A stretch of DNA of 48,158 bases from Oscillospiraceae bacterium. GTDB lineage: Bacteria > Bacillota > Clostridia > Oscillospirales > Oscillospiraceae. Shown here piece after piece: positions 1 through 48,158 of the stretch (position 1 is its first letter; each line of letters begins with the position of its first letter). The translations under genes and the position numbers were made by a program. The stretch covers positions 1 to 48,158 of the forward strand of contig JAFODZ010000052.1 of NCBI GenBank assembly GCA_017380435.1. Direction: 5' to 3'. Below the pieces are notes generated by a model that did no database searches, was not told where the DNA came from, and saw nothing but the letters and a program-made list of their open reading frames with translations.

Positions 1-1
1 G

Positions 2-187
2 TTGGGCATTATGACGCTTACCCTGCAAAACTGCCGTCAAAGACTTTGGACTCAGAGCAAGAGCGTTTTGTCGCTGGCATTAAGTGCCGTTGGCGTTTGC
101 CTGTTCATTATAAGTCAACAACCTTATGCAGCGGTATTTGTATTTGCATTTTTGATTATTAAGTCTCTAATGCTGATAAAACGGTAA
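2..187 (+). CDS. Possible small membrane protein or 3' end of a truncated gene
   Basis: Open frame entering from the window edge; the first ATG is at 11, but the true start may lie upstream, outside the window. The product, up to 61 residues, has a basic N-terminal stretch and then two hydrophobic segments ending in a short basic tail (LIKR), as in a small membrane protein or the last helices of a larger one. No family is recognised. A short hairpin (TGATACG, AAG loop, CGTATCA, 188-204) directly follows the stop codon. Coding status is uncertain. Confidence 0.3.
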   Translation: MGIMTLTLQNCRQRLWTQSKSVLSLALSAVGVCLFIISQQPYAAVFVFAFLIIKSLMLIKR

Positions 188-252
188 TGATACGAAGCGT
201 ATCATCAATGTGACGGCGGGGTTCTTTCATTTTTTATCGTCTTTCCCTAAAC

Positions 253-280
253 TTGTATTCAGGCGAAAGCCTAAATACAA
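253..280 (+). promoter_or_regulatory. 5' leader hairpin before the PAP2 gene
   Basis: A 12-bp stem (253-264 with 269-280, one C:A mismatch) is capped by a GAAA tetraloop. It ends a few bases before the ribosome site AAAGGA of the gene starting at 301. It could affect translation or mRNA stability; no known riboswitch class is recognised. Confidence 0.35.
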
Positions 281-300
281 ACCAAAAGGATGGTAGAAAA

Positions 301-942
301 ATGAAAAGAATTAGAAAAAGCTTTATAGCTTCAATGTGCTTGCTTACGGCGTTTGTACTGTGGACGGTGGCAATTTGCTTTGTGGATGTACGTGCGATTG
401 GTCCACAAGGTTCATCTGTGGGATTTGCCGGCATCAATGGTTTCGTCCATAATCTGACCGGTGTGCATTTCAGCCTATATAACATAACGGATTGGCTCGG
501 ACTTGTGCCGATCTTTGTTTGTATAGGATTTGGTGTGCTTGGACTTGTACAATGGATCAAACGGAAAAGCATACGCAAAGTTGATTTTGACATTCTCGTT
601 TTAGGTGGATTTTATATTATTACCATTGTAGCCTATTTGTTTTTCGAGAGTGTTGTCATCAATTACAGACCTGTACTGATTAACGGATATTTGGAAGCAT
701 CCTATCCTTCTTCCACAACCATGCTGGTGATGTGCGTTATGCCAACGGCTGTTATGCAATTGGGTAGTCGCACAAAGAACAAAGTGCTCCGCAATATCAT
801 TGCTGTTACAATCGTTGCATTTATTGCTTTTATGGTAATTGGCAGACTTGTTTCCGGTGTTCACTGGTTCACGGATATTGTAGGCGGTGCACTACTCAGC
901 GCAGGACTTGTAATGATGTATTATTCTGTGAGTAAGATGTAA
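301..942 (+). CDS. PAP2-family membrane protein, divergent active site
   Basis: A 213-residue multi-spanning protein of the type-2 phosphatidic acid phosphatase superfamily, whose members remove phosphate from lipid phosphates or pyrophosphates at the membrane. The start at 301 follows AAAGGATGG; the frame is open upstream to 253 without a ribosome site. About six helices are visible. The third PAP2 motif is intact (R-x5-H-x3-D in GRLVSGVHWFTD near the C-terminus). The first motif reads ESVVINYRP, so the usual Lys of K-x6-RP is Glu. The second reads YPSSTT instead of PSGH, so its His is Thr. The fold call is good, but activity is doubtful or altered. It heads a cluster with a methyltransferase, an acetyltransferase and a CDP-alcohol transferase, which may point to lipid metabolism. 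Confidence 0.75.
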   Translation: MKRIRKSFIASMCLLTAFVLWTVAICFVDVRAIGPQGSSVGFAGINGFVHNLTGVHFSLYNITDWLGLVPIFVCIGFGVLGLVQWIKRKSIRKVDFDILVLGGFYIITIVAYLFFESVVINYRPVLINGYLEASYPSSTTMLVMCVMPTAVMQLGSRTKNKVLRNIIAVTIVAFIAFMVIGRLVSGVHWFTDIVGGALLSAGLVMMYYSVSKM

Positions 943-954
943 ATGGTGTTTATT

Positions 955-1713
955 ATGAAAGAAAATGAATTGATTCAGGCTTGGAAAGCGGAAGAAGAAA
1001 TCGCCCATATTCACGGTTGGGACTTTTCCCATATTGACGGTCGATATATGGAGGATACAAACTTTCCGTGGAATTACCGTCAGGTGATTGGAGAATGCTT
1101 AACTCCCGATATGAAGTTGCTGGATATCGACACCGGGGGCGGTGAATTTTTGCTCTCGCTGGGGCATCCATATGAAAATACGGCGGCTACGGAGGATTAT
1201 CCACCCAATGTACAGCTTTGCAAAGAAACACTGTTGCCTTTGGGGATTGATTTCCGACAGGCTGACGGCAAGGGTAAATTGCCTTTTGATGATAATAGTT
1301 TTGATGTTGTCATCGATCGTCACGGGGACATTAATCCACCGGAGATTTATCGAGTGCTGAAACCGGGTGGCATATTCGTTTCTCAGCAGGTAGGCGCAGA
1401 AAACGACCGTGAATTGGTGAAGCTTCTTTGCGGAGATCTGCCGCTACCTTTCCCTGAGCAATATGCCGACAAAGCTGCAAATGCTTTCCAAAAAGAAGGC
1501 TTTTCTATCCTGCACCAAGAGGAATGCTTCTCTCCAATACGATTCTACGATGTGGGTGCACTTACGTGGTTTGCCCGTGTCCTGCCCTGGGAGTTTACAG
1601 GTTTTTCAGTAGATACTCACATTCAAAATCTTATGAAAGCACAGCAGGTTTTGGAGAATAAGGGCTATATAGAAGGCAAAACCCATCGTTTCCTTTTGGT
1701 CGCACGGAAATAG
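955..1713 (+). CDS. Class I SAM-dependent methyltransferase
   Basis: A 252-residue Rossmann methyltransferase. Visible motifs: motif I LLDIDTGGGEFLLSLG, which binds S-adenosylmethionine; an acidic strand end (ATEDYPPN); DVVIDRHGD as motif IV; and the post-motif YRVLKPGGIFVSQQVG typical of UbiE/Methyltransf_11 proteins. The ATG at 955 is preferred over the upstream in-frame ATG at 943, which abuts the previous stop. The substrate cannot be told from the sequence. The gene follows the PAP2 gene by 12 bases and is probably co-transcribed with it. Confidence 0.85.
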   Translation: MKENELIQAWKAEEEIAHIHGWDFSHIDGRYMEDTNFPWNYRQVIGECLTPDMKLLDIDTGGGEFLLSLGHPYENTAATEDYPPNVQLCKETLLPLGIDFRQADGKGKLPFDDNSFDVVIDRHGDINPPEIYRVLKPGGIFVSQQVGAENDRELVKLLCGDLPLPFPEQYADKAANAFQKEGFSILHQEECFSPIRFYDVGALTWFARVLPWEFTGFSVDTHIQNLMKAQQVLENKGYIEGKTHRFLLVARK

Positions 1714-1773
1714 TGCTTGATACTTTGTCGTGGAATAAATTGTGATGAATGAGCAAAAAAGAAGGTTGAAATT

Positions 1774-2226
1774 ATGGAATATCAAATTGTCCGCTTAATG
1801 GATAAGCCCGAAATGAAAGAGAAAATGGCGAAATGGTTTCACGAAAAATGGAATGTACCGCTTCAGGCGTATTTGGATAGTATGGAGGATTGTTTGAGTA
1901 GAACAAAGCTTATTCCGCAATGGTATGTTGCTGTTGAGGATTCACAGATAATCGGCGGCTTGGGTGTGATTGAAAATGACTTTCACAATAGAAAAGACCT
2001 GACACCCAATGTCTGTGCTGTATATACGGAACCTGATAGGCGCTCCCAAGGCGTAGCAGGTACTTTGCTCCGTTATGTTTGCGACGATATGAAGGCAAAA
2101 GGAATTGATGCCTTATATCTTGTGACCGATCATACCGCTTTTTACGAGCGATACGGATGGGAGTTTTTGTGTATGGTGCAAAGTGACGGCGAAACTGAGC
2201 CCAGCAGGATGTATGTTCATAGATAA
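1774..2226 (+). CDS. GNAT-family N-acetyltransferase
   Basis: A 150-residue acetyl-CoA-dependent acetyltransferase. Strand beta-4 and motif A are clear: NVCAVYTEPDRRSQGVAG, with the pyrophosphate-binding R/Q-x-x-G-x-A/G pattern, then LLRYVCDDMKAKG. Motif B is represented by YLVTDHTAFYERYGWEF, the usual GNAT ending before the C-terminal strand. The acceptor is unknown. The ribosome site AGAAGG precedes the ATG. It lies in the same-direction cluster with the methyltransferase and the CDP-alcohol transferase. Confidence 0.85.
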   Translation: MEYQIVRLMDKPEMKEKMAKWFHEKWNVPLQAYLDSMEDCLSRTKLIPQWYVAVEDSQIIGGLGVIENDFHNRKDLTPNVCAVYTEPDRRSQGVAGTLLRYVCDDMKAKGIDALYLVTDHTAFYERYGWEFLCMVQSDGETEPSRMYVHR

Positions 2227-2243
2227 TATGATTGGGATCTGAG

Positions 2244-2756
2244 ATGAAACTAACGAAACATATTGCTAATATAATTACAAGTTGCCGAATACTGTGCAGT
2301 ATGGGCATTTTGTGCTTTCCTGCGTTCTCACCGGAATTTTATACTATGTATTTTCTCTGCGGTTTTAGTGATATGATCGACGGAACCATCGCAAGAAAAA
2401 CGAATGCCGTCAGCGAATTCGGATCAAAGTTAGATACGGTAGCAGACCTCGTTTTTGTGGTAGTGTGCTTGATTAAGTTATTGCCGATGATTCACATTCC
2501 TATTTGGCTATGGATATGGATCAGCGCTATAGCAGTAATCAAAATCGCCAATATTGTTTGGGGATTTGTTCGCAAGAAAAGACTCGTGTCCGTACATACC
2601 GTATTAAATAAAATCACGGGGGTTGCATTATTCTTATTGCCGTTGACTCTCACCTTTATTAAGCCGACCTACACCATTTTTGCGGTGTGTTGCTTGGCGA
2701 CGGTTGCGGCAATACAAGAAGGATATGGTGTTGTTAAAGAGCGGGATGTTGTATAA
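2244..2756 (+). CDS. CDP-alcohol phosphatidyltransferase family protein
   Basis: A 170-residue integral membrane enzyme of the family that moves a phosphatidyl group from CDP-diacylglycerol to an alcohol such as glycerol phosphate, serine or inositol. The diagnostic motif D-G-x2-A-R-x8-G-x3-D-x3-D is complete (DGTIARKT, then GSKLDTVAD). Four to five helices follow. The ATG at 2244 is chosen; the in-frame TTG at 2232 lies only 5 bases after the previous stop. It is shorter than PgsA/PssA enzymes (about 180-230 residues), and the exact alcohol cannot be assigned. Confidence 0.85.
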   Translation: MKLTKHIANIITSCRILCSMGILCFPAFSPEFYTMYFLCGFSDMIDGTIARKTNAVSEFGSKLDTVADLVFVVVCLIKLLPMIHIPIWLWIWISAIAVIKIANIVWGFVRKKRLVSVHTVLNKITGVALFLLPLTLTFIKPTYTIFAVCCLATVAAIQEGYGVVKERDVV

Positions 2757-2786
2757 TAACACATTGGCTTGACAAGGAGGTTACTT

Positions 2787-4064
2787 ATGGAAAAGATATG
2801 GACTGAAATGTACGATGCGGCGAAGGCCGTCTTAAATGAACGAAGAATTTCGGAATATGTTACCTGCGGTGAGGTATCCGCTGCAGTGCTTTCAAAATCG
2901 GGCAGAATATTCACCTTGGGAAATATACTGTCTGCGCTGGCAAATTCCCTTGTGTTTATGATGGCAGCACGGTTTATCGTGGGGATAGGAACTGCGGCAA
3001 TGGGGCCTGTGATTCTTGCCTATATTGCTACGGAATTTCCTCCGGATAAAATCGCAAAGGGTTTCTCTCTATACATGCTGCTCTCCAGCGCGTCGGTGAT
3101 CATCGGGCCTACCATTGGCGGTCTGATCGTTTCCTCCTACGGATGGCGCACTATGTTGTGGGTATGCGTTGCCATTTGTGCCGGTATCTTTGCTGCCTGC
3201 ATCCTCACCTCCCGCAATCAAGTATCTGTGAAACAGCCGCTGCAGAATTTTGATATTGCCGGTGCTGTTCTGATCTTGATTCTTTTCAGCCTGCTGCTAT
3301 GCGTTCCCTCGTTTGGGCAGAACTTCGGTTGGACATCTACGCCCTTTGTGGTTGTACTTGTTCTTGCCATCGCAAGCCTAATCGGTCTTATCTTTGCGGA
3401 ACGAAAAAGCAGCCATCCCATTCTTTCCGGTAGTTTTATCAAGCGCGGTGCTTTTATTTTAAGTGTGCTGGCGCTGTTTTTAACCCAGGGATTGATGCAG
3501 GCCAATATGACCAACACCATTGTCTTTGTCAATTACACCCTGCCGAATAACACCGCCATCTCCGGCTATGCCATCTCCGTGATGTATGTGGGTATGTCTT
3601 TGGGTGCGGTAATTCTTGGCCCATTGGCAGATCAGTTTGAGCCTAAAAGAATTTTGATTGGCTCTTTTGTGCTGACCGGAATTGGGTGTGGAATCTTGCT
3701 GTTGTTTTCAGAAGTTACCTCTTTATGGCTTCTGATGGCCTCCCTTGGCATTCTTGGTTTTGGCCTGGGTGGAAACGGCACTATCTTTATGAAGGTGGTC
3801 CTTTCCGGGTTGTCACCTCAGGCGGCAGGTGCAGGAACAGGAACTTACGGTTTATTCCGGGATCTGGCAGCGCCCTTTGGTGTAGCTGTGTTTGTCCCGT
3901 TATTTACCAATCAGATCGCCGGCAGAATTGCCGCAGGCACAGCCGAGCCTGCAGCGGCGGTTGCCTCCATTCATTACCTGGCAATGACAGAGCTTCTATG
4001 CGTAGCATTCGGTATCGTTGCGGTTGCATTCCTGCCAAAGCGAAAAATCATAAAGGAGTCTTAA
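2787..4064 (+). CDS. Chimeric ORF: cytidine deaminase N-terminus fused to an N-truncated DHA2-type MFS transporter
   Basis: The ribosome site AAGGAGG (2774-2780) and the first ~42 residues (MEKIWTEMYDAAKAVLNERR, ISEYVTCGEVSAAVLSKSGR) match the start of small cytidine deaminases. The expected continuation with the zinc-binding Cys and CAERNA is absent. At about residue 41-44 the frame passes into an MFS drug:H+ antiporter sequence (TLGNILSALANSL, then AARFIVGIGTAAMGPV), which corresponds to TM3 onward of a 14-helix DHA2 protein. TM1-TM2 and the motif A loop are missing; about 11-12 helices remain. The join falls where both families read G-R-x-F-T, fitting a deletion or recombination at short homology. 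Transport is probably impaired. The stop is one base before the following dehydrogenase, so the MFS part was once its operon partner. An assembly chimera cannot be excluded. Confidence 0.8.
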   Translation: MEKIWTEMYDAAKAVLNERRISEYVTCGEVSAAVLSKSGRIFTLGNILSALANSLVFMMAARFIVGIGTAAMGPVILAYIATEFPPDKIAKGFSLYMLLSSASVIIGPTIGGLIVSSYGWRTMLWVCVAICAGIFAACILTSRNQVSVKQPLQNFDIAGAVLILILFSLLLCVPSFGQNFGWTSTPFVVVLVLAIASLIGLIFAERKSSHPILSGSFIKRGAFILSVLALFLTQGLMQANMTNTIVFVNYTLPNNTAISGYAISVMYVGMSLGAVILGPLADQFEPKRILIGSFVLTGIGCGILLLFSEVTSLWLLMASLGILGFGLGGNGTIFMKVVLSGLSPQAAGAGTGTYGLFRDLAAPFGVAVFVPLFTNQIAGRIAAGTAEPAAAVASIHYLAMTELLCVAFGIVAVAFLPKRKIIKES

Positions 4065-4065
4065 T

Positions 4066-4848
4066 ATGAGATTGCAAAACAAAGTCCTTCTGGTGACCGC
4101 CTCCACCCGGGGCATCGGTCTTGCCATTGTAAAAAAATGCGCCCAAGAAGGCGCTAAGGTTTATATGGCCGCACGGGATATGGAACGGGCCAGAGAAATT
4201 GCAAACACCCTAACCGGTGTCAAATGCGTGTACAACGACGCTACTAAGCCGGAGACCTTTCCTTCTATGGTGGAGGATGTGGTGCAAGATGCGGGTCGTT
4301 TGGATGTACTGGTCAATAACTTCGGCACATCCAATCCCGGTAAGGACCTGGATTTTGCCAATACGAGCCCCCAGGTGTTTCTGGACACCGTCAATGTGAA
4401 CCTGAGAAGCGTCTTTATGGCAAGTCAGGCCGCCGTCAAGCATATGGCGCAAAACGGCGGCAGTATCATCAACATTTCCTCTGTGGGCGGTCTTGTACCG
4501 GATATCTCCCAGGTTGCCTACGGCACCAGTAAGGCAGCCATCAATTATCTGACCAAGCTCATCGCCGTGCAGGAGGCCAAGCATCATATTCGGTGCAATG
4601 CTGTTCTTCCCGGTATGACGGCAACAGAAGCCGTAGAAAACCATCTGTCTGATGATTTCCGAAATCTGTTTTTGCGGCATATTCCCCTGGGCCGTATGGG
4701 ACTGCCGGAGGAAATCGCTGAGGCAGTATGCTATTTCGCCAGCGATGCCTCTGCCTACACCACCGGACAGATTCTCACAGTTTCCGGCGGGTTTGGCCTG
4801 GCAACTCCGGTCTATGGAGATTTGGCAAATAAGGACAGCAAGCGATAA
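4066..4848 (+). CDS. Short-chain dehydrogenase, candidate 7-hydroxysteroid (bile acid) dehydrogenase
   Basis: A 260-residue classical SDR using NAD(P)H. It shows the T-A-S-T-R-G-I-G cofactor motif (residues 11-18), NNFG, and the catalytic tetrad N112, S139, Y152, K156. From memory it resembles clostridial 7-alpha-hydroxysteroid dehydrogenases: TASTRGIG rather than TGxxxGIG, the IRCNAVLPG stretch, the DDFRNLFLRHIPLGRMG region, and the ending SGGFGLATPVYGD. These enzymes oxidise the 7-hydroxyl of primary bile acids in the cytoplasm. R15 at the end of the glycine loop and A36-R37 after beta-2 would suit NADP. The start lies one base after the MFS stop, so the genes are translationally coupled. 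SDR membership is certain; the steroid substrate is inference. Confidence 0.85.
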   Translation: MRLQNKVLLVTASTRGIGLAIVKKCAQEGAKVYMAARDMERAREIANTLTGVKCVYNDATKPETFPSMVEDVVQDAGRLDVLVNNFGTSNPGKDLDFANTSPQVFLDTVNVNLRSVFMASQAAVKHMAQNGGSIINISSVGGLVPDISQVAYGTSKAAINYLTKLIAVQEAKHHIRCNAVLPGMTATEAVENHLSDDFRNLFLRHIPLGRMGLPEEIAEAVCYFASDASAYTTGQILTVSGGFGLATPVYGDLANKDSKR

Positions 4849-4939
4849 GGCAAAAGTCCCCAAAGTGTTAGGGTGCTGTCGTCAGATCGGTGCGTACCGG
4901 GTACTGCAACAGGACGGCGGCAACCCTATGAATAGCCAA

Positions 4940-4979
4940 AACCGCATTCTTTCGTATGATTTTACGAAAGAATGCGGTT
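4940..4979 (+). terminator. 17-bp perfect hairpin after the dehydrogenase gene
   Basis: A perfect 17-bp stem (4940-4956 with 4963-4979) and a 6-base loop, followed by TTTAATCT. It lies 92 bases after the dehydrogenase stop and before the convergent XRE gene. Probably a terminator, although the T-run is short. Confidence 0.6.
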
Positions 4980-5027
4980 TAATCTAAAAATACCATAAAC
5001 AATCTATATCACCCAAACACACACAAC

Positions 5028-5234
5028 TTATTCGTTGTCCTCAACATATTCCATGATATCGCCTACTTGACAATTGAGAATTCTGCAAAACACCTCGATT
5101 GTATGTGTACTGACACTTTCATTCCTTTTCAGTCGGGTGATCTGACCAGGGCTAATATGATAACGCTTGATAAGAGCATATTGGGAAATACCTCTGTCTT
5201 TCAAAACTTCCCAAAGCTTATCGTATGACATCAT
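5028..5234 (-). CDS. XRE-family HTH transcriptional regulator
   Basis: A 68-residue single-domain Cro/C1-type DNA-binding protein. The helix-turn-helix reads ISQYALIKRYHISPGQITRL, followed by the usual third and fourth helices (THTIEVFCRILNCQVGDIMEY), typical of small YozG/Xre-like regulators. A strong purine-rich ribosome site (AGGAGGGGGG on the minus strand) precedes two adjacent ATG codons. It is divergent from the lipoprotein gene at 5328. The shared gap holds TTAACC half-sites next to the forward promoter, so it probably controls that operon and itself. Confidence 0.85.
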   Translation of the reverse strand: MMSYDKLWEVLKDRGISQYALIKRYHISPGQITRLKRNESVSTHTIEVFCRILNCQVGDIMEYVEDNE

Positions 5235-5253
5235 AAAAAAGCCCCCCCTCCTA

Positions 5254-5283
5254 TTGACATCTTAACCGAATTCGATGTATAAT
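5254..5283 (+). promoter_or_regulatory. Sigma-A promoter for the lipoprotein operon
   Basis: Consensus -35 TTGACA (5254-5259), an 18-base spacer and -10 TATAAT (5278-5283), pointing to the gene at 5328. Confidence 0.75.
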
Positions 5284-5306
5284 CATATTAACCAATATCG
5301 GTTAAT
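5262..5306. promoter_or_regulatory. Candidate XRE operator with three TTAACC half-sites
   Basis: TTAACC occurs at 5262-5267 (extended to TTAACCGA) and at 5288-5293; its complement GGTTAA is at 5300-5305. The last two form the palindrome ATTAACC-6-GGTTAAT (5287-5306), and the outer pair forms TTAACCGA...TCGGTTAA. One half-site lies in the promoter spacer and the pair lies just past the -10, as expected for repression by the divergent XRE protein. Binding is inferred. Confidence 0.5.
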
Positions 5307-5327
5307 ATATTTAGAAAGAGGATTACT

Positions 5328-5720
5328 ATGAAACAAATGAAAAAAGCGACATTGCTAACTTTAATACTTGCGCTGTGCCTGTCCCTGTGCGCCTGTTCGG
5401 TAAAGTTAACTGAAAGTCAACAAGCCGCTGTTGAAAAAGAGGACCGTTTTTTTAATCTTTTAAACAAAGGTTCAAATACAAATGTACGTTCATCAAAAAC
5501 CGAGCTGAAGAAGATTGATGGTAAGATTGTTTATATTGTAACAGTGGACCTTTATGAAATAACCAACCTCACACTTTATACGTTCGAAACGATGACTATG
5601 CCAGATTTACAGGAAAGCCTCAATCCAGAAGATATTTATGTTGTACTGTATATCAAGGAAAACGGAAAAGAAGTTTATCGTATGGTTGATGATAAACTGG
5701 ATTCGTCACTTTTGGACTAA
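5328..5720 (+). CDS. Small predicted lipoprotein
   Basis: A 130-residue protein with a lipoprotein signal: basic start (MKQMKKA), hydrophobic core, and lipobox L-C-A-C near residue 23, giving a membrane-anchored extracellular protein of about 107 residues. The mature part is mixed alpha/beta with no motif I recognise. It is first in an operon with a second lipoprotein and a SHOCT membrane protein, under the TTGACA/TATAAT promoter and probably the divergent XRE regulator. The composition is more AT-rich than in the starch locus, which could indicate transfer. Confidence 0.7.
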   Translation: MKQMKKATLLTLILALCLSLCACSVKLTESQQAAVEKEDRFFNLLNKGSNTNVRSSKTELKKIDGKIVYIVTVDLYEITNLTLYTFETMTMPDLQESLNPEDIYVVLYIKENGKEVYRMVDDKLDSSLLD

Positions 5721-5756
5721 TTATTCATATCGACATTAATATAGGGAGGTTCTATT

Positions 5757-6113
5757 ATGAAAAACATCTCAAGAATAATCGCCACATTTTTAATAATAGT
5801 CACCATTGCAGGTTTAGGTGTTGGTTGTTCCTCAAGCAAAGAAGATGAACCTTCTCTGTCATCCCGTGTGGCTGACCAGGTTGAATATAGAATTCAGTTT
5901 GAGCTGAAAATGCAAGGTGCTGTTGGTTTGCCTCAAGTTACTACATATGTGAGAGAAACTGGCAATAACACATTCATAGTAACCGGAAAAGTTACAATTA
6001 GAGATCAGTACGGCGATACCTATACTGGTAATTATGATGCAACCGCTAAATATAATCCAGAAACAGGTAATATTTCTGTTGATACAGACATTGGTTCACT
6101 CTATAAAAACTGA
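5757..6113 (+). CDS. Small predicted lipoprotein
   Basis: A 118-residue secreted protein. The N-terminal hydrophobic segment ends in LGVGCSSS, an imperfect but usable lipobox with Cys at about residue 24. The mature part is short, beta-rich and polar (repeated Gly/Tyr/Thr strands in TGNYDATAKYNPETG). The ribosome site GGGAGG precedes the ATG. It lies 36 bases after the first lipoprotein gene in the same direction. Family unknown. Confidence 0.65.
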   Translation: MKNISRIIATFLIIVTIAGLGVGCSSSKEDEPSLSSRVADQVEYRIQFELKMQGAVGLPQVTTYVRETGNNTFIVTGKVTIRDQYGDTYTGNYDATAKYNPETGNISVDTDIGSLYKN

Positions 6114-6185
6114 TAGAGCATAATCTTATATCATTGGTCGGATTCGTCTATTCTTGATTAATAGTTAAATGGGAGATTTTTCAAT

Positions 6186-6800
6186 ATGAGAAAGAAATTA
6201 ACAGTAGCCCAATCAATCTTAGTCATCATTTCTGCAATTTTATGTTTTACGGATGGAACATTCACATGGATTGCATATAATGCGTATAGGAACATTGGTA
6301 GCAATGCTAAAAGTTTGAACAATATTATGATCGTACAGGAAATCGGTGGAGGCCCATATCTGTATTATGTTTATTGCTTGGGGCTTGTACTAATGCTAGG
6401 ATATTGTCTGTGGGAGATGTTTGCAGAAGAACGCGTTATAGGAAAAAAGGTATTCCTTGCAGTTTCCGCTTTGCCTGCAATTATCTATGCAATTATTTTA
6501 ATAGCTGTTGACAACTACCACGGTAGCTATACTTGGGAGGGAGAAATTCGTTATAACGGGGTATCCTTGGGTATTCTTGCCTACATAGGAATCATCATTT
6601 TGGTCGCAATATTTGTAATTGAGTGCTATAAACAGTTTAAATGCAATAACATTAGGAATCCATATCAGAATAAAAACAGTTCGAAGAAACCTTCTACAAG
6701 TAATATCGATGAATTACTAAAATTAAAAGAATTACATGATTCCGGCGTTATAACCAAAGAAGAATTCGACGAAAAGAAAAAGCAGCTGCTTGGACTGTAA
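6186..6800 (+). CDS. Membrane protein with C-terminal SHOCT domain
   Basis: A 204-residue protein with four hydrophobic segments in the first ~155 residues, then a polar linker (NKNSSKKPSTSN) and a C-terminal SHOCT domain of about 30 residues (IDELLKLKELHDSGVITKEE, then FDEKKKQLL). SHOCT is a short helical module found at protein ends, presumed to be an oligomerisation or binding motif. It is last in the XRE-linked operon and is followed by an 11-bp hairpin. No enzymatic role can be seen. Confidence 0.75.
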   Translation: MRKKLTVAQSILVIISAILCFTDGTFTWIAYNAYRNIGSNAKSLNNIMIVQEIGGGPYLYYVYCLGLVLMLGYCLWEMFAEERVIGKKVFLAVSALPAIIYAIILIAVDNYHGSYTWEGEIRYNGVSLGILAYIGIIILVAIFVIECYKQFKCNNIRNPYQNKNSSKKPSTSNIDELLKLKELHDSGVITKEEFDEKKKQLLGL

Positions 6801-6803
6801 GCA

Positions 6804-6837
6804 AACACCCGAGAGCCATTCGTGGATCTCGGGTGTT
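6804..6837 (+). terminator. Hairpin after the SHOCT gene
   Basis: A perfect 11-bp stem (6804-6814 with 6827-6837; AACACCCGAGA/TCTCGGGTGTT) begins 3 bases after the stop. A strong T-run is lacking, so termination may be partial. Confidence 0.55.
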
Positions 6838-6839
6838 AT

Positions 6840-7070
6840 AGCAATTGTGCGTGATTCTGAATTACCTGCTCTATCTGTTGCGGTTCGATGCCCATATACC
6901 GCTGCGTGGCGGCGGCGCTGCTGGGCTACCGCCACGCCTGTATCAAACTATGCCTTGCCTTTTCATTAGGACGGGATACCCGTCCCCTACGGTGTTGTGG
7001 GTACTGTAGGTGCATATTGTTTTTTGACCTCGTTTATGCTATGATATACAAAAATTTGCGAGGTTAGTTT
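6840..7070. other. Gene-free gap with two GC-rich hairpins
   Basis: No gene is seen in these ~230 bases. A 9-bp perfect stem GCGTGGCGG/CCGCCACGC (6904-6912 with 6929-6937) and a 6-bp stem GACGGG/CCCGTC (6970-6975 with 6979-6984) are present. A possible promoter TTGTTT-16-TATGAT (7018-7045) lies just before the acetyltransferase gene. The GC-rich hairpins differ in composition from the AT-rich operon on the left and could be a degenerate repeat. Confidence 0.35.
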
Positions 7071-7553
7071 ATGATTCGTGCTGCGAAAACAGAAGATATG
7101 CCCAGGTTGCTGGAAATTTATGCCGCGGCAAGAGTCTTTATGCGCTCCTACGGCAATGATGTACAGTGGACAGGGGTTTATCCGGGAGAAGATATTTTGC
7201 GTCAGGATATTGGCGCGCAAAGGCTGTTCGTTGTGATCCGGGAGGATCAGATTGTTGGCTGTTTTATGATGGGCGCAGGACCTGACCCCACCTATCTGAA
7301 AATCTACGGTGGACAATGGGCCTGCGACAAAGAATACGGCGTGATCCATCGAATTGCATCCGATGGAAGTGTGAAAGGTTTACTGGCAGAAGCAGTATCC
7401 TACGCAAAAAACTTCTACCCATATATCCGCATTGATACCCACGAAAAAAACATTCCCATGCGAAAAGCGCTTCTGAAACAGGGATTTACCCATCGGGGCA
7501 CCATTTACATCGCCGATGGAACTGCCCGTATGGCGTTTGATTCTATATATTAA
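7071..7553 (+). CDS. GNAT-family N-acetyltransferase
   Basis: A 160-residue acetyltransferase. The N-terminus IRAAKTEDMPRLLEIYAAAR is the typical beta-1/alpha-1 opening. The central part (LFVVIREDQIVGCFMMGAG) is the beta-2/beta-3 hairpin. The acetyl-CoA site is a variant: IHRIASDGSVKGLLAEAVSY in place of V-x-x-x-x-R-x-x-G-x-G/A. The part IRIDTHEKNIPMRKALLKQG plus FTHRGTIY closes the fold. This variant is common in small-molecule GNATs of Firmicutes. Acceptor unknown. It is a single gene with its own terminator. Confidence 0.85.
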   Translation: MIRAAKTEDMPRLLEIYAAARVFMRSYGNDVQWTGVYPGEDILRQDIGAQRLFVVIREDQIVGCFMMGAGPDPTYLKIYGGQWACDKEYGVIHRIASDGSVKGLLAEAVSYAKNFYPYIRIDTHEKNIPMRKALLKQGFTHRGTIYIADGTARMAFDSIY

Positions 7554-7554
7554 G

Positions 7555-7589
7555 GCCGCATCCTTTCACAAAGGGTGCGGCTTTTTTTA
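7555..7589 (+). terminator. Rho-independent terminator
   Basis: A 12-bp stem with one G:U pair (GCCGCATCCTTT/AAAGGGTGCGGC), a 3-base loop and a run of seven T follow the acetyltransferase stop directly. Confidence 0.9.
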
Positions 7590-7606
7590 AAACACAGCAT
7601 ATTATA

Positions 7607-8761
7607 TTATCCAAACAGCCACTGGCCTGCCAGGGAGCAGGCGGTGAGGAGGATCAGAAAGGCAAAATTAAAGGCAGAAAACAGCAGGATATACGAGCCG
7701 GTTTTGCCGGGATTTCGTTTGGTGTAATCCCGGAAGGTGATCAAACTGGCCAGGGAGGCAATCAGTGTTCCCACGCCGCCGATATTCACGCCCAAAAGAA
7801 GCTGCGTATAGTTTTCCGTGAACTGGGACAGCAAAATAGCCGACGGCACATTGCTGATCACCTGGCAGGACAGCACGCTGAAAATCAGTGTATTTTTCTC
7901 CAGCAACCAGGAGAAAAGCTGGCGCACAGGCTCAATTCTTGCCATATTTCCGGAGAAAATGAAGAAAAACACAAATGTCAGCAGCAGCGGATAATCCACC
8001 ATTTTCAGCGCTTTTCTATCTGCGAACAGTAAAACCGCAGGAATTATCAGCAGTCCTATCCAATAAGGAATGCCCCGGAACACGATCGCAATTGCCAGCG
8101 CAAACAACGCTAAATACAAAGCCGTTCTGCCTGCGGGCAGCTTGACCGGTTCTTCCGTCACCTTTAAGGGTTCGTTTTTGACAAAAATCAAGCAGCACAC
8201 TGTAATCAAACACACCGAAATGAGAAACGGCGGCGCCATGATCTTCACAAATTCCCAGGTTGGAATTTTAAAGAAGGAATATAAATACAGGTTCTGAGGA
8301 TTGCCGAAGGGTGTCAGCATACCGCCTAAATTGGCAGCGATATTCTGCATAATATAAGTAAAAGCCAAGTATTTCCGCTTACCGGTAGTATCCAGCACCA
8401 AGAATCCCAAGGGCAAAAAAGTCAGCAGCGCCATATCGTTGGCAATGAGCATAGAGCCGATGAAGGTGATATACACCAGCGCCAGCACAGCAGTTTTTGC
8501 GTTTTTAAAAAGCTGCACGATCTTCTTTGCAAGGATGTAGAAAAACTGGATATTCTTCAGCGCGCAGACCATTGCCAGCACGCAAAACAGGCAGGTGAGC
8601 GTCTTAAAATCAAAATAGCCCAGATACTTTTCATCCGGCGGCACGAGAAACACCGTGATCAGCGCCGCAATCAGTGCCACAAACATTACAATATTCTTTT
8701 TGATCATCTGCACCAACGGTGTGGGCGTCAAATGTGCATAGCGATGAGAGCGTTGGTTCAT
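7607..8761 (-). CDS. SLC13/ArsB-type (ion transporter superfamily) anion permease
   Basis: A 384-residue polytopic protein with about ten helices. It shows two inverted-repeat signature regions of the IT superfamily: IANDMALLTFLPLGFLVL in the first half and ISNVPSAILLSQF in the second, each with the Asn-Asp/Val-Pro reentrant motif. TPFGNPQNLYLYSF is also characteristic of this group. Such proteins move dicarboxylates, citrate, sulfate or arsenite, often with Na+ or H+; the substrate cannot be told here. The start at 8761 (MNQRSHRY) is chosen because an AGAAGA site precedes it; the longer frame to 8836 would add an unrelated hydrophobic stretch. Confidence 0.8.
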   Translation of the reverse strand: MNQRSHRYAHLTPTPLVQMIKKNIVMFVALIAALITVFLVPPDEKYLGYFDFKTLTCLFCVLAMVCALKNIQFFYILAKKIVQLFKNAKTAVLALVYITFIGSMLIANDMALLTFLPLGFLVLDTTGKRKYLAFTYIMQNIAANLGGMLTPFGNPQNLYLYSFFKIPTWEFVKIMAPPFLISVCLITVCCLIFVKNEPLKVTEEPVKLPAGRTALYLALFALAIAIVFRGIPYWIGLLIIPAVLLFADRKALKMVDYPLLLTFVFFFIFSGNMARIEPVRQLFSWLLEKNTLIFSVLSCQVISNVPSAILLSQFTENYTQLLLGVNIGGVGTLIASLASLITFRDYTKRNPGKTGSYILLFSAFNFAFLILLTACSLAGQWLFG

Positions 8762-8864
8762 AATCTGTCTTCTTTCTGTCAGTAATCCTTGCAAATAGTA
8801 GCAGATTCCAAAAAAAATTACAATCCTTTTTTTCAATTTTTGCGCTGTTTCGAGCTATAAAAAC

Positions 8865-8897
8865 ACGCCAGACTTTTCACAATGAAAAGTCTGGCGT
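8865..8897 (-). terminator. Terminator of the acyltransferase gene
   Basis: A 15-bp perfect stem (ACGCCAGACTTTTCA/TGAAAAGTCTGGCGT, 3-base loop). Read on the minus strand it is followed by GTTTTTATAG and lies 15 bases after the stop of the gene ending at 8913. Confidence 0.85.
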
Positions 8898-8912
8898 CAG
8901 TGTATCCAAAAC

Positions 8913-10142
8913 TTATTTCTTGGTGCTATCGTAAAGGATGCGGGAGGCCATATACCACTCCACAGAAGACTGCAGGACCTTGGGTCTGAAGTAATGGATC
9001 TGATGGTATTGATAAACCTCAAAATTCTCACCGGCACCAAACAGCAGGCGATAAATCTGTTCTATGGGGAAGTGGAGAGTAACCGGCTGACCGTCCTGGG
9101 TGCCTGTATATGTCAGGCCGCTTCTATCCAAACGGCAAACGCCTTCACCGGCGTGGCGGGTCAGAGAATCTCCCTCGCCGGGCAAGCGGAATTCCACCTC
9201 GGATTCCAAAGCATAATCCGGGTCATTGCCAATCTGCTCCGTAAGCTGCTGAAGCTGCCAGTCGTACCACTGGCCGAAATTATCAAAGCGGAAGTTACCG
9301 GTGAACTGATAGCGATCATCCACGGATGTGAGGCGGCCGCAATTGGTGCAGCTAAGCTCCCGCCCTTTGGTGGTAAGGGTATATTTCTGTCCGCAGACAG
9401 GACAGGTCGTGAGTATATTTTCCAGTCCCTCCGCCATTTTCTTGCAGCGATAGTGGATATTCGGACGGGTCTGCAGCCATTGGAATTCGTCGTAATACAG
9501 ACGATCCTCCACGCCCTTGCGGATTTCCTCTACTGACAGCTCCTGCAGCTGCTGGGCAGTAAATAAGATATCCAGCTCTGCCTCAATTTTAGAACCCCGG
9601 CGAATGCCGCTGCCCCACTTGGGATCGGCAAAATAATCTCCCTGCAGCTTGATGGTATAAACCGGGACTGCCATCTTCTTCAAAAAGCCATAGGTGTTGC
9701 CTTGAATGTCCTCGAATCGGCCCGCTGTGGAAAGCCGGGCCTCGGGCATCATAGTCAGCACCTCTCCCCTTTTGATCACCTTCATACAATTCATGGTACT
9801 TTCGATGTCCATGGCAAACATACTCTTGGGGAATGCACCCAGCTTTTTCAGCAGAAATGCCAGCCATTTATGGTAGAAATACAGTCTGGCAACCACAAAA
9901 TGGGGGCGGCTTTTCAGCAGTATGGAGCCGGAATAAATAAAGTCGATAAACGAACCGTGGTTACAAAGAACAATCGCAGGACCTTCCGGCTGACCCCCGA
10001 TTTTATTGATCATTTTGATCCGAGTACCCCGGATAAAGCAATAAACCCGCACGCCGGCATGGAGAATATTCAGCAGCACAGGATCACATTTTTGGACTAC
10101 GGTTTTCGAGGTGTGCTTCGGTTTTTTCTCTTTCTTTTCCAT
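8913..10142 (-). CDS. PlsC-like acyltransferase with zinc-ribbon insertion
   Basis: A 409-residue protein. Residues ~35-230 form a lysophospholipid acyltransferase domain: the catalytic H-x4-D box is NHGSFID, and the acceptor-binding motif is MMPEARLST in place of FPEGTR. This family transfers fatty acyl chains to glycerophosphate acceptors at the membrane. It is followed by a four-cysteine zinc ribbon (CPVCGQKYTL...CTNCG) and a C-terminal domain of ~130 residues that I do not recognise. The ordinary enzyme is ~200-250 residues, so the tail is an unusual addition. The basic start (MEKKEKKPKHTSK) has no signal peptide. A single gene with its own terminator; no link to its neighbours is evident. 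Confidence 0.8.
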   Translation of the reverse strand: MEKKEKKPKHTSKTVVQKCDPVLLNILHAGVRVYCFIRGTRIKMINKIGGQPEGPAIVLCNHGSFIDFIYSGSILLKSRPHFVVARLYFYHKWLAFLLKKLGAFPKSMFAMDIESTMNCMKVIKRGEVLTMMPEARLSTAGRFEDIQGNTYGFLKKMAVPVYTIKLQGDYFADPKWGSGIRRGSKIEAELDILFTAQQLQELSVEEIRKGVEDRLYYDEFQWLQTRPNIHYRCKKMAEGLENILTTCPVCGQKYTLTTKGRELSCTNCGRLTSVDDRYQFTGNFRFDNFGQWYDWQLQQLTEQIGNDPDYALESEVEFRLPGEGDSLTRHAGEGVCRLDRSGLTYTGTQDGQPVTLHFPIEQIYRLLFGAGENFEVYQYHQIHYFRPKVLQSSVEWYMASRILYDSTKK

Positions 10143-10241
10143 ATCCTTCGTCTCTTTTTCTGTGTTATTTCATCATTATACAGCGTATCGGCAAATATTT
10201 CAAGTTTATTCCGCCCGCAGCCCCATTGGGAGAAATGTGCA

Positions 10242-10673
10242 TCATCGGTAATTTTCGGAAATATATTGTTTCAATTCGCTGCATTTTTCCACGCAGCCAA
10301 AGGTAAACACCGTATTTTTGATCATCAAACTGCAATGATCCGTGCTGATTTCCTTTTGCGTTTGGTTGATTACAAAATCACTTGCAGGAATATCGTACAC
10401 TTCATACACCGATCCCGTAGCTTGGTTTTTGATAAAAAGGCGGTCATTTTCAAACTGCAATTGATAGTTTTGATGATTGCGGTTTCCCGAAACTGCGCTA
10501 AAAACGCAGGCGATCAATACGATCACTTCAAAGAACACAAATGCTTGCCAGGAAAGTAAAAAGCCCAGGCATGCCGCCGCAGATAACAGGACAAAAAGAA
10601 TAAAAGACGCTTTATATGTTTGCATTTCAACATATTGGCCGTCTGTTTGGGTAACAAAGCTATTTTCCTTCAT
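10242..10673 (-). CDS. YcxB-like small membrane protein
   Basis: A 143-residue protein with two adjacent hydrophobic helices (residues ~23-62) and then a soluble beta-rich region (YQLQFENDRLFIKNQATGS, then DIPASDFVINQTQKEI) ending in LKQYISENY. The layout, two helices plus a PH-like beta domain ending in a helix, resembles the YcxB-like family of unknown function. The ribosome site AGGTAGGG lies on the minus strand before the ATG. No operon partner is clear. Confidence 0.65.
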   Translation of the reverse strand: MKENSFVTQTDGQYVEMQTYKASFILFVLLSAAACLGFLLSWQAFVFFEVIVLIACVFSAVSGNRNHQNYQLQFENDRLFIKNQATGSVYEVYDIPASDFVINQTQKEISTDHCSLMIKNTVFTFGCVEKCSELKQYISENYR

Positions 10674-10807
10674 AAAACCCTACCTTTCATTTTTGTCACT
10701 GCTTCCCCTTTCGCACCAAACCACTTCTTGCCGGAAAGACACCGCAACGAACATGCTCTTCGTAACAGCTGAATTGGAATTTACCTTACTAACGCACAAG
10801 CCATCCA

Positions 10808-10922
10808 GAGCCTCCCCTTGTAGGGGAGGTGGGTCGCCGTAAGGCGAGCCGAAGGGGTTTGCGGAGGCTCTGTTCACCCCTCAGTCACCTTCGGTGACAG
10901 CTCCCCTGCAAGGGGAGCCTTT
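10808..10922. repeat. Gene-less copy of the two-armed palindromic element (copy 3)
   Basis: The left arm (10808-10857) holds hairpins CCTCCCCT/AGGGGAGG and TCGCC/GGCGA. The right arm (10876-10922, 47 bp) holds GTCACC-TTC-GGTGAC and GCTCCCCT/AGGGGAGC. The right arm matches the arm at 45933-45979 in length and layout, with base changes in the stems that keep pairing. It lies between the YcxB-like and DUF523 genes and may also end DUF523 transcription. It is interpreted as a MITE-like derivative of the DUF559 element near 45.5 kb. Confidence 0.7.
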
Positions 10923-10939
10923 GTAAGCTAAACAATCAT

Positions 10940-11359
10940 TTATCCGATCTCTTCCGAGTCGATCACGGGGTAGCCTGCGTCCTTCAGTGCCTGGGCAAAC
11001 AATCCGGATCCCCGGACAAGTTTTCCTGTAAAAGTGCCGTCATAGACCTGCAAGACACCGCAGGTGGGACTTCTGGATTTCAGAACGGCGCACTGAATAT
11101 CCTCATCCCGGATTTCATCCATAATTTGCGCAATGGCCTCCCGCATGGGAGCATCCACATTTTTGCCATTGCGGTCTATAAGCACGCCATTGGCAATTTC
11201 AATGGGAATCCGGGGGCATCCCATACCGGCACGCATTTCCGGGCAGACAGGCAGCACCTCTTTGCCTTCCACAAACGCCGCAACAGCCGGGCTGTAATTA
11301 TGGCCGCCGTTATATTTACATTTTTCGCCCAGCAAACAGGCGCTGACCAAAATTTTCAT
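10940..11359 (-). CDS. DUF523 family protein
   Basis: A 139-residue cysteine-rich protein of the DUF523 (YbbK) family, function not established. It shows the conserved cysteine pattern: ACLLGEKCKYNGG near the N-terminus, CPEMRAGMGCPR in the middle and CAVLKSRSPTCG near the C-terminus, suggesting a metal or iron-sulfur site. The ATG at 11359 is preferred because AGAAAGG lies 9 bases upstream; an ATG two codons earlier (11365) is too close. It is transcribed from a promoter at 11498-11526 through a ~130-base structured leader. Confidence 0.85.
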   Translation of the reverse strand: MKILVSACLLGEKCKYNGGHNYSPAVAAFVEGKEVLPVCPEMRAGMGCPRIPIEIANGVLIDRNGKNVDAPMREAIAQIMDEIRDEDIQCAVLKSRSPTCGVLQVYDGTFTGKLVRGSGLFAQALKDAGYPVIDSEEIG

Positions 11360-11393
11360 ACGCATTTGCCTTTCTACGAAAACGGAGGTTCGG

Positions 11394-11481
11394 TGTAGGC
11401 ACGATGTTATTCTTCCCCACAACTCAATGGTTCATGGTGGGTATTTTGACCGGGTTGGCAAAAGGTTAGACCATACCTACA
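11394..11481 (-). ncRNA. Structured RNA element upstream of DUF523 (leader or 6S-like RNA)
   Basis: Read on the minus strand, 12 bases at 11481-11470 (TGTAGGTATGGT) pair with 11405-11394 (ATCGTGCCTACA), with three G:U pairs, enclosing 64 bases. Inside are stem TTTTG/CAAAA (11463-11459 with 11448-11444, extended by CC/GG) and stem CCCAC/GTGGG (11441-11437 with 11420-11416). A closing stem, an open central region and a terminal stem recall 6S RNA or a cis-regulatory leader. I cannot assign a family. The promoter just upstream supports transcription. Confidence 0.45.
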
Positions 11482-11497
11482 ATACTTCATGATGAAA

Positions 11498-11526
11498 ATT
11501 GTACCATATATACTATTTATTTTCAA
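11498..11526 (-). promoter_or_regulatory. Sigma-A promoter for the structured leader and DUF523
   Basis: On the minus strand: -35 TTGAAA (11526-11521), 17-base spacer, -10 TACAAT (11503-11498). The predicted start is ~10 bases before the structured element. Confidence 0.7.
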
Positions 11527-11555
11527 TCATTTTGATTGAGTATTATAATTTATAA

Positions 11556-11587
11556 GGACGCCAGTCCCCGTAAAGGGACTGGCGTCC
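11556..11587 (-). terminator. Terminator hairpin of the sugar transporter operon
   Basis: A perfect 13-bp stem (GGACGCCAGTCCC/GGGACTGGCGTCC, 6-base loop), 15 bases after the ATPase stop. On the minus strand it is followed by the AT-rich TTATAAATTATAAT rather than a clean T-run. Confidence 0.7.
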
Positions 11588-11602
11588 GAAATATTTTACA
11601 GA

Positions 11603-12727
11603 TTATGCCAGCAGATTCCGCTCGGTCTGCACATCAAAGAAGTGCATAACCTTGCCTTCGAAGGTGATATGCAATGTCTGGCCATAGGTCATACTCTTGC
11701 GCTGCTCGTCTTCCAGCGTGATGGTGGGGATGCGGACGATCAGACGGTCGCCGTTTGCCTCTTCCACGTGCAGGTGCAGCTCAGAACCCATCATCTCGTT
11801 AACACGGATGGTGCAGGGAATGGCATCTGCATCGCCAGCCTTGGCAAGGGTCATATGCTCGGGGCGGACGCCCAGGATGATCTCCTGAGATTCCACATTC
11901 TTAGCCAGCAGCTCACCAGCCTTCTTGCCGGTGACCTCAATGCGGGCGCCATAGGGAGTGACAAAGTACTTGTCGCCCTCACGGACAAGCTGGGTCTTGA
12001 AGGTGTTCATCTTGGGTGCGCCGATAAACTCTGCAACAAACAGATTAACGGGCATATCAAACACCTCAGTGGGGGTGCCGACCTGCTGAATGAAGCCGTC
12101 CTTCATAATGACGATCCGGTCGCCCAGGGTCATAGCTTCGGTCTGGTCGTGGGTAACATAGATGAAGGTGGTGTCGATCTTCTGACGCAGCAGAATGATC
12201 TCAGCACGCATCTGGTTACGGAGCTTAGCATCCAGGTTGGACAAAGGCTCGTCCATCAAAAATACCTTGCTGTCACGGACCATAGCACGGCCGATAGCCA
12301 CACGCTGACGCTGACCGCCGGACAGAGCGCGGGGCTTCCGGGTCAGGTACTGGGTGATGCCCAGGATCTCAGCAGCTTCGGTAACACGCTTATAGACCTC
12401 CTCCTGAGGTGTCTTGCGCAGGCGCAGGGAGAAAGCCATATTCTCAAAAACGGTCAGGTGGGGATACAGGGCATAGTTCTGGAAAACCATGGCGATGTTC
12501 CGGTCGCGGGGCTGCAAGTCGTTCACTACAACACCGTCGATTTCCACAGTACCGTCAGAGATATCCTCCAAGCCGGCGATCATACGCAAAGTGGTGGATT
12601 TACCACAGCCGGAGGGGCCGACGAATACGATAAATTCCTTATCGGCAATATCCAGGTTGAAGTCCTGGACGGCTACGGTATCCTTACCGTAAACCTTTTT
12701 CACATTAGTCAGTTTAACATTTGCCAT
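11603..12727 (-). CDS. msmK: ABC transporter ATPase, MalK/MsmK/UgpC type
   Basis: A 374-residue cytoplasmic ATPase powering a carbohydrate importer. Walker A is GPSGCGKST at residues 37-45; the Q-loop is VFQNYALYPHLTV; the signature is LSGGQRQRVAIGRA; Walker B is VFLMDEPLSNLDA; and the switch His is in YVTHDQTEA. After ~residue 235 comes the regulatory TOBE/OB domain of MalK homologues, with VRPEHM. It is the last gene of the starch locus, 12 bases after the MalG-like gene. Such ATPases often serve several sugar importers in Firmicutes, so it may not be exclusive to this one. Confidence 0.92.
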   Translation of the reverse strand: MANVKLTNVKKVYGKDTVAVQDFNLDIADKEFIVFVGPSGCGKSTTLRMIAGLEDISDGTVEIDGVVVNDLQPRDRNIAMVFQNYALYPHLTVFENMAFSLRLRKTPQEEVYKRVTEAAEILGITQYLTRKPRALSGGQRQRVAIGRAMVRDSKVFLMDEPLSNLDAKLRNQMRAEIILLRQKIDTTFIYVTHDQTEAMTLGDRIVIMKDGFIQQVGTPTEVFDMPVNLFVAEFIGAPKMNTFKTQLVREGDKYFVTPYGARIEVTGKKAGELLAKNVESQEIILGVRPEHMTLAKAGDADAIPCTIRVNEMMGSELHLHVEEANGDRLIVRIPTITLEDEQRKSMTYGQTLHITFEGKVMHFFDVQTERNLLA

Positions 12728-12739
12728 ACTCTATCATCC

Positions 12740-13618
12740 TTATCCTTTCACTGCGCCGCCGGTAACGCCTTCCACATAGTATTTCTGCAAGCACAGGAAT
12801 ACGGTGGTGACGGGGATCGCTACGATCACGCCCGCGGCACAGAACATGGTGTAGTTGGAATTAACCATTGTTCTGGAGAGCCACTCATACATACCCACAG
12901 CCACGCTCATACCGGCGGAGTTTTCGTGGATAATGTAGCTGGCCAGCATAAAGTCACCCCAGGGAGCCATGAAGCCCATCAAAATCGTATAGATCACGAT
13001 GGAGCCGGACAGGGGCATAATCACCTTGTAGAACACCTGCATACGGGTTGCGCCGTCCACACGGGCGGCTTCGTCCAAGGTCTTGGGAATGGTATCGAAG
13101 AAGCCCTTGGAAATGTAGTAACCCATACCGGAGCTGGCACAATAGACAATTATCAGACCAACAGGTGCCATTTCCATGGTCAGACCCAGTTCAGAGAATA
13201 CCTTGTAGATGAGGATCATGGTGAGGAAGCCGGGGAACATACCCAGAATCAGCATCAAGTTCATCAAAGGCTTTCTGGCCTTAAAGCGCAGTCTGGACAG
13301 AGTGTAACTCATGGAAAGCACAAAGAATGTCTGGAAGACAGCAGTGGCAACGCCCATAATGGCAGTGTTGCGGAACCACTTCAAAAAGTCTGTTTCCTTG
13401 AACAGACGGATGTAGTTATCAAATCCCCAAACTTCCGGGAACAGCTCGCCGTCCATCGCAGTGGTGTTCACCTTAAAGGATTCCAACACAATACCGAAGA
13501 AGGGGAACAGCCAAACCAGGGTAATGGCAATCAGAATGATGTACACAATGGTGTTGCTGATGCGTCTGCTGGCCCGGGCACCGAGGCCGGATTTCTTGAT
13601 TTTCGTTTCAGTCTTCAT
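12740..13618 (-). CDS. malG: Maltodextrin-type ABC permease, MalG-like
   Basis: A 292-residue inner-membrane subunit with six helices. The EAA loop that docks the ATPase is present: EAARVDGATRMQVFYKVIMP. The N-terminus (TKIKKSGLGARASRRISNTI) is the usual cytoplasmic start of MalG proteins. The ATG at 13618 overlaps the TGA of the MalF-like gene (TGATG), so translation is coupled; an upstream GTG at 13621 is unlikely. It pairs with the MalF-like permease in the starch oligosaccharide importer. Confidence 0.9.
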   Translation of the reverse strand: MKTETKIKKSGLGARASRRISNTIVYIILIAITLVWLFPFFGIVLESFKVNTTAMDGELFPEVWGFDNYIRLFKETDFLKWFRNTAIMGVATAVFQTFFVLSMSYTLSRLRFKARKPLMNLMLILGMFPGFLTMILIYKVFSELGLTMEMAPVGLIIVYCASSGMGYYISKGFFDTIPKTLDEAARVDGATRMQVFYKVIMPLSGSIVIYTILMGFMAPWGDFMLASYIIHENSAGMSVAVGMYEWLSRTMVNSNYTMFCAAGVIVAIPVTTVFLCLQKYYVEGVTGGAVKG

Positions 13619-15186
13619 CACTGGAAATCCTCCTCATTCTTAGTAGATGGGATCACATTGTAGATGATCAGCGACAGAATTGCGCAGACCAGGAAGATCA
13701 CGATACCAATGACGGATGCCATATAGTATTCGGAGTCTGCACTGCCCAAAGCCATCTTGTACAACCAGGTGATCAGCAGATCTGTGTGACCCACGGAAAC
13801 GCCACCGGCGGTGCCGATCTCGGTATTCAGCGGGTTGCCGCCGGACAGCAGATAGATAACATTGAAGTTATTCAGGTTATTAACAAAGCTGGTCAGCAGA
13901 GAAGGACCGGTGACAAACAGCATATACGGCAGAGTGATCTTGGTATATTGCTGAATGGTATTGGCACCGTCCACCCGGGAGGATTCGTACAGATCCTGAG
14001 GAATGTTCATCAGAATACCGGTAGCTTGCAGCATAACATAGGGAATACCAACCCAGATGTTGATGACGATAACCAGCACCTTTGCCACCGTGGGAGAATC
14101 CCACAGGGAGATGTAGTGGTTTGTCGTCAAATATTCCTTAATAAAGGGAATCTGTCCCAACAGCTCGCCAATAATGCCGGAGGAATCAAACAGCTTGGAC
14201 ACATACAGCAGAGAAACGAACTGGGGAATGGCGATGGTCATAACCAAAGCGGTTCTCCAGAACTTTTTCAGTCTGATGCCCTTCTTGTTGATCATAATGG
14301 CCACGAACATGCCAAGGAAATAGTTGGTGAAGGTGGCGAAGAAGGACCACATCAGAGTCCAGCTCAGGATCTCGCCGAAGGCCAGACCCAAGCCGCCGTT
14401 GCCGAAGTCCAGCAGTTCATTGAAATGCTCCAGACCTACCCAGGAGAACAAGTTGGAATAGCCGTCGTGAGCAGCATCGTAGCTGGTGAAGGCTACCAAA
14501 ACCATGTAGATGATGGGCAGCACCGTGAACAGGGCGATACCGGTCACAGGCAGAGCCAGCAGTGTCTTATGGAACTGGTCGTCGATCAGAGATTTCAGAT
14601 CGTCCTTACCGCTCTTAACCCGCTTGCCCTTGGCAGTGATATCCATGCAGATGCGGCACTGCTTGACCTGCAAACGCCAAGTATAAATAAAGGCAAAAAT
14701 AAAGATGATGGTCAAAAGGCCGTAAAGCATAACCTTTACGGAGTCATCACCGGGTACCCAAACATCGGTATCATAGATCATATCGTACTGGAAGGAACCC
14801 TGCACAGTACCAACGGTCTTGCCGATTTGGAACCAGTTGCCCTTGCCCAGCCAGTGCAAACCGCCGCTGGGCACAAACATATAGCCGAAAAATACGACTT
14901 CAAACAGTAAAAACAGCAGACCCCGAAGGAACTGTCCGTAATACATATTGCCGAAACCAAAAATAAAGAAAGAGGTCTTTACCGCCCAGTTACCCTTGGT
15001 AAAGGTGGTAAAAATATCAACAAACTCGTCCTTCACGGCAGTGCCGCATTTTACGAAGAAGTTGACGATACCCATAAACAGCTTTTTCAGCCAACTGGGA
15101 ATGGCGCAGATAAACATTTTGATGTTGTACCAAAACGCCTGGAATTTACTGAGCTTTAAGTACTCAAGATCGGTTAATTTCTTCAT
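13618..15186 (-). CDS. malF: Maltodextrin-type ABC permease, MalF-like, extended N-terminus
   Basis: A 522-residue inner-membrane permease, longer than most Firmicutes sugar permeases (~300). The first ~210 residues hold extra helices (FFIFGFGNMYYGQFLRGLLF, then FFGYMF) and an extracellular loop, as in E. coli MalF. The core permease follows, with the EAA motif ESSRVDGANTIQQYTKITLP. It forms the channel with the MalG-like subunit and receives oligosaccharide from the binding protein. It lies behind a terminator hairpin and a long palindrome after the binding protein gene, so it is probably expressed at a lower level. Confidence 0.9.
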   Translation of the reverse strand: MKKLTDLEYLKLSKFQAFWYNIKMFICAIPSWLKKLFMGIVNFFVKCGTAVKDEFVDIFTTFTKGNWAVKTSFFIFGFGNMYYGQFLRGLLFLLFEVVFFGYMFVPSGGLHWLGKGNWFQIGKTVGTVQGSFQYDMIYDTDVWVPGDDSVKVMLYGLLTIIFIFAFIYTWRLQVKQCRICMDITAKGKRVKSGKDDLKSLIDDQFHKTLLALPVTGIALFTVLPIIYMVLVAFTSYDAAHDGYSNLFSWVGLEHFNELLDFGNGGLGLAFGEILSWTLMWSFFATFTNYFLGMFVAIMINKKGIRLKKFWRTALVMTIAIPQFVSLLYVSKLFDSSGIIGELLGQIPFIKEYLTTNHYISLWDSPTVAKVLVIVINIWVGIPYVMLQATGILMNIPQDLYESSRVDGANTIQQYTKITLPYMLFVTGPSLLTSFVNNLNNFNVIYLLSGGNPLNTEIGTAGGVSVGHTDLLITWLYKMALGSADSEYYMASVIGIVIFLVCAILSLIIYNVIPSTKNEEDFQ

Positions 15187-15297
15187 TGTTGTTGATACTC
15201 CCTCCCTTTTTTGAATAATAAAATAACGCCGGAAACAAGTCTATGGCAAAGATTTCCGGTGTCTGAATGCGTTGGCAGGTACTCCCCTATCCAACAT

Positions 15298-15365
15298 ACA
15301 CAGGCATTGTTAGCCGCTACACAAGACAACTGTTGTCCTTGCATAGCGGCTAACAATGCCTGTGT
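15298..15365. repeat. Very long palindrome between binding protein and permease genes
   Basis: A 22-bp perfect inverted repeat (15298-15319 with 15344-15365) encloses 24 bases that pair again (CAAGACAAC with GTTGTCCTTG, one bulge), giving an almost continuous ~68-base hairpin. It lies in the 237-base gap of an operon. It could protect the binding-protein mRNA from 3' decay, attenuate readthrough, or be a small palindromic insertion. Confidence 0.8.
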
Positions 15366-15367
15366 GT

Positions 15368-15400
15368 AAAAAACGGTGGGGTGCCATGGGGCACCCCGCC
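15368..15400 (-). terminator. Terminator-like hairpin after the binding protein gene
   Basis: An 11-bp stem (15375-15385 with 15390-15400, one G:U) with a 4-base loop. On the minus strand it is followed by a run of six T (15373-15368). It lies 24 bases after the stop of the binding protein gene and before the permease genes, so it probably lets only part of the transcripts continue. Confidence 0.75.
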
Positions 15401-15423
15401 GCATGAAATTCAGATTCTATCTA

Positions 15424-16968
15424 TTATTCAACAGGGATCAGAGTGACGGTGCCGCCCTGTGCGCCGTCCCATACCAGCTGAACGTAGTAGGTGCCGTCAG
15501 CCTCAACAACGATGTTAGCGCCGTTGAACTCAACACCAAAGTTTACGTCCCAGGAAGCGCCCTGACGAACCTTGAACTCTTCGCCAGCCTTCAGCTCCAG
15601 AGCAGCGGAGGTGTAGGTGCCAGCGGGATCCTCGGTCATAGCAAAGTCGGTGTCCCAAGAAGTGCCGCAGATGCCGCCGATAACGCCCCAAGCGTTCTTC
15701 TGCTCCTCGGTCATGGAGAACAGACCGTCGATAGCAGCCTTGTAGTTATCCAGAGCGGTCTGCAGAGCTGCATCGTCAGCAGCAGCCTTAGCGTCAGCGC
15801 CCAGAACCTTGGCGATATCCCACCAAGAGCCGTGGATCTGACCCTGGGGCTGGCCAAAGTTGTTCTGCTTAGCCAGAGCAGCCAGAGAGGTGTTAGCCTG
15901 AACAGCCTCAGAAGCCTGAGCATTCAGGTTGGAGGGACCCCACTGATATGCCTCGTAGCGCTTCATCTGGCACTCTTCGTTGGTCAGATACTGAGCCAGC
16001 AGAGACAGAACAGCAGCCTTCTTAGCATCAGCCTGAGGCTTAACGCCCATCAGCTTGTTGCCAGTGTAGGAGCCCAGGTGGTAGGAAGTGCCGTCAACCT
16101 CGAAGGAGGGCAGATCGGTAGCGCCCAGGTTGTCGCCGAAGTGCTCAGCAGCAGCGTTAGCGTTCCAGATACCGGTGATAACAACACCAGCGTCGGTGAA
16201 GATATCAGCGTTGGAATCGTAGCAGGTGGACTGAGCCAGCTTCTGCATGCCCTTCATAGCAGCCAGACCGGCAGCGGAGTTGAAGTCGTCATCCACGGAG
16301 GTGAACTCGCCATCCTCGTTCATGGACCAGTTGGACTTACAACCGGTAGCGAAGAAGAAGGAAGCGGTGTACCATGCGTTCTCCAGAGCATAACGGAACT
16401 TAACATTGTTAGCCTCGCAAGCAGCGATGATAGCTTCCATGCTCTCAGCATCCTCTTCGGAGATGATGCTGGTATCATAGTACATATAGTAGCCGTTATC
16501 GGAAGTCATGGGGTATGCGTACAGAGTGCCAGCAACGGAAGCAGCGGCAACAGAACCGGCGTCGTTGGTAGCAGCGATGTTCTCAGCAGCCTTCTTGCCG
16601 GGAGCAGCCAGAGCAGCAGCCTGAACCAGGCGAGCCAGCTGATCCTGTGCGAAGCAGAAGATGTCGGGAGCGGAAGCAACGTCAGCAACAACCTTGGAGC
16701 CAGCGTCAGCTTCGGTAACGCCCTCGATCTGAGCGTTGATCACGATACCGGGGTTAGCAGCTTCGAAAGCGTCGATCATTTCCTGAGTCAACTCAGCAAC
16801 GCCGTCCATCTCGGAAACCCACATAGTGATGTCATAAGTACCTTCCAGCTGAGCGCCCTCAGACTGGCCGTTGCCCTCAGTAACTTCGGGGTCAACATTG
16901 GTTTCGCCGCAAGCTACCAGGCCAATAACCATGACCATAGCCAGCAGCAGAGCTAAAAGCTTTTTCAT
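15424..16968 (-). CDS. Maltodextrin-binding lipoprotein with C-terminal SusE/F-like domain
   Basis: A 514-residue extracellular solute-binding protein, family 1 (MalE-like). The lipoprotein signal ends in GLVACG (Cys at residue ~20), followed by an acidic linker. Residues ~45-410 form the binding lobes (ITMWVSEMDGVAELTQEMID; TNEECQMKRYEAYQWGPSNL). The last ~90 residues (WGVIGGICGTSWDTDFAMTE... FKVRQGASWDVNFG... ADGTYYVQLVWD) look like the beta-sandwich starch-binding repeat of SusE/SusF proteins. That would give a second glycan site at the cell surface. The strong GGAGG site and its own promoter (17018-17046) fit high expression. It feeds the downstream MalF/MalG permeases. Confidence 0.88.
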   Translation of the reverse strand: MKKLLALLLAMVMVIGLVACGETNVDPEVTEGNGQSEGAQLEGTYDITMWVSEMDGVAELTQEMIDAFEAANPGIVINAQIEGVTEADAGSKVVADVASAPDIFCFAQDQLARLVQAAALAAPGKKAAENIAATNDAGSVAAASVAGTLYAYPMTSDNGYYMYYDTSIISEEDAESMEAIIAACEANNVKFRYALENAWYTASFFFATGCKSNWSMNEDGEFTSVDDDFNSAAGLAAMKGMQKLAQSTCYDSNADIFTDAGVVITGIWNANAAAEHFGDNLGATDLPSFEVDGTSYHLGSYTGNKLMGVKPQADAKKAAVLSLLAQYLTNEECQMKRYEAYQWGPSNLNAQASEAVQANTSLAALAKQNNFGQPQGQIHGSWWDIAKVLGADAKAAADDAALQTALDNYKAAIDGLFSMTEEQKNAWGVIGGICGTSWDTDFAMTEDPAGTYTSAALELKAGEEFKVRQGASWDVNFGVEFNGANIVVEADGTYYVQLVWDGAQGGTVTLIPVE

Positions 16969-16995
16969 TGTTTTTCCTCCTAAGAAAAATTTTTT

Positions 16996-17010
16996 CGCGC
17001 TTATTGCGCG
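16996..17010. promoter_or_regulatory. Inverted repeat at the binding protein transcription start
   Basis: CGCGC-TTATT-GCGCG lies 7 bases after the -10 of the malE promoter, at about +1 of the transcript. The position suits a repressor operator (LacI/MalR-type regulators use GC-centred inverted repeats) or a 5' mRNA hairpin. No regulator gene lies in the locus. Confidence 0.4.
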
Positions 17011-17017
17011 CTAATAT

Positions 17018-17046
17018 ATTATGCCTTATTTTTCATTTTCCGTCAA
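17018..17046 (-). promoter_or_regulatory. Sigma-A promoter of the sugar importer operon
   Basis: On the minus strand: -35 TTGACG (17046-17041), 17-base spacer, -10 CATAAT (17023-17018). It drives the binding protein, two permeases and the ATPase independently of the upstream enzyme genes. Confidence 0.8.
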
Positions 17047-17119
17047 GAGATATTATGTACAAATTTTGTCCTGCTTTGTTCTTTTTCTCCAAGAAGTTGG
17101 TGCAAAATGCACAAACCAT

Positions 17120-18706
17120 TCATCCGAGAACAACACTTGTCTGCGGCTGCACTGTCAAAATTGTGCCCTCTAAAGTGGCATCTCCCATGCCGATATAGTC
17201 ATATAGCTCCGTAAACGGTGTATCCAGTTCGGAAAGATCGTAGGATATGACCGAAGTGCCGTTATTATGGAACACGCCCAGGGTCTTCCCTTCATAAGCT
17301 ACGGCAAAACCGCCAAAATTCTTCTCCTTGCAATCGATCGCAGTATAAACGCCCCGGGCAATAGCCGGATACTTATGGCGCACAGCGATCAGCTTGCAAT
17401 AATAATGATACAGGCTTTGCTCGTCTGCCAGCTGGTCTGCCACCGTGGTGGTGATCTGCTTGGAAGCGGGGTATGTAGTGCCAACGGGATCACGAATGTA
17501 GTCGCCGTCGCCCCAGAGCATAGCCAAACGCCGGTTGGCATCGGTATTCTCACCGCCCCGGGAGCCTCGGATGCCGATTTCCTCACCGTAGTAGATCATG
17601 GGTGAGCCGGGGGCAAGCAGGTACAGATTGGCTGCCATACGCATATTGTTTTCCAGGATAAACGCACCGGCGATGCGGTCCATATCATGGTTGGACAAAA
17701 AGCCCATAACCATACCATCAGGATTCTTCTCCAAGACCTTTGTCTGATAGGATTCAATATAGTTGGTGTATTTAGAGATGGAGAATCCCTTGGCAGCACT
17801 GGCAATTACGCCCTCAGCTTGGGCCATGGTGAAATTGAAGCAGTTCATGGCGGGGTAATACTCCAGCACTTCGCTGTCGCCGCTCCAGCACTCACCCACG
17901 CAATAGATATCCGGCTTCATTGCCCTCAGCTGCTCCATATACCAGTTCCAGAAATCCACGCTGCGGGCGGTATCGCCGTAGTAGATATACTTGACCGCGT
18001 CAAAACGGAAGCCGTCAATTCCCAGATCCAGGTAGTACTTGGCAATATCCACCGCTGCCTGCTTGACTTCCGGGTTGTCGTAGTTCAGCTCCGGCATTTC
18101 ACCGCTGAAATTGCACTCGTACCAGCAATCTACGCCGGCGATCTTCTGATAGGTTACGCCGCCCACCTTTTCCGCGGTAGTCACGCAGGAATAGAAATCA
18201 TAATAGGGATTTTCCGTATCGCCATCCATCCGAGCCTGCTTAAACTCCTGGAACCAGGGGTGGCGGCTGGAGGTATGGTTCAAAACCAGGTCCAGAATCA
18301 GCTTCACATTTCTCTGCTCGCACAGATCGATCAGCTCTTTCAGATCCTCCTCCGAGCCGAAACGCCAATCGACTTTATAGTAATCTGTGGCATCGTACTT
18401 ATGGTAGCTGGGAGATGAGAAAATAGGAGACAACCAGATACCTTGTACTCCCAGGCTTTTTCCGGAATGGATATTGCCGTCGTTGAGGTAGTCAAAGCGG
18501 TTGATGATGCCCCGCAGGTCGCCGATGCCGTCGTTGTTGGAATCGGAGAAGGAGCCTACAAAGATCTGGTAAAAGGTGCGGTAATTATCGTTGATAGTAT
18601 CCACCTCCCTGGCAATCTCCCCCACAGGTTTATCCGGGGTCTTGCCGCAGGCTGCCATACCGCAACAAAGGGCGGCAGCCAGCATCATGCATATTATTTT
18701 TTTCAT
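17120..18706 (-). CDS. Lipoprotein alpha-amylase family enzyme, GH13
   Basis: A 528-residue surface-anchored glycoside hydrolase. The lipobox is MAACGK (Cys ~20). The (beta/alpha)8 barrel starts at FYQIFVGSFSDSNNDGIGDL. Conserved regions: LDLVLNHTS; GFRFDAVKYI with the nucleophile Asp; VGECWSG with the acid/base Glu; LSNHDMDR with the third acidic residue. The C-terminal beta-domain ends at QPQTSVVLG. It is expected to cut alpha-1,4 links of starch or maltodextrin outside the membrane next to the importer. It lies 6 bases after the GH53 gene, same transcript. Subfamily (amylase, neopullulanase, oligo-glucosidase) is not settled. Confidence 0.9.
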   Translation of the reverse strand: MKKIICMMLAAALCCGMAACGKTPDKPVGEIAREVDTINDNYRTFYQIFVGSFSDSNNDGIGDLRGIINRFDYLNDGNIHSGKSLGVQGIWLSPIFSSPSYHKYDATDYYKVDWRFGSEEDLKELIDLCEQRNVKLILDLVLNHTSSRHPWFQEFKQARMDGDTENPYYDFYSCVTTAEKVGGVTYQKIAGVDCWYECNFSGEMPELNYDNPEVKQAAVDIAKYYLDLGIDGFRFDAVKYIYYGDTARSVDFWNWYMEQLRAMKPDIYCVGECWSGDSEVLEYYPAMNCFNFTMAQAEGVIASAAKGFSISKYTNYIESYQTKVLEKNPDGMVMGFLSNHDMDRIAGAFILENNMRMAANLYLLAPGSPMIYYGEEIGIRGSRGGENTDANRRLAMLWGDGDYIRDPVGTTYPASKQITTTVADQLADEQSLYHYYCKLIAVRHKYPAIARGVYTAIDCKEKNFGGFAVAYEGKTLGVFHNNGTSVISYDLSELDTPFTELYDYIGMGDATLEGTILTVQPQTSVVLG

Positions 18707-18712
18707 ACTTTT

Positions 18713-20686
18713 TTACTCCGTTACAGAATTGAGCTTGGCATCATCGATCTTACCCCAGGCATTGGGACCGGCGCACTTGACATAGATGCCCACAGTAATC
18801 ACATCGCCATCCGCTACGGAAATTTCCTCCACGGTGGCTGTATGCCATTCGTCATAAACGGTGATTTGGGTGGGGGCAGTGGCAATTTGCTCGCCGTTGC
18901 GTTTCACATAGGCATAGATATCGGTCGCGCCGCCATCGCCGCCCATAATGCTGATGGAATAGGTATAGCTTCCGGCAGGCAGGTCGGTAACCTCCTGCTC
19001 CAGGGTAAATTCCACCGAATCGGCAGCAGCGCCCCAGAAATGGTAGTGCTTGGTGCCGGTCATAGAATCGGTGATCTTATCTTCTATGTTCAGCTCATCA
19101 AATGCGGTTATCTGATTATGAACCCAAGGCGTATAGCCTTCTTCAAAACTCCAGTTTTGCAAATAGTTATAGTTGACCATGGAAACATAGCACACGGCCT
19201 GCATACCGCCGGCAGTTCCCTTTACGGTATAGTCCGCAACGCCGCCGTTGCGCATAGCCTCCGTATCTACATCGTGCCACTGCACCGGGATCTGCTGCCG
19301 GGAATTATCCCGCATCACAGCATTTACCGTCTCCGGCAGCGCCACAGGACCGTTCAGATCCAGCATCAGATGGGTCGCTTCAATGGCGTCCGCCTGGTTT
19401 TCCACAATATTTCCGGTACGGGCCAGGGCAAAGACCTTCAGCGATTCCAGGGCATTTCCCTTTTCGTCAAAGAACGCCTGGTTTTCCACGGCGCAGCCGC
19501 CATACCACTTGCCGGCATCTTCCGGGTCGTATTCGGCAGCATAGGACGATGCCCAGCCGGAGCCGTATTTCTCCCAAATCTGGGAATTTTGCTCCCAGCT
19601 TTCCGTGCCGACGCTGATCCAGGTGCCTTCCCAATAGAACACGCCGATGCCGTTTGTCATCTTATTAGCAACAGTATCCACCACAGAGCGCACCAGGTTT
19701 GCCTGCCCCTGCTGGGTCATGGCGTATTCCGGCACCGCGCCGCCCTCACCGATGGTGTTGCCGCTGAAATCTGTATCTGCGGCGGTGTAGGCGTAGGAGG
19801 TCTCCGCCACCATCACCTTTTTGCCGTAGGTTTGAGCAATATGGTTCAGCACCGATGCCAGATTCTCCAGCGTGCCGTGCCAATAGGGGTAGTAGGAAGA
19901 GGCAAATACATCATAATCTACCTGGTAATAATCCAGGTTTTTGCCGTAGCTTACATAGCTGTCGGCCTTTTCGGGATTGGCAAAATGCACCGCCACCAAC
20001 GCCTGGGGACAGACCTCCCGGACTGCCTTAGCACCGGCGCTGAGCAGTTGACAAATTCGCTGCCAACCGCCCAAATCCGAGCTTTTTTCCCCGCAGAGGA
20101 AACCGTTGGTTTCGTTGCCTACCTGCACCATGCCCACATCCACACCGGCATCTATGAGCTTTTGAAGGCTCTGCTTGGTGTATTCATAGAGGGCATCGGA
20201 TTTTTCGTCAATATCCATCCCCTTCCAGGCCTTGGGCGCTTGCTGCTTGCCGGGGTCGGCCCAAAAATCGGAATAATGGAAGTTCACCAATAGCTTCATG
20301 CCGGCTTTGGTTGCCCGCTTACCGATTTCCACAGCATTGGCAATGTCGCAGTTACCGCCGCCATAGCCGTTGCCCTGGGCATCAAAGGGGTCGTTCCACA
20401 CCCGGACACGGATATAATTGATGCCGTTGGCACTTAAAATCTCATAAACATCTTTTTGCGTACCGTCAAAATCGTAGTAGCATACGCCGCTGTTTTCCAG
20501 CGCCGGAACGCAGGATGCGTCCATACCCATAATAAAATCCGCGCTCAGGTTTTCAACCTTCTGCACATACAGACTGTCGCTGGTCACATCATATACCTTC
20601 TGTTCCGGCGCTGCCGGTGTGCCGCAGGCGGTCAAAAGCATGACCGCCGCCGCTCCGGCACACAGGAGTTTTCTGCCATTTTTCAT
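18713..20686 (-). CDS. Lipoprotein arabinogalactan endo-beta-1,4-galactanase, GH53 with CBM61
   Basis: A 657-residue surface enzyme that cuts beta-1,4-galactan of pectin side chains. The lipobox is LLTACG. The GH53 barrel spans ~45-400: FIMGMDASCVPALENSG, YIRVRVWNDPF, VNFHYSDFWADPGKQ, the acid/base Glu in VQVGNETNG and the nucleophile Glu in MVAETSY. A Big_4-like Ig domain follows (VQWHDVDTEAMRNGG), then a C-terminal CBM61-type galactan-binding module (NWSFEEGYTPW, FTLEQEVTDLPAGSYTYS). The ATG at 20686 is chosen because GGGATAA precedes it and the pullulanase stop lies 4 bases upstream; the longer frame overlaps that gene. A galactanase inside a starch operon is unusual. Confidence 0.92.
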   Translation of the reverse strand: MKNGRKLLCAGAAAVMLLTACGTPAAPEQKVYDVTSDSLYVQKVENLSADFIMGMDASCVPALENSGVCYYDFDGTQKDVYEILSANGINYIRVRVWNDPFDAQGNGYGGGNCDIANAVEIGKRATKAGMKLLVNFHYSDFWADPGKQQAPKAWKGMDIDEKSDALYEYTKQSLQKLIDAGVDVGMVQVGNETNGFLCGEKSSDLGGWQRICQLLSAGAKAVREVCPQALVAVHFANPEKADSYVSYGKNLDYYQVDYDVFASSYYPYWHGTLENLASVLNHIAQTYGKKVMVAETSYAYTAADTDFSGNTIGEGGAVPEYAMTQQGQANLVRSVVDTVANKMTNGIGVFYWEGTWISVGTESWEQNSQIWEKYGSGWASSYAAEYDPEDAGKWYGGCAVENQAFFDEKGNALESLKVFALARTGNIVENQADAIEATHLMLDLNGPVALPETVNAVMRDNSRQQIPVQWHDVDTEAMRNGGVADYTVKGTAGGMQAVCYVSMVNYNYLQNWSFEEGYTPWVHNQITAFDELNIEDKITDSMTGTKHYHFWGAAADSVEFTLEQEVTDLPAGSYTYSISIMGGDGGATDIYAYVKRNGEQIATAPTQITVYDEWHTATVEEISVADGDVITVGIYVKCAGPNAWGKIDDAKLNSVTE

Positions 20687-20690
20687 ATGC

Positions 20691-23327
20691 TTATCCCTGC
20701 ACATACACACGGGCGCCGATGGCGTCCACGGTTACGCTGCCGGTTTCCTCCGCAATGACCGCTGCGCCTGCCCGGTCAGCAGTTGCCACCAGACTCCAAG
20801 TTCCCTCCAGCGCATAGGGCAGGGCGGTATTATGGGGATTGAGCAGCACAAGAGCCTTTGTATTGCCCTTTTGGAAGGTAATTGCCACAATTCCGCTGCC
20901 CAACTGCTCCGCGCTGATGACCTCGGTTGCGGGATCGGTAAAGATATCATAGTGCTTACGCATTTCGATCAGGCCCTTATAGTAGAGCATAGTGGCGTAT
21001 TCCCGGTTACCCTCTTTGAGCACAGACCAGTCGATATTGTTGATGGCGTCGCTGGACTTGTAGCTGTTCTCGTCGCCATCCTTGGTGCGCAGCATTTCCT
21101 CGCCTGCCTGCCAGAAGGGAGTACCCTTGGCAGTCAGCACCACCACTGCGCCCAGATTATTCATACGGTTACGGGTATCGTCGTCGGCTTCCGGGTTGGA
21201 CAGCAGCAGCTTATCCCACAGCGTATTGTTATCGTGGGCGCTCATATAGTTGATGACCATTGCGTCCTTTACGCTCCAGCCCTGGCCGACACCTTCGCCG
21301 CCCTTCATACTGAAGATCACATCGCTGACAGAGCTTGCATTGACTGCGCCATTGATGAAGCCACGGCCTGTCTTTTCAAAGACGCTGCCCTTCAGACCGT
21401 CCCGGATCACATCGTTGAATACCGCAACAGCGCCGATACCCTTGCCGGTAGCGGTGATTTTGCTGATGTTGGTCTGGTTGGCCTGGGCGCTGCCGTCGAT
21501 AGTAGCACCCATCGTCCAGCCTTCGCCGTAAATGATAGCGCTGGGATTGATGGCGTGAACTGCCTTTTCCACTTCCTGCATAGTATCCACATCATGCAGG
21601 CCCATCAGGTCGAAGCGCAGGCCGTCAAGATGGTACTCATCTACCCAATAAGAGGTGGAATCTACCATAAATTTGCCAAACATATACCGCTCGGAAGCAG
21701 TATCGTTGCCGCAGCCGCTGGCGCTGGAGTTTGCGCCGGTGGAGGTGTAGCGGTAGTAGTAATAAGGTACGATCTTATTGAAGGAGGAATTGCCGTCATA
21801 GGTATGGTTATAAACCATATCCATAACTACACTGATGCCGGCTTCGTGCAGCGCCATGACCATCTGCTTGTACTCCTGGATACGAACCTCACCGTGGTAG
21901 GGGTCGGTGGAATAGCTGCCCTCGGGTACATTGTAGTTCTTGGGATCGTAGCCCCAGTTGAACTCATCCTCGGGGGTAGTCTCGTCAATGGTCGCAAAGT
22001 CATATACGGGCAGCAGGTGGACATGGGTCACACCCAACTGCTTCAGATAGTCGATGCCGATGGGGTTGCCGGATTCATTGACCAGGCCCTGCTCGGTAAA
22101 TGCCAGGTACTTGCCCTTATACTGGGAATTTTCGATCTTATTGGAGAAATCGCGGACATGGACTTCCCAAATAATCGCTTCGCTGTAGTGGTCAATGGGG
22201 TCTGCGACCTTATCGGCGTTCCAGCCGTTGGGATCCGTTTTGGACAGATCCACCACCATGCCCCGGTTGCCGTTGACACCGGCTGCCTTGGCATAGATAT
22301 CCACAGCCTCCTGGGTGCCCACAGCGGTGGTCACGGTGTAGGTATAGTAAGTTCCGTGACCGCAGGACTCGGTATGGCTCCACACGCCCTTATCACCCTT
22401 GGTCATTTCCACATTTTTATAAGCATCCACGCCGTCACCGGCTTCAAACAGGTTCAGCACTACCTTGGATGCAGTGGGCGCCCACACCTTAAAGGTGGTG
22501 GTATTGCCGCTGATGACAGCGCCCAAATCGTTGCCGTCGTAATGGTACTGGTCGGCAAAATACTGGCTGTCAAAAATATCCGTGGGAACTACGGTCTTTT
22601 CGCCGTAGCCGTCGATGCAGATGCGGTAATTGGCAGAAAGATCCAGCTCTTCCTCCAGCTCCACAACGCCGCTGCTTGCTGCCTTACCCAGGCAGGACAG
22701 GTTCTTGACCGCTACCTGACGGTCGCCGGCATAGACCTGGATCTGAGAAAGGTCGGTAATGGTGGTTTCGGGAACGATATTGTATTTGATAGTATATTGA
22801 TCGGTCATTCCCGCAATGGTGAATTTCTTAGCCATATCCAATGTTTTTCCTCCGTCTTTACTGATGTACTGATTGCCGTCGCCGGTTTTGAGATACACGA
22901 AGGTCTCCCGACCTTCAATTTTGGCGAAACGGTCCTGTTCAAAATCTTTGGTTGCGCTGCCCCAGGCGCTGCCGCCGGGTTCGGAGCAGTCTCTGCGGAC
23001 AATAAAGCCTACCTCTTCAATGCCCTCAGGCACATCTACGACAACCTTACCGCCGTATTCACATTCCTGGAACAGGTGACCCTTACCGGCCTGCTCCGGG
23101 AACCAAATCCACATATCGCAGTTTTCATAGCCGTCGGGGTGGTTATAGTAGAAAGTGATTTGATTGTATCCATCCAAAAGCGGTTGGGTGTATTCCGTCA
23201 CTTCTGGGGCAGAAGGCTCTGTGGGGGTCGGTTCTGTCACCTCTTCTGCGGGTTTGCCGCAGGCTGCCAGGGACAGCACCATAGTCAAGGCCAAAATAGC
23301 GGTCAAAATCTTTCGCATTTTCTGCAT
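20691..23327 (-). CDS. Lipoprotein pullulanase type I, GH13_14
   Basis: An 878-residue surface enzyme that removes alpha-1,6 branches of pullulan and amylopectin. The lipobox is LSLAACGK, then a Thr/Pro/Glu linker. Residues ~50-160 are a CBM41-like module (ITFYYNHPDGYENCDMWIWF). A CBM48-like domain follows (TTTFKVWAPTASKVVLNLFE, ~280-370). In the catalytic domain the pullulanase signature YNWGYDP (~457) is present, with the nucleophile in GLRFDLMG (~570), the acid/base Glu in YGEGW (~600) and the third Asp in SAHDNNT (~697). The C-terminal beta-domain ends GARVYVQG. It lies 17 bases after malQ and 4 bases before the galactanase gene. Confidence 0.93.
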   Translation of the reverse strand: MQKMRKILTAILALTMVLSLAACGKPAEEVTEPTPTEPSAPEVTEYTQPLLDGYNQITFYYNHPDGYENCDMWIWFPEQAGKGHLFQECEYGGKVVVDVPEGIEEVGFIVRRDCSEPGGSAWGSATKDFEQDRFAKIEGRETFVYLKTGDGNQYISKDGGKTLDMAKKFTIAGMTDQYTIKYNIVPETTITDLSQIQVYAGDRQVAVKNLSCLGKAASSGVVELEEELDLSANYRICIDGYGEKTVVPTDIFDSQYFADQYHYDGNDLGAVISGNTTTFKVWAPTASKVVLNLFEAGDGVDAYKNVEMTKGDKGVWSHTESCGHGTYYTYTVTTAVGTQEAVDIYAKAAGVNGNRGMVVDLSKTDPNGWNADKVADPIDHYSEAIIWEVHVRDFSNKIENSQYKGKYLAFTEQGLVNESGNPIGIDYLKQLGVTHVHLLPVYDFATIDETTPEDEFNWGYDPKNYNVPEGSYSTDPYHGEVRIQEYKQMVMALHEAGISVVMDMVYNHTYDGNSSFNKIVPYYYYRYTSTGANSSASGCGNDTASERYMFGKFMVDSTSYWVDEYHLDGLRFDLMGLHDVDTMQEVEKAVHAINPSAIIYGEGWTMGATIDGSAQANQTNISKITATGKGIGAVAVFNDVIRDGLKGSVFEKTGRGFINGAVNASSVSDVIFSMKGGEGVGQGWSVKDAMVINYMSAHDNNTLWDKLLLSNPEADDDTRNRMNNLGAVVVLTAKGTPFWQAGEEMLRTKDGDENSYKSSDAINNIDWSVLKEGNREYATMLYYKGLIEMRKHYDIFTDPATEVISAEQLGSGIVAITFQKGNTKALVLLNPHNTALPYALEGTWSLVATADRAGAAVIAEETGSVTVDAIGARVYVQG

Positions 23328-23344
23328 AATAGTTCCTCCTCTTT

Positions 23345-24835
23345 CTATTTACTGCGTTTGTTTTTCACAGTCAGTTCCAGGATGTTTTGCCGCAGCCGGG
23401 GGGTATCGTAACGGGGACTGACCCGCCAGCTCCAGTTGCCGGAGGCTGTTCCCGGCTCGTTCATACGGCCTTTTTCGTTGGTCAGCAACAGATAATCCTG
23501 CAGCGGGACCATAGCCAGGTTCGCCTTGCTGCGCATTGCAAATTCAATCAGATCGTAGGCACGATGCTGGCTGGGATTTCTGGGACACTCCCGGTTAAAC
23601 CGCTTTTTCCCATCGCCCTGTAGGTTCTTCAGCCAGGTGCAGGTGCAGTCGGAATCGTGGGAAGCGGAATAGACCACGCAATTTGCATTGGCGTACATCC
23701 GGGGCAGATTTTCGCTGTCCTCGTCATAAAACGCAAAATGGAGCATCTTCATACCGGGAAAACCCGTATCCTCCATCAGCTCGATCACATCCGGGGTGAT
23801 GAATCCCAGGTCTTCGGCAATGATCTTTGATTTGGGGAACTTCTCCCGCAGGGTGCGGAACAGCGCCTTACCCGGTGCCGGATCCCATTTGCCATTGCGG
23901 GCGGTGGCATCTCCGAAGGGGACATTATAGTAGCCGGCAAAGCCACGGAAATGGTCGATTCGCAAAATGTCATACCGAGCAAAGGCATTGCCCACCCGGC
24001 GCAGCCACCAAGCAAATCCCTCCTGCTCCTGGCGCTGCCAGTCGTAGATGGGATTGCCCCAAAGCTGACCGTCCGGCGTAAAGCCGTCAGGGGGACAGCC
24101 GGCAACCACCGTAGGTGTGCCGTCCTCTGTCAGCAGGAATTGCTCCGGAGATGCCCAAACATCCACACTGTCGTGAGCCACATAGATTGGCAGGTCGCCA
24201 ATGACGGTGATTCCTTTTTCGTGGGCGTGGCGGAGTACTGCCTGCCACTGGCGGTCAAATTCATACTGGCACCAGCGCCAGAAATCCATTTCCTGCTCAA
24301 ATTCCGGTGCGCAAGTTACTGCCTGGGCGTAACACCGGTGCTCCGGCTTCCAGTCTGTCCAGCAGCTATAATTATAATGATGCTTCAGCGCCATAAACAG
24401 CGCATAATCTTCCAGTGTACCGGCATTCTTTTTCACATAGGCCCGGTAGCTGCGATCCGGCTGAAAACGGCTGTAAGCAAGGCGCAGCACCGAAAATCGG
24501 GTGTTCCACAGCCAGCCGTAATCCACACGCTGGGCTATATGCTTCTGCTCTGCCAGTTCCTGCCGGGTCAAAAGTCCCTGCTGTGCCAAAATCTCCAGGT
24601 CGATAAAATAGGGATTGCCCGCCGCCGACGCCGGGGACTGATAGGGACTGTCACCATAGGATGTGGGATTCAGCGGCAGCACCTGCCAGCATTTCTGACC
24701 GGTGGCATCCAGAAAATCCAAAAAATCGTGGGCAGGTTTCCCCAGGCTTCCAATGGCGTATTTTCCCGGAAGGCTGCTCACCGGCATGATGATGCCGGAT
24801 TTATGTCGAAAACCAAAATTTTTCATATCGTTCAT
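23345..24835 (-). CDS. malQ: 4-alpha-glucanotransferase (amylomaltase), GH77
   Basis: A 496-residue cytoplasmic enzyme that moves alpha-1,4-glucan segments between imported maltodextrins, releasing glucose. Family marks: SGIIMPVSSLPGKYAIGSLG at the N-terminus, QVLPLNPTSYGDSPYQS, DLPIYVAHDSVDVWA, the nucleophile Asp in RIDHFRGFAGYY, the acid/base Glu in IIAEDLGF, and the third Asp in SASHDSD. The last motif is usually GTHDNDT; here Asn is Ser, a variation next to but not in the catalytic Asp. There is no signal peptide, so it is the only intracellular enzyme of the cluster. AGAGAGGA supports the ATG at 24835. Confidence 0.93.
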   Translation of the reverse strand: MNDMKNFGFRHKSGIIMPVSSLPGKYAIGSLGKPAHDFLDFLDATGQKCWQVLPLNPTSYGDSPYQSPASAAGNPYFIDLEILAQQGLLTRQELAEQKHIAQRVDYGWLWNTRFSVLRLAYSRFQPDRSYRAYVKKNAGTLEDYALFMALKHHYNYSCWTDWKPEHRCYAQAVTCAPEFEQEMDFWRWCQYEFDRQWQAVLRHAHEKGITVIGDLPIYVAHDSVDVWASPEQFLLTEDGTPTVVAGCPPDGFTPDGQLWGNPIYDWQRQEQEGFAWWLRRVGNAFARYDILRIDHFRGFAGYYNVPFGDATARNGKWDPAPGKALFRTLREKFPKSKIIAEDLGFITPDVIELMEDTGFPGMKMLHFAFYDEDSENLPRMYANANCVVYSASHDSDCTCTWLKNLQGDGKKRFNRECPRNPSQHRAYDLIEFAMRSKANLAMVPLQDYLLLTNEKGRMNEPGTASGNWSWRVSPRYDTPRLRQNILELTVKNKRSK

Positions 24836-24866
24836 AGGTATGTTCCTCTCTTTTAGTCCATCTTAT

Positions 24867-24895
24867 AACATACCACAGCACCGACCAAATTACAA
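24867..24895 (-). promoter_or_regulatory. Possible promoter of the malQ-led enzyme operon
   Basis: On the minus strand: TTGTAA (24895-24890), 17-base spacer, TATGTT (24872-24867). It lies between the amylopullulanase terminator and malQ; the -10 match is moderate. Confidence 0.5.
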
Positions 24896-24938
24896 TATCC
24901 GCATTGCAAAAACGGGGATTGTTTTTGTGGCAAAAAAT

Positions 24939-24971
24939 ACCGGGGGACAGCCGATTCAGCCATCCCCCGGT
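24939..24971 (-). terminator. Terminator of the amylopullulanase gene
   Basis: Stem ACCGGGGGA/TCCCCCGGT (24939-24947 with 24963-24971). On the minus strand it is followed by ATTTTTTG. It starts 8 bases after the amylopullulanase stop, so that gene is a transcription unit of its own. Confidence 0.85.
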
Positions 24972-24979
24972 GGGGTTAA

Positions 24980-27900
24980 TCAGATGATTTCTTTTTTGCG
25001 GTTTTTACGGGTAAGCATTACGATTGCCGCTGCCGACAGGACCATCAGCACAGCAGAAGGCCACAGGATCTCATCTCCGGTGGGAGGCGAGCTGGGATCT
25101 CTCTGGTCCGCAAAGGTGACCTTCACAGTCACATCGCTGTCGGGCTGCGTGAAGCTGTAGGTGCCGTCGCTGTTCTTCTTAACAGCAACCTCGTTGCCAT
25201 TGCTGTCGGTGACCTGAACCTTATCCACCTGCTTATCCTCATCGGGAGTAGCTGTGATGGTAACGCTCTGGCCAACTGCAGGCTCCTCGGTGCTCAGTTC
25301 TACCTTGCCGCCCTTGGACTGCTCCACAGTGATCTTGTGGGTCTGTTCTTCCAGTTCGTTGCACAAAACCGCAATGCCGCTGTCACCGATCTGGCCGGTG
25401 ATCTTGCCGTTTGCCACAGTAAAGATGTTGCCGGTGATCTGCTCCGTATATTGACCGTCAGCCAATGCATGGGCAGTCACGGAGATCTCGCTGCTTCTGC
25501 TTGCGGTTGCCTTTGCCAGCACCAGCACAGCACCGGTGGTGCCGCGCTCCACATAGGAAACGCCGTTTTCGTTGGAAACGACTTCGTCCTGGCCGGCGAA
25601 GGTATTGTGGAAGCGGTTGATAATAGCAACCTCACGGTCGGCCCAGCCGGTAACAGATGCCACACCGATGGCCTGCTCCAGGCTCTCGGGACGGGCAAAA
25701 TACAGGCCCATAGCATCGGCACGGGCAGCCACCAGCGCCCAAGTCTTTTGGATATCCGCAAGGGAAGTATTTCCGGAATGCAGATAAGCATCGTCGGTCA
25801 TATAGGTGTCGTGGGACTCTGCCCACAGAACCAGCACAGATGCATCCGCAGCCTTATCGTAGCCGGCAGACAGCGCTGCCTTGTCGGCTTCGATGTTCTT
25901 ACGCAGGGAGTTGCCCCAGGAGTTGTCGGTGATGGCCATATACTGGGTATAGGCGGACAGGCCGACGCCGCCGGTGGTATCGAGCAATTCGCCGTAGATA
26001 TACAGGTCCTTGCCGTACTTTTCATCCGCATAGGTTTCTGCCCCGCCTACAATGGTGGGCCAGAAGTCGCTGGCGAAGGAAACATCGTCCATAGGCGTTT
26101 CAATGTGCTTAGCTGCGTCGAAACGGAAGCCATCCACACCCATATCTACGCAATCCTTCAAGAACTCCAGAACAAACTGCTGGATATCCTCGTTGCCGGT
26201 ATTCAGATCCGGCAGTCCACCCATACAGTGCTGGGTGACATCATAGCGGTCGTTCCAGTTGGTGGTATTGACGGTGATATCGTGCCAGTAGGCAGTATCC
26301 CGCAGATACTCGGGGATTTCCTTAGACAGGTCATTGCCCTTGGTGTTAGCCAAATGGTTTGCGACCACATCCACGATAACCTTCACACCGTACTTATGGG
26401 CGGTGTTGATCATGCTCTGCAGTTCCTTCTTGGTGCCCAGCGCATTGCCGGAATCGTCAGCGATCACAAAATCAACAGGCTGATAATAGACCCACCAGTT
26501 GCCGCCCACAGAATTGTAGGAGAGATTGGTTGCTTCCTTCAGAGGCTGAATGGGAGAGGTCTGAATTGCGCTGTAGCCCTGTGCGGCGATGGTTGCCATA
26601 TTCTTTTCGATCTCAGCAAAGGACCAGTTCCAGCAGTGCAGGGTCACGCCGTCCTGAACACCGGTACCATCTACAACAGCGGGTACATTGATGGTGTAGC
26701 TGAGGGTTACGGTGCCGTCGTCATTGTGGACCAAAGTGAAGGTCACTTCGCTGCCGCCGGGGACCATCAGCTTATCGTAGCCGGTCACATCGCTCATGCC
26801 TGCGACATTATACATCACAGCTTCGGTTACGCTGCCCAGCCAACCCTTGGTCATATACTTTTCTGTGGAGTCGCCGTTCTTCACGCAGACATAACTGTCG
26901 GATGCGAAGGTAGTGGTGAGCTTTCCGTCCTCATCGAACTTCAGATCGCCGGTTTCAATGCCGGTGGCATAGTCAGCGCCGTTGATCCAGCCGTAGAGGT
27001 AGTAATCCTCAGCGCTGCCGAAGTCACCGCCGTTGGGATCGTAAGTCACGGTCAGCTTTTCGGTTACGGTATCATAGGTGAAAGTATAAGCGCCGCCGGC
27101 AGCCTGGAGCTTACAGTTGCCTGCATAGGAATCCATCTTCCAAGGCTGGTCTGTGCTGTCGTTAATCGTGCCGCCGTTACCCAGCCAGGTATCGCCGTTT
27201 TTGACCTTGAATTCATACTCGCCGGCCGGCAAGGACAGGGTCAAGGTAGTCACGGTTGTGCTGTTTTCAGCAAAGTCCATAAAGGTAGCTGTGTTCCAGC
27301 CATTGAAGCTGCCGGGCAAGGCCACATTGGACTTGGGTGCGGGAGGTGTAGGCTCCTGGGTGCTTTCTTCCTGCACCAGGATCAGCGCACTGATGCCGGC
27401 TACATTGACAGTACCGGAAACGGTATCCAGAGCCTCTGTGCCAGCCTTAGTGCCGTTGACGCAGATCTGCCACTTACCCTCGGGCAGTTCCACAGAACGG
27501 GCGCCGCTGCTTGCATTGAAGATAATATAGATGCTGTCGTGGGTTTCCCCTGCCACTTCCCTGCCGTCGATCCAGAAGGAGACCAGATTGTTGGCAGCGG
27601 ACTGGTTGAACACCACATTGCTGACAGCCTTAGCATTATCCACACGCAGAGCCGGGTGGGCCTTACGGAAGGCAATCAGGCCCTGGTAGTAGGCCACATT
27701 GTTCTGATAAATGGAATTATCCAGATTGTACCAGGCGATATGGTTGACCTTATCGGAGGAATTGTAGCTGTTTTCAATGCGGTTGCCGTTGGCATCCAGC
27801 TTTTCCCGGAGGATCTCTTCACCTGCGTGGATGAAGGGGATGCCCTGGGATGTCATATAGATGGCAGCGGACAGATTATTCATTTTAATAATTGTGCTGT

Positions 27901-30900
27901 CCAGCTTGTTCTTACCGGTGGAGATGATCAGCTTGTCTGCCAAGGTATGGTTATCGTGGCAGGAGGCATACTGCACAACCTGGTTGGGATTATCTGTCCA
28001 CCAGGGGCGAGCCATAAAGTTGCTGACCAAAGCGCTTTCCTGGCCGGCAGCGCCGGAAACAAAACCAGTGCTCTTGCCGTTGTCGCCGGCGAGCAGGTTA
28101 CGCATATTATCGGAGAAGTATGCAAAGCCGGGGGTCTTGGAAGCATTGCCCTGCTTTGCCATTTCGGTACCGGGTTCTTTGTTGGTGCTGTCCATATCCC
28201 AGCCTTCGCCGTAGAAGATCACATCGGGGCGAACCGCGTGAACTTCTTCGATGATCTGGTTGATGGTCTGCACATCCAGCAGGCCGACCAAGTCAAAACG
28301 GAAGCCGTCAATATGGTACTCCTCGGTCCAGTACAGGACGGATTCGACGATATACTTGCGGACCATTTCACGCTCGGAGGCGGTATCGTTGCCGCAGCCG
28401 GAGCGGTTGGAATCCACACGGGAGAAATAGCCGGGAACGATCTGGTTGAAGCTGAAGGTGCTTGCATCGTAAACATGGTTATACACCACGTCCATAACTA
28501 CGCTGATGCCGTTTTTATGCAGGCTCTGCACCATCTGCTTGGCTTCGTTGATACGCACATTGCCGTCGTAGGGATTGGTGGAGTAGCTGCCCTCGGGAAC
28601 ATTGTAGTTCTGAGGATCGTAACCCCAGTTGTAGCCGCCGCTGCCGCTCTCATCCACGGAGGCGTAGTCATACATAGGCAGCAGATGCACATGGGTAACA
28701 CCCAAATTCTTCAGATAGTCAATACCTGTGGAGATCTTGCCCTCGCCCTTTACGGTAGTGCCCTGCTCGGTGAAGGCCAGGTATCTGCCCCGGTTTGCCT
28801 CGGTGACGCCGGAGCTGGCATCAATGGAGAAGTCACGGATATGCAGCTCGTAAATCACAGCATCGGTCTGGCTGGTGACAGGATTGGGGTTGGTGTCATT
28901 TTCCCAGCCGTCGGGGTCGGTGCTGTCCAGGTTTACCACCATGGAACGCTTACCGTTGACGCCCGTTGCCTGAGAATAGGGGTCGTTAGCCTCAATGGTC
29001 TTGCCATTCACCTTGACGCTGTAGGTATAGTAAACATTACGCAGATCGCCCTTGATGGTGACAATCCAAGTACCGTTGACATCCTTGCTCATTGCAAAGG
29101 TGCCAAGCGCGGCAGCGCCTTCTTCGCTGTCGCTGCCGGTGGCATACAGAGCAACGGATGCGCTTTCGGCGGTAGGTGCCCACAGGCGGAAGGTGGTGCT
29201 GCTGCCTGTCCAGTTAGCGCCCAGATCAGAGCCAGTGTAGGTGTATTCGGCAGCGAATTTATCGGTGGCATAGACGGTGTCAATGCCAATGGTGTAATCC
29301 ACATCATGGAACTTTTCTGCCTGCTCATAGAAGCGAACCGTATAGCGGTACAGTTCGGACAGAGAAGGCGCATTTTCCAGCGCAAATACATATTTGCCGC
29401 TGCCGGAGGCTGTGCTGTCATAAGTCCAATTTGCCTTGCCGCCATCCTTGGTAAGGCCAAAGGCAGTCTGCGGGTTCTTGACTGCTTTGTTGGTTACGAT
29501 GGTAACGGTGTTTTTCTCGTAGTCGAACTGCACATCAGAGATCTTATTGGCAAAGACCACATCGTTTTCCATAGTCTGATTGTTGGCGTACTTGCCGCCG
29601 GTATAGACATGGATCGTACCAGATACGATGGTGCTCAGATCTACGGTGACCTGGGCTTCTTCCGCTGCCCACTGGTTGCTGCCCACACTCTTGCGAACCT
29701 TAAAGTTTACGCTTTGGGTGCTGCGGCCTGCCACGGCAATGGTAGTGGTCACTTCGCCGGTGCCGGGAGTAAAGTTATACTGCTTGGCGCCGTTTTCGTT
29801 CCACATATACAGATTCCAATTGTTGTAGTTGCCGTCTGTACGGTTATAGTGGACAATCACCTTGACCAGGTTGACATCCTTGGAAGGATCGCTGATCAAA
29901 AATGCGCTGTTGCCGTTCTCCTGCCAGGTGTTCAGAGGGTCGGTAACCCAAGCACCGTCGGCCACAAACTTGTATTCGTGGATACCGGCAGAGATATTGT
30001 TGATGGTCACGCTCCAGATGCCGTAGCTGTTCTTGGTCATAGCTACGCCCTCGCCGTCGCCCCAGCCGCACATTGTGCCGCGAACCTCTACAGAAGAAGC
30101 GCCGGGAGCCTTGTACTGGAAGGTAACAGAATTATCCTGGACAACGGGACTGACGGCAATGGCATCGCCGGTATTGTAGATCTCGGCGTTATACTTTCCG
30201 TCGGTCTGGTCGCTCAGCACCACCCAGACCTCTGCCTTGTGATTGCTGTCAAAGGCGCTGGCATCCAGAGCCAGGTCAACGGTCTGCGTGCCGCCATTGT
30301 TGAAAATGAAGTTCAATCCCTGGTTTGCAGGTGCTTTGTAGGTAACAGTTGCGGTATAGAAACCGTCCGCACCCTGGGCAACCGCACTGCCGGGCCATGC
30401 GCCGGTGGGGTTTGCACCGCCCTGGGTCCAGGTATAGAGGTTGATAGCGCCCCAACCCAATGTGTTGGCAAAATGGAAGGTTGCGGCGTACTCCACATCG
30501 GTGGATACACCGGGATCCTCCGGTTCTTCCCCGCCACCGGGATTGCTGCCTTCGGGATAGGTAAATTCGCCTACCTTATTGGCATTATCCCAGTAGATAT
30601 AGTACGCTGCGCCATCTTTGATGGTGGTCACATCGGGAGTCTGCTGGGTGTTGGAGGGATTGCCGTTTTCCGGGCCGTTGAACAGGAAACCGGTCACATT
30701 CAGAGGAAGCTCTGCGCTATAGACATCCCGGTCGCCGTATTCTGTGGAAACGGTATCTACCTTGGTCATTTCCTCGCCGGGCCAGGTGTAAGCCGCATCG
30801 CCGCCCCAGGCGTAGATACGGGGTGTGGTCCACAGCCAGTCGTTACGGAAGTAAACAGTCAAGCTGGTGGCGGGAGCTTCTACGGTAGCCTTCACTTCCT

Positions 30901-31552
30901 GGGTTGCAGGATTGAAAGTGACCGTCACACTGCAGCCGTCCTCTTCAACCGTTACTTCATAGTTGCTGGAGGGCCAGGCTGCGCTCCAGTTGGCATCTCG
31001 GACAACCTTGAATTCGTAGGTGCCTTTGGCCACATCGGTGTATGTATAGGAATATACGCCGTCCTTCTCGGTCAGCTTTTCGCCATCGGCAGGTACCCAT
31101 CCGGCAGGGCTGATCGTACCGGCGATGGTGTAGGTGACGCCGGTAAATTCGGACCATTTGCCGTCGTTGGCATTCCAACCGGTGATGGTGTACATATTGT
31201 TGGTGCCAAGGGTCAGATCGCCGGTTTCATTCCATTTGTTCCAGTCGTGTGCCTTGCTGGCAGGATCCTTACGCAGGATCTTCATGCCTGTGGCATCTTC
31301 CGGAATCTCGATCTGATAGACCCCGTCGTGATCTTCATCGGTAAAGGTGTACCAGGCATCTGCCTGGGAAGAACCCCATACCCACGCGTCAAACCAGGCA
31401 TTGGCCTGATCCCACAGACCGTTGCCGCCGGCATTGAGATAGATTGTCCGGGTTCCCTCAGCCGCAAATGTGCCCATAGGCAGCAGGCTCAGAACCATGA
31501 CCAATGCCATCACAAAGCTCAGCAATCTTTTTGCATACGTTCTTTTGTGCAT
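24980..31552 (-). CDS. Giant wall-linked amylopullulanase: pullulanase (GH13_14) plus AmyE-type alpha-amylase (GH13_28)
   Basis: 2190 residues. The start at 31552 (MHKRTYAK) lies 7 bases after AAAGGAG; the ATG two codons earlier is too close. Signal peptide to ~30. At ~33-665 follow several starch-binding-like modules (LTVYFRNDWLWTTPRIYAWG and FHFANTLGWGAINLYTW resemble CBM26; VKVIVHYNRTDGNYNNWNLY resembles CBM41). CBM48-like ~770. Pullulanase domain ~900-1310 with YNWGYDP (~974), GFRFDLVG (~1082), YGEGWD (~1115) and SCHDNHT (~1200). Two beta modules follow (~1407-1625), then an AmyE-like amylase (~1630-2025) with GFRFDAAKHIE (~1809), IYGELLD (~1857) and ESHDTYM (~1915). At the end come a bacterial repeat domain, SPPTGD as a sortase-like signal, a helix and a basic tail. 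It cuts both alpha-1,4 and alpha-1,6 links at the wall. Confidence 0.93.
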   Translation of the reverse strand: MHKRTYAKRLLSFVMALVMVLSLLPMGTFAAEGTRTIYLNAGGNGLWDQANAWFDAWVWGSSQADAWYTFTDEDHDGVYQIEIPEDATGMKILRKDPASKAHDWNKWNETGDLTLGTNNMYTITGWNANDGKWSEFTGVTYTIAGTISPAGWVPADGEKLTEKDGVYSYTYTDVAKGTYEFKVVRDANWSAAWPSSNYEVTVEEDGCSVTVTFNPATQEVKATVEAPATSLTVYFRNDWLWTTPRIYAWGGDAAYTWPGEEMTKVDTVSTEYGDRDVYSAELPLNVTGFLFNGPENGNPSNTQQTPDVTTIKDGAAYYIYWDNANKVGEFTYPEGSNPGGGEEPEDPGVSTDVEYAATFHFANTLGWGAINLYTWTQGGANPTGAWPGSAVAQGADGFYTATVTYKAPANQGLNFIFNNGGTQTVDLALDASAFDSNHKAEVWVVLSDQTDGKYNAEIYNTGDAIAVSPVVQDNSVTFQYKAPGASSVEVRGTMCGWGDGEGVAMTKNSYGIWSVTINNISAGIHEYKFVADGAWVTDPLNTWQENGNSAFLISDPSKDVNLVKVIVHYNRTDGNYNNWNLYMWNENGAKQYNFTPGTGEVTTTIAVAGRSTQSVNFKVRKSVGSNQWAAEEAQVTVDLSTIVSGTIHVYTGGKYANNQTMENDVVFANKISDVQFDYEKNTVTIVTNKAVKNPQTAFGLTKDGGKANWTYDSTASGSGKYVFALENAPSLSELYRYTVRFYEQAEKFHDVDYTIGIDTVYATDKFAAEYTYTGSDLGANWTGSSTTFRLWAPTAESASVALYATGSDSEEGAAALGTFAMSKDVNGTWIVTIKGDLRNVYYTYSVKVNGKTIEANDPYSQATGVNGKRSMVVNLDSTDPDGWENDTNPNPVTSQTDAVIYELHIRDFSIDASSGVTEANRGRYLAFTEQGTTVKGEGKISTGIDYLKNLGVTHVHLLPMYDYASVDESGSGGYNWGYDPQNYNVPEGSYSTNPYDGNVRINEAKQMVQSLHKNGISVVMDVVYNHVYDASTFSFNQIVPGYFSRVDSNRSGCGNDTASEREMVRKYIVESVLYWTEEYHIDGFRFDLVGLLDVQTINQIIEEVHAVRPDVIFYGEGWDMDSTNKEPGTEMAKQGNASKTPGFAYFSDNMRNLLAGDNGKSTGFVSGAAGQESALVSNFMARPWWTDNPNQVVQYASCHDNHTLADKLIISTGKNKLDSTIIKMNNLSAAIYMTSQGIPFIHAGEEILREKLDANGNRIENSYNSSDKVNHIAWYNLDNSIYQNNVAYYQGLIAFRKAHPALRVDNAKAVSNVVFNQSAANNLVSFWIDGREVAGETHDSIYIIFNASSGARSVELPEGKWQICVNGTKAGTEALDTVSGTVNVAGISALILVQEESTQEPTPPAPKSNVALPGSFNGWNTATFMDFAENSTTVTTLTLSLPAGEYEFKVKNGDTWLGNGGTINDSTDQPWKMDSYAGNCKLQAAGGAYTFTYDTVTEKLTVTYDPNGGDFGSAEDYYLYGWINGADYATGIETGDLKFDEDGKLTTTFASDSYVCVKNGDSTEKYMTKGWLGSVTEAVMYNVAGMSDVTGYDKLMVPGGSEVTFTLVHNDDGTVTLSYTINVPAVVDGTGVQDGVTLHCWNWSFAEIEKNMATIAAQGYSAIQTSPIQPLKEATNLSYNSVGGNWWVYYQPVDFVIADDSGNALGTKKELQSMINTAHKYGVKVIVDVVANHLANTKGNDLSKEIPEYLRDTAYWHDITVNTTNWNDRYDVTQHCMGGLPDLNTGNEDIQQFVLEFLKDCVDMGVDGFRFDAAKHIETPMDDVSFASDFWPTIVGGAETYADEKYGKDLYIYGELLDTTGGVGLSAYTQYMAITDNSWGNSLRKNIEADKAALSAGYDKAADASVLVLWAESHDTYMTDDAYLHSGNTSLADIQKTWALVAARADAMGLYFARPESLEQAIGVASVTGWADREVAIINRFHNTFAGQDEVVSNENGVSYVERGTTGAVLVLAKATASRSSEISVTAHALADGQYTEQITGNIFTVANGKITGQIGDSGIAVLCNELEEQTHKITVEQSKGGKVELSTEEPAVGQSVTITATPDEDKQVDKVQVTDSNGNEVAVKKNSDGTYSFTQPDSDVTVKVTFADQRDPSSPPTGDEILWPSAVLMVLSAAAIVMLTRKNRKKEII

Positions 31553-31594
31553 AGTCATTCTCCTTTGCGAAAATGTATATTTTTCCATTCGTAT

Positions 31595-31623
31595 ATTATA
31601 CGCCATCCCCAGACATTTTGCAA
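31595..31623 (-). promoter_or_regulatory. Sigma-A promoter of the amylopullulanase gene
   Basis: On the minus strand: -35 TTGCAA (31623-31618), 17-base spacer, perfect -10 TATAAT (31600-31595). It gives a short leader of ~35 bases. Confidence 0.8.
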
Positions 31624-31663
31624 TGGTAATCTGTCACAAAATGCAAGCATAATATTTGTGCAT

Positions 31664-31703
31664 AAAAAGCCTGAGGTGGGGGGTGACCCATCTCAGGCTT
31701 TTT
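31664..31703 (-). terminator. Terminator of the FAD/Rieske gene
   Basis: A 12-bp stem AAAAAGCCTGAG/CTCAGGCTTTTT with a 16-base loop that can pair further (TGGG/CCCA). The T-run reads on the minus strand directly after the stop at 31707. Confidence 0.85.
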
Positions 31704-31706
31704 GTG

Positions 31707-33017
31707 TTATTGCGGAGGCGGGTTCTTCAGATCATTCGTTGCCGGGTTATTCAGCCGCTTGCCCTGAGCGTCAAACCGGGAGCCGTGGCAGGCACAGTCC
31801 CAGGAATGCTCTGCCGAATTCCAATGCAGCGCACAGCCAAGATGAGGGCATCTGGGTTTTGTTGGCCGCAGCAGGCTGCGTGATGTTTCCACGCCGTTTT
31901 GCAGAAGCTGCTTATGCAGCATACTCCGCGACGGGGAGAACAGCTCCCCATAAGGGTTTTCCACGCCCCGGATCATATCTGTCAGGATCATTGCCGAAAG
32001 CATAGACCCGCTCATCCCCCACTTGCCAAATCCTGTCGCCACGAACAGATTGGGGGTAGCACCGCTGTACCGGCCGATATAGGGCATAGCGTCCAGGCTC
32101 ATACAGTCCTAGGTCGCCCAGCGGGCAGCAACCTGCTCCTCAGGATAGTATTTTTCCGCTGCTGATTCCGGCAGCTTCCATCCCAGCCCCTGTTTGCCGG
32201 TGCGGTGACCGCCGCCCCCCAGCAGTAGCCACTTCCCTGCGCTGCGAACTGACAAACCGTTTTCTTGGCAATCCAGGTACATTCCGTCCACCGGTGCCAC
32301 ATTCTCCAGGGCCACCACATAGGACCGCTGCTGATACAGCTTCAAAAAATAAGCGCCGTGCTTGTTGAGCAAGGGAAAATGGGTAGCAACAATAATCTTT
32401 TCCGCCTGAATCATTCCCCGGGAGGTCTGCACCCGATTGCCGAGAAATTGCACTGCCTTTGTATTTTCGTAAATCTTCAAGCCATCGGCAATATGAGATG
32501 CCAGCTTCAACGGGTGAAACTGCCCCTGGTTGGAAAATTCCAGTGCGCCGGAAACCGGAAATGGCAACGGCAATTCCTCCCGCCACCGGGCTGGAATTCC
32601 CAACTGTTCGTAGGCTTCCATTTCCTTTTGCAGCTTTTGTGTTTGGCCTGTGGAATACAGAAAGCTGCTTTGAATCTGAAAATCGCAATCCGCCTGCTGT
32701 GCCAGCTTGCTAAGCTCTGATACCGCTTTGCTGTTGGCTTTCCAATATGCTTTTGCCTTTTCCGCCCCAAGGGTGCGCAGCAGTTTGCCGTAAATCAGTC
32801 CGTGCTGGGAAGTCAGCTTGGCGGTAGTCCGCCCGCTGACACCCTGCATCAGCCGGTTTTCTTCGATCAGCAAGCAATCCACACCCGCCCGGGTCAGTCT
32901 TTCGGCGCACAGCAGTCCCGCCAGTCCACCGCCGATGATCAGCACATCGGTACGCATTTCCCCCTCCTGCCGGGGAAACCGAGGCATTTTTCCGTCTTTT
33001 GTCCAAATTGAATCCAT
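31707..33017 (-). pseudogene. FAD-dependent oxidoreductase with Rieske domain, interrupted by an in-frame amber codon
   Basis: One continuous frame of 437 codons with a single internal TAG at 32111-32109. Upstream part (302 residues): dinucleotide fold VLIIGGGLAGLLCAERL and the DAO-type substrate domain (QGVSGRTTAKLTSQHG). Downstream part: DCMSLDAMPYIGRYSG, the C-terminal FAD contact VATGFGKWGMSGSMLSA, and a Rieske [2Fe-2S] domain with CPHLGCALHW and CACHGSRFD. From memory, homologues read W-A-T-Q-D-C-M across the stop, so CAG to TAG explains it. All else is intact, so the lesion is recent, suppressed, or a sequencing error. TAG ends other genes here (for example at 1713). The ATG at 33017 is chosen over a TTG at 33029. 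Confidence 0.85.
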
Positions 33018-33070
33018 ATTTATCACCAACCATAGTATGCGCCAAGTCGATATAAGTATGAAAAGCCGTA

Positions 33071-33099
33071 TTGAAAACAGAACATTTTTATGGTAGAAT
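33071..33099 (+). promoter_or_regulatory. Sigma-A promoter for the alpha/beta hydrolase gene
   Basis: -35 TTGAAA (33071-33076), 17-base spacer, -10 TAGAAT (33094-33099), 64 bases before the start codon. Confidence 0.7.
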
Positions 33100-33162
33100 G
33101 CAGTTCAGACCGCTTCCATTTAGGCGTTACCCATAATAGAATTAGCGGGGGGGAATTGAAAA

Positions 33163-34149
33163 ATGAAGGACAAATACAGAATATGTTCTCCCAACGGAAT
33201 CGATGAGAAAATTTTTGTGCGAATCAACGGGCAAGATCAGTATGTTCGCATCCGAGGAAACGATACCAGCAATCCAGTCATTTTGAATCTTCACGGTGGT
33301 CCGGCAAGTCCCGATACTATTTTTACATATGAATTTGCACAGTGTATCCGTGATGATTTTACATATGTTTGCTGGGATCAAAGAGGCTGCGGTAGAACCT
33401 ACTATAAAAACAAAAAAATCGATTTCAAGAATAAAACTGCTGATTTTCAACAGGCTCTGAAAGATGTGGATGCTATGGTCCATTATCTGTGCAATCGCTT
33501 TCAAAAAGACAAGCTGATCATACTGGGCCATTCCTACGGTTCGCTTCTCGGAATTTATTATATTTCTGCATATCCCCAAAAAGTGGAAAAATACATCGGC
33601 GTCGGTCAATCCGTTTCCATCATCAACACACAGCGCATTAACTATAACGAACTTCTCGTTTTGTGTTCTTCCGATCAAAAAAAGGTGGATCAACTGAGCA
33701 AGGCATATCAGCGGATGCAGGAGCATTTTTCTTTGGAAAGCCTTATGAATTTTCAGCGATTGGCATTGCCTTGTTTTGTGGAAAATATTACCGACGCCAA
33801 AAATAGTCGGCTTCAGTTTTTGCTGTCATCACCGGAATTGGCATTTGACGACATTCGTTGGCTGTTGCAAATGTTAAGCACAAAAGGTCATTACGCCAAA
33901 AACAAACAACTTTTGGATTTTACCCTGACTGCCAATACTTACGATGCAGGCCTTACCTTTTCCGTGCCGATGCTCTTCATCTCCGGAGAACACGATAAAC
34001 ATTGCCGCGTCGAGCTGCTTCGCGAGTATTACGATGCAATTACCGCACCGTCAAAAGAATTGGTAGTTCTCAACAAATGCGGTCATTCACCGCAAATTGA
34101 TGCGCCTGAATTATTTGCAGCGGAAATCAAACAATCCCTACAAGCCTAA
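33163..34149 (+). CDS. Alpha/beta hydrolase, proline iminopeptidase-like
   Basis: A 328-residue hydrolase. The oxyanion motif HGGP is at residues 44-47, WDQRGCGRT at 71-79, the nucleophile elbow GHSYG with Ser124, the acid in FISGEHD and the catalytic His in CGHSPQ near the C-terminus. This order is that of the S33 group (prolyl aminopeptidase and relatives), which releases N-terminal residues from peptides or hydrolyses esters and amides. There is no signal peptide. GGGGGGGAA precedes the ATG at 33163. The exact substrate is not predictable. Confidence 0.88.
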   Translation: MKDKYRICSPNGIDEKIFVRINGQDQYVRIRGNDTSNPVILNLHGGPASPDTIFTYEFAQCIRDDFTYVCWDQRGCGRTYYKNKKIDFKNKTADFQQALKDVDAMVHYLCNRFQKDKLIILGHSYGSLLGIYYISAYPQKVEKYIGVGQSVSIINTQRINYNELLVLCSSDQKKVDQLSKAYQRMQEHFSLESLMNFQRLALPCFVENITDAKNSRLQFLLSSPELAFDDIRWLLQMLSTKGHYAKNKQLLDFTLTANTYDAGLTFSVPMLFISGEHDKHCRVELLREYYDAITAPSKELVVLNKCGHSPQIDAPELFAAEIKQSLQA

Positions 34150-34177
34150 TCTTGAATATATTTAAGGATGTGCAATT

Positions 34178-34405
34178 ATGAAAGAATATGAGATTGTAGC
34201 AAAGTATTTCAATGCCTGCGCAGGCTCTTCCCGTCCTCAGACCTTCTTTGAAGAAGCAGAACTTCAAAGCACGGATGATTTTGTCCGCATGAAGCACAGC
34301 AAGGATTTTGCCAGCTTTCAAAAGGAACTCACCCCCGACGGACGCATCCTCTACACATACGACAACGGCAGCGTTGCATATTCCTACGAATTTACCGAGA
34401 TTTGA
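34178..34405 (+). CDS. Small hypothetical protein
   Basis: 75 residues, acidic, with no signal or helix for membrane insertion. The sequence starts MKEYEIVAKYFNACAGSSRP and ends in DGRILYTYDNGSVAYSYEF, which looks like a small alpha/beta fold. AAGGATG precedes the ATG, and a strong terminator follows 5 bases after the stop. It lies 28 bases after the hydrolase gene, probably the same transcript. No family is recognised. Confidence 0.65.
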   Translation: MKEYEIVAKYFNACAGSSRPQTFFEEAELQSTDDFVRMKHSKDFASFQKELTPDGRILYTYDNGSVAYSYEFTEI

Positions 34406-34410
34406 CTGAC

Positions 34411-34445
34411 AAAAACCTCACACCTTATACGGGTGTGAGGTTTTT
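34411..34445 (+). terminator. Rho-independent terminator, likely bidirectional
   Basis: A perfect 14-bp stem AAAAACCTCACACC/GGTGTGAGGTTTTT with a 7-base loop, between convergent genes. Confidence 0.92.
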
Positions 34446-34458
34446 GCGTAAATCTATT

Positions 34459-34860
34459 TCAATGAATCGTGGGACGGTCTTGGGATACCTCTACCATCTG
34501 GGAATCCGCAAAAGAAATGGGGGGAATTGCCATGGGCGGCAAGCCTACCACACCGCACATCGCACAGGCTGTTCCTTTTGCCCGGGAGAACAGTTCTTCG
34601 TTGATTTTGATATGGATATCCCGTTTATCTTCGCCTATGAAGGCATAGATGGCTTCCATACGGACCACGATCTTGATCAGTTCCCGATCACCGGTATTTC
34701 TGACCGTCAGGGAAAATGTGCATTTACATTCCGGTTCGCGCTCACTGTAGTCCACCCGGGAATCCACCTGCGCACCGATTTCCATCGATTCCACGCCGGA
34801 AATATTGTTCACAAAATCCACACCGCGGATCACGCATTCTTTCATTGCAATTTGGGTCAT
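34459..34860 (-). CDS. SecB-like protein
   Basis: 133 residues resembling the SecB chaperone fold: a beta-rich start with FVNNISGVESMEIGAQ, a central strand pair (KCTFSLTVRNTGDREL and IKIVVRMEAIYAFIG), and the C-terminal helix and loop NEELFSRAKGTACAMCGVVG followed by LPPMAIPPISF. The G-x-P-P-x-x-x-P-P-I ending is typical of SecB. SecB keeps exported proteins unfolded for SecA in Proteobacteria; in Firmicutes such proteins are scattered and often of unknown role, some tied to toxin-antitoxin pairs. GGAGG lies 8 bases before the ATG. No toxin gene is adjacent. Confidence 0.65.
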   Translation of the reverse strand: MTQIAMKECVIRGVDFVNNISGVESMEIGAQVDSRVDYSEREPECKCTFSLTVRNTGDRELIKIVVRMEAIYAFIGEDKRDIHIKINEELFSRAKGTACAMCGVVGLPPMAIPPISFADSQMVEVSQDRPTIH

Positions 34861-34899
34861 ATGTTATCCTCCGTAACTGCTTTTTCCCGGTGCCACCTT

Positions 34900-35733
34900 T
34901 TAAAGCACAGAAAGTATATAATTTTGCTGCTTCAGCAAGTACTGCGCCCGGTCATAATCCACTTCGATGGTTTTATAGCTATACATAGATACGACCATAC
35001 GCATTCCGTCTGCCGTGTACTCCTGGCTAAGCAGATTGCCGTTTTCGTCATAGGCATATATATAGGCGCTGGGATAATCCGGATCCAGGAAGAATTTTTC
35101 CACAATGCGGCCGTTTTCAAGCTTGGCTTCATACACCGGCGTGCCGTTTGCATCCTCGCAATAAACCGCCGTCAATTCTTCGCCGTCGTATTCACAGATG
35201 ACGATGTTTTGCAAAATGCCCTCATAATACTCCCGTTTTTCCACCAGATCGCCCTTCAGATCGTAGCTGTACTGATAGCCGGTATATTCATCCTCATCAG
35301 ACATCTCATATTCGATCTTGCCGTCAGCAAAATAGGATAAGGTTGTGGAATATGTATCATACTCGATCCATTCCGTCCGGATCTTGCGCGGCATACCGTT
35401 CTCATCGGGATCTTCGTAATGCTTGGTGTAGAGATGATACCCTTCAATGCTGTACATTTTTTCCGACTTCAAATTACCTTCTTCGTCGTATTCGAAGAAC
35501 AGGCTTCCATTATCCGCCATTACAATCTCATCGATCAGATATACCGTAACCATTTCCGGTTCCGGCTCTGCATCAGGTTCGGTTGCCGGGACGGATTCTA
35601 CTTGTTCCGGAGCATCCACAAATTCTGTAATATTGGGTCCTTCAGCGGGTTCTTTCTTGCCTTCTACGATACAGCAGCAGCCGGTATTCAGCAGCAGGCA
35701 CGACAGAAGCAAAATCGCCAAAATTCGTTTCAT
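34900..35733 (-). CDS. Predicted lipoprotein with tandem YD/MORN-like beta repeats
   Basis: 277 residues. The lipobox LLNTGC (Cys ~19) is followed by an acidic Pro/Glu linker and then repeated hairpin units of ~20 residues of the form Y-D-x-x-G-N/D-L (FEYDEEGNLKSEKMY; YSYDLKGDLVEKREY; YAYDENGNLLSQEY), as in YD/RHS or MORN-like beta-sheet proteins. It is probably a surface binding protein; no catalytic motif is seen. The ATG at 35733 is chosen because GAGAGG lies 9 bases upstream, whereas the ATG at 35742 touches that site. The promoter lies at 35775-35803. Confidence 0.75.
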   Translation of the reverse strand: MKRILAILLLSCLLLNTGCCCIVEGKKEPAEGPNITEFVDAPEQVESVPATEPDAEPEPEMVTVYLIDEIVMADNGSLFFEYDEEGNLKSEKMYSIEGYHLYTKHYEDPDENGMPRKIRTEWIEYDTYSTTLSYFADGKIEYEMSDEDEYTGYQYSYDLKGDLVEKREYYEGILQNIVICEYDGEELTAVYCEDANGTPVYEAKLENGRIVEKFFLDPDYPSAYIYAYDENGNLLSQEYTADGMRMVVSMYSYKTIEVDYDRAQYLLKQQNYILSVL

Positions 35734-35774
35734 ATCATTCATCCTCTCTATGCGTATTTGTTTTCTCCATATTC

Positions 35775-35803
35775 ATTATATATACTCTGCACCCATTTGG
35801 CAA
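35775..35803 (-). promoter_or_regulatory. Sigma-A promoter of the YD-repeat lipoprotein gene
   Basis: On the minus strand: TTGCCA (35803-35798), 17-base spacer, TATAAT (35780-35775). Confidence 0.7.
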
Positions 35804-35974
35804 CTGCTTTTTCCCTGCGCCGCCCCGGACAATTCGTTTCAGTAAGAATATATTTGTCCATATTCACCAAGCAAAAAATGCCGCAGGCAGAGCCAAATGA
35901 CCGGACGGAATGCGGTACAAATCCTTAGCGAGCCTACCGCACACTTTGATAATCTCCCCATAGCGCATTCACAC

Positions 35975-36010
35975 AAGAAGATCCCAAGCCACCTGGCTTG
36001 GGATCTTCTT
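35975..36010 (-). terminator. Terminator hairpin of the nuclease-fold protein gene
   Basis: A perfect 16-bp stem AAGAAGATCCCAAGCC/GGCTTGGGATCTTCTT with a 4-base loop, 10 bases after the stop at 36021. Confidence 0.8.
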
Positions 36011-36020
36011 AGAAAACTAC

Positions 36021-39000
36021 TTAAAATGCCACATCCACATAAGCGAAGGGATGGTCTGTCAATACGCTGTGCTGATTGACATTGTTGAAGAACTCATACC
36101 GTTTAATGGTATAGCTGCCGGTACCGAAAATGTGGTCAAAGTGTCCCGAAGTGGGCACAGTGGACTTAGCGGTTCCGTTATTTTTGGCCTGTTCACTGAT
36201 TACATTATAGGATGTGGGTGTCCAACCGGATTGTGTAAAGAAAGGCAGCGAGGTATTGAAGTCGCCCGTCAGGAATATGGGCATGGTGGAATAGGTTTTC
36301 TTCAGCTCCGCCATATATGCCTTGGTCTCGTTCACACACTGCATCCGCAATTCATTTACGGCGATGGCAGTTCCGGAGCCTTTCAGGTAGGTCTTGCCGT
36401 CAGCATGCTCGGTTCTATAGGACCAGTGGGTGTTGGCCAGGACAAACTTCTTGCCGGAGTTATCCAGAGATGCAAACTGCGCCCATGTGATATTGCGCAT
36501 ATGGTAGCCATAGTTAGCCCCCAGATCCTTCCACCAGCTAAACACCTTAATGCCGCTATTCTCCACCTTGAACTTATCGGAGCGGTACAAAAGGGAAGTA
36601 TAATTGATCTTGCCTTCGTAGGTGGTCATACATCTGGAATAAGTTATGCCGTACACCTTCTGGATTTTTGTCAGATATGTATCGAGAACCTTGTTCCAGT
36701 TGGCGTCGGTTTCCTGCAGGCCCAATGCGTCCGGCTTATAGGCCACCAACGCACCGGCAAAAATCTCTGCCCGGTAGTTGGCATTCTTGTAAGAGCTGCC
36801 TGCAAAGGCATCTGCAAGCACATTGGCAGTCATTATGCGGGCTGTTGTACCGCTTGTGACGGCGCTGGAGCTTGTCAGCAGCGAGGTCTTATAATACTCA
36901 CCGTTGGAAAGAGTCAATGCCTGACCGGTGAAAACACTGTTGCAAAGATAGGCAATTGCCTTTTCAGCAGAGCAGGAGCCGCCCACATTGATACGGAATT
37001 TTCCGTTGGTTACGGTAACGGAGTATTCCATAATTCTGCCCAGAGAATCGCTGCGATTGGTATCACCCAGCAGGATCTCACAGTTGCTGACAGCTGCAGC
37101 TGTATCGGGTGCCACGGTCAGCGTCTTGCCGTATTTTGCAGAGATTTGGTTAGCCAGTTGCTTTGCATAAGTGGCATAATCCGCATTGTCTGCATCGTAA
37201 ACGATCACATACTGGTCCAGCTCGGCGGTCTTGAATTGATATCCGGTCCAGCTGACATCATTGGCCAAGGTGTATGCAATCGTCACACTCTTATTCAGGT
37301 TGCCGTCCATTCTCAGCTCCACCCGGGCAGACTTGTTGCGGATATAGCTTGCCTTGCCTGTGGCCACGACCTTGGAAAGATCAATGGAACACACCTTTGT
37401 GCCATCCAGATATACCACCGCATTGGCGCCTTCAATAGCAACCCGGAACTTGATGCCGCTGTTTTTCACCTTGGTAATCTGGGCATCGGTCAATGTATAG
37501 TAATTTTTCCAAGCCTTTGCAAGCGTCGAGCCATCCATGATCTGGATTCTGTACTTACCGTCGGAATCTGTGCCGTTCAGACGAAGGCTCAGAATTTCAC
37601 CGTTGGAGAAGGTGAACTTGTAGATCATAGAGAAATTCTTTGCCGTGGGGTAATAATCCCGAACCGTAGTGGTCACATCATCGGTGTCGTTCAGCGTCTT
37701 CAGCCAGCCGCTGTCGCCGGAGGCATGGCTGGACATAACCAGCTTACCTGCGCCTTGATGAACCAGGTTCCACTTATCTGTGGTGCTTTCTGCGAACACA
37801 GCCTTGGTAAAGGTTGCGGTGACCTCGTTGGTGCTCTCCTGGGCCACAAAGCTATAAACGCCGCTGGTATCGGGACTTACGCTCGTGCCGTTAAGCTTCA
37901 AGGTTTTATAAGCATAACCGCTGTTGGGCGTGACTGTCAGCTTGATGGTCTCGCCGCCTTCGCAGCTGGTCTTGCTGGCAGTTACCTTGCCGTTGGAAGC
38001 GGCAGGAATGGTAATCGTAATCGGCTTAATGGAATTGGTCATCTGGAACGGAATGGTCACGCTCTTATTCAGATTGCCGTCCATTCTCAGCTCCAGGGAT
38101 ACGGGCATATTCTTGACATAGCTTGCCTTGCCGGTTGCTACGATCTTGGAAAGATCGATGGAACAAACCTGTGTGCCGTCCAGATATACAACAGCATTGG
38201 ACCCTTCGATTGCAACCCGGAACTTGATGCCGCTGTTTTTCACCTTGGTGATCTGGGCGTCAGTCAGAGTATAGTAGCTCTTCCAGGCTTCTGCCAATGT
38301 TGAGCCGCTCATAGTCTGGATTCTGTACTTGCCATCGGAATCTGTGCCGTTCAAACGAAGGCTCAGAATTTCACCGTTGGAGAAAGTGAACTTGTAGATC
38401 ATGGAGAAATTCTTTGCCGTAGGATAATAGTCCCGAACGGTGGTGGTGATGTCGCTGACATTGCTCAGAGGCTTCAGCCAGCCGCTGTCGCCGGAGGTAT
38501 GGCTGGACATAACCAGCTTGCCTGCGCCCTGGTGAACCAGGTTCCACTTATCTGTGGAGCTTTCTGCAAACACAGCCTTTGTAAAGGTTGCGGCGACCTC
38601 ATTGGTGGTCTGCTGGGCCACAAAGCTATAAACGCCGCTGGTATTGGGACTTACGCTCGTGCCGTTAAGCTTCAAGGTTTTATAAGCATAACCGCTATTC
38701 GGGGTAACTTTCAAAGTAACCGTGTCGCCTACGCGGTAAGAAGTCTTGTCGGCAGTAACTTTACCGTTGGATGCGCTGGCAATGGAAACTTTGACAAGAG
38801 AACGGGCATAAGTTGCCACAACGGGCACTTTTACCACATAGCTGCTGCTTGCAGGGTTGCCATAATGCTTCAAACCCACAGACACAACCTTGTTGCTGGA
38901 GGTGACACCTTCCATGGTATAGGTGTCCAGAACTGTGCCGTTGATGCTAACAGTCAGGACATTAGCTGCGGTACGCTCAACCTTAAAGGCTGCACCGTTG

Positions 39001-39410
39001 CCGTTGATCAAACCGGTTGCTGCGGAGTCCTTGGAATCAACCCAGGTCCGGCCATCCCAGCCGGTTGCTGCGCCATCTGCGCCAAAGCGGCTATAGGCAT
39101 AGCGGACAGCGGTATCGTTGATAATACGGAAGGCATAGAATTTGCCGTTGTCCATAGTAATACGCAAAACTATGGAATAGCCGCATTTTCCGCTTTTTTC
39201 AGCGCTCTGCGCCATAGGAAGATAGTTCTTGGCCGTTACGCTAATCGCCTTGAATTCACCCGCAATATCCTTCCATTGGGAAAAGGAGCCGGTGTAGGTC
39301 ATTGTTTCCACACTCTGTGCCGTTGCGCTGGAAGTGATTGCCATTGCCACCAGCAATGACAGAGCCGTACAAAGGCAAAGTACCATAGACAGGATTTTCT
39401 TAACTCTCAT
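36021..39410 (-). CDS. Secreted modular protein with C-terminal endonuclease/exonuclease/phosphatase domain
   Basis: 1129 residues. Signal peptide to about 31 (ALSLLVAMAITSSATA). Residues ~32-205 form a jelly-roll-like module. Then two tandem ~258-residue units follow (about 208-465 and 466-723), each a bacterial repeat domain (NGKVTADKTS, NSGYAYKTLKLNGTSV) plus a beta module (DKWNLVHQGAGKLVMSSH). Next is an alpha/beta domain (YVIVYDADNADYATYAKQLA). The last ~270 residues are an EEP domain: LQETD, NTHWSYRTEH, LTGDFNTS and the final SGHFDHIFGT and LTDHPFAYVDV, covering the metal-binding and catalytic Asp/His. It could cut extracellular DNA or a phosphodiester/phospholipid. No wall anchor is seen. 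A consensus promoter lies ~160 bases upstream. Confidence 0.85.
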   Translation of the reverse strand: MRVKKILSMVLCLCTALSLLVAMAITSSATAQSVETMTYTGSFSQWKDIAGEFKAISVTAKNYLPMAQSAEKSGKCGYSIVLRITMDNGKFYAFRIINDTAVRYAYSRFGADGAATGWDGRTWVDSKDSAATGLINGNGAAFKVERTAANVLTVSINGTVLDTYTMEGVTSSNKVVSVGLKHYGNPASSSYVVKVPVVATYARSLVKVSIASASNGKVTADKTSYRVGDTVTLKVTPNSGYAYKTLKLNGTSVSPNTSGVYSFVAQQTTNEVAATFTKAVFAESSTDKWNLVHQGAGKLVMSSHTSGDSGWLKPLSNVSDITTTVRDYYPTAKNFSMIYKFTFSNGEILSLRLNGTDSDGKYRIQTMSGSTLAEAWKSYYTLTDAQITKVKNSGIKFRVAIEGSNAVVYLDGTQVCSIDLSKIVATGKASYVKNMPVSLELRMDGNLNKSVTIPFQMTNSIKPITITIPAASNGKVTASKTSCEGGETIKLTVTPNSGYAYKTLKLNGTSVSPDTSGVYSFVAQESTNEVTATFTKAVFAESTTDKWNLVHQGAGKLVMSSHASGDSGWLKTLNDTDDVTTTVRDYYPTAKNFSMIYKFTFSNGEILSLRLNGTDSDGKYRIQIMDGSTLAKAWKNYYTLTDAQITKVKNSGIKFRVAIEGANAVVYLDGTKVCSIDLSKVVATGKASYIRNKSARVELRMDGNLNKSVTIAYTLANDVSWTGYQFKTAELDQYVIVYDADNADYATYAKQLANQISAKYGKTLTVAPDTAAAVSNCEILLGDTNRSDSLGRIMEYSVTVTNGKFRINVGGSCSAEKAIAYLCNSVFTGQALTLSNGEYYKTSLLTSSSAVTSGTTARIMTANVLADAFAGSSYKNANYRAEIFAGALVAYKPDALGLQETDANWNKVLDTYLTKIQKVYGITYSRCMTTYEGKINYTSLLYRSDKFKVENSGIKVFSWWKDLGANYGYHMRNITWAQFASLDNSGKKFVLANTHWSYRTEHADGKTYLKGSGTAIAVNELRMQCVNETKAYMAELKKTYSTMPIFLTGDFNTSLPFFTQSGWTPTSYNVISEQAKNNGTAKSTVPTSGHFDHIFGTGSYTIKRYEFFNNVNQHSVLTDHPFAYVDVAF
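37241..38788. repeat. 774-bp tandem duplication inside the nuclease-fold gene
   Basis: Two units of 774 bp (258 codons), offset exactly in frame (for example 38475 matches 37701, and 38761 matches 37987). They are nearly identical over long stretches, with a few coding changes (HTSGDSGWLKPLSNVSD against HASGDSGWLKTLNDTDD). This indicates recent duplication or ongoing homogenisation. Confidence 0.85.
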
Positions 39411-39569
39411 TTCTCTACCAATCCTTTCAACTTTTTCTATTGCTCATCTCGCGCCTGCACAGGCGCTGCAATTATTTCTTACCTTTTTTTATCGCAAATC
39501 AGTTTTGAAAAAGCGGATCGATGTATCCGGTGCCGTTTTTTGTAAACTATATGCAAAGAAATCAACTTA

Positions 39570-39598
39570 ATTATATTGTTTTTTGTAATTATTGTCAA
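39570..39598 (-). promoter_or_regulatory. Perfect sigma-A promoter with long leader
   Basis: On the minus strand: TTGACA (39598-39593), 17-base spacer, TATAAT (39575-39570). It leaves a ~150-base untranslated leader before 39410. The leader contains a GC-rich palindrome GCGCCTGTGCAGGCGC near 39455-39470; no known riboswitch is recognised. Confidence 0.85.
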
Positions 39599-39657
39599 TA
39601 TGCTTTCAGAATGTATTATCAAAAAAAGTGATATTTTTATGAGTTTTATGATTGGAT

Positions 39658-39702
39658 AAAACAGGGCGCAGGCAGTTTTAGCAGCTGCCTGCGCCCTGTT
39701 TT
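39658..39702 (-). terminator. Strong terminator, likely bidirectional
   Basis: A perfect 18-bp stem (39658-39675 with 39685-39702; A-run on the left, T-run on the right) with a 9-base loop, 21 bases after the stop at 39724. Confidence 0.9.
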
Positions 39703-39723
39703 ACGGTTTCTTCAGTTTCCAAT

Positions 39724-41022
39724 TTAGATTTGTTGGGCAAGCAGATCCAGAATGCCCAAATCCCAAGCCAAACGGGATAAGACATATTTATCCCGAATAT
39801 CCTTGGACGCCATAAAGGTGGTACGGGCACAAGCCGTATCGATGCCTATTGCTGAAAAGTCCGTGGATATGCCGATGGCGGCAAGCAGCCGGGCAATCTC
39901 CTCAGCAGGCGGCAATTCTTCCTCTATGATTTTTACGATGGAATCCCAGTTTTCCGCAATGATTTGGAAGCGGGCGGGATGCTTGTCTTTGCAGTACTTG
40001 CCCTCTTTTTTCTCCAGAGCAATCATAGCTTCTGCACCTTTGCCGAGGAAATCGCGGAGAGTCCGCTCCCAGGCATTTTGATCAAATGCCATCACATAAG
40101 CGTTGGCTTTTTCATAGTTTGGTGTTTGCTGCTTCACCATTTCATATAGCCTTATAGCGTGATAAGTCGCGATTGCGCACTGAATACCGTGAAAATCCAC
40201 CGGCGTTCCAAACGCAACGCCCCGCATATCCCAAACATGGCTGAAATAATGCTCCACGCCGGAGGCCGGACGGGAAACACCGGCGTAGGCCATTGCCACG
40301 CCGCCGATCACCAGTCCCTCAAAAACCGCCTTTACGGCTTCTTTTTTCCGTTTTAAAAGGCCATCTGCGTTTTCTGCGCATTTTTTCAGCGCCTCCCGCA
40401 CAAGCTGGGCGATGTCTTCACAATAGTATTCTCCGGTGATCAAATTGGCAATCCGCCACTCGCAGATGCTCACATATTTGGCCAGCATATCGCCCAAACC
40501 GGATGCCATCATCTTGGCAGGTGCCTGACACAGCACATCCAGATCCCCGATAATCACATCGGCGCACTTGCTGGGCAGAGAGATCTTCAGACCATCTCTT
40601 GTCATAGAAGAAGTTGCCGAGGCATAGCCATCCATAGACGGCGCTGTGCCTACAATAAAATAGGGTTTGCCGGCCACATTGGCCACGATCTTTCCGATAT
40701 CATTGATGACACCGGAACCAACGCCAATAACCACATCGCAGTCTGCTTCATAATACATAACCGCTCTGCCCACACTATATTCGTCCGGCTCTAACCCTTC
40801 CTCGCTGAAAATACAGCTGGCGACCTTAACTTGACTTTCAATAATCTGCCGGACAGTTTTTCCCGCCGCCTCATAAGTATTTTGATCTGCGATCAAAAAC
40901 ACCTTTTTGGCATTGTACCGCTCCAGTAAGCCGGGAAGCTCCTGCAGCGCCCCCTCTTTTACGATCACCTCAGAGGTAAAAATGTGTGTTTTCCCACATT
41001 TGCAGTTTGTTTGAATTTCCAT
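39724..41022 (-). CDS. araM: sn-glycerol-1-phosphate dehydrogenase (AraM/EgsA-like)
   Basis: A 432-residue iron/zinc-dependent alcohol dehydrogenase-fold enzyme that makes sn-glycerol-1-phosphate from dihydroxyacetone phosphate with NAD(P)H. Marks: VFLIADQNTYEAAG, the dinucleotide loop VVIGVGSGVINDIGKI, GTAPSMDGYASATSSM, and metal ligands in GLGDMLAKY, SGVEHYFSHVWD and FHGIQCAIAT. This archaeal-type lipid precursor enzyme is known in some Firmicutes as AraM or EgsA, where it feeds glyceroglycolipids or accompanies arabinose genes; neither partner is adjacent here. Single gene with its own terminator. The ATG at 41022 is preceded by GGGGAA. Confidence 0.9.
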   Translation of the reverse strand: MEIQTNCKCGKTHIFTSEVIVKEGALQELPGLLERYNAKKVFLIADQNTYEAAGKTVRQIIESQVKVASCIFSEEGLEPDEYSVGRAVMYYEADCDVVIGVGSGVINDIGKIVANVAGKPYFIVGTAPSMDGYASATSSMTRDGLKISLPSKCADVIIGDLDVLCQAPAKMMASGLGDMLAKYVSICEWRIANLITGEYYCEDIAQLVREALKKCAENADGLLKRKKEAVKAVFEGLVIGGVAMAYAGVSRPASGVEHYFSHVWDMRGVAFGTPVDFHGIQCAIATYHAIRLYEMVKQQTPNYEKANAYVMAFDQNAWERTLRDFLGKGAEAMIALEKKEGKYCKDKHPARFQIIAENWDSIVKIIEEELPPAEEIARLLAAIGISTDFSAIGIDTACARTTFMASKDIRDKYVLSRLAWDLGILDLLAQQI

Positions 41023-41201
41023 AAATCATTCCCCAATTCCCTGTATTTGACAGTTGCCGCCAATCAATTACGGACGAAATACCGATGTGTCTTCAGTTGG
41101 AATATACCACACGGCAGCGAATAATTCAACACATCGCACCGATCCCGATATTTTGTCAGCTTCCGATCACCGCAATCCGTACGGTTGTAAAAAGCGTCGC
41201 T

Positions 41202-41918
41202 TTACTTGCGTTTATCCTGCATTTTCTTCCGATATGCCGTGGGCAGCGTATCAAATGCATCTTTAAATGCAGCCGTAAACCTGCTTTGACTTTCGTAGCC
41301 AACCGCCAGCGCGATCTGGGAAATGCTCAGATCTGTACGCACTAACAGCTCTGCCGCTTTTTCCATACGGTGCTGCTTCATATGCAAGGCAAGGGAGGTT
41401 CCATAGACCTCTTTAAAAACCTTTTTCAGTGTAGTGGGATTCATTAAAAACTGTCTCGATAAATCTTCGATGGTTATCCTGTCCGACAGATGCTGCGTCA
41501 TATGATCGTGTATTTTCTGAATAACATCCTCAGCAGAGCCGCTATAATCCACCTTCCTTTTCGGGCAGGCAATTTCCATGATCTGTTCTACAGTTTTATG
41601 GATCAAATCACAGCCTTCTGTATCGGAAACCCTGTAATACACTTCTTTGCCGTCCCGCCGGCTGGCAATCAATCCGCTCTCATGCAAGGAGCGAAGGTGG
41701 TGAGAGACAGCAGGACTGGACATATCCAGCAAGGCCGCAATGTTGATCACACATTCTTCGTGGTGGCAAAGTATCCAGAAAATCTGCAGTCTTGTCGGAT
41801 CACTCAACTGTTTGAATATGGCAGAGGTTTCTTCAAAGCCTGTGGTTTGGGCCAGTTCTGAGCGTATGCTTTGGATATTTTTTTCACCATGCTGGTGGGG
41901 TAATGTAAATTCCGTCAT
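41202..41918 (-). CDS. Fusion regulator: ArsR metal sensor plus AraC-type DNA-binding domain
   Basis: 238 residues. Residues ~25-110 are an ArsR/SmtB winged helix: IFKQLSDPTRLQIFWILCHH, ECVINIAALLDMSSPAVSHH, and the wing LIASRRDGKEVYYRV. The alpha-3 region CHHEECVIN places Cys and His where CadC-type sensors bind Zn, Cd or Pb. Residues ~150-235 are a complete AraC-type double HTH (ITIEDLSRQFLMNPTTLKKV; ISQIALAVGYESQSRFTAAF). It is divergent from the metal-export genes; the 157-base gap holds overlapping promoters and a palindrome. Metal-released control of the export operon and of itself is expected. Carrying two DNA-binding domains is unusual. Confidence 0.88.
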   Translation of the reverse strand: MTEFTLPHQHGEKNIQSIRSELAQTTGFEETSAIFKQLSDPTRLQIFWILCHHEECVINIAALLDMSSPAVSHHLRSLHESGLIASRRDGKEVYYRVSDTEGCDLIHKTVEQIMEIACPKRKVDYSGSAEDVIQKIHDHMTQHLSDRITIEDLSRQFLMNPTTLKKVFKEVYGTSLALHMKQHRMEKAAELLVRTDLSISQIALAVGYESQSRFTAAFKDAFDTLPTAYRKKMQDKRK

Positions 41919-41985
41919 ATTTTTCTCCTAATTGTGCTGTTTGGAAATCTATTTCGCCCGTTTGGTACGCATTGCTCCGAGCGCA

Positions 41986-42014
41986 TTGACTTTTGGTCGT
42001 TTTGATCATATCAT
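41986..42014 (+). promoter_or_regulatory. Promoter of the metal export operon
   Basis: -35 TTGACT (41986-41991), 17-base spacer, -10 TATCAT (42009-42014). Confidence 0.7.
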
Positions 42015-42033
42015 AAACAGGACGATTAAACAA
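42005..42033 (-). promoter_or_regulatory. Divergent promoter of the ArsR-AraC regulator gene
   Basis: On the minus strand: TTGTTT (42033-42028), 17-base spacer, TATGAT (42010-42005). Its -10 overlaps that of the forward promoter. Confidence 0.6.
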
Positions 42034-42044
42034 GCGCTTAATCG
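42023..42044. promoter_or_regulatory. Candidate ArsR-type operator
   Basis: Palindrome CGATTAA-8-TTAATCG. It covers the region just after the forward -10 and the -35 of the divergent promoter, so one bound protein could block both. The AT-rich arms fit CadC/SmtB-type operators. Confidence 0.6.
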
Positions 42045-42075
42045 AGATATTATGTGACAGGAAAGGTGTTTTACG

Positions 42076-42294
42076 ATGAAAAAAATATATAAAATCGAAG
42101 TTGACTGCGCAAACTGCGCCAATCTGATGGAAGATGCCACCAAGAAGGTTGCAGGTGTTGTCTCCGCCACCGTGAACTTTATGACCCAAAAGATGACCGT
42201 TGAATTTGAAGACGGGCAGGATGCAAAGGCTGTTATGAAAAATGTACTGAAGGCTTGCAGAAAAATCGAACCCGACTGCGAAATTGAACTGTAA
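42076..42294 (+). CDS. Heavy-metal-associated (HMA) domain protein
   Basis: A 72-residue ferredoxin-like metal-binding protein with C-A-N-C (residues 11-14, in VDCANCANLMED) in place of M-x-C-x-x-C, followed by VAGVVSATVNFMTQKMTVEF. In zinc/cadmium P-type ATPases this form of HMA domain sits at the N-terminus. Here it is a separate gene 75 bases before the ATPase, which itself lacks an HMA domain, so it probably delivers or senses metal for it. Confidence 0.88.
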   Translation: MKKIYKIEVDCANCANLMEDATKKVAGVVSATVNFMTQKMTVEFEDGQDAKAVMKNVLKACRKIEPDCEIEL

Positions 42295-42369
42295 CGCCAT
42301 TATACTTCCCCAAAAGATCTATCCATCCCGGCACACAAACGGGATGAAATCAAACAGGAGAAAAAGGCT

Positions 42370-44253
42370 ATGAACAAAAAGCAAAAAAAGATGCTTACAC
42401 GCATTCTCATAGCAGCGGTTATGCTGATTGGACTGCATTTCATCCCGGTTACAGGCATTTTGCAGCTTGCTCTGTATTTGGCGGCGTATCTTGTGATCGG
42501 TTACGACATCCTGCGCAAAGCCGTGATCGGCATTGGGAATCGTCGGGTATTTGATGAAAATTTTCTCATGAGCATTGCTACGCTGGGCGCATTTATCCTT
42601 GCAATCATCACAAAAAGCGGTGATTATGTAGAGGGTATCGCCGTTATGCTGTTTTACCAGATCGGCGAACTGTTTCAAAGCTATGCCGTAGGCAAAAGCC
42701 GGCGCAATATCAGCAACCTGATGGACATTCGTCCCGACTATGCTAACATAGAAATCGACGGTGTGCTTACCCAGGTCGATCCCGACGAAGTGGATGTGGG
42801 CAGCACGATTCTGGTTCAGCCGGGGGAGAAAATCCCCTTGGACGGTATTGTGGTTGCAGGCAGCGGAAGTCTGGACACCAGCGCCCTCACAGGAGAAAGC
42901 ATCCCCCGGGATGTTGCTGTGGGCGATGAGGTCATCAGCGGCTGCATCAATATGCAAAGTGTGCTGAAAATCCGTACTACCAAGGCATTCAGCGAATCCA
43001 CCGTATCCAAGATCCTTGACCTGGTGGAAAATGCAAGCTCCCGAAAATCCAAAAGCGAAGCCTTTATTTCCCGGTTTGCAAAAGTTTATACGCCGGCTGT
43101 CTGTATCAGCGCAGTGCTGCTGGCGGTTCTGCCGCCTGTTTTCCGGCTGCTGATCGGAATGCCCGGGGATTGGAGCGTCTGGCTGTACCGCGCGCTGACA
43201 TTCCTGGTGGTCAGCTGCCCCTGTGCATTGGTCATCAGCATCCCTCTGAGTTTCTTTGCCGGCATCGGCGGGGCAAGCCGCGAAGGCATCCTCGTGAAGG
43301 GTTCCAACTATCTGGAGGCGTTGGCGCAGACCAAATATGTTGTGTTTGACAAAACCGGCACTCTGACAAAAGGTGCCTTCGAAGTTACCGGCATCCACCA
43401 TAATCAGCTAAGTGACGCCCAACTCATTGAGTATGCCGCATTGGCAGAATGCGCCTCCTCCCACCCTATCAGCAAAAGTCTGCAAGCCGCCTATGGGAAG
43501 GCAATTGACCGCAGCCGTGTAAGCGATATCGAAGAAATCAGCGGCCACGGCATTACCGCAACCGTGGATGGACACAAGGTAGCCGCCGGCAACGACAAAC
43601 TGATGGCAAAGCTGGGTATCCCCTGTGCGTCATGTCACAGCGTTGGCACGATCATTCACATTGCCATCGACGGCCAGTATGCCGGGCATATTGTCATTTC
43701 CGATGTATTGAAAGACAATTCCCAAAAGGCCATCTCTGCGCTGAAAAAATCCGGCATCCGAAAGACCATTATGCTGACCGGAGATATGCATCGTGTTGCC
43801 CAGCAGGTCGCAGACGCCCTTGGCATTGATGAAGCTCATAGCGAGCTTCTCCCGGGTGACAAGGTTTCTATGCTGGAACGGGTACTTGACCAAAAGAAAG
43901 AACAGGAAATGGTGGCATTCGTTGGCGACGGTATCAACGACGCTCCCGTTTTGACCCGTGCGGATATTGGCATCGCCATGGGCGCAATGGGTTCCGACGC
44001 CGCCATTGAAGCCGCCGATGTGGTGCTGATGGACGATGATCCAATGCAGATTGCCAAGGCCATCCGGATCTCCAAAAAGTGCATTGGCATTGTCAAGCAA
44101 AACACCGTCTTCGCGCTCATCATCAAATTCGGTTGTCTTGCGCTGAGTATGTTCGGTATTGCCAATATGTGGTTTGCCATATTTGCGGATGTGGGCGTTA
44201 TGATCCTCGCTGTTTTAAATGCCATCCGCGCGCTGAATGTGCGTAAGCTGTAA
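42370..44253 (+). CDS. Zn/Cd/Pb-exporting P1B-type ATPase
   Basis: A 627-residue membrane ATPase. TM metal motif SCPCAL (Cys-Pro-Cys ~residue 283); actuator TGES (SALTGESIP); phosphorylation site DKTGTLT (Asp ~327); the P1B-specific HP dipeptide in CASSHPISKSL; N-domain EISGHGI; hinge GDGINDAP. The C-terminal helix has a Lys (FALIIKFGC) and a later Asp (FADVGVMILAVLNA), the P1B-2 pattern for Zn2+, Cd2+ and Pb2+. There is no N-terminal HMA domain; that is a separate gene upstream. AGGAG precedes the ATG. It is controlled with the HMA gene by the divergent ArsR-AraC regulator. Confidence 0.93.
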   Translation: MNKKQKKMLTRILIAAVMLIGLHFIPVTGILQLALYLAAYLVIGYDILRKAVIGIGNRRVFDENFLMSIATLGAFILAIITKSGDYVEGIAVMLFYQIGELFQSYAVGKSRRNISNLMDIRPDYANIEIDGVLTQVDPDEVDVGSTILVQPGEKIPLDGIVVAGSGSLDTSALTGESIPRDVAVGDEVISGCINMQSVLKIRTTKAFSESTVSKILDLVENASSRKSKSEAFISRFAKVYTPAVCISAVLLAVLPPVFRLLIGMPGDWSVWLYRALTFLVVSCPCALVISIPLSFFAGIGGASREGILVKGSNYLEALAQTKYVVFDKTGTLTKGAFEVTGIHHNQLSDAQLIEYAALAECASSHPISKSLQAAYGKAIDRSRVSDIEEISGHGITATVDGHKVAAGNDKLMAKLGIPCASCHSVGTIIHIAIDGQYAGHIVISDVLKDNSQKAISALKKSGIRKTIMLTGDMHRVAQQVADALGIDEAHSELLPGDKVSMLERVLDQKKEQEMVAFVGDGINDAPVLTRADIGIAMGAMGSDAAIEAADVVLMDDDPMQIAKAIRISKKCIGIVKQNTVFALIIKFGCLALSMFGIANMWFAIFADVGVMILAVLNAIRALNVRKL

Positions 44254-44283
44254 GCCATTTCTCTTCCGGGCAGCTCCCATTCG

Positions 44284-44330
44284 CCAAACAGTTAAAGCAG
44301 GGGTGAAAACCCCTGCTTTTCGTTAGTACG
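44284..44330 (+). terminator. Terminator with repeat flanks (copy A)
   Basis: A 10-bp stem AAAGCAGGGG/CCCCTGCTTT (44294-44303 with 44310-44319) followed by T. The flanks AACAGTT on the left and TTAGTA on the right recur at 46553-46631 and 47365-47443. It ends the P-type ATPase operon. Confidence 0.85.
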
Positions 44331-44396
44331 GGTGGAAATATCCGATCCGCTGCATACCAAGCGGCAATGTCTTCGCTATTTCTGCGATCTGTTACT

Positions 44397-45251
44397 CTAA
44401 ATTGTTCCGGTCACGATCAGGGTAGCAATTCCGGGGGTTGCGGTATATGCGCCGGTAACGGGATCCTGCGCGTAAGTTGCTGCAGGCACAAGGATCTGCC
44501 CGGGAACCGTCGAGAACAAGCCCGTAGCCTCGTTATAGTTATACTGTGCGCCCTGTGTCCAAGGCACACCGTTAAAGGTGACCGCCAACGCCGTCAGAAT
44601 CGGATTGAATGTGTCGGTAATGACTGCATCATCCGTAGCAACTACAGCCTGATTTCCGGAATTTTGGATAACAAACGTATAGGTGACTCTGTCATTATCT
44701 ACTACCTGCGCAGGTGTGATGGATTTGGAAATTGTCAGCATCGGTTCAGCATTCGCAACAACTGTCTCAGTTGCCGTAATGGGCGCACTCAAGCCGTCGC
44801 CGGATATCGTGACCGTATTATCAATCGTGCCGCCAACCGCAGGATTGGCATAGGCATTGGCCCGCGCCTGATATATGATGACTGCATCGCCGCCTGCCGG
44901 TACGGTAATATTGCTGAACACCAAAGGTGGTCCTGCGGTAACTGTCGGCGCTGTTTGAGGAATGCCATCGGTAAAAAGCGCAACAGTTCCATCCTCATAA
45001 GTCAACGGATAAACCGTTGTTCCATTAAAATCGTATCCACCAAGATTATCTGTAACCACCAATCCTGTCAGTGGAACATTTCCGGTATTGCGCAGTGTTA
45101 CCACATACGTCACGAGTTGTCCGGGTGTATAGCTCCCTTCCACGGCTGTTTTGGTTGCTACCAATACATCCAGAATCTCGCCATAAGCAATATTGGAGTT
45201 TGTGGAGCTTCCATTGTAGGTCAACGTAGCTTGGTTTGTAAAAATCGCCAT
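44397..45251 (-). CDS. DUF11-repeat surface-type protein without visible signal peptide
   Basis: 284 residues with two DUF11/CARDB-like beta domains: KTAVEGSYTPGQLVTYVVTL RNTGNVPLTGL in the first, and SKSITPAQVVDNDRVTYTFV with IQNSGNQ in the second. These Ig-like repeats are usual in cell-surface or S-layer-type proteins. The N-terminus (MAIFTNQATLTYNG) has no signal peptide or anchor, a pattern I recall from other Clostridia DUF11 proteins; export is thus unexplained. The leader holds a 7-bp hairpin TTACCGG/CCGGTAA (45273-45295) just before the ribosome site AAGGAA. It stands alone. Confidence 0.8.
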   Translation of the reverse strand: MAIFTNQATLTYNGSSTNSNIAYGEILDVLVATKTAVEGSYTPGQLVTYVVTLRNTGNVPLTGLVVTDNLGGYDFNGTTVYPLTYEDGTVALFTDGIPQTAPTVTAGPPLVFSNITVPAGGDAVIIYQARANAYANPAVGGTIDNTVTISGDGLSAPITATETVVANAEPMLTISKSITPAQVVDNDRVTYTFVIQNSGNQAVVATDDAVITDTFNPILTALAVTFNGVPWTQGAQYNYNEATGLFSTVPGQILVPAATYAQDPVTGAYTATPGIATLIVTGTI

Positions 45252-45417
45252 AATCTCATTCCTTAGATGTTATTACCGGTGTTATCTCCCGGTAAGTCAT
45301 CTTATGTGCTGCTCCTTAATTATGACACAATTCTTATCCCTACAGTTTATATTAATCGACAAAATACATCAAATCCCTTTACCGTCCCAAGCTGGCGCAC
45401 CCCAACCAGTTCCCCAG

Positions 45418-45507
45418 CGATTACTTTTTTAGTGCTTTGGCGGAGTTGGTGCTGGATAATTGAAAATTTATTGTATCTGTGATATAATCAGTTCGATAAA
45501 CTTGAAT
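45418..45507 (+). promoter_or_regulatory. Promoter segment duplicated at 46656-46745 (copy 1)
   Basis: Contains TTGAAA (45460-45465), 17-base spacer, TATAAT (45483-45488). The ~90 bases around it match those before the S51-like gene (TTGGCGGAGTT ... CTGGA ... ATTGAAAA ... GTGATA-AATCA ... AACTTGAAT). Here it lies upstream of the DUF559 gene. Confidence 0.75.
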
Positions 45508-45511
45508 AGGC

Positions 45512-45998
45512 CTAACAGTTACGCACCGCACCAAAGGCCCCCTCTGACGAGGGGGCTGGCACCGAAGGTGACTGGGGGAGAGAAAATGAAAGAGTACAAC
45601 AAAGAAAATATCCCCTTGGCCAAAACTCTTAGAAAAAATATGACACCATGGGAGCGTAAACTATGGTATGAATTTCTAAGAAGTTACCCAATAAGGTTTC
45701 AACGGCAAAAAGCAATTGGGAATTATATCGTTGATTTTTATTGTGCGAAGATTGGACTGGTCGTTGAACTGGATGGCGGTGGACACTATACCCCTGAGCA
45801 AGCAGAAAAAGATAATCTTCGCACAAAAGATTTAGAGAGCATGAAACTGACGGTTATCAGAATCTGTAATTTGGATATTGACCGCAACTTTCGCGGTGTA
45901 TGCGAATACATAGATTTGACTGTTAATAATCTCTCCCTCAGTCAGCTTCGCTGACAGCTCCCTCATCAGAGGGAGCCTTGGGCGCTGTAAGCGCCAGT
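45512..45998 (+). mobile_element. DUF559 endonuclease element with inverted two-hairpin arms
   Basis: The left arm 45534-45580 and right arm 45933-45979 are each 47 bp and inverted relative to each other (about 40 of 47 positions agree). Each has a long hairpin (GCCCCCTC/GAGGGGGC; GCTCCCTC/GAGGGAGC) and a shorter one (CACC-GAA-GGTG; GTCAGC-TTC-GCTGAC). Outer flanks are CTAACAGTT ... GCACCGCACCA on the left and the GGCGC/GCGCC hairpin on the right, shared with the next copy. The left arm supplies the gene's ribosome site GGGGGAG and the right arm its last codons and stop. Element status and boundaries are inferred. Confidence 0.65.
45586..45954 (+). CDS. DUF559 (Vsr-like, PD-(D/E)XK) endonuclease domain protein
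   Basis: A 122-residue single-domain protein of the DUF559 family, related to very-short-patch repair endonucleases. Visible: KNMTPWERKLWYEFLRSYP with the N-terminal Glu, FQRQKAIGNYIVDFYCAKIG with the active-site Asp, VVELDGGGHY with the E-x-D pair, and TVIRICNLDID with the late Asn. DNA nicking or cutting is the expected activity. The ATG at 45586 is placed by GGGGGAG five bases upstream, within the left palindromic arm. The last residues (SLSQLR) are read from the right arm. It is driven by the promoter at 45460-45488. No methylase or RAYT-like gene is near. Confidence 0.88.
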   Translation: MKEYNKENIPLAKTLRKNMTPWERKLWYEFLRSYPIRFQRQKAIGNYIVDFYCAKIGLVVELDGGGHYTPEQAEKDNLRTKDLESMKLTVIRICNLDIDRNFRGVCEYIDLTVNNLSLSQLR

Positions 45999-46017
45999 GC
46001 GCAAAACCTGAATTTAT

Positions 46018-46174
46018 CTAACAGTTGTGCACCGCACCAAAGGCCCCCTCTGACGAGGGGGCTGGCAAAAATCTTTGATTTTTGACTGGGGGAGAGAATA
46101 CTACCCCTCAGTCACGCTTGGTAAGCGTGACAGCTCCCCTGACAAGGGGAGCCTTGGGCGCCGTAAGCGCCAGT
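46018..46174. mobile_element. Gene-less, MITE-like copy of the DUF559 element (copy 2)
   Basis: The same outer flank as copy 1 (CTAACAGTT ... GCACCGCACCA), then left arm 46040-46094, a spacer of eight bases, right arm 46103-46155, and the closing GGCGC/GCGCC hairpin (46157-46171). The short hairpins differ in sequence but still pair (CAAAAATC-TTT-GATTTTTG on the left; GTCACGCTT-GGT-AAGCGTGAC on the right). It starts 19 bases after copy 1 ends. No gene lies within. Confidence 0.7.
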
Positions 46175-46206
46175 TGAATAATATGAATTTAACGAGGAGT
46201 AATCAA

Positions 46207-46542
46207 ATGACAAATACTGAATTAAACGAAGAACTAGTTAATTCAAAATTTGATGAATTAGATTTGATGATAAATGAATATAATTTTATTGATTGTAATA
46301 AAATTATCGAAAAATATAATTATTTTCTCCGCTGTCTTACCTATGTAACTCGACTTGAAGAAGGCAATATGCTCGTCAAATCCAAAAACAAAAAATACAA
46401 AATTTCATATCTTAAAACAATTTTGGATAATGATGGTCCTGAGTATGCTTTAACAATAGGATTTTATAACCCATTCAAAAGCAATGTGATCTACGAGATT
46501 GGTGTTTGCGTGAGAGGAACTCCTTTGCTCAAAAAGTTGTAA
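46207..46542 (+). CDS. Hypothetical protein, AT-rich orphan
   Basis: 111 residues, no signal peptide or membrane helix. The first half is acidic and helical (ELNEELVNSKFDELDLMINE), the second basic then mixed (MLVKSKNKKYKISYL). GAGGAG lies 7 bases before the ATG at 46207. Base composition is much more AT-rich than the starch locus, which suggests transfer. It sits between copy 2 of the palindromic element and a 79-bp repeat. No family is recognised; an immunity or phage-type small protein is possible but unsupported. Confidence 0.6.
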   Translation: MTNTELNEELVNSKFDELDLMINEYNFIDCNKIIEKYNYFLRCLTYVTRLEEGNMLVKSKNKKYKISYLKTILDNDGPEYALTIGFYNPFKSNVIYEIGVCVRGTPLLKKL

Positions 46543-46552
46543 ACTAACCGCC

Positions 46553-46631
46553 AAATTCCAACATGTCTAACAGTTAAAGCAGGGGCGAAAACCCCTGCTT
46601 TTATTAGTATATCTGCCTATGTCCCACCCGG
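46553..46631 (+). repeat. 79-bp repeat with terminator hairpin (copy B)
   Basis: 78 of 79 bases are identical to 47365-47443. It holds GTCTAACAGTT, the AAAGCAGGGG/CCCCTGCTTT hairpin with T-run, and ATTAGTATATCTGCC to CCCACCCGG. It terminates the gene ending at 46542; copy A at 44284-44330 shares only the hairpin and its near flanks. Confidence 0.85.
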
Positions 46632-46655
46632 CTCATCTTGTGTGGTACCGTCGTT

Positions 46656-46745
46656 GATTGCGTTTTTGTGCCTTGGCGGAGTTAATACTGGAAGATTGAA
46701 AAATTGTTATGTTTGTGATACAATCATTTCGGAAAACTTGAATTT
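46656..46745 (+). promoter_or_regulatory. Promoter segment duplicated from 45418-45507 (copy 2)
   Basis: TTGAAA (46696-46701), 17-base spacer, TACAAT (46719-46724), upstream of the S51-like gene. It resembles the segment before the DUF559 gene, although the genes are unrelated. Confidence 0.75.
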
Positions 46746-46760
46746 GCAGGAGGGATTTGG

Positions 46761-47366
46761 GTGCTTGTTTTATGCTCAAACGGATTATCAAGTGAAATAT
46801 TACTGGCACATCTCAGCAATAAAATGCTTGGTTGCAAGACTGCTGCATTGGTTGTTACAGCAGATAATGAATATAAAGAAAAGAATTATCATGTACGCAG
46901 ATGTGTTGCAGAGTTAGAATCATTAAATTTACATGTCGATATTTTTGATTTAGATAAACAACCTGCTGATATGTTGCTGAATTATGATGTTGTTGAATTC
47001 ATTGGAGGAAATCCATACTATTTACTGCACTCAATTCGAGAAAATAAGGCACTGGAAATTCTAAGAAATATTTCAATCAACAAGATTCTAATCGGTTGGA
47101 GTGCTGCCGCATTTGTTTTCGGCCCTACGCTTGAATTGGTGAATTGCTTTTCTCCTGAAATGAATTTCATGGGATTAACGGATTTAAGCGGTCTATCACT
47201 AACAAATGTTCAGGTGCTTCCGCATTATAGCAGACTTCTTACCAGATTTGAACAGTTTGAAGAGAAGTGCTGCATTTACGAAAAAGAACATAATGTAAAT
47301 GTTATCCGCATAAGCGATGGCGAAGGGGTATTTATTGGCGGAAAAGTTTATATTTGTAAAGGGTAA
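46761..47366 (+). CDS. Peptidase S51 / class I glutamine amidotransferase-like protein
   Basis: A 201-residue protein of the S51 (aspartyl dipeptidase, PepE) fold. Visible: opening strand MLVLCSNGLSSE, EFIGGNPYYLLHSIREN (the GGN-x-F/Y-x-L motif), and the nucleophile elbow IGWSAAAFVF with Ser in place of the GxSAGA consensus, then VQVLPHYSRLL with the family's His and IRISDGEGVFI near the end. Such enzymes cut dipeptides with N-terminal Asp, or cyanophycin. The start is a GTG at 46761, 7 bases after AGGAGG. It lies between repeat copies B and C, and repeat C overlaps its stop codon. Confidence 0.8.
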   Translation: MLVLCSNGLSSEILLAHLSNKMLGCKTAALVVTADNEYKEKNYHVRRCVAELESLNLHVDIFDLDKQPADMLLNYDVVEFIGGNPYYLLHSIRENKALEILRNISINKILIGWSAAAFVFGPTLELVNCFSPEMNFMGLTDLSGLSLTNVQVLPHYSRLLTRFEQFEEKCCIYEKEHNVNVIRISDGEGVFIGGKVYICKG

Positions 47367-47443
47367 ATTCCAATATGTCTAACAGTTAAAGCAGGGGCGA
47401 AAACCCCTGCTTTTATTAGTATATCTGCCTATGTCCCACCCGG
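47365..47443 (+). repeat. 79-bp repeat with terminator hairpin (copy C)
   Basis: Differs from copy B at one base. It begins within the stop codon of the S51-like gene, so it is probably that gene's terminator. Confidence 0.85.
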
Positions 47444-47463
47444 ATTATCTTCTGTGGTAATGT

Positions 47464-47509
47464 CCCGGTTTGCGGTACCCGGTGTGCGCCTTGCCGACGG
47501 CGCGGCTGC
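47464..47509. repeat. 46-bp GC-rich direct repeat (copy 1)
   Basis: 45 of 46 bases are identical to 48008-48053. GC-rich (CCCGGTTTGCGGT ... GACGGCGCGGCTGC), unlike the AT-rich surroundings. Confidence 0.8.
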
Positions 47510-47510
47510 A

Positions 47511-47708
47511 TTACTCCGTTTTAGATGTCATTTTTTGCTTCTTTTCAACATATAAAATAATACCGAAAACAACCAACGCAATAGGACCTACTATCCACAT
47601 AGTAGTAAAGAGCCATTCAGGGATAATACTTGGATAAATCTCGTATATAGTTCCTATTACCATCACAACAAGCAAAAGTATTAAATCAATTATTTTAATG
47701 ATTTTCAT
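47511..47708 (-). CDS. Small two-helix membrane protein
   Basis: 65 residues: a basic start (MKIIK), two hydrophobic helices (IDLILLLVVMVIGTIYEIY and LFTTMWIVGPIALVVFGIIL) and a basic tail (EKKQKMTSK). GGAGG precedes the ATG. A possible 18-codon upstream ORF overlaps the start by ATGA, and a promoter lies at 47783-47810. Function unknown; it is placed in the repeat-built region. Confidence 0.65.
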   Translation of the reverse strand: MKIIKIIDLILLLVVMVIGTIYEIYPSIIPEWLFTTMWIVGPIALVVFGIILYVEKKQKMTSKTE

Positions 47709-47761
47709 TTCATATCCTCCGTGACAGCGTTGAAGGATGAAATCAAAGAGCTTTCTTTCAT
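47705..47761 (-). CDS. Possible 18-residue leader peptide
   Basis: An ATG after GGGGGATAGGG opens an 18-codon frame (MKESSLISSFNAVTEDMK) whose TGA overlaps the ATG of the membrane protein (ATGA). This would couple the two translations. It may be only an artefact of the leader. Confidence 0.3.
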   Translation of the reverse strand: MKESSLISSFNAVTEDMK

Positions 47762-47782
47762 CCCTATCCCCCTTTTGAATTT

Positions 47783-47810
47783 ATTATACCATTATCAATT
47801 AAAAATGCAA
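47783..47810 (-). promoter_or_regulatory. Promoter of the small membrane protein
   Basis: On the minus strand: TTGCAT (47810-47805), 16-base spacer, TATAAT (47788-47783). Confidence 0.6.
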
Positions 47811-48158
47811 GGCTTGCGACATGCTTTTTCACCATTCACTATTACTGATTACTTCCTAAAAAATTCCCTGTAGCGCAAAGTGAAGCGTGCAGAATTCAAA
47901 AAATCATCCCAAGCCTTACGACTTGGGAATTTGGGAGTTGCGGAGGCAGTATTTTGTTATTTTGTCTTTGTGACGATCCTTTGCATGAAATTGTTTCTGC
48001 GTATCTCCCCGGTTTGCGGTGCCCGGTGTGCGCCTTGCCGACGGCGCGGCTGCGTTGCACACCGACCGCTACACTGCGCGCCCCTCCCTTCATCCGCCAC
48101 AGGCGGCGGTCGGGTCGCTTACCACAACGAGCTACACTCGTCAGTCCCATAACCCGGA
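47811..48158. other. Gene-free end with GC-rich repeat
   Basis: No convincing gene is seen. A short palindrome TCCCAAG/CTTGGGA (~47909-47930) and the second copy of the 46-bp GC-rich repeat (48008-48053) are present. The last ~150 bases are GC-rich, with weak open frames on both strands that look like chance. The window may end inside a repeat. Confidence 0.5.

Follow-up and report, generated by a model that had tools for sequence, protein, structure and literature searches.

Background

RAYT/REP systems (among them BIMEs and REPINs) pair a mobile-type gene, encoding an HUH Y1 protein, with its own dispersed hairpin repeats, which carry a GTAG tag and also occur as gene-less inverted doublets. 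Another group of dispersed repeats, BoxC/PIT/TM, has been known from E. coli since the 1990s, according to Holder et al. 2015 (PMC4666352). These authors, citing Hoyne et al. 2000 as an earlier source on these intrastrand-triplex repeats, report 23 copies of the motif in MG1655, with five inverted pairs that always join type A and type B. According to the same account, TMECO forms a triplex in vitro (CD, NMR), DMS footprinting gave no stable triplex in vivo, and mobility functions were never found beside the E. coli repeats.

The locus analysed here, a DUF559 nuclease gene set between two arms in inverted orientation, shares with BoxC/PIT/TM a hairpin in which a third, G-rich strand mirrors the purine strand (the C-rich strand being Watson-Crick-paired), inverted pairs of two different types and many intergenic copies. 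Unlike those repeats, its arms have a hairpin as the second loop, as against 3 nt in TMECO (1–6 nt in ITxF), and enclose a nuclease gene, while for E. coli PMC4666352 reports that no such functions were found in the neighbourhood of the repeats. Their triplex-type mirror tail, a feature that the earlier note on this DNA does not mention, links the arms to BoxC/PIT repeats and to E. coli ycjD. With RAYT/REP the locus has in common one mobile-type gene beside its own dispersed hairpin repeats and gene-less inverted doublets; its nuclease, however, is DUF559 (PD-(D/E)XK, Vsr-like) rather than HUH Y1, and its arms carry a triplex-type tail and no GTAG tag. The protein is related by profile to EDxHD homing endonucleases (the 3r3p protein, E 0.0013), yet its gene is bracketed by repeats present at many sites. 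MITEs likewise consist of short gene-less inverted-repeat copies beside a longer gene-bearing form, but the gene here is not a DDE transposase, and target duplication was not found at the sites compared. We found no paper pairing DUF559 with these repeats in the open-licence literature; a description elsewhere is possible.

Results

The DUF559 locus and its copies

The window, by which we mean the whole 48,158-nt stretch of DNA analysed (contig JAFODZ010000052.1 of an Oscillospiraceae bacterium), contains a DUF559 (Vsr-like, EDxHD-type) nuclease gene at 45586..45954 on the plus strand (122 codons plus stop), the 122 aa product of which matched PF04480 (DUF559) in Pfam at E 6.9e-26. To its left, the sequence and the arm finder place an arm at ~45536–45578 (plus strand); the inverted right arm, at 45934..45978 on the minus strand, contains the last codons of the gene and its TGA (45952–45954), which falls within hairpin 2 of that arm. 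The ATG (45586) lies directly past the G-rich tail of the left arm, and by eye this tail is the likely ribosome site. The earlier note had claimed just such an arrangement, with two inverted arms of 47 bp around a 122-codon gene that takes its ribosome site from one and its stop codon from the other; sequence and Pfam bear this out, including the inversion, except for the fixed length, since arms vary from roughly 40 to 60 bp.

The two gene-less copies described in the same note were also recovered. The adjacent one has its left arm at 46042..46092 (plus strand; sequence and arm finder) and its right arm at 46104..46153 (minus strand; sequence and strict arm pattern), and the third copy (~10810–10920) has arms at 10810..10857 (plus strand; sequence) and 10876..10920 (minus strand; sequence, DNA match and strict arm pattern). 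As separate observations, two similar promoter-like stretches, at 45395–45500 and 46640–46745, surround the element pair as if duplicated (by eye), the elements following only the former, and a 111-codon reading frame just past the adjacent gene-less copy (46207–46542) had no Pfam match at E 0.001.

The source genome (G000) is partial (59% complete). Scanning 1.28 Mb of it returned 44 matches to the strict arm pattern and none to the same pattern read backwards, which argues that the arms are not due to chance, and 33 DNA matches to the window region were counted, the region itself included. All three DUF559 genes found in this genome sit between arms. Gene-less derivatives, as postulated in the earlier note, do exist there, and one of them (L020) can be seen to be a DUF559 gene that has lost its central part. 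In two further loci (L007 and L024) the arms are interrupted by similar additional repeats of ~80 bp placed inside the right arm.

Structure of the arms

Read 5' to 3', each arm opens with hairpin 1 (pyrimidine 5' strand, purine 3' strand), continues with a second hairpin and closes with a G-rich purine tail that is the mirror of the hairpin 1 purine strand. The pattern finder left three positions free, namely X and Y, closing hairpin 1, and Z, preceding the tail; in 48 arms these read G-C-T (24), C-G-G (16), T-A-A (6) and C-G-A (2). A second finder, requiring a 5-base mirror and leaving the positions beyond it free, collected 238 distinct arms in 116 loci. The free positions past the required mirror follow G-G, A-A and C-T, and opposite the first outward Watson-Crick-paired C the tail has T in 105 of 109 cases in the 238-arm set. 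The same code applies in purine-motif (reverse-Hoogsteen) triplexes, where G is matched by G, A by A and C by T (the T.C-G triplet). As single-stranded DNA the arm therefore has the layout of an intrastrand purine-motif triplex, and it looks able to fold into one.

Watson-Crick pairing from tail to tail was considered as a source of the mirror rule and is ruled out by heterotypic pairs. In the stricter frame, 29 of 39 distinct inward-facing pairs join arms of different sequence type, and in these the tail base matches its own arm in 57 of 58 cases and the partner arm in 0 of 58; since the tail follows its own arm and never its partner, pairing between tails fails to explain the rule. By comparison of arms, the mirror rule holds within the single arm and not across partners.

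At the foot of hairpin 1, 171 of 238 arms have G facing T, and 20 have A facing T. Vsr nicks a T.G mismatch, and the G.T apposition may recall that target. The arms that we read lie largely in intergenic spacers. Longer element ends were rejected as a candidate feature: outer flanks are common to four copies of one subfamily, and the other copies share the arms alone.

Association of arms with DUF559 genes

The best 80 matches to the window's protein, mostly close to it, gave 79 DUF559 loci in other genomes. Inverted repeats with a score of at least 30 bracketed 42 of the 77 testable loci, compared with 1 of 462 control windows, which were taken from the same loci because arms are shared between loci. 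A strict triplex score (at least 7 triplets within 200 bp of the gene) was reached at 50 of 77 of these loci versus 2 of 231 control windows; at 20 of the 30 tested loci (of 32) from the window's family versus 3 of 90; and at all 22 tested loci (of 24) from Enterobacteriaceae versus 6 of 66. Among eight plasmid and phage loci, a set without control windows that was picked for taxonomic spread, flanks unseen, from 36 plasmid and 2 phage records, the score was reached at four. By either measure the majority of best-match loci have arms. The pairing extends far beyond the window, and the comparison with control windows shows the association at the level of sequence. Loci at which the strict score detected no triplex motif numbered 27 of 77 among the best matches, 10 of 30 among those of the window's family and 4 of 8 among those on plasmids and phages. 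Motifs of the same build are nevertheless present by eye in those last four (Picosynechococcus, Pseudanabaena, N. gonorrhoeae and a phage); those of N. gonorrhoeae are decayed and arranged as direct, not inverted, repeats, and the phage has one clear arm.

DUF559 genes of cyanobacteria, Deinococcus and Sphingomonas also stand next to arms of this kind, and Bifidobacterium biavatii has a 64% identical DUF559 with arms. Second loops of 3 nt adjoin DUF559 in Enterobacteriaceae, Deinococcus and Pseudanabaena. On two plasmids of Synechocystis sp. B12 (L225 and L232), DUF559 has BoxC-like arms and appears inside or beside split DUF1156/PglX-like methyltransferase genes.

Within the window's family, DUF559 was found in 28 of 101 genomes, with up to 4 matches per genome. 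At least five strict arms were present in 17 of 26 genomes with DUF559 at E 1e-8 or better versus 8 of 75 others (p = 2e-7, a value that ignores the kinship of these genomes, some of which are incomplete assemblies, mostly metagenomic). Reversed, the strict pattern gave three matches in the 101 genomes. The exceptions were nine of the 26 DUF559 genomes, with fewer than five arms, and the eight arm-rich genomes that lacked DUF559 at the cut-off used; because the strict pattern covers CTCCC arms only, other arm subfamilies are missed. A 99% complete genome of the same genus (G049), in which no DUF559 was found, has two arms. The earlier note had named arms unlinked to DUF559, and DUF559 orthologues that usually lack arms, as evidence against its reading; neither refutes it here, since arm abundance tracks DUF559, with exceptions, and most of the DUF559 loci tested have arms. 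In one relative, G367, the subfamily to which the window's third copy belongs is matched many times, perhaps after a recent burst.

E. coli ycjD and BoxC

K-12 ycjD is annotated as DUF559, and Kosinski et al. 2005 (PMC1189080) assign YcjD to the PD-(D/E)XK proteins and report Vsr among its profile hits. Inspection by eye shows that the gene ends in a decayed BoxC, which takes in its last codons, and that ~170 bp further on there is a perfect BoxC (number 9 of Table 1 in PMC4666352). We found ycjD in 3365 of 5426 E. coli genomes, at a median of 1 place per genome and a highest of 2. In one strain (L168, E. coli ETEC6) an IS1 insertion splits ycjD.

In a set of 198 genomes around an E. coli reference, DUF559 (cut-off E 1e-12) was present in 26 genomes, the BoxC motif in 37 and the backward motif in none. 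When only genomes of at least 3 Mb were considered (n = 124, from a list compiled by hand), DUF559 and BoxC co-occurred in Enterobacteriaceae: at least five BoxC motifs occurred in 21 of 26 with DUF559 and 5 of 98 without (p = 1e-14, which overstates independence because the genomes are related); for all 198 genomes the figures were 21 of 26 and 5 of 172. Five of the 26 DUF559 genomes had no BoxC, and the five of 98 genomes with at least five motifs and no DUF559 at the cut-off used are exceptions of the opposite kind. Counted from where the DUF559 match starts, 12 of 27 enterobacterial loci have an exact BoxC at +318 to +334, at or beside the 3' end of the gene, and 16 of 27 have one somewhere in the stretch, every one on the 3' side; the enterobacterial gene is thus beside arms, not between them.

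Presence and absence at orthologous sites

Two spacers that lie between genes (the gene names folD-like, infB and rbfA being given by eye) were compared between relatives of the source genome. The folD-type spacer hosts one of the DUF559 elements of that genome and was examined in 30 loci, G000 included; a search of 121 genomes had given matches in 109, and the best of these were used. Two of the 30 carry a DUF559 element, five a gene-less two-arm element and one a partial element, while three have just a lone hairpin 1. The other 19 are without arms, and 11 of them are only 15–43 nt long. In the infB-rbfA spacer the source genome has a gene-less element; of 18 comparators, one has a two-arm element of another type, one a lone hairpin 1 and 16 none. 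The lone hairpins of G128 (folD-type) and G154 (infB-rbfA) have two ends of different arm types with a mismatch between them, and we read them as probable scars of a two-arm element whose inside was deleted, the alternative being a mutated simple palindrome. Orthologous spacers thus range from bare ones, through those with a lone hairpin or a gene-less element, to those with the DUF559 element; comparison shows presence and absence of the whole unit, and its mobility is well supported at the sequence level.

Five MG1655 BoxC-pair loci were taken, of which three were searched in 5,426 genomes and eight other-strain alleles examined. Two of these loci, aligned to alleles of other strains, revealed neither a clean junction nor a target duplication, the alleles being partial deletions or replaced spacers, and at the third (L223, L224) the neighbour gene differs. 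Neither the folD-type and infB-rbfA spacers nor the two E. coli loci that were aligned showed a recognisable target-site duplication, but the spacers have diverged far enough that one could be hidden. Of the strain-to-strain variation that the earlier note had looked to, presence and absence were found in the folD-type and infB-rbfA spacers, but clean E. coli junctions and target duplications were not. The ycjD locus was also considered as a clean empty site and rejected: two strains without ycjD carry a TetR gene plus an RND operon there, the operon called eefRABCD in PMC12817139.

The DUF559 protein

The nearest named relatives of the window protein, among the best matches, come mostly from gut Clostridia/Oscillospiraceae assemblies. 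A profile built from 22 relatives matched PDB 3hrl, 'Endonuclease-Like Protein' (E 8e-25), and PDB 3r3p, 'Mobile intron protein', which we take to be I-Bth0305I (E 0.0013); the remaining 20 hits against PDB, at E 0.2 or more, were taken as chance. Invariant columns among the 22 relatives include E23, D50, E61, D63, G64 and H67. Between the DUF559 orthologues of G000 and G367, differences affect 17% of nonsynonymous sites versus 78% of synonymous ones (pN 0.17, pS 0.78), from which it follows that the protein is kept; the comparison of this one pair shows purifying selection on the gene.

Discussion

We consider it probable that the locus is a small mobile element, made up of one DUF559 gene bracketed by two inverted arms and accompanied by gene-less derivatives, whose nuclease recognises and cuts the folded arm so that repair spreads or deletes the unit, with gene-less copies served in trans. 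In such a scheme, the DUF559 protein would recognise hairpin 1 together with the third strand and, perhaps, the G.T apposition at that hairpin's foot. Both recognition and cutting would take place on exposed single strands, for example on the lagging strand, and repair after the cut would copy or delete the unit and, in trans, its gene-less relatives. In Enterobacteriaceae the DUF559 gene would now be a single-copy locus beside BoxC, much like RAYT genes beside REPs. That the nuclease drives the movement of the unit, as the earlier note had proposed, and the manner in which it may do so, we infer from these patterns. We know of no covalent transposition chemistry for a PD-(D/E)XK nuclease, and this counts against the proposal. 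So do the exceptions to the co-occurrence in both genome sets, the loci that show no motif at the strict score, the one-sided position of BoxC in Enterobacteriaceae, the negative DMS footprinting in vivo, and the search for a target duplication and a clean E. coli empty site, which brought up neither.

A wider form of the same idea, which we offer tentatively and with some doubt, is that DUF559 proteins could supply the mobility function that intrastrand-triplex repeats have lacked, and do so in bacteria at large, spreading their own gene and gene-less copies, E. coli BoxC included, by recognising a three-stranded fold of the single strand.

Homing is a rather unlikely alternative, although several observations suit it. 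Here a free-standing DUF559 endonuclease would cut gene-less arms, recombination through arm homology would copy the gene in, and the repeats would spread by other means. DUF559 is cited as an EDxHD homing family in PMC9403480, and the profile match to the mobile intron protein, the plentiful gene-less two-arm copies that could serve as targets and the occurrence of different repeat subfamilies in the same spacer are all in keeping with homing. It leaves unexplained, however, why repeat abundance tracks the presence of DUF559 and why gene-less two-arm elements stand in spacers that are bare in relatives.

We give less credit still to a role in host defence or repair, in which DUF559 would clear triplex or hairpin blocks and be kept by repeat-rich genomes, the arms being there by chance or for regulation. 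Such a role would suit a gene that is single-copy in E. coli, as ycjD is, and in Caulobacter the SOS response of scmA mutants is reported to depend on a DUF559 protein, VsrA (PMC12907096). It accounts poorly for a gene repeatedly placed exactly between arms, for the several DUF559 matches in some genomes, for the deleted DUF559 derivative between arms (L020) and for plasmid and phage DUF559 copies with arms.

That a Y1 transposase moves the arms, with DUF559 as a passenger, seems very unlikely. The source genome does hold two weak Y1_Tnp (RAYT-like) matches, L083 (G000:C15:7234-7470) and L084 (G000:C9:16741-17112), but both carry GTAGGGG-type REP sequences, some of them within the reading frame, and no DUF559-type arm was seen in 1.3 kb around each. 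Judged by its repeats, this is a second, separate system in the genome, which speaks against RAYT mobilising the arms. Finally, it is scarcely credible that the arms are no more than common hairpins of the terminator type, associated with the gene through a bias of GC-rich DNA between genes: their largely intergenic position would fit, but the same-locus control windows strongly disfavour it, as do the near-absence of reversed patterns in both genome sets and a mirror rule that no RNA hairpin needs.

DUF559 and triplex-type repeats recur together across widely differing bacteria, E. coli among them, and this points to a class of mobile DNA that has gone unrecognised. The mobiliser of BoxC/PIT/TM repeats was still unknown to Holder et al. 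2015 (PMC4666352), and DUF559 is a candidate for it; as DUF559 is a widespread family that includes YcjD, the question is testable in K-12. If movement by nuclease cutting of the folded arm is true, this class of mobile DNA would use a new type of enzyme, neither HUH nor DDE, and a three-stranded fold as the recognised end, and it would account for the variation that repeats cause in gut Clostridia, enterobacteria and cyanobacteria.
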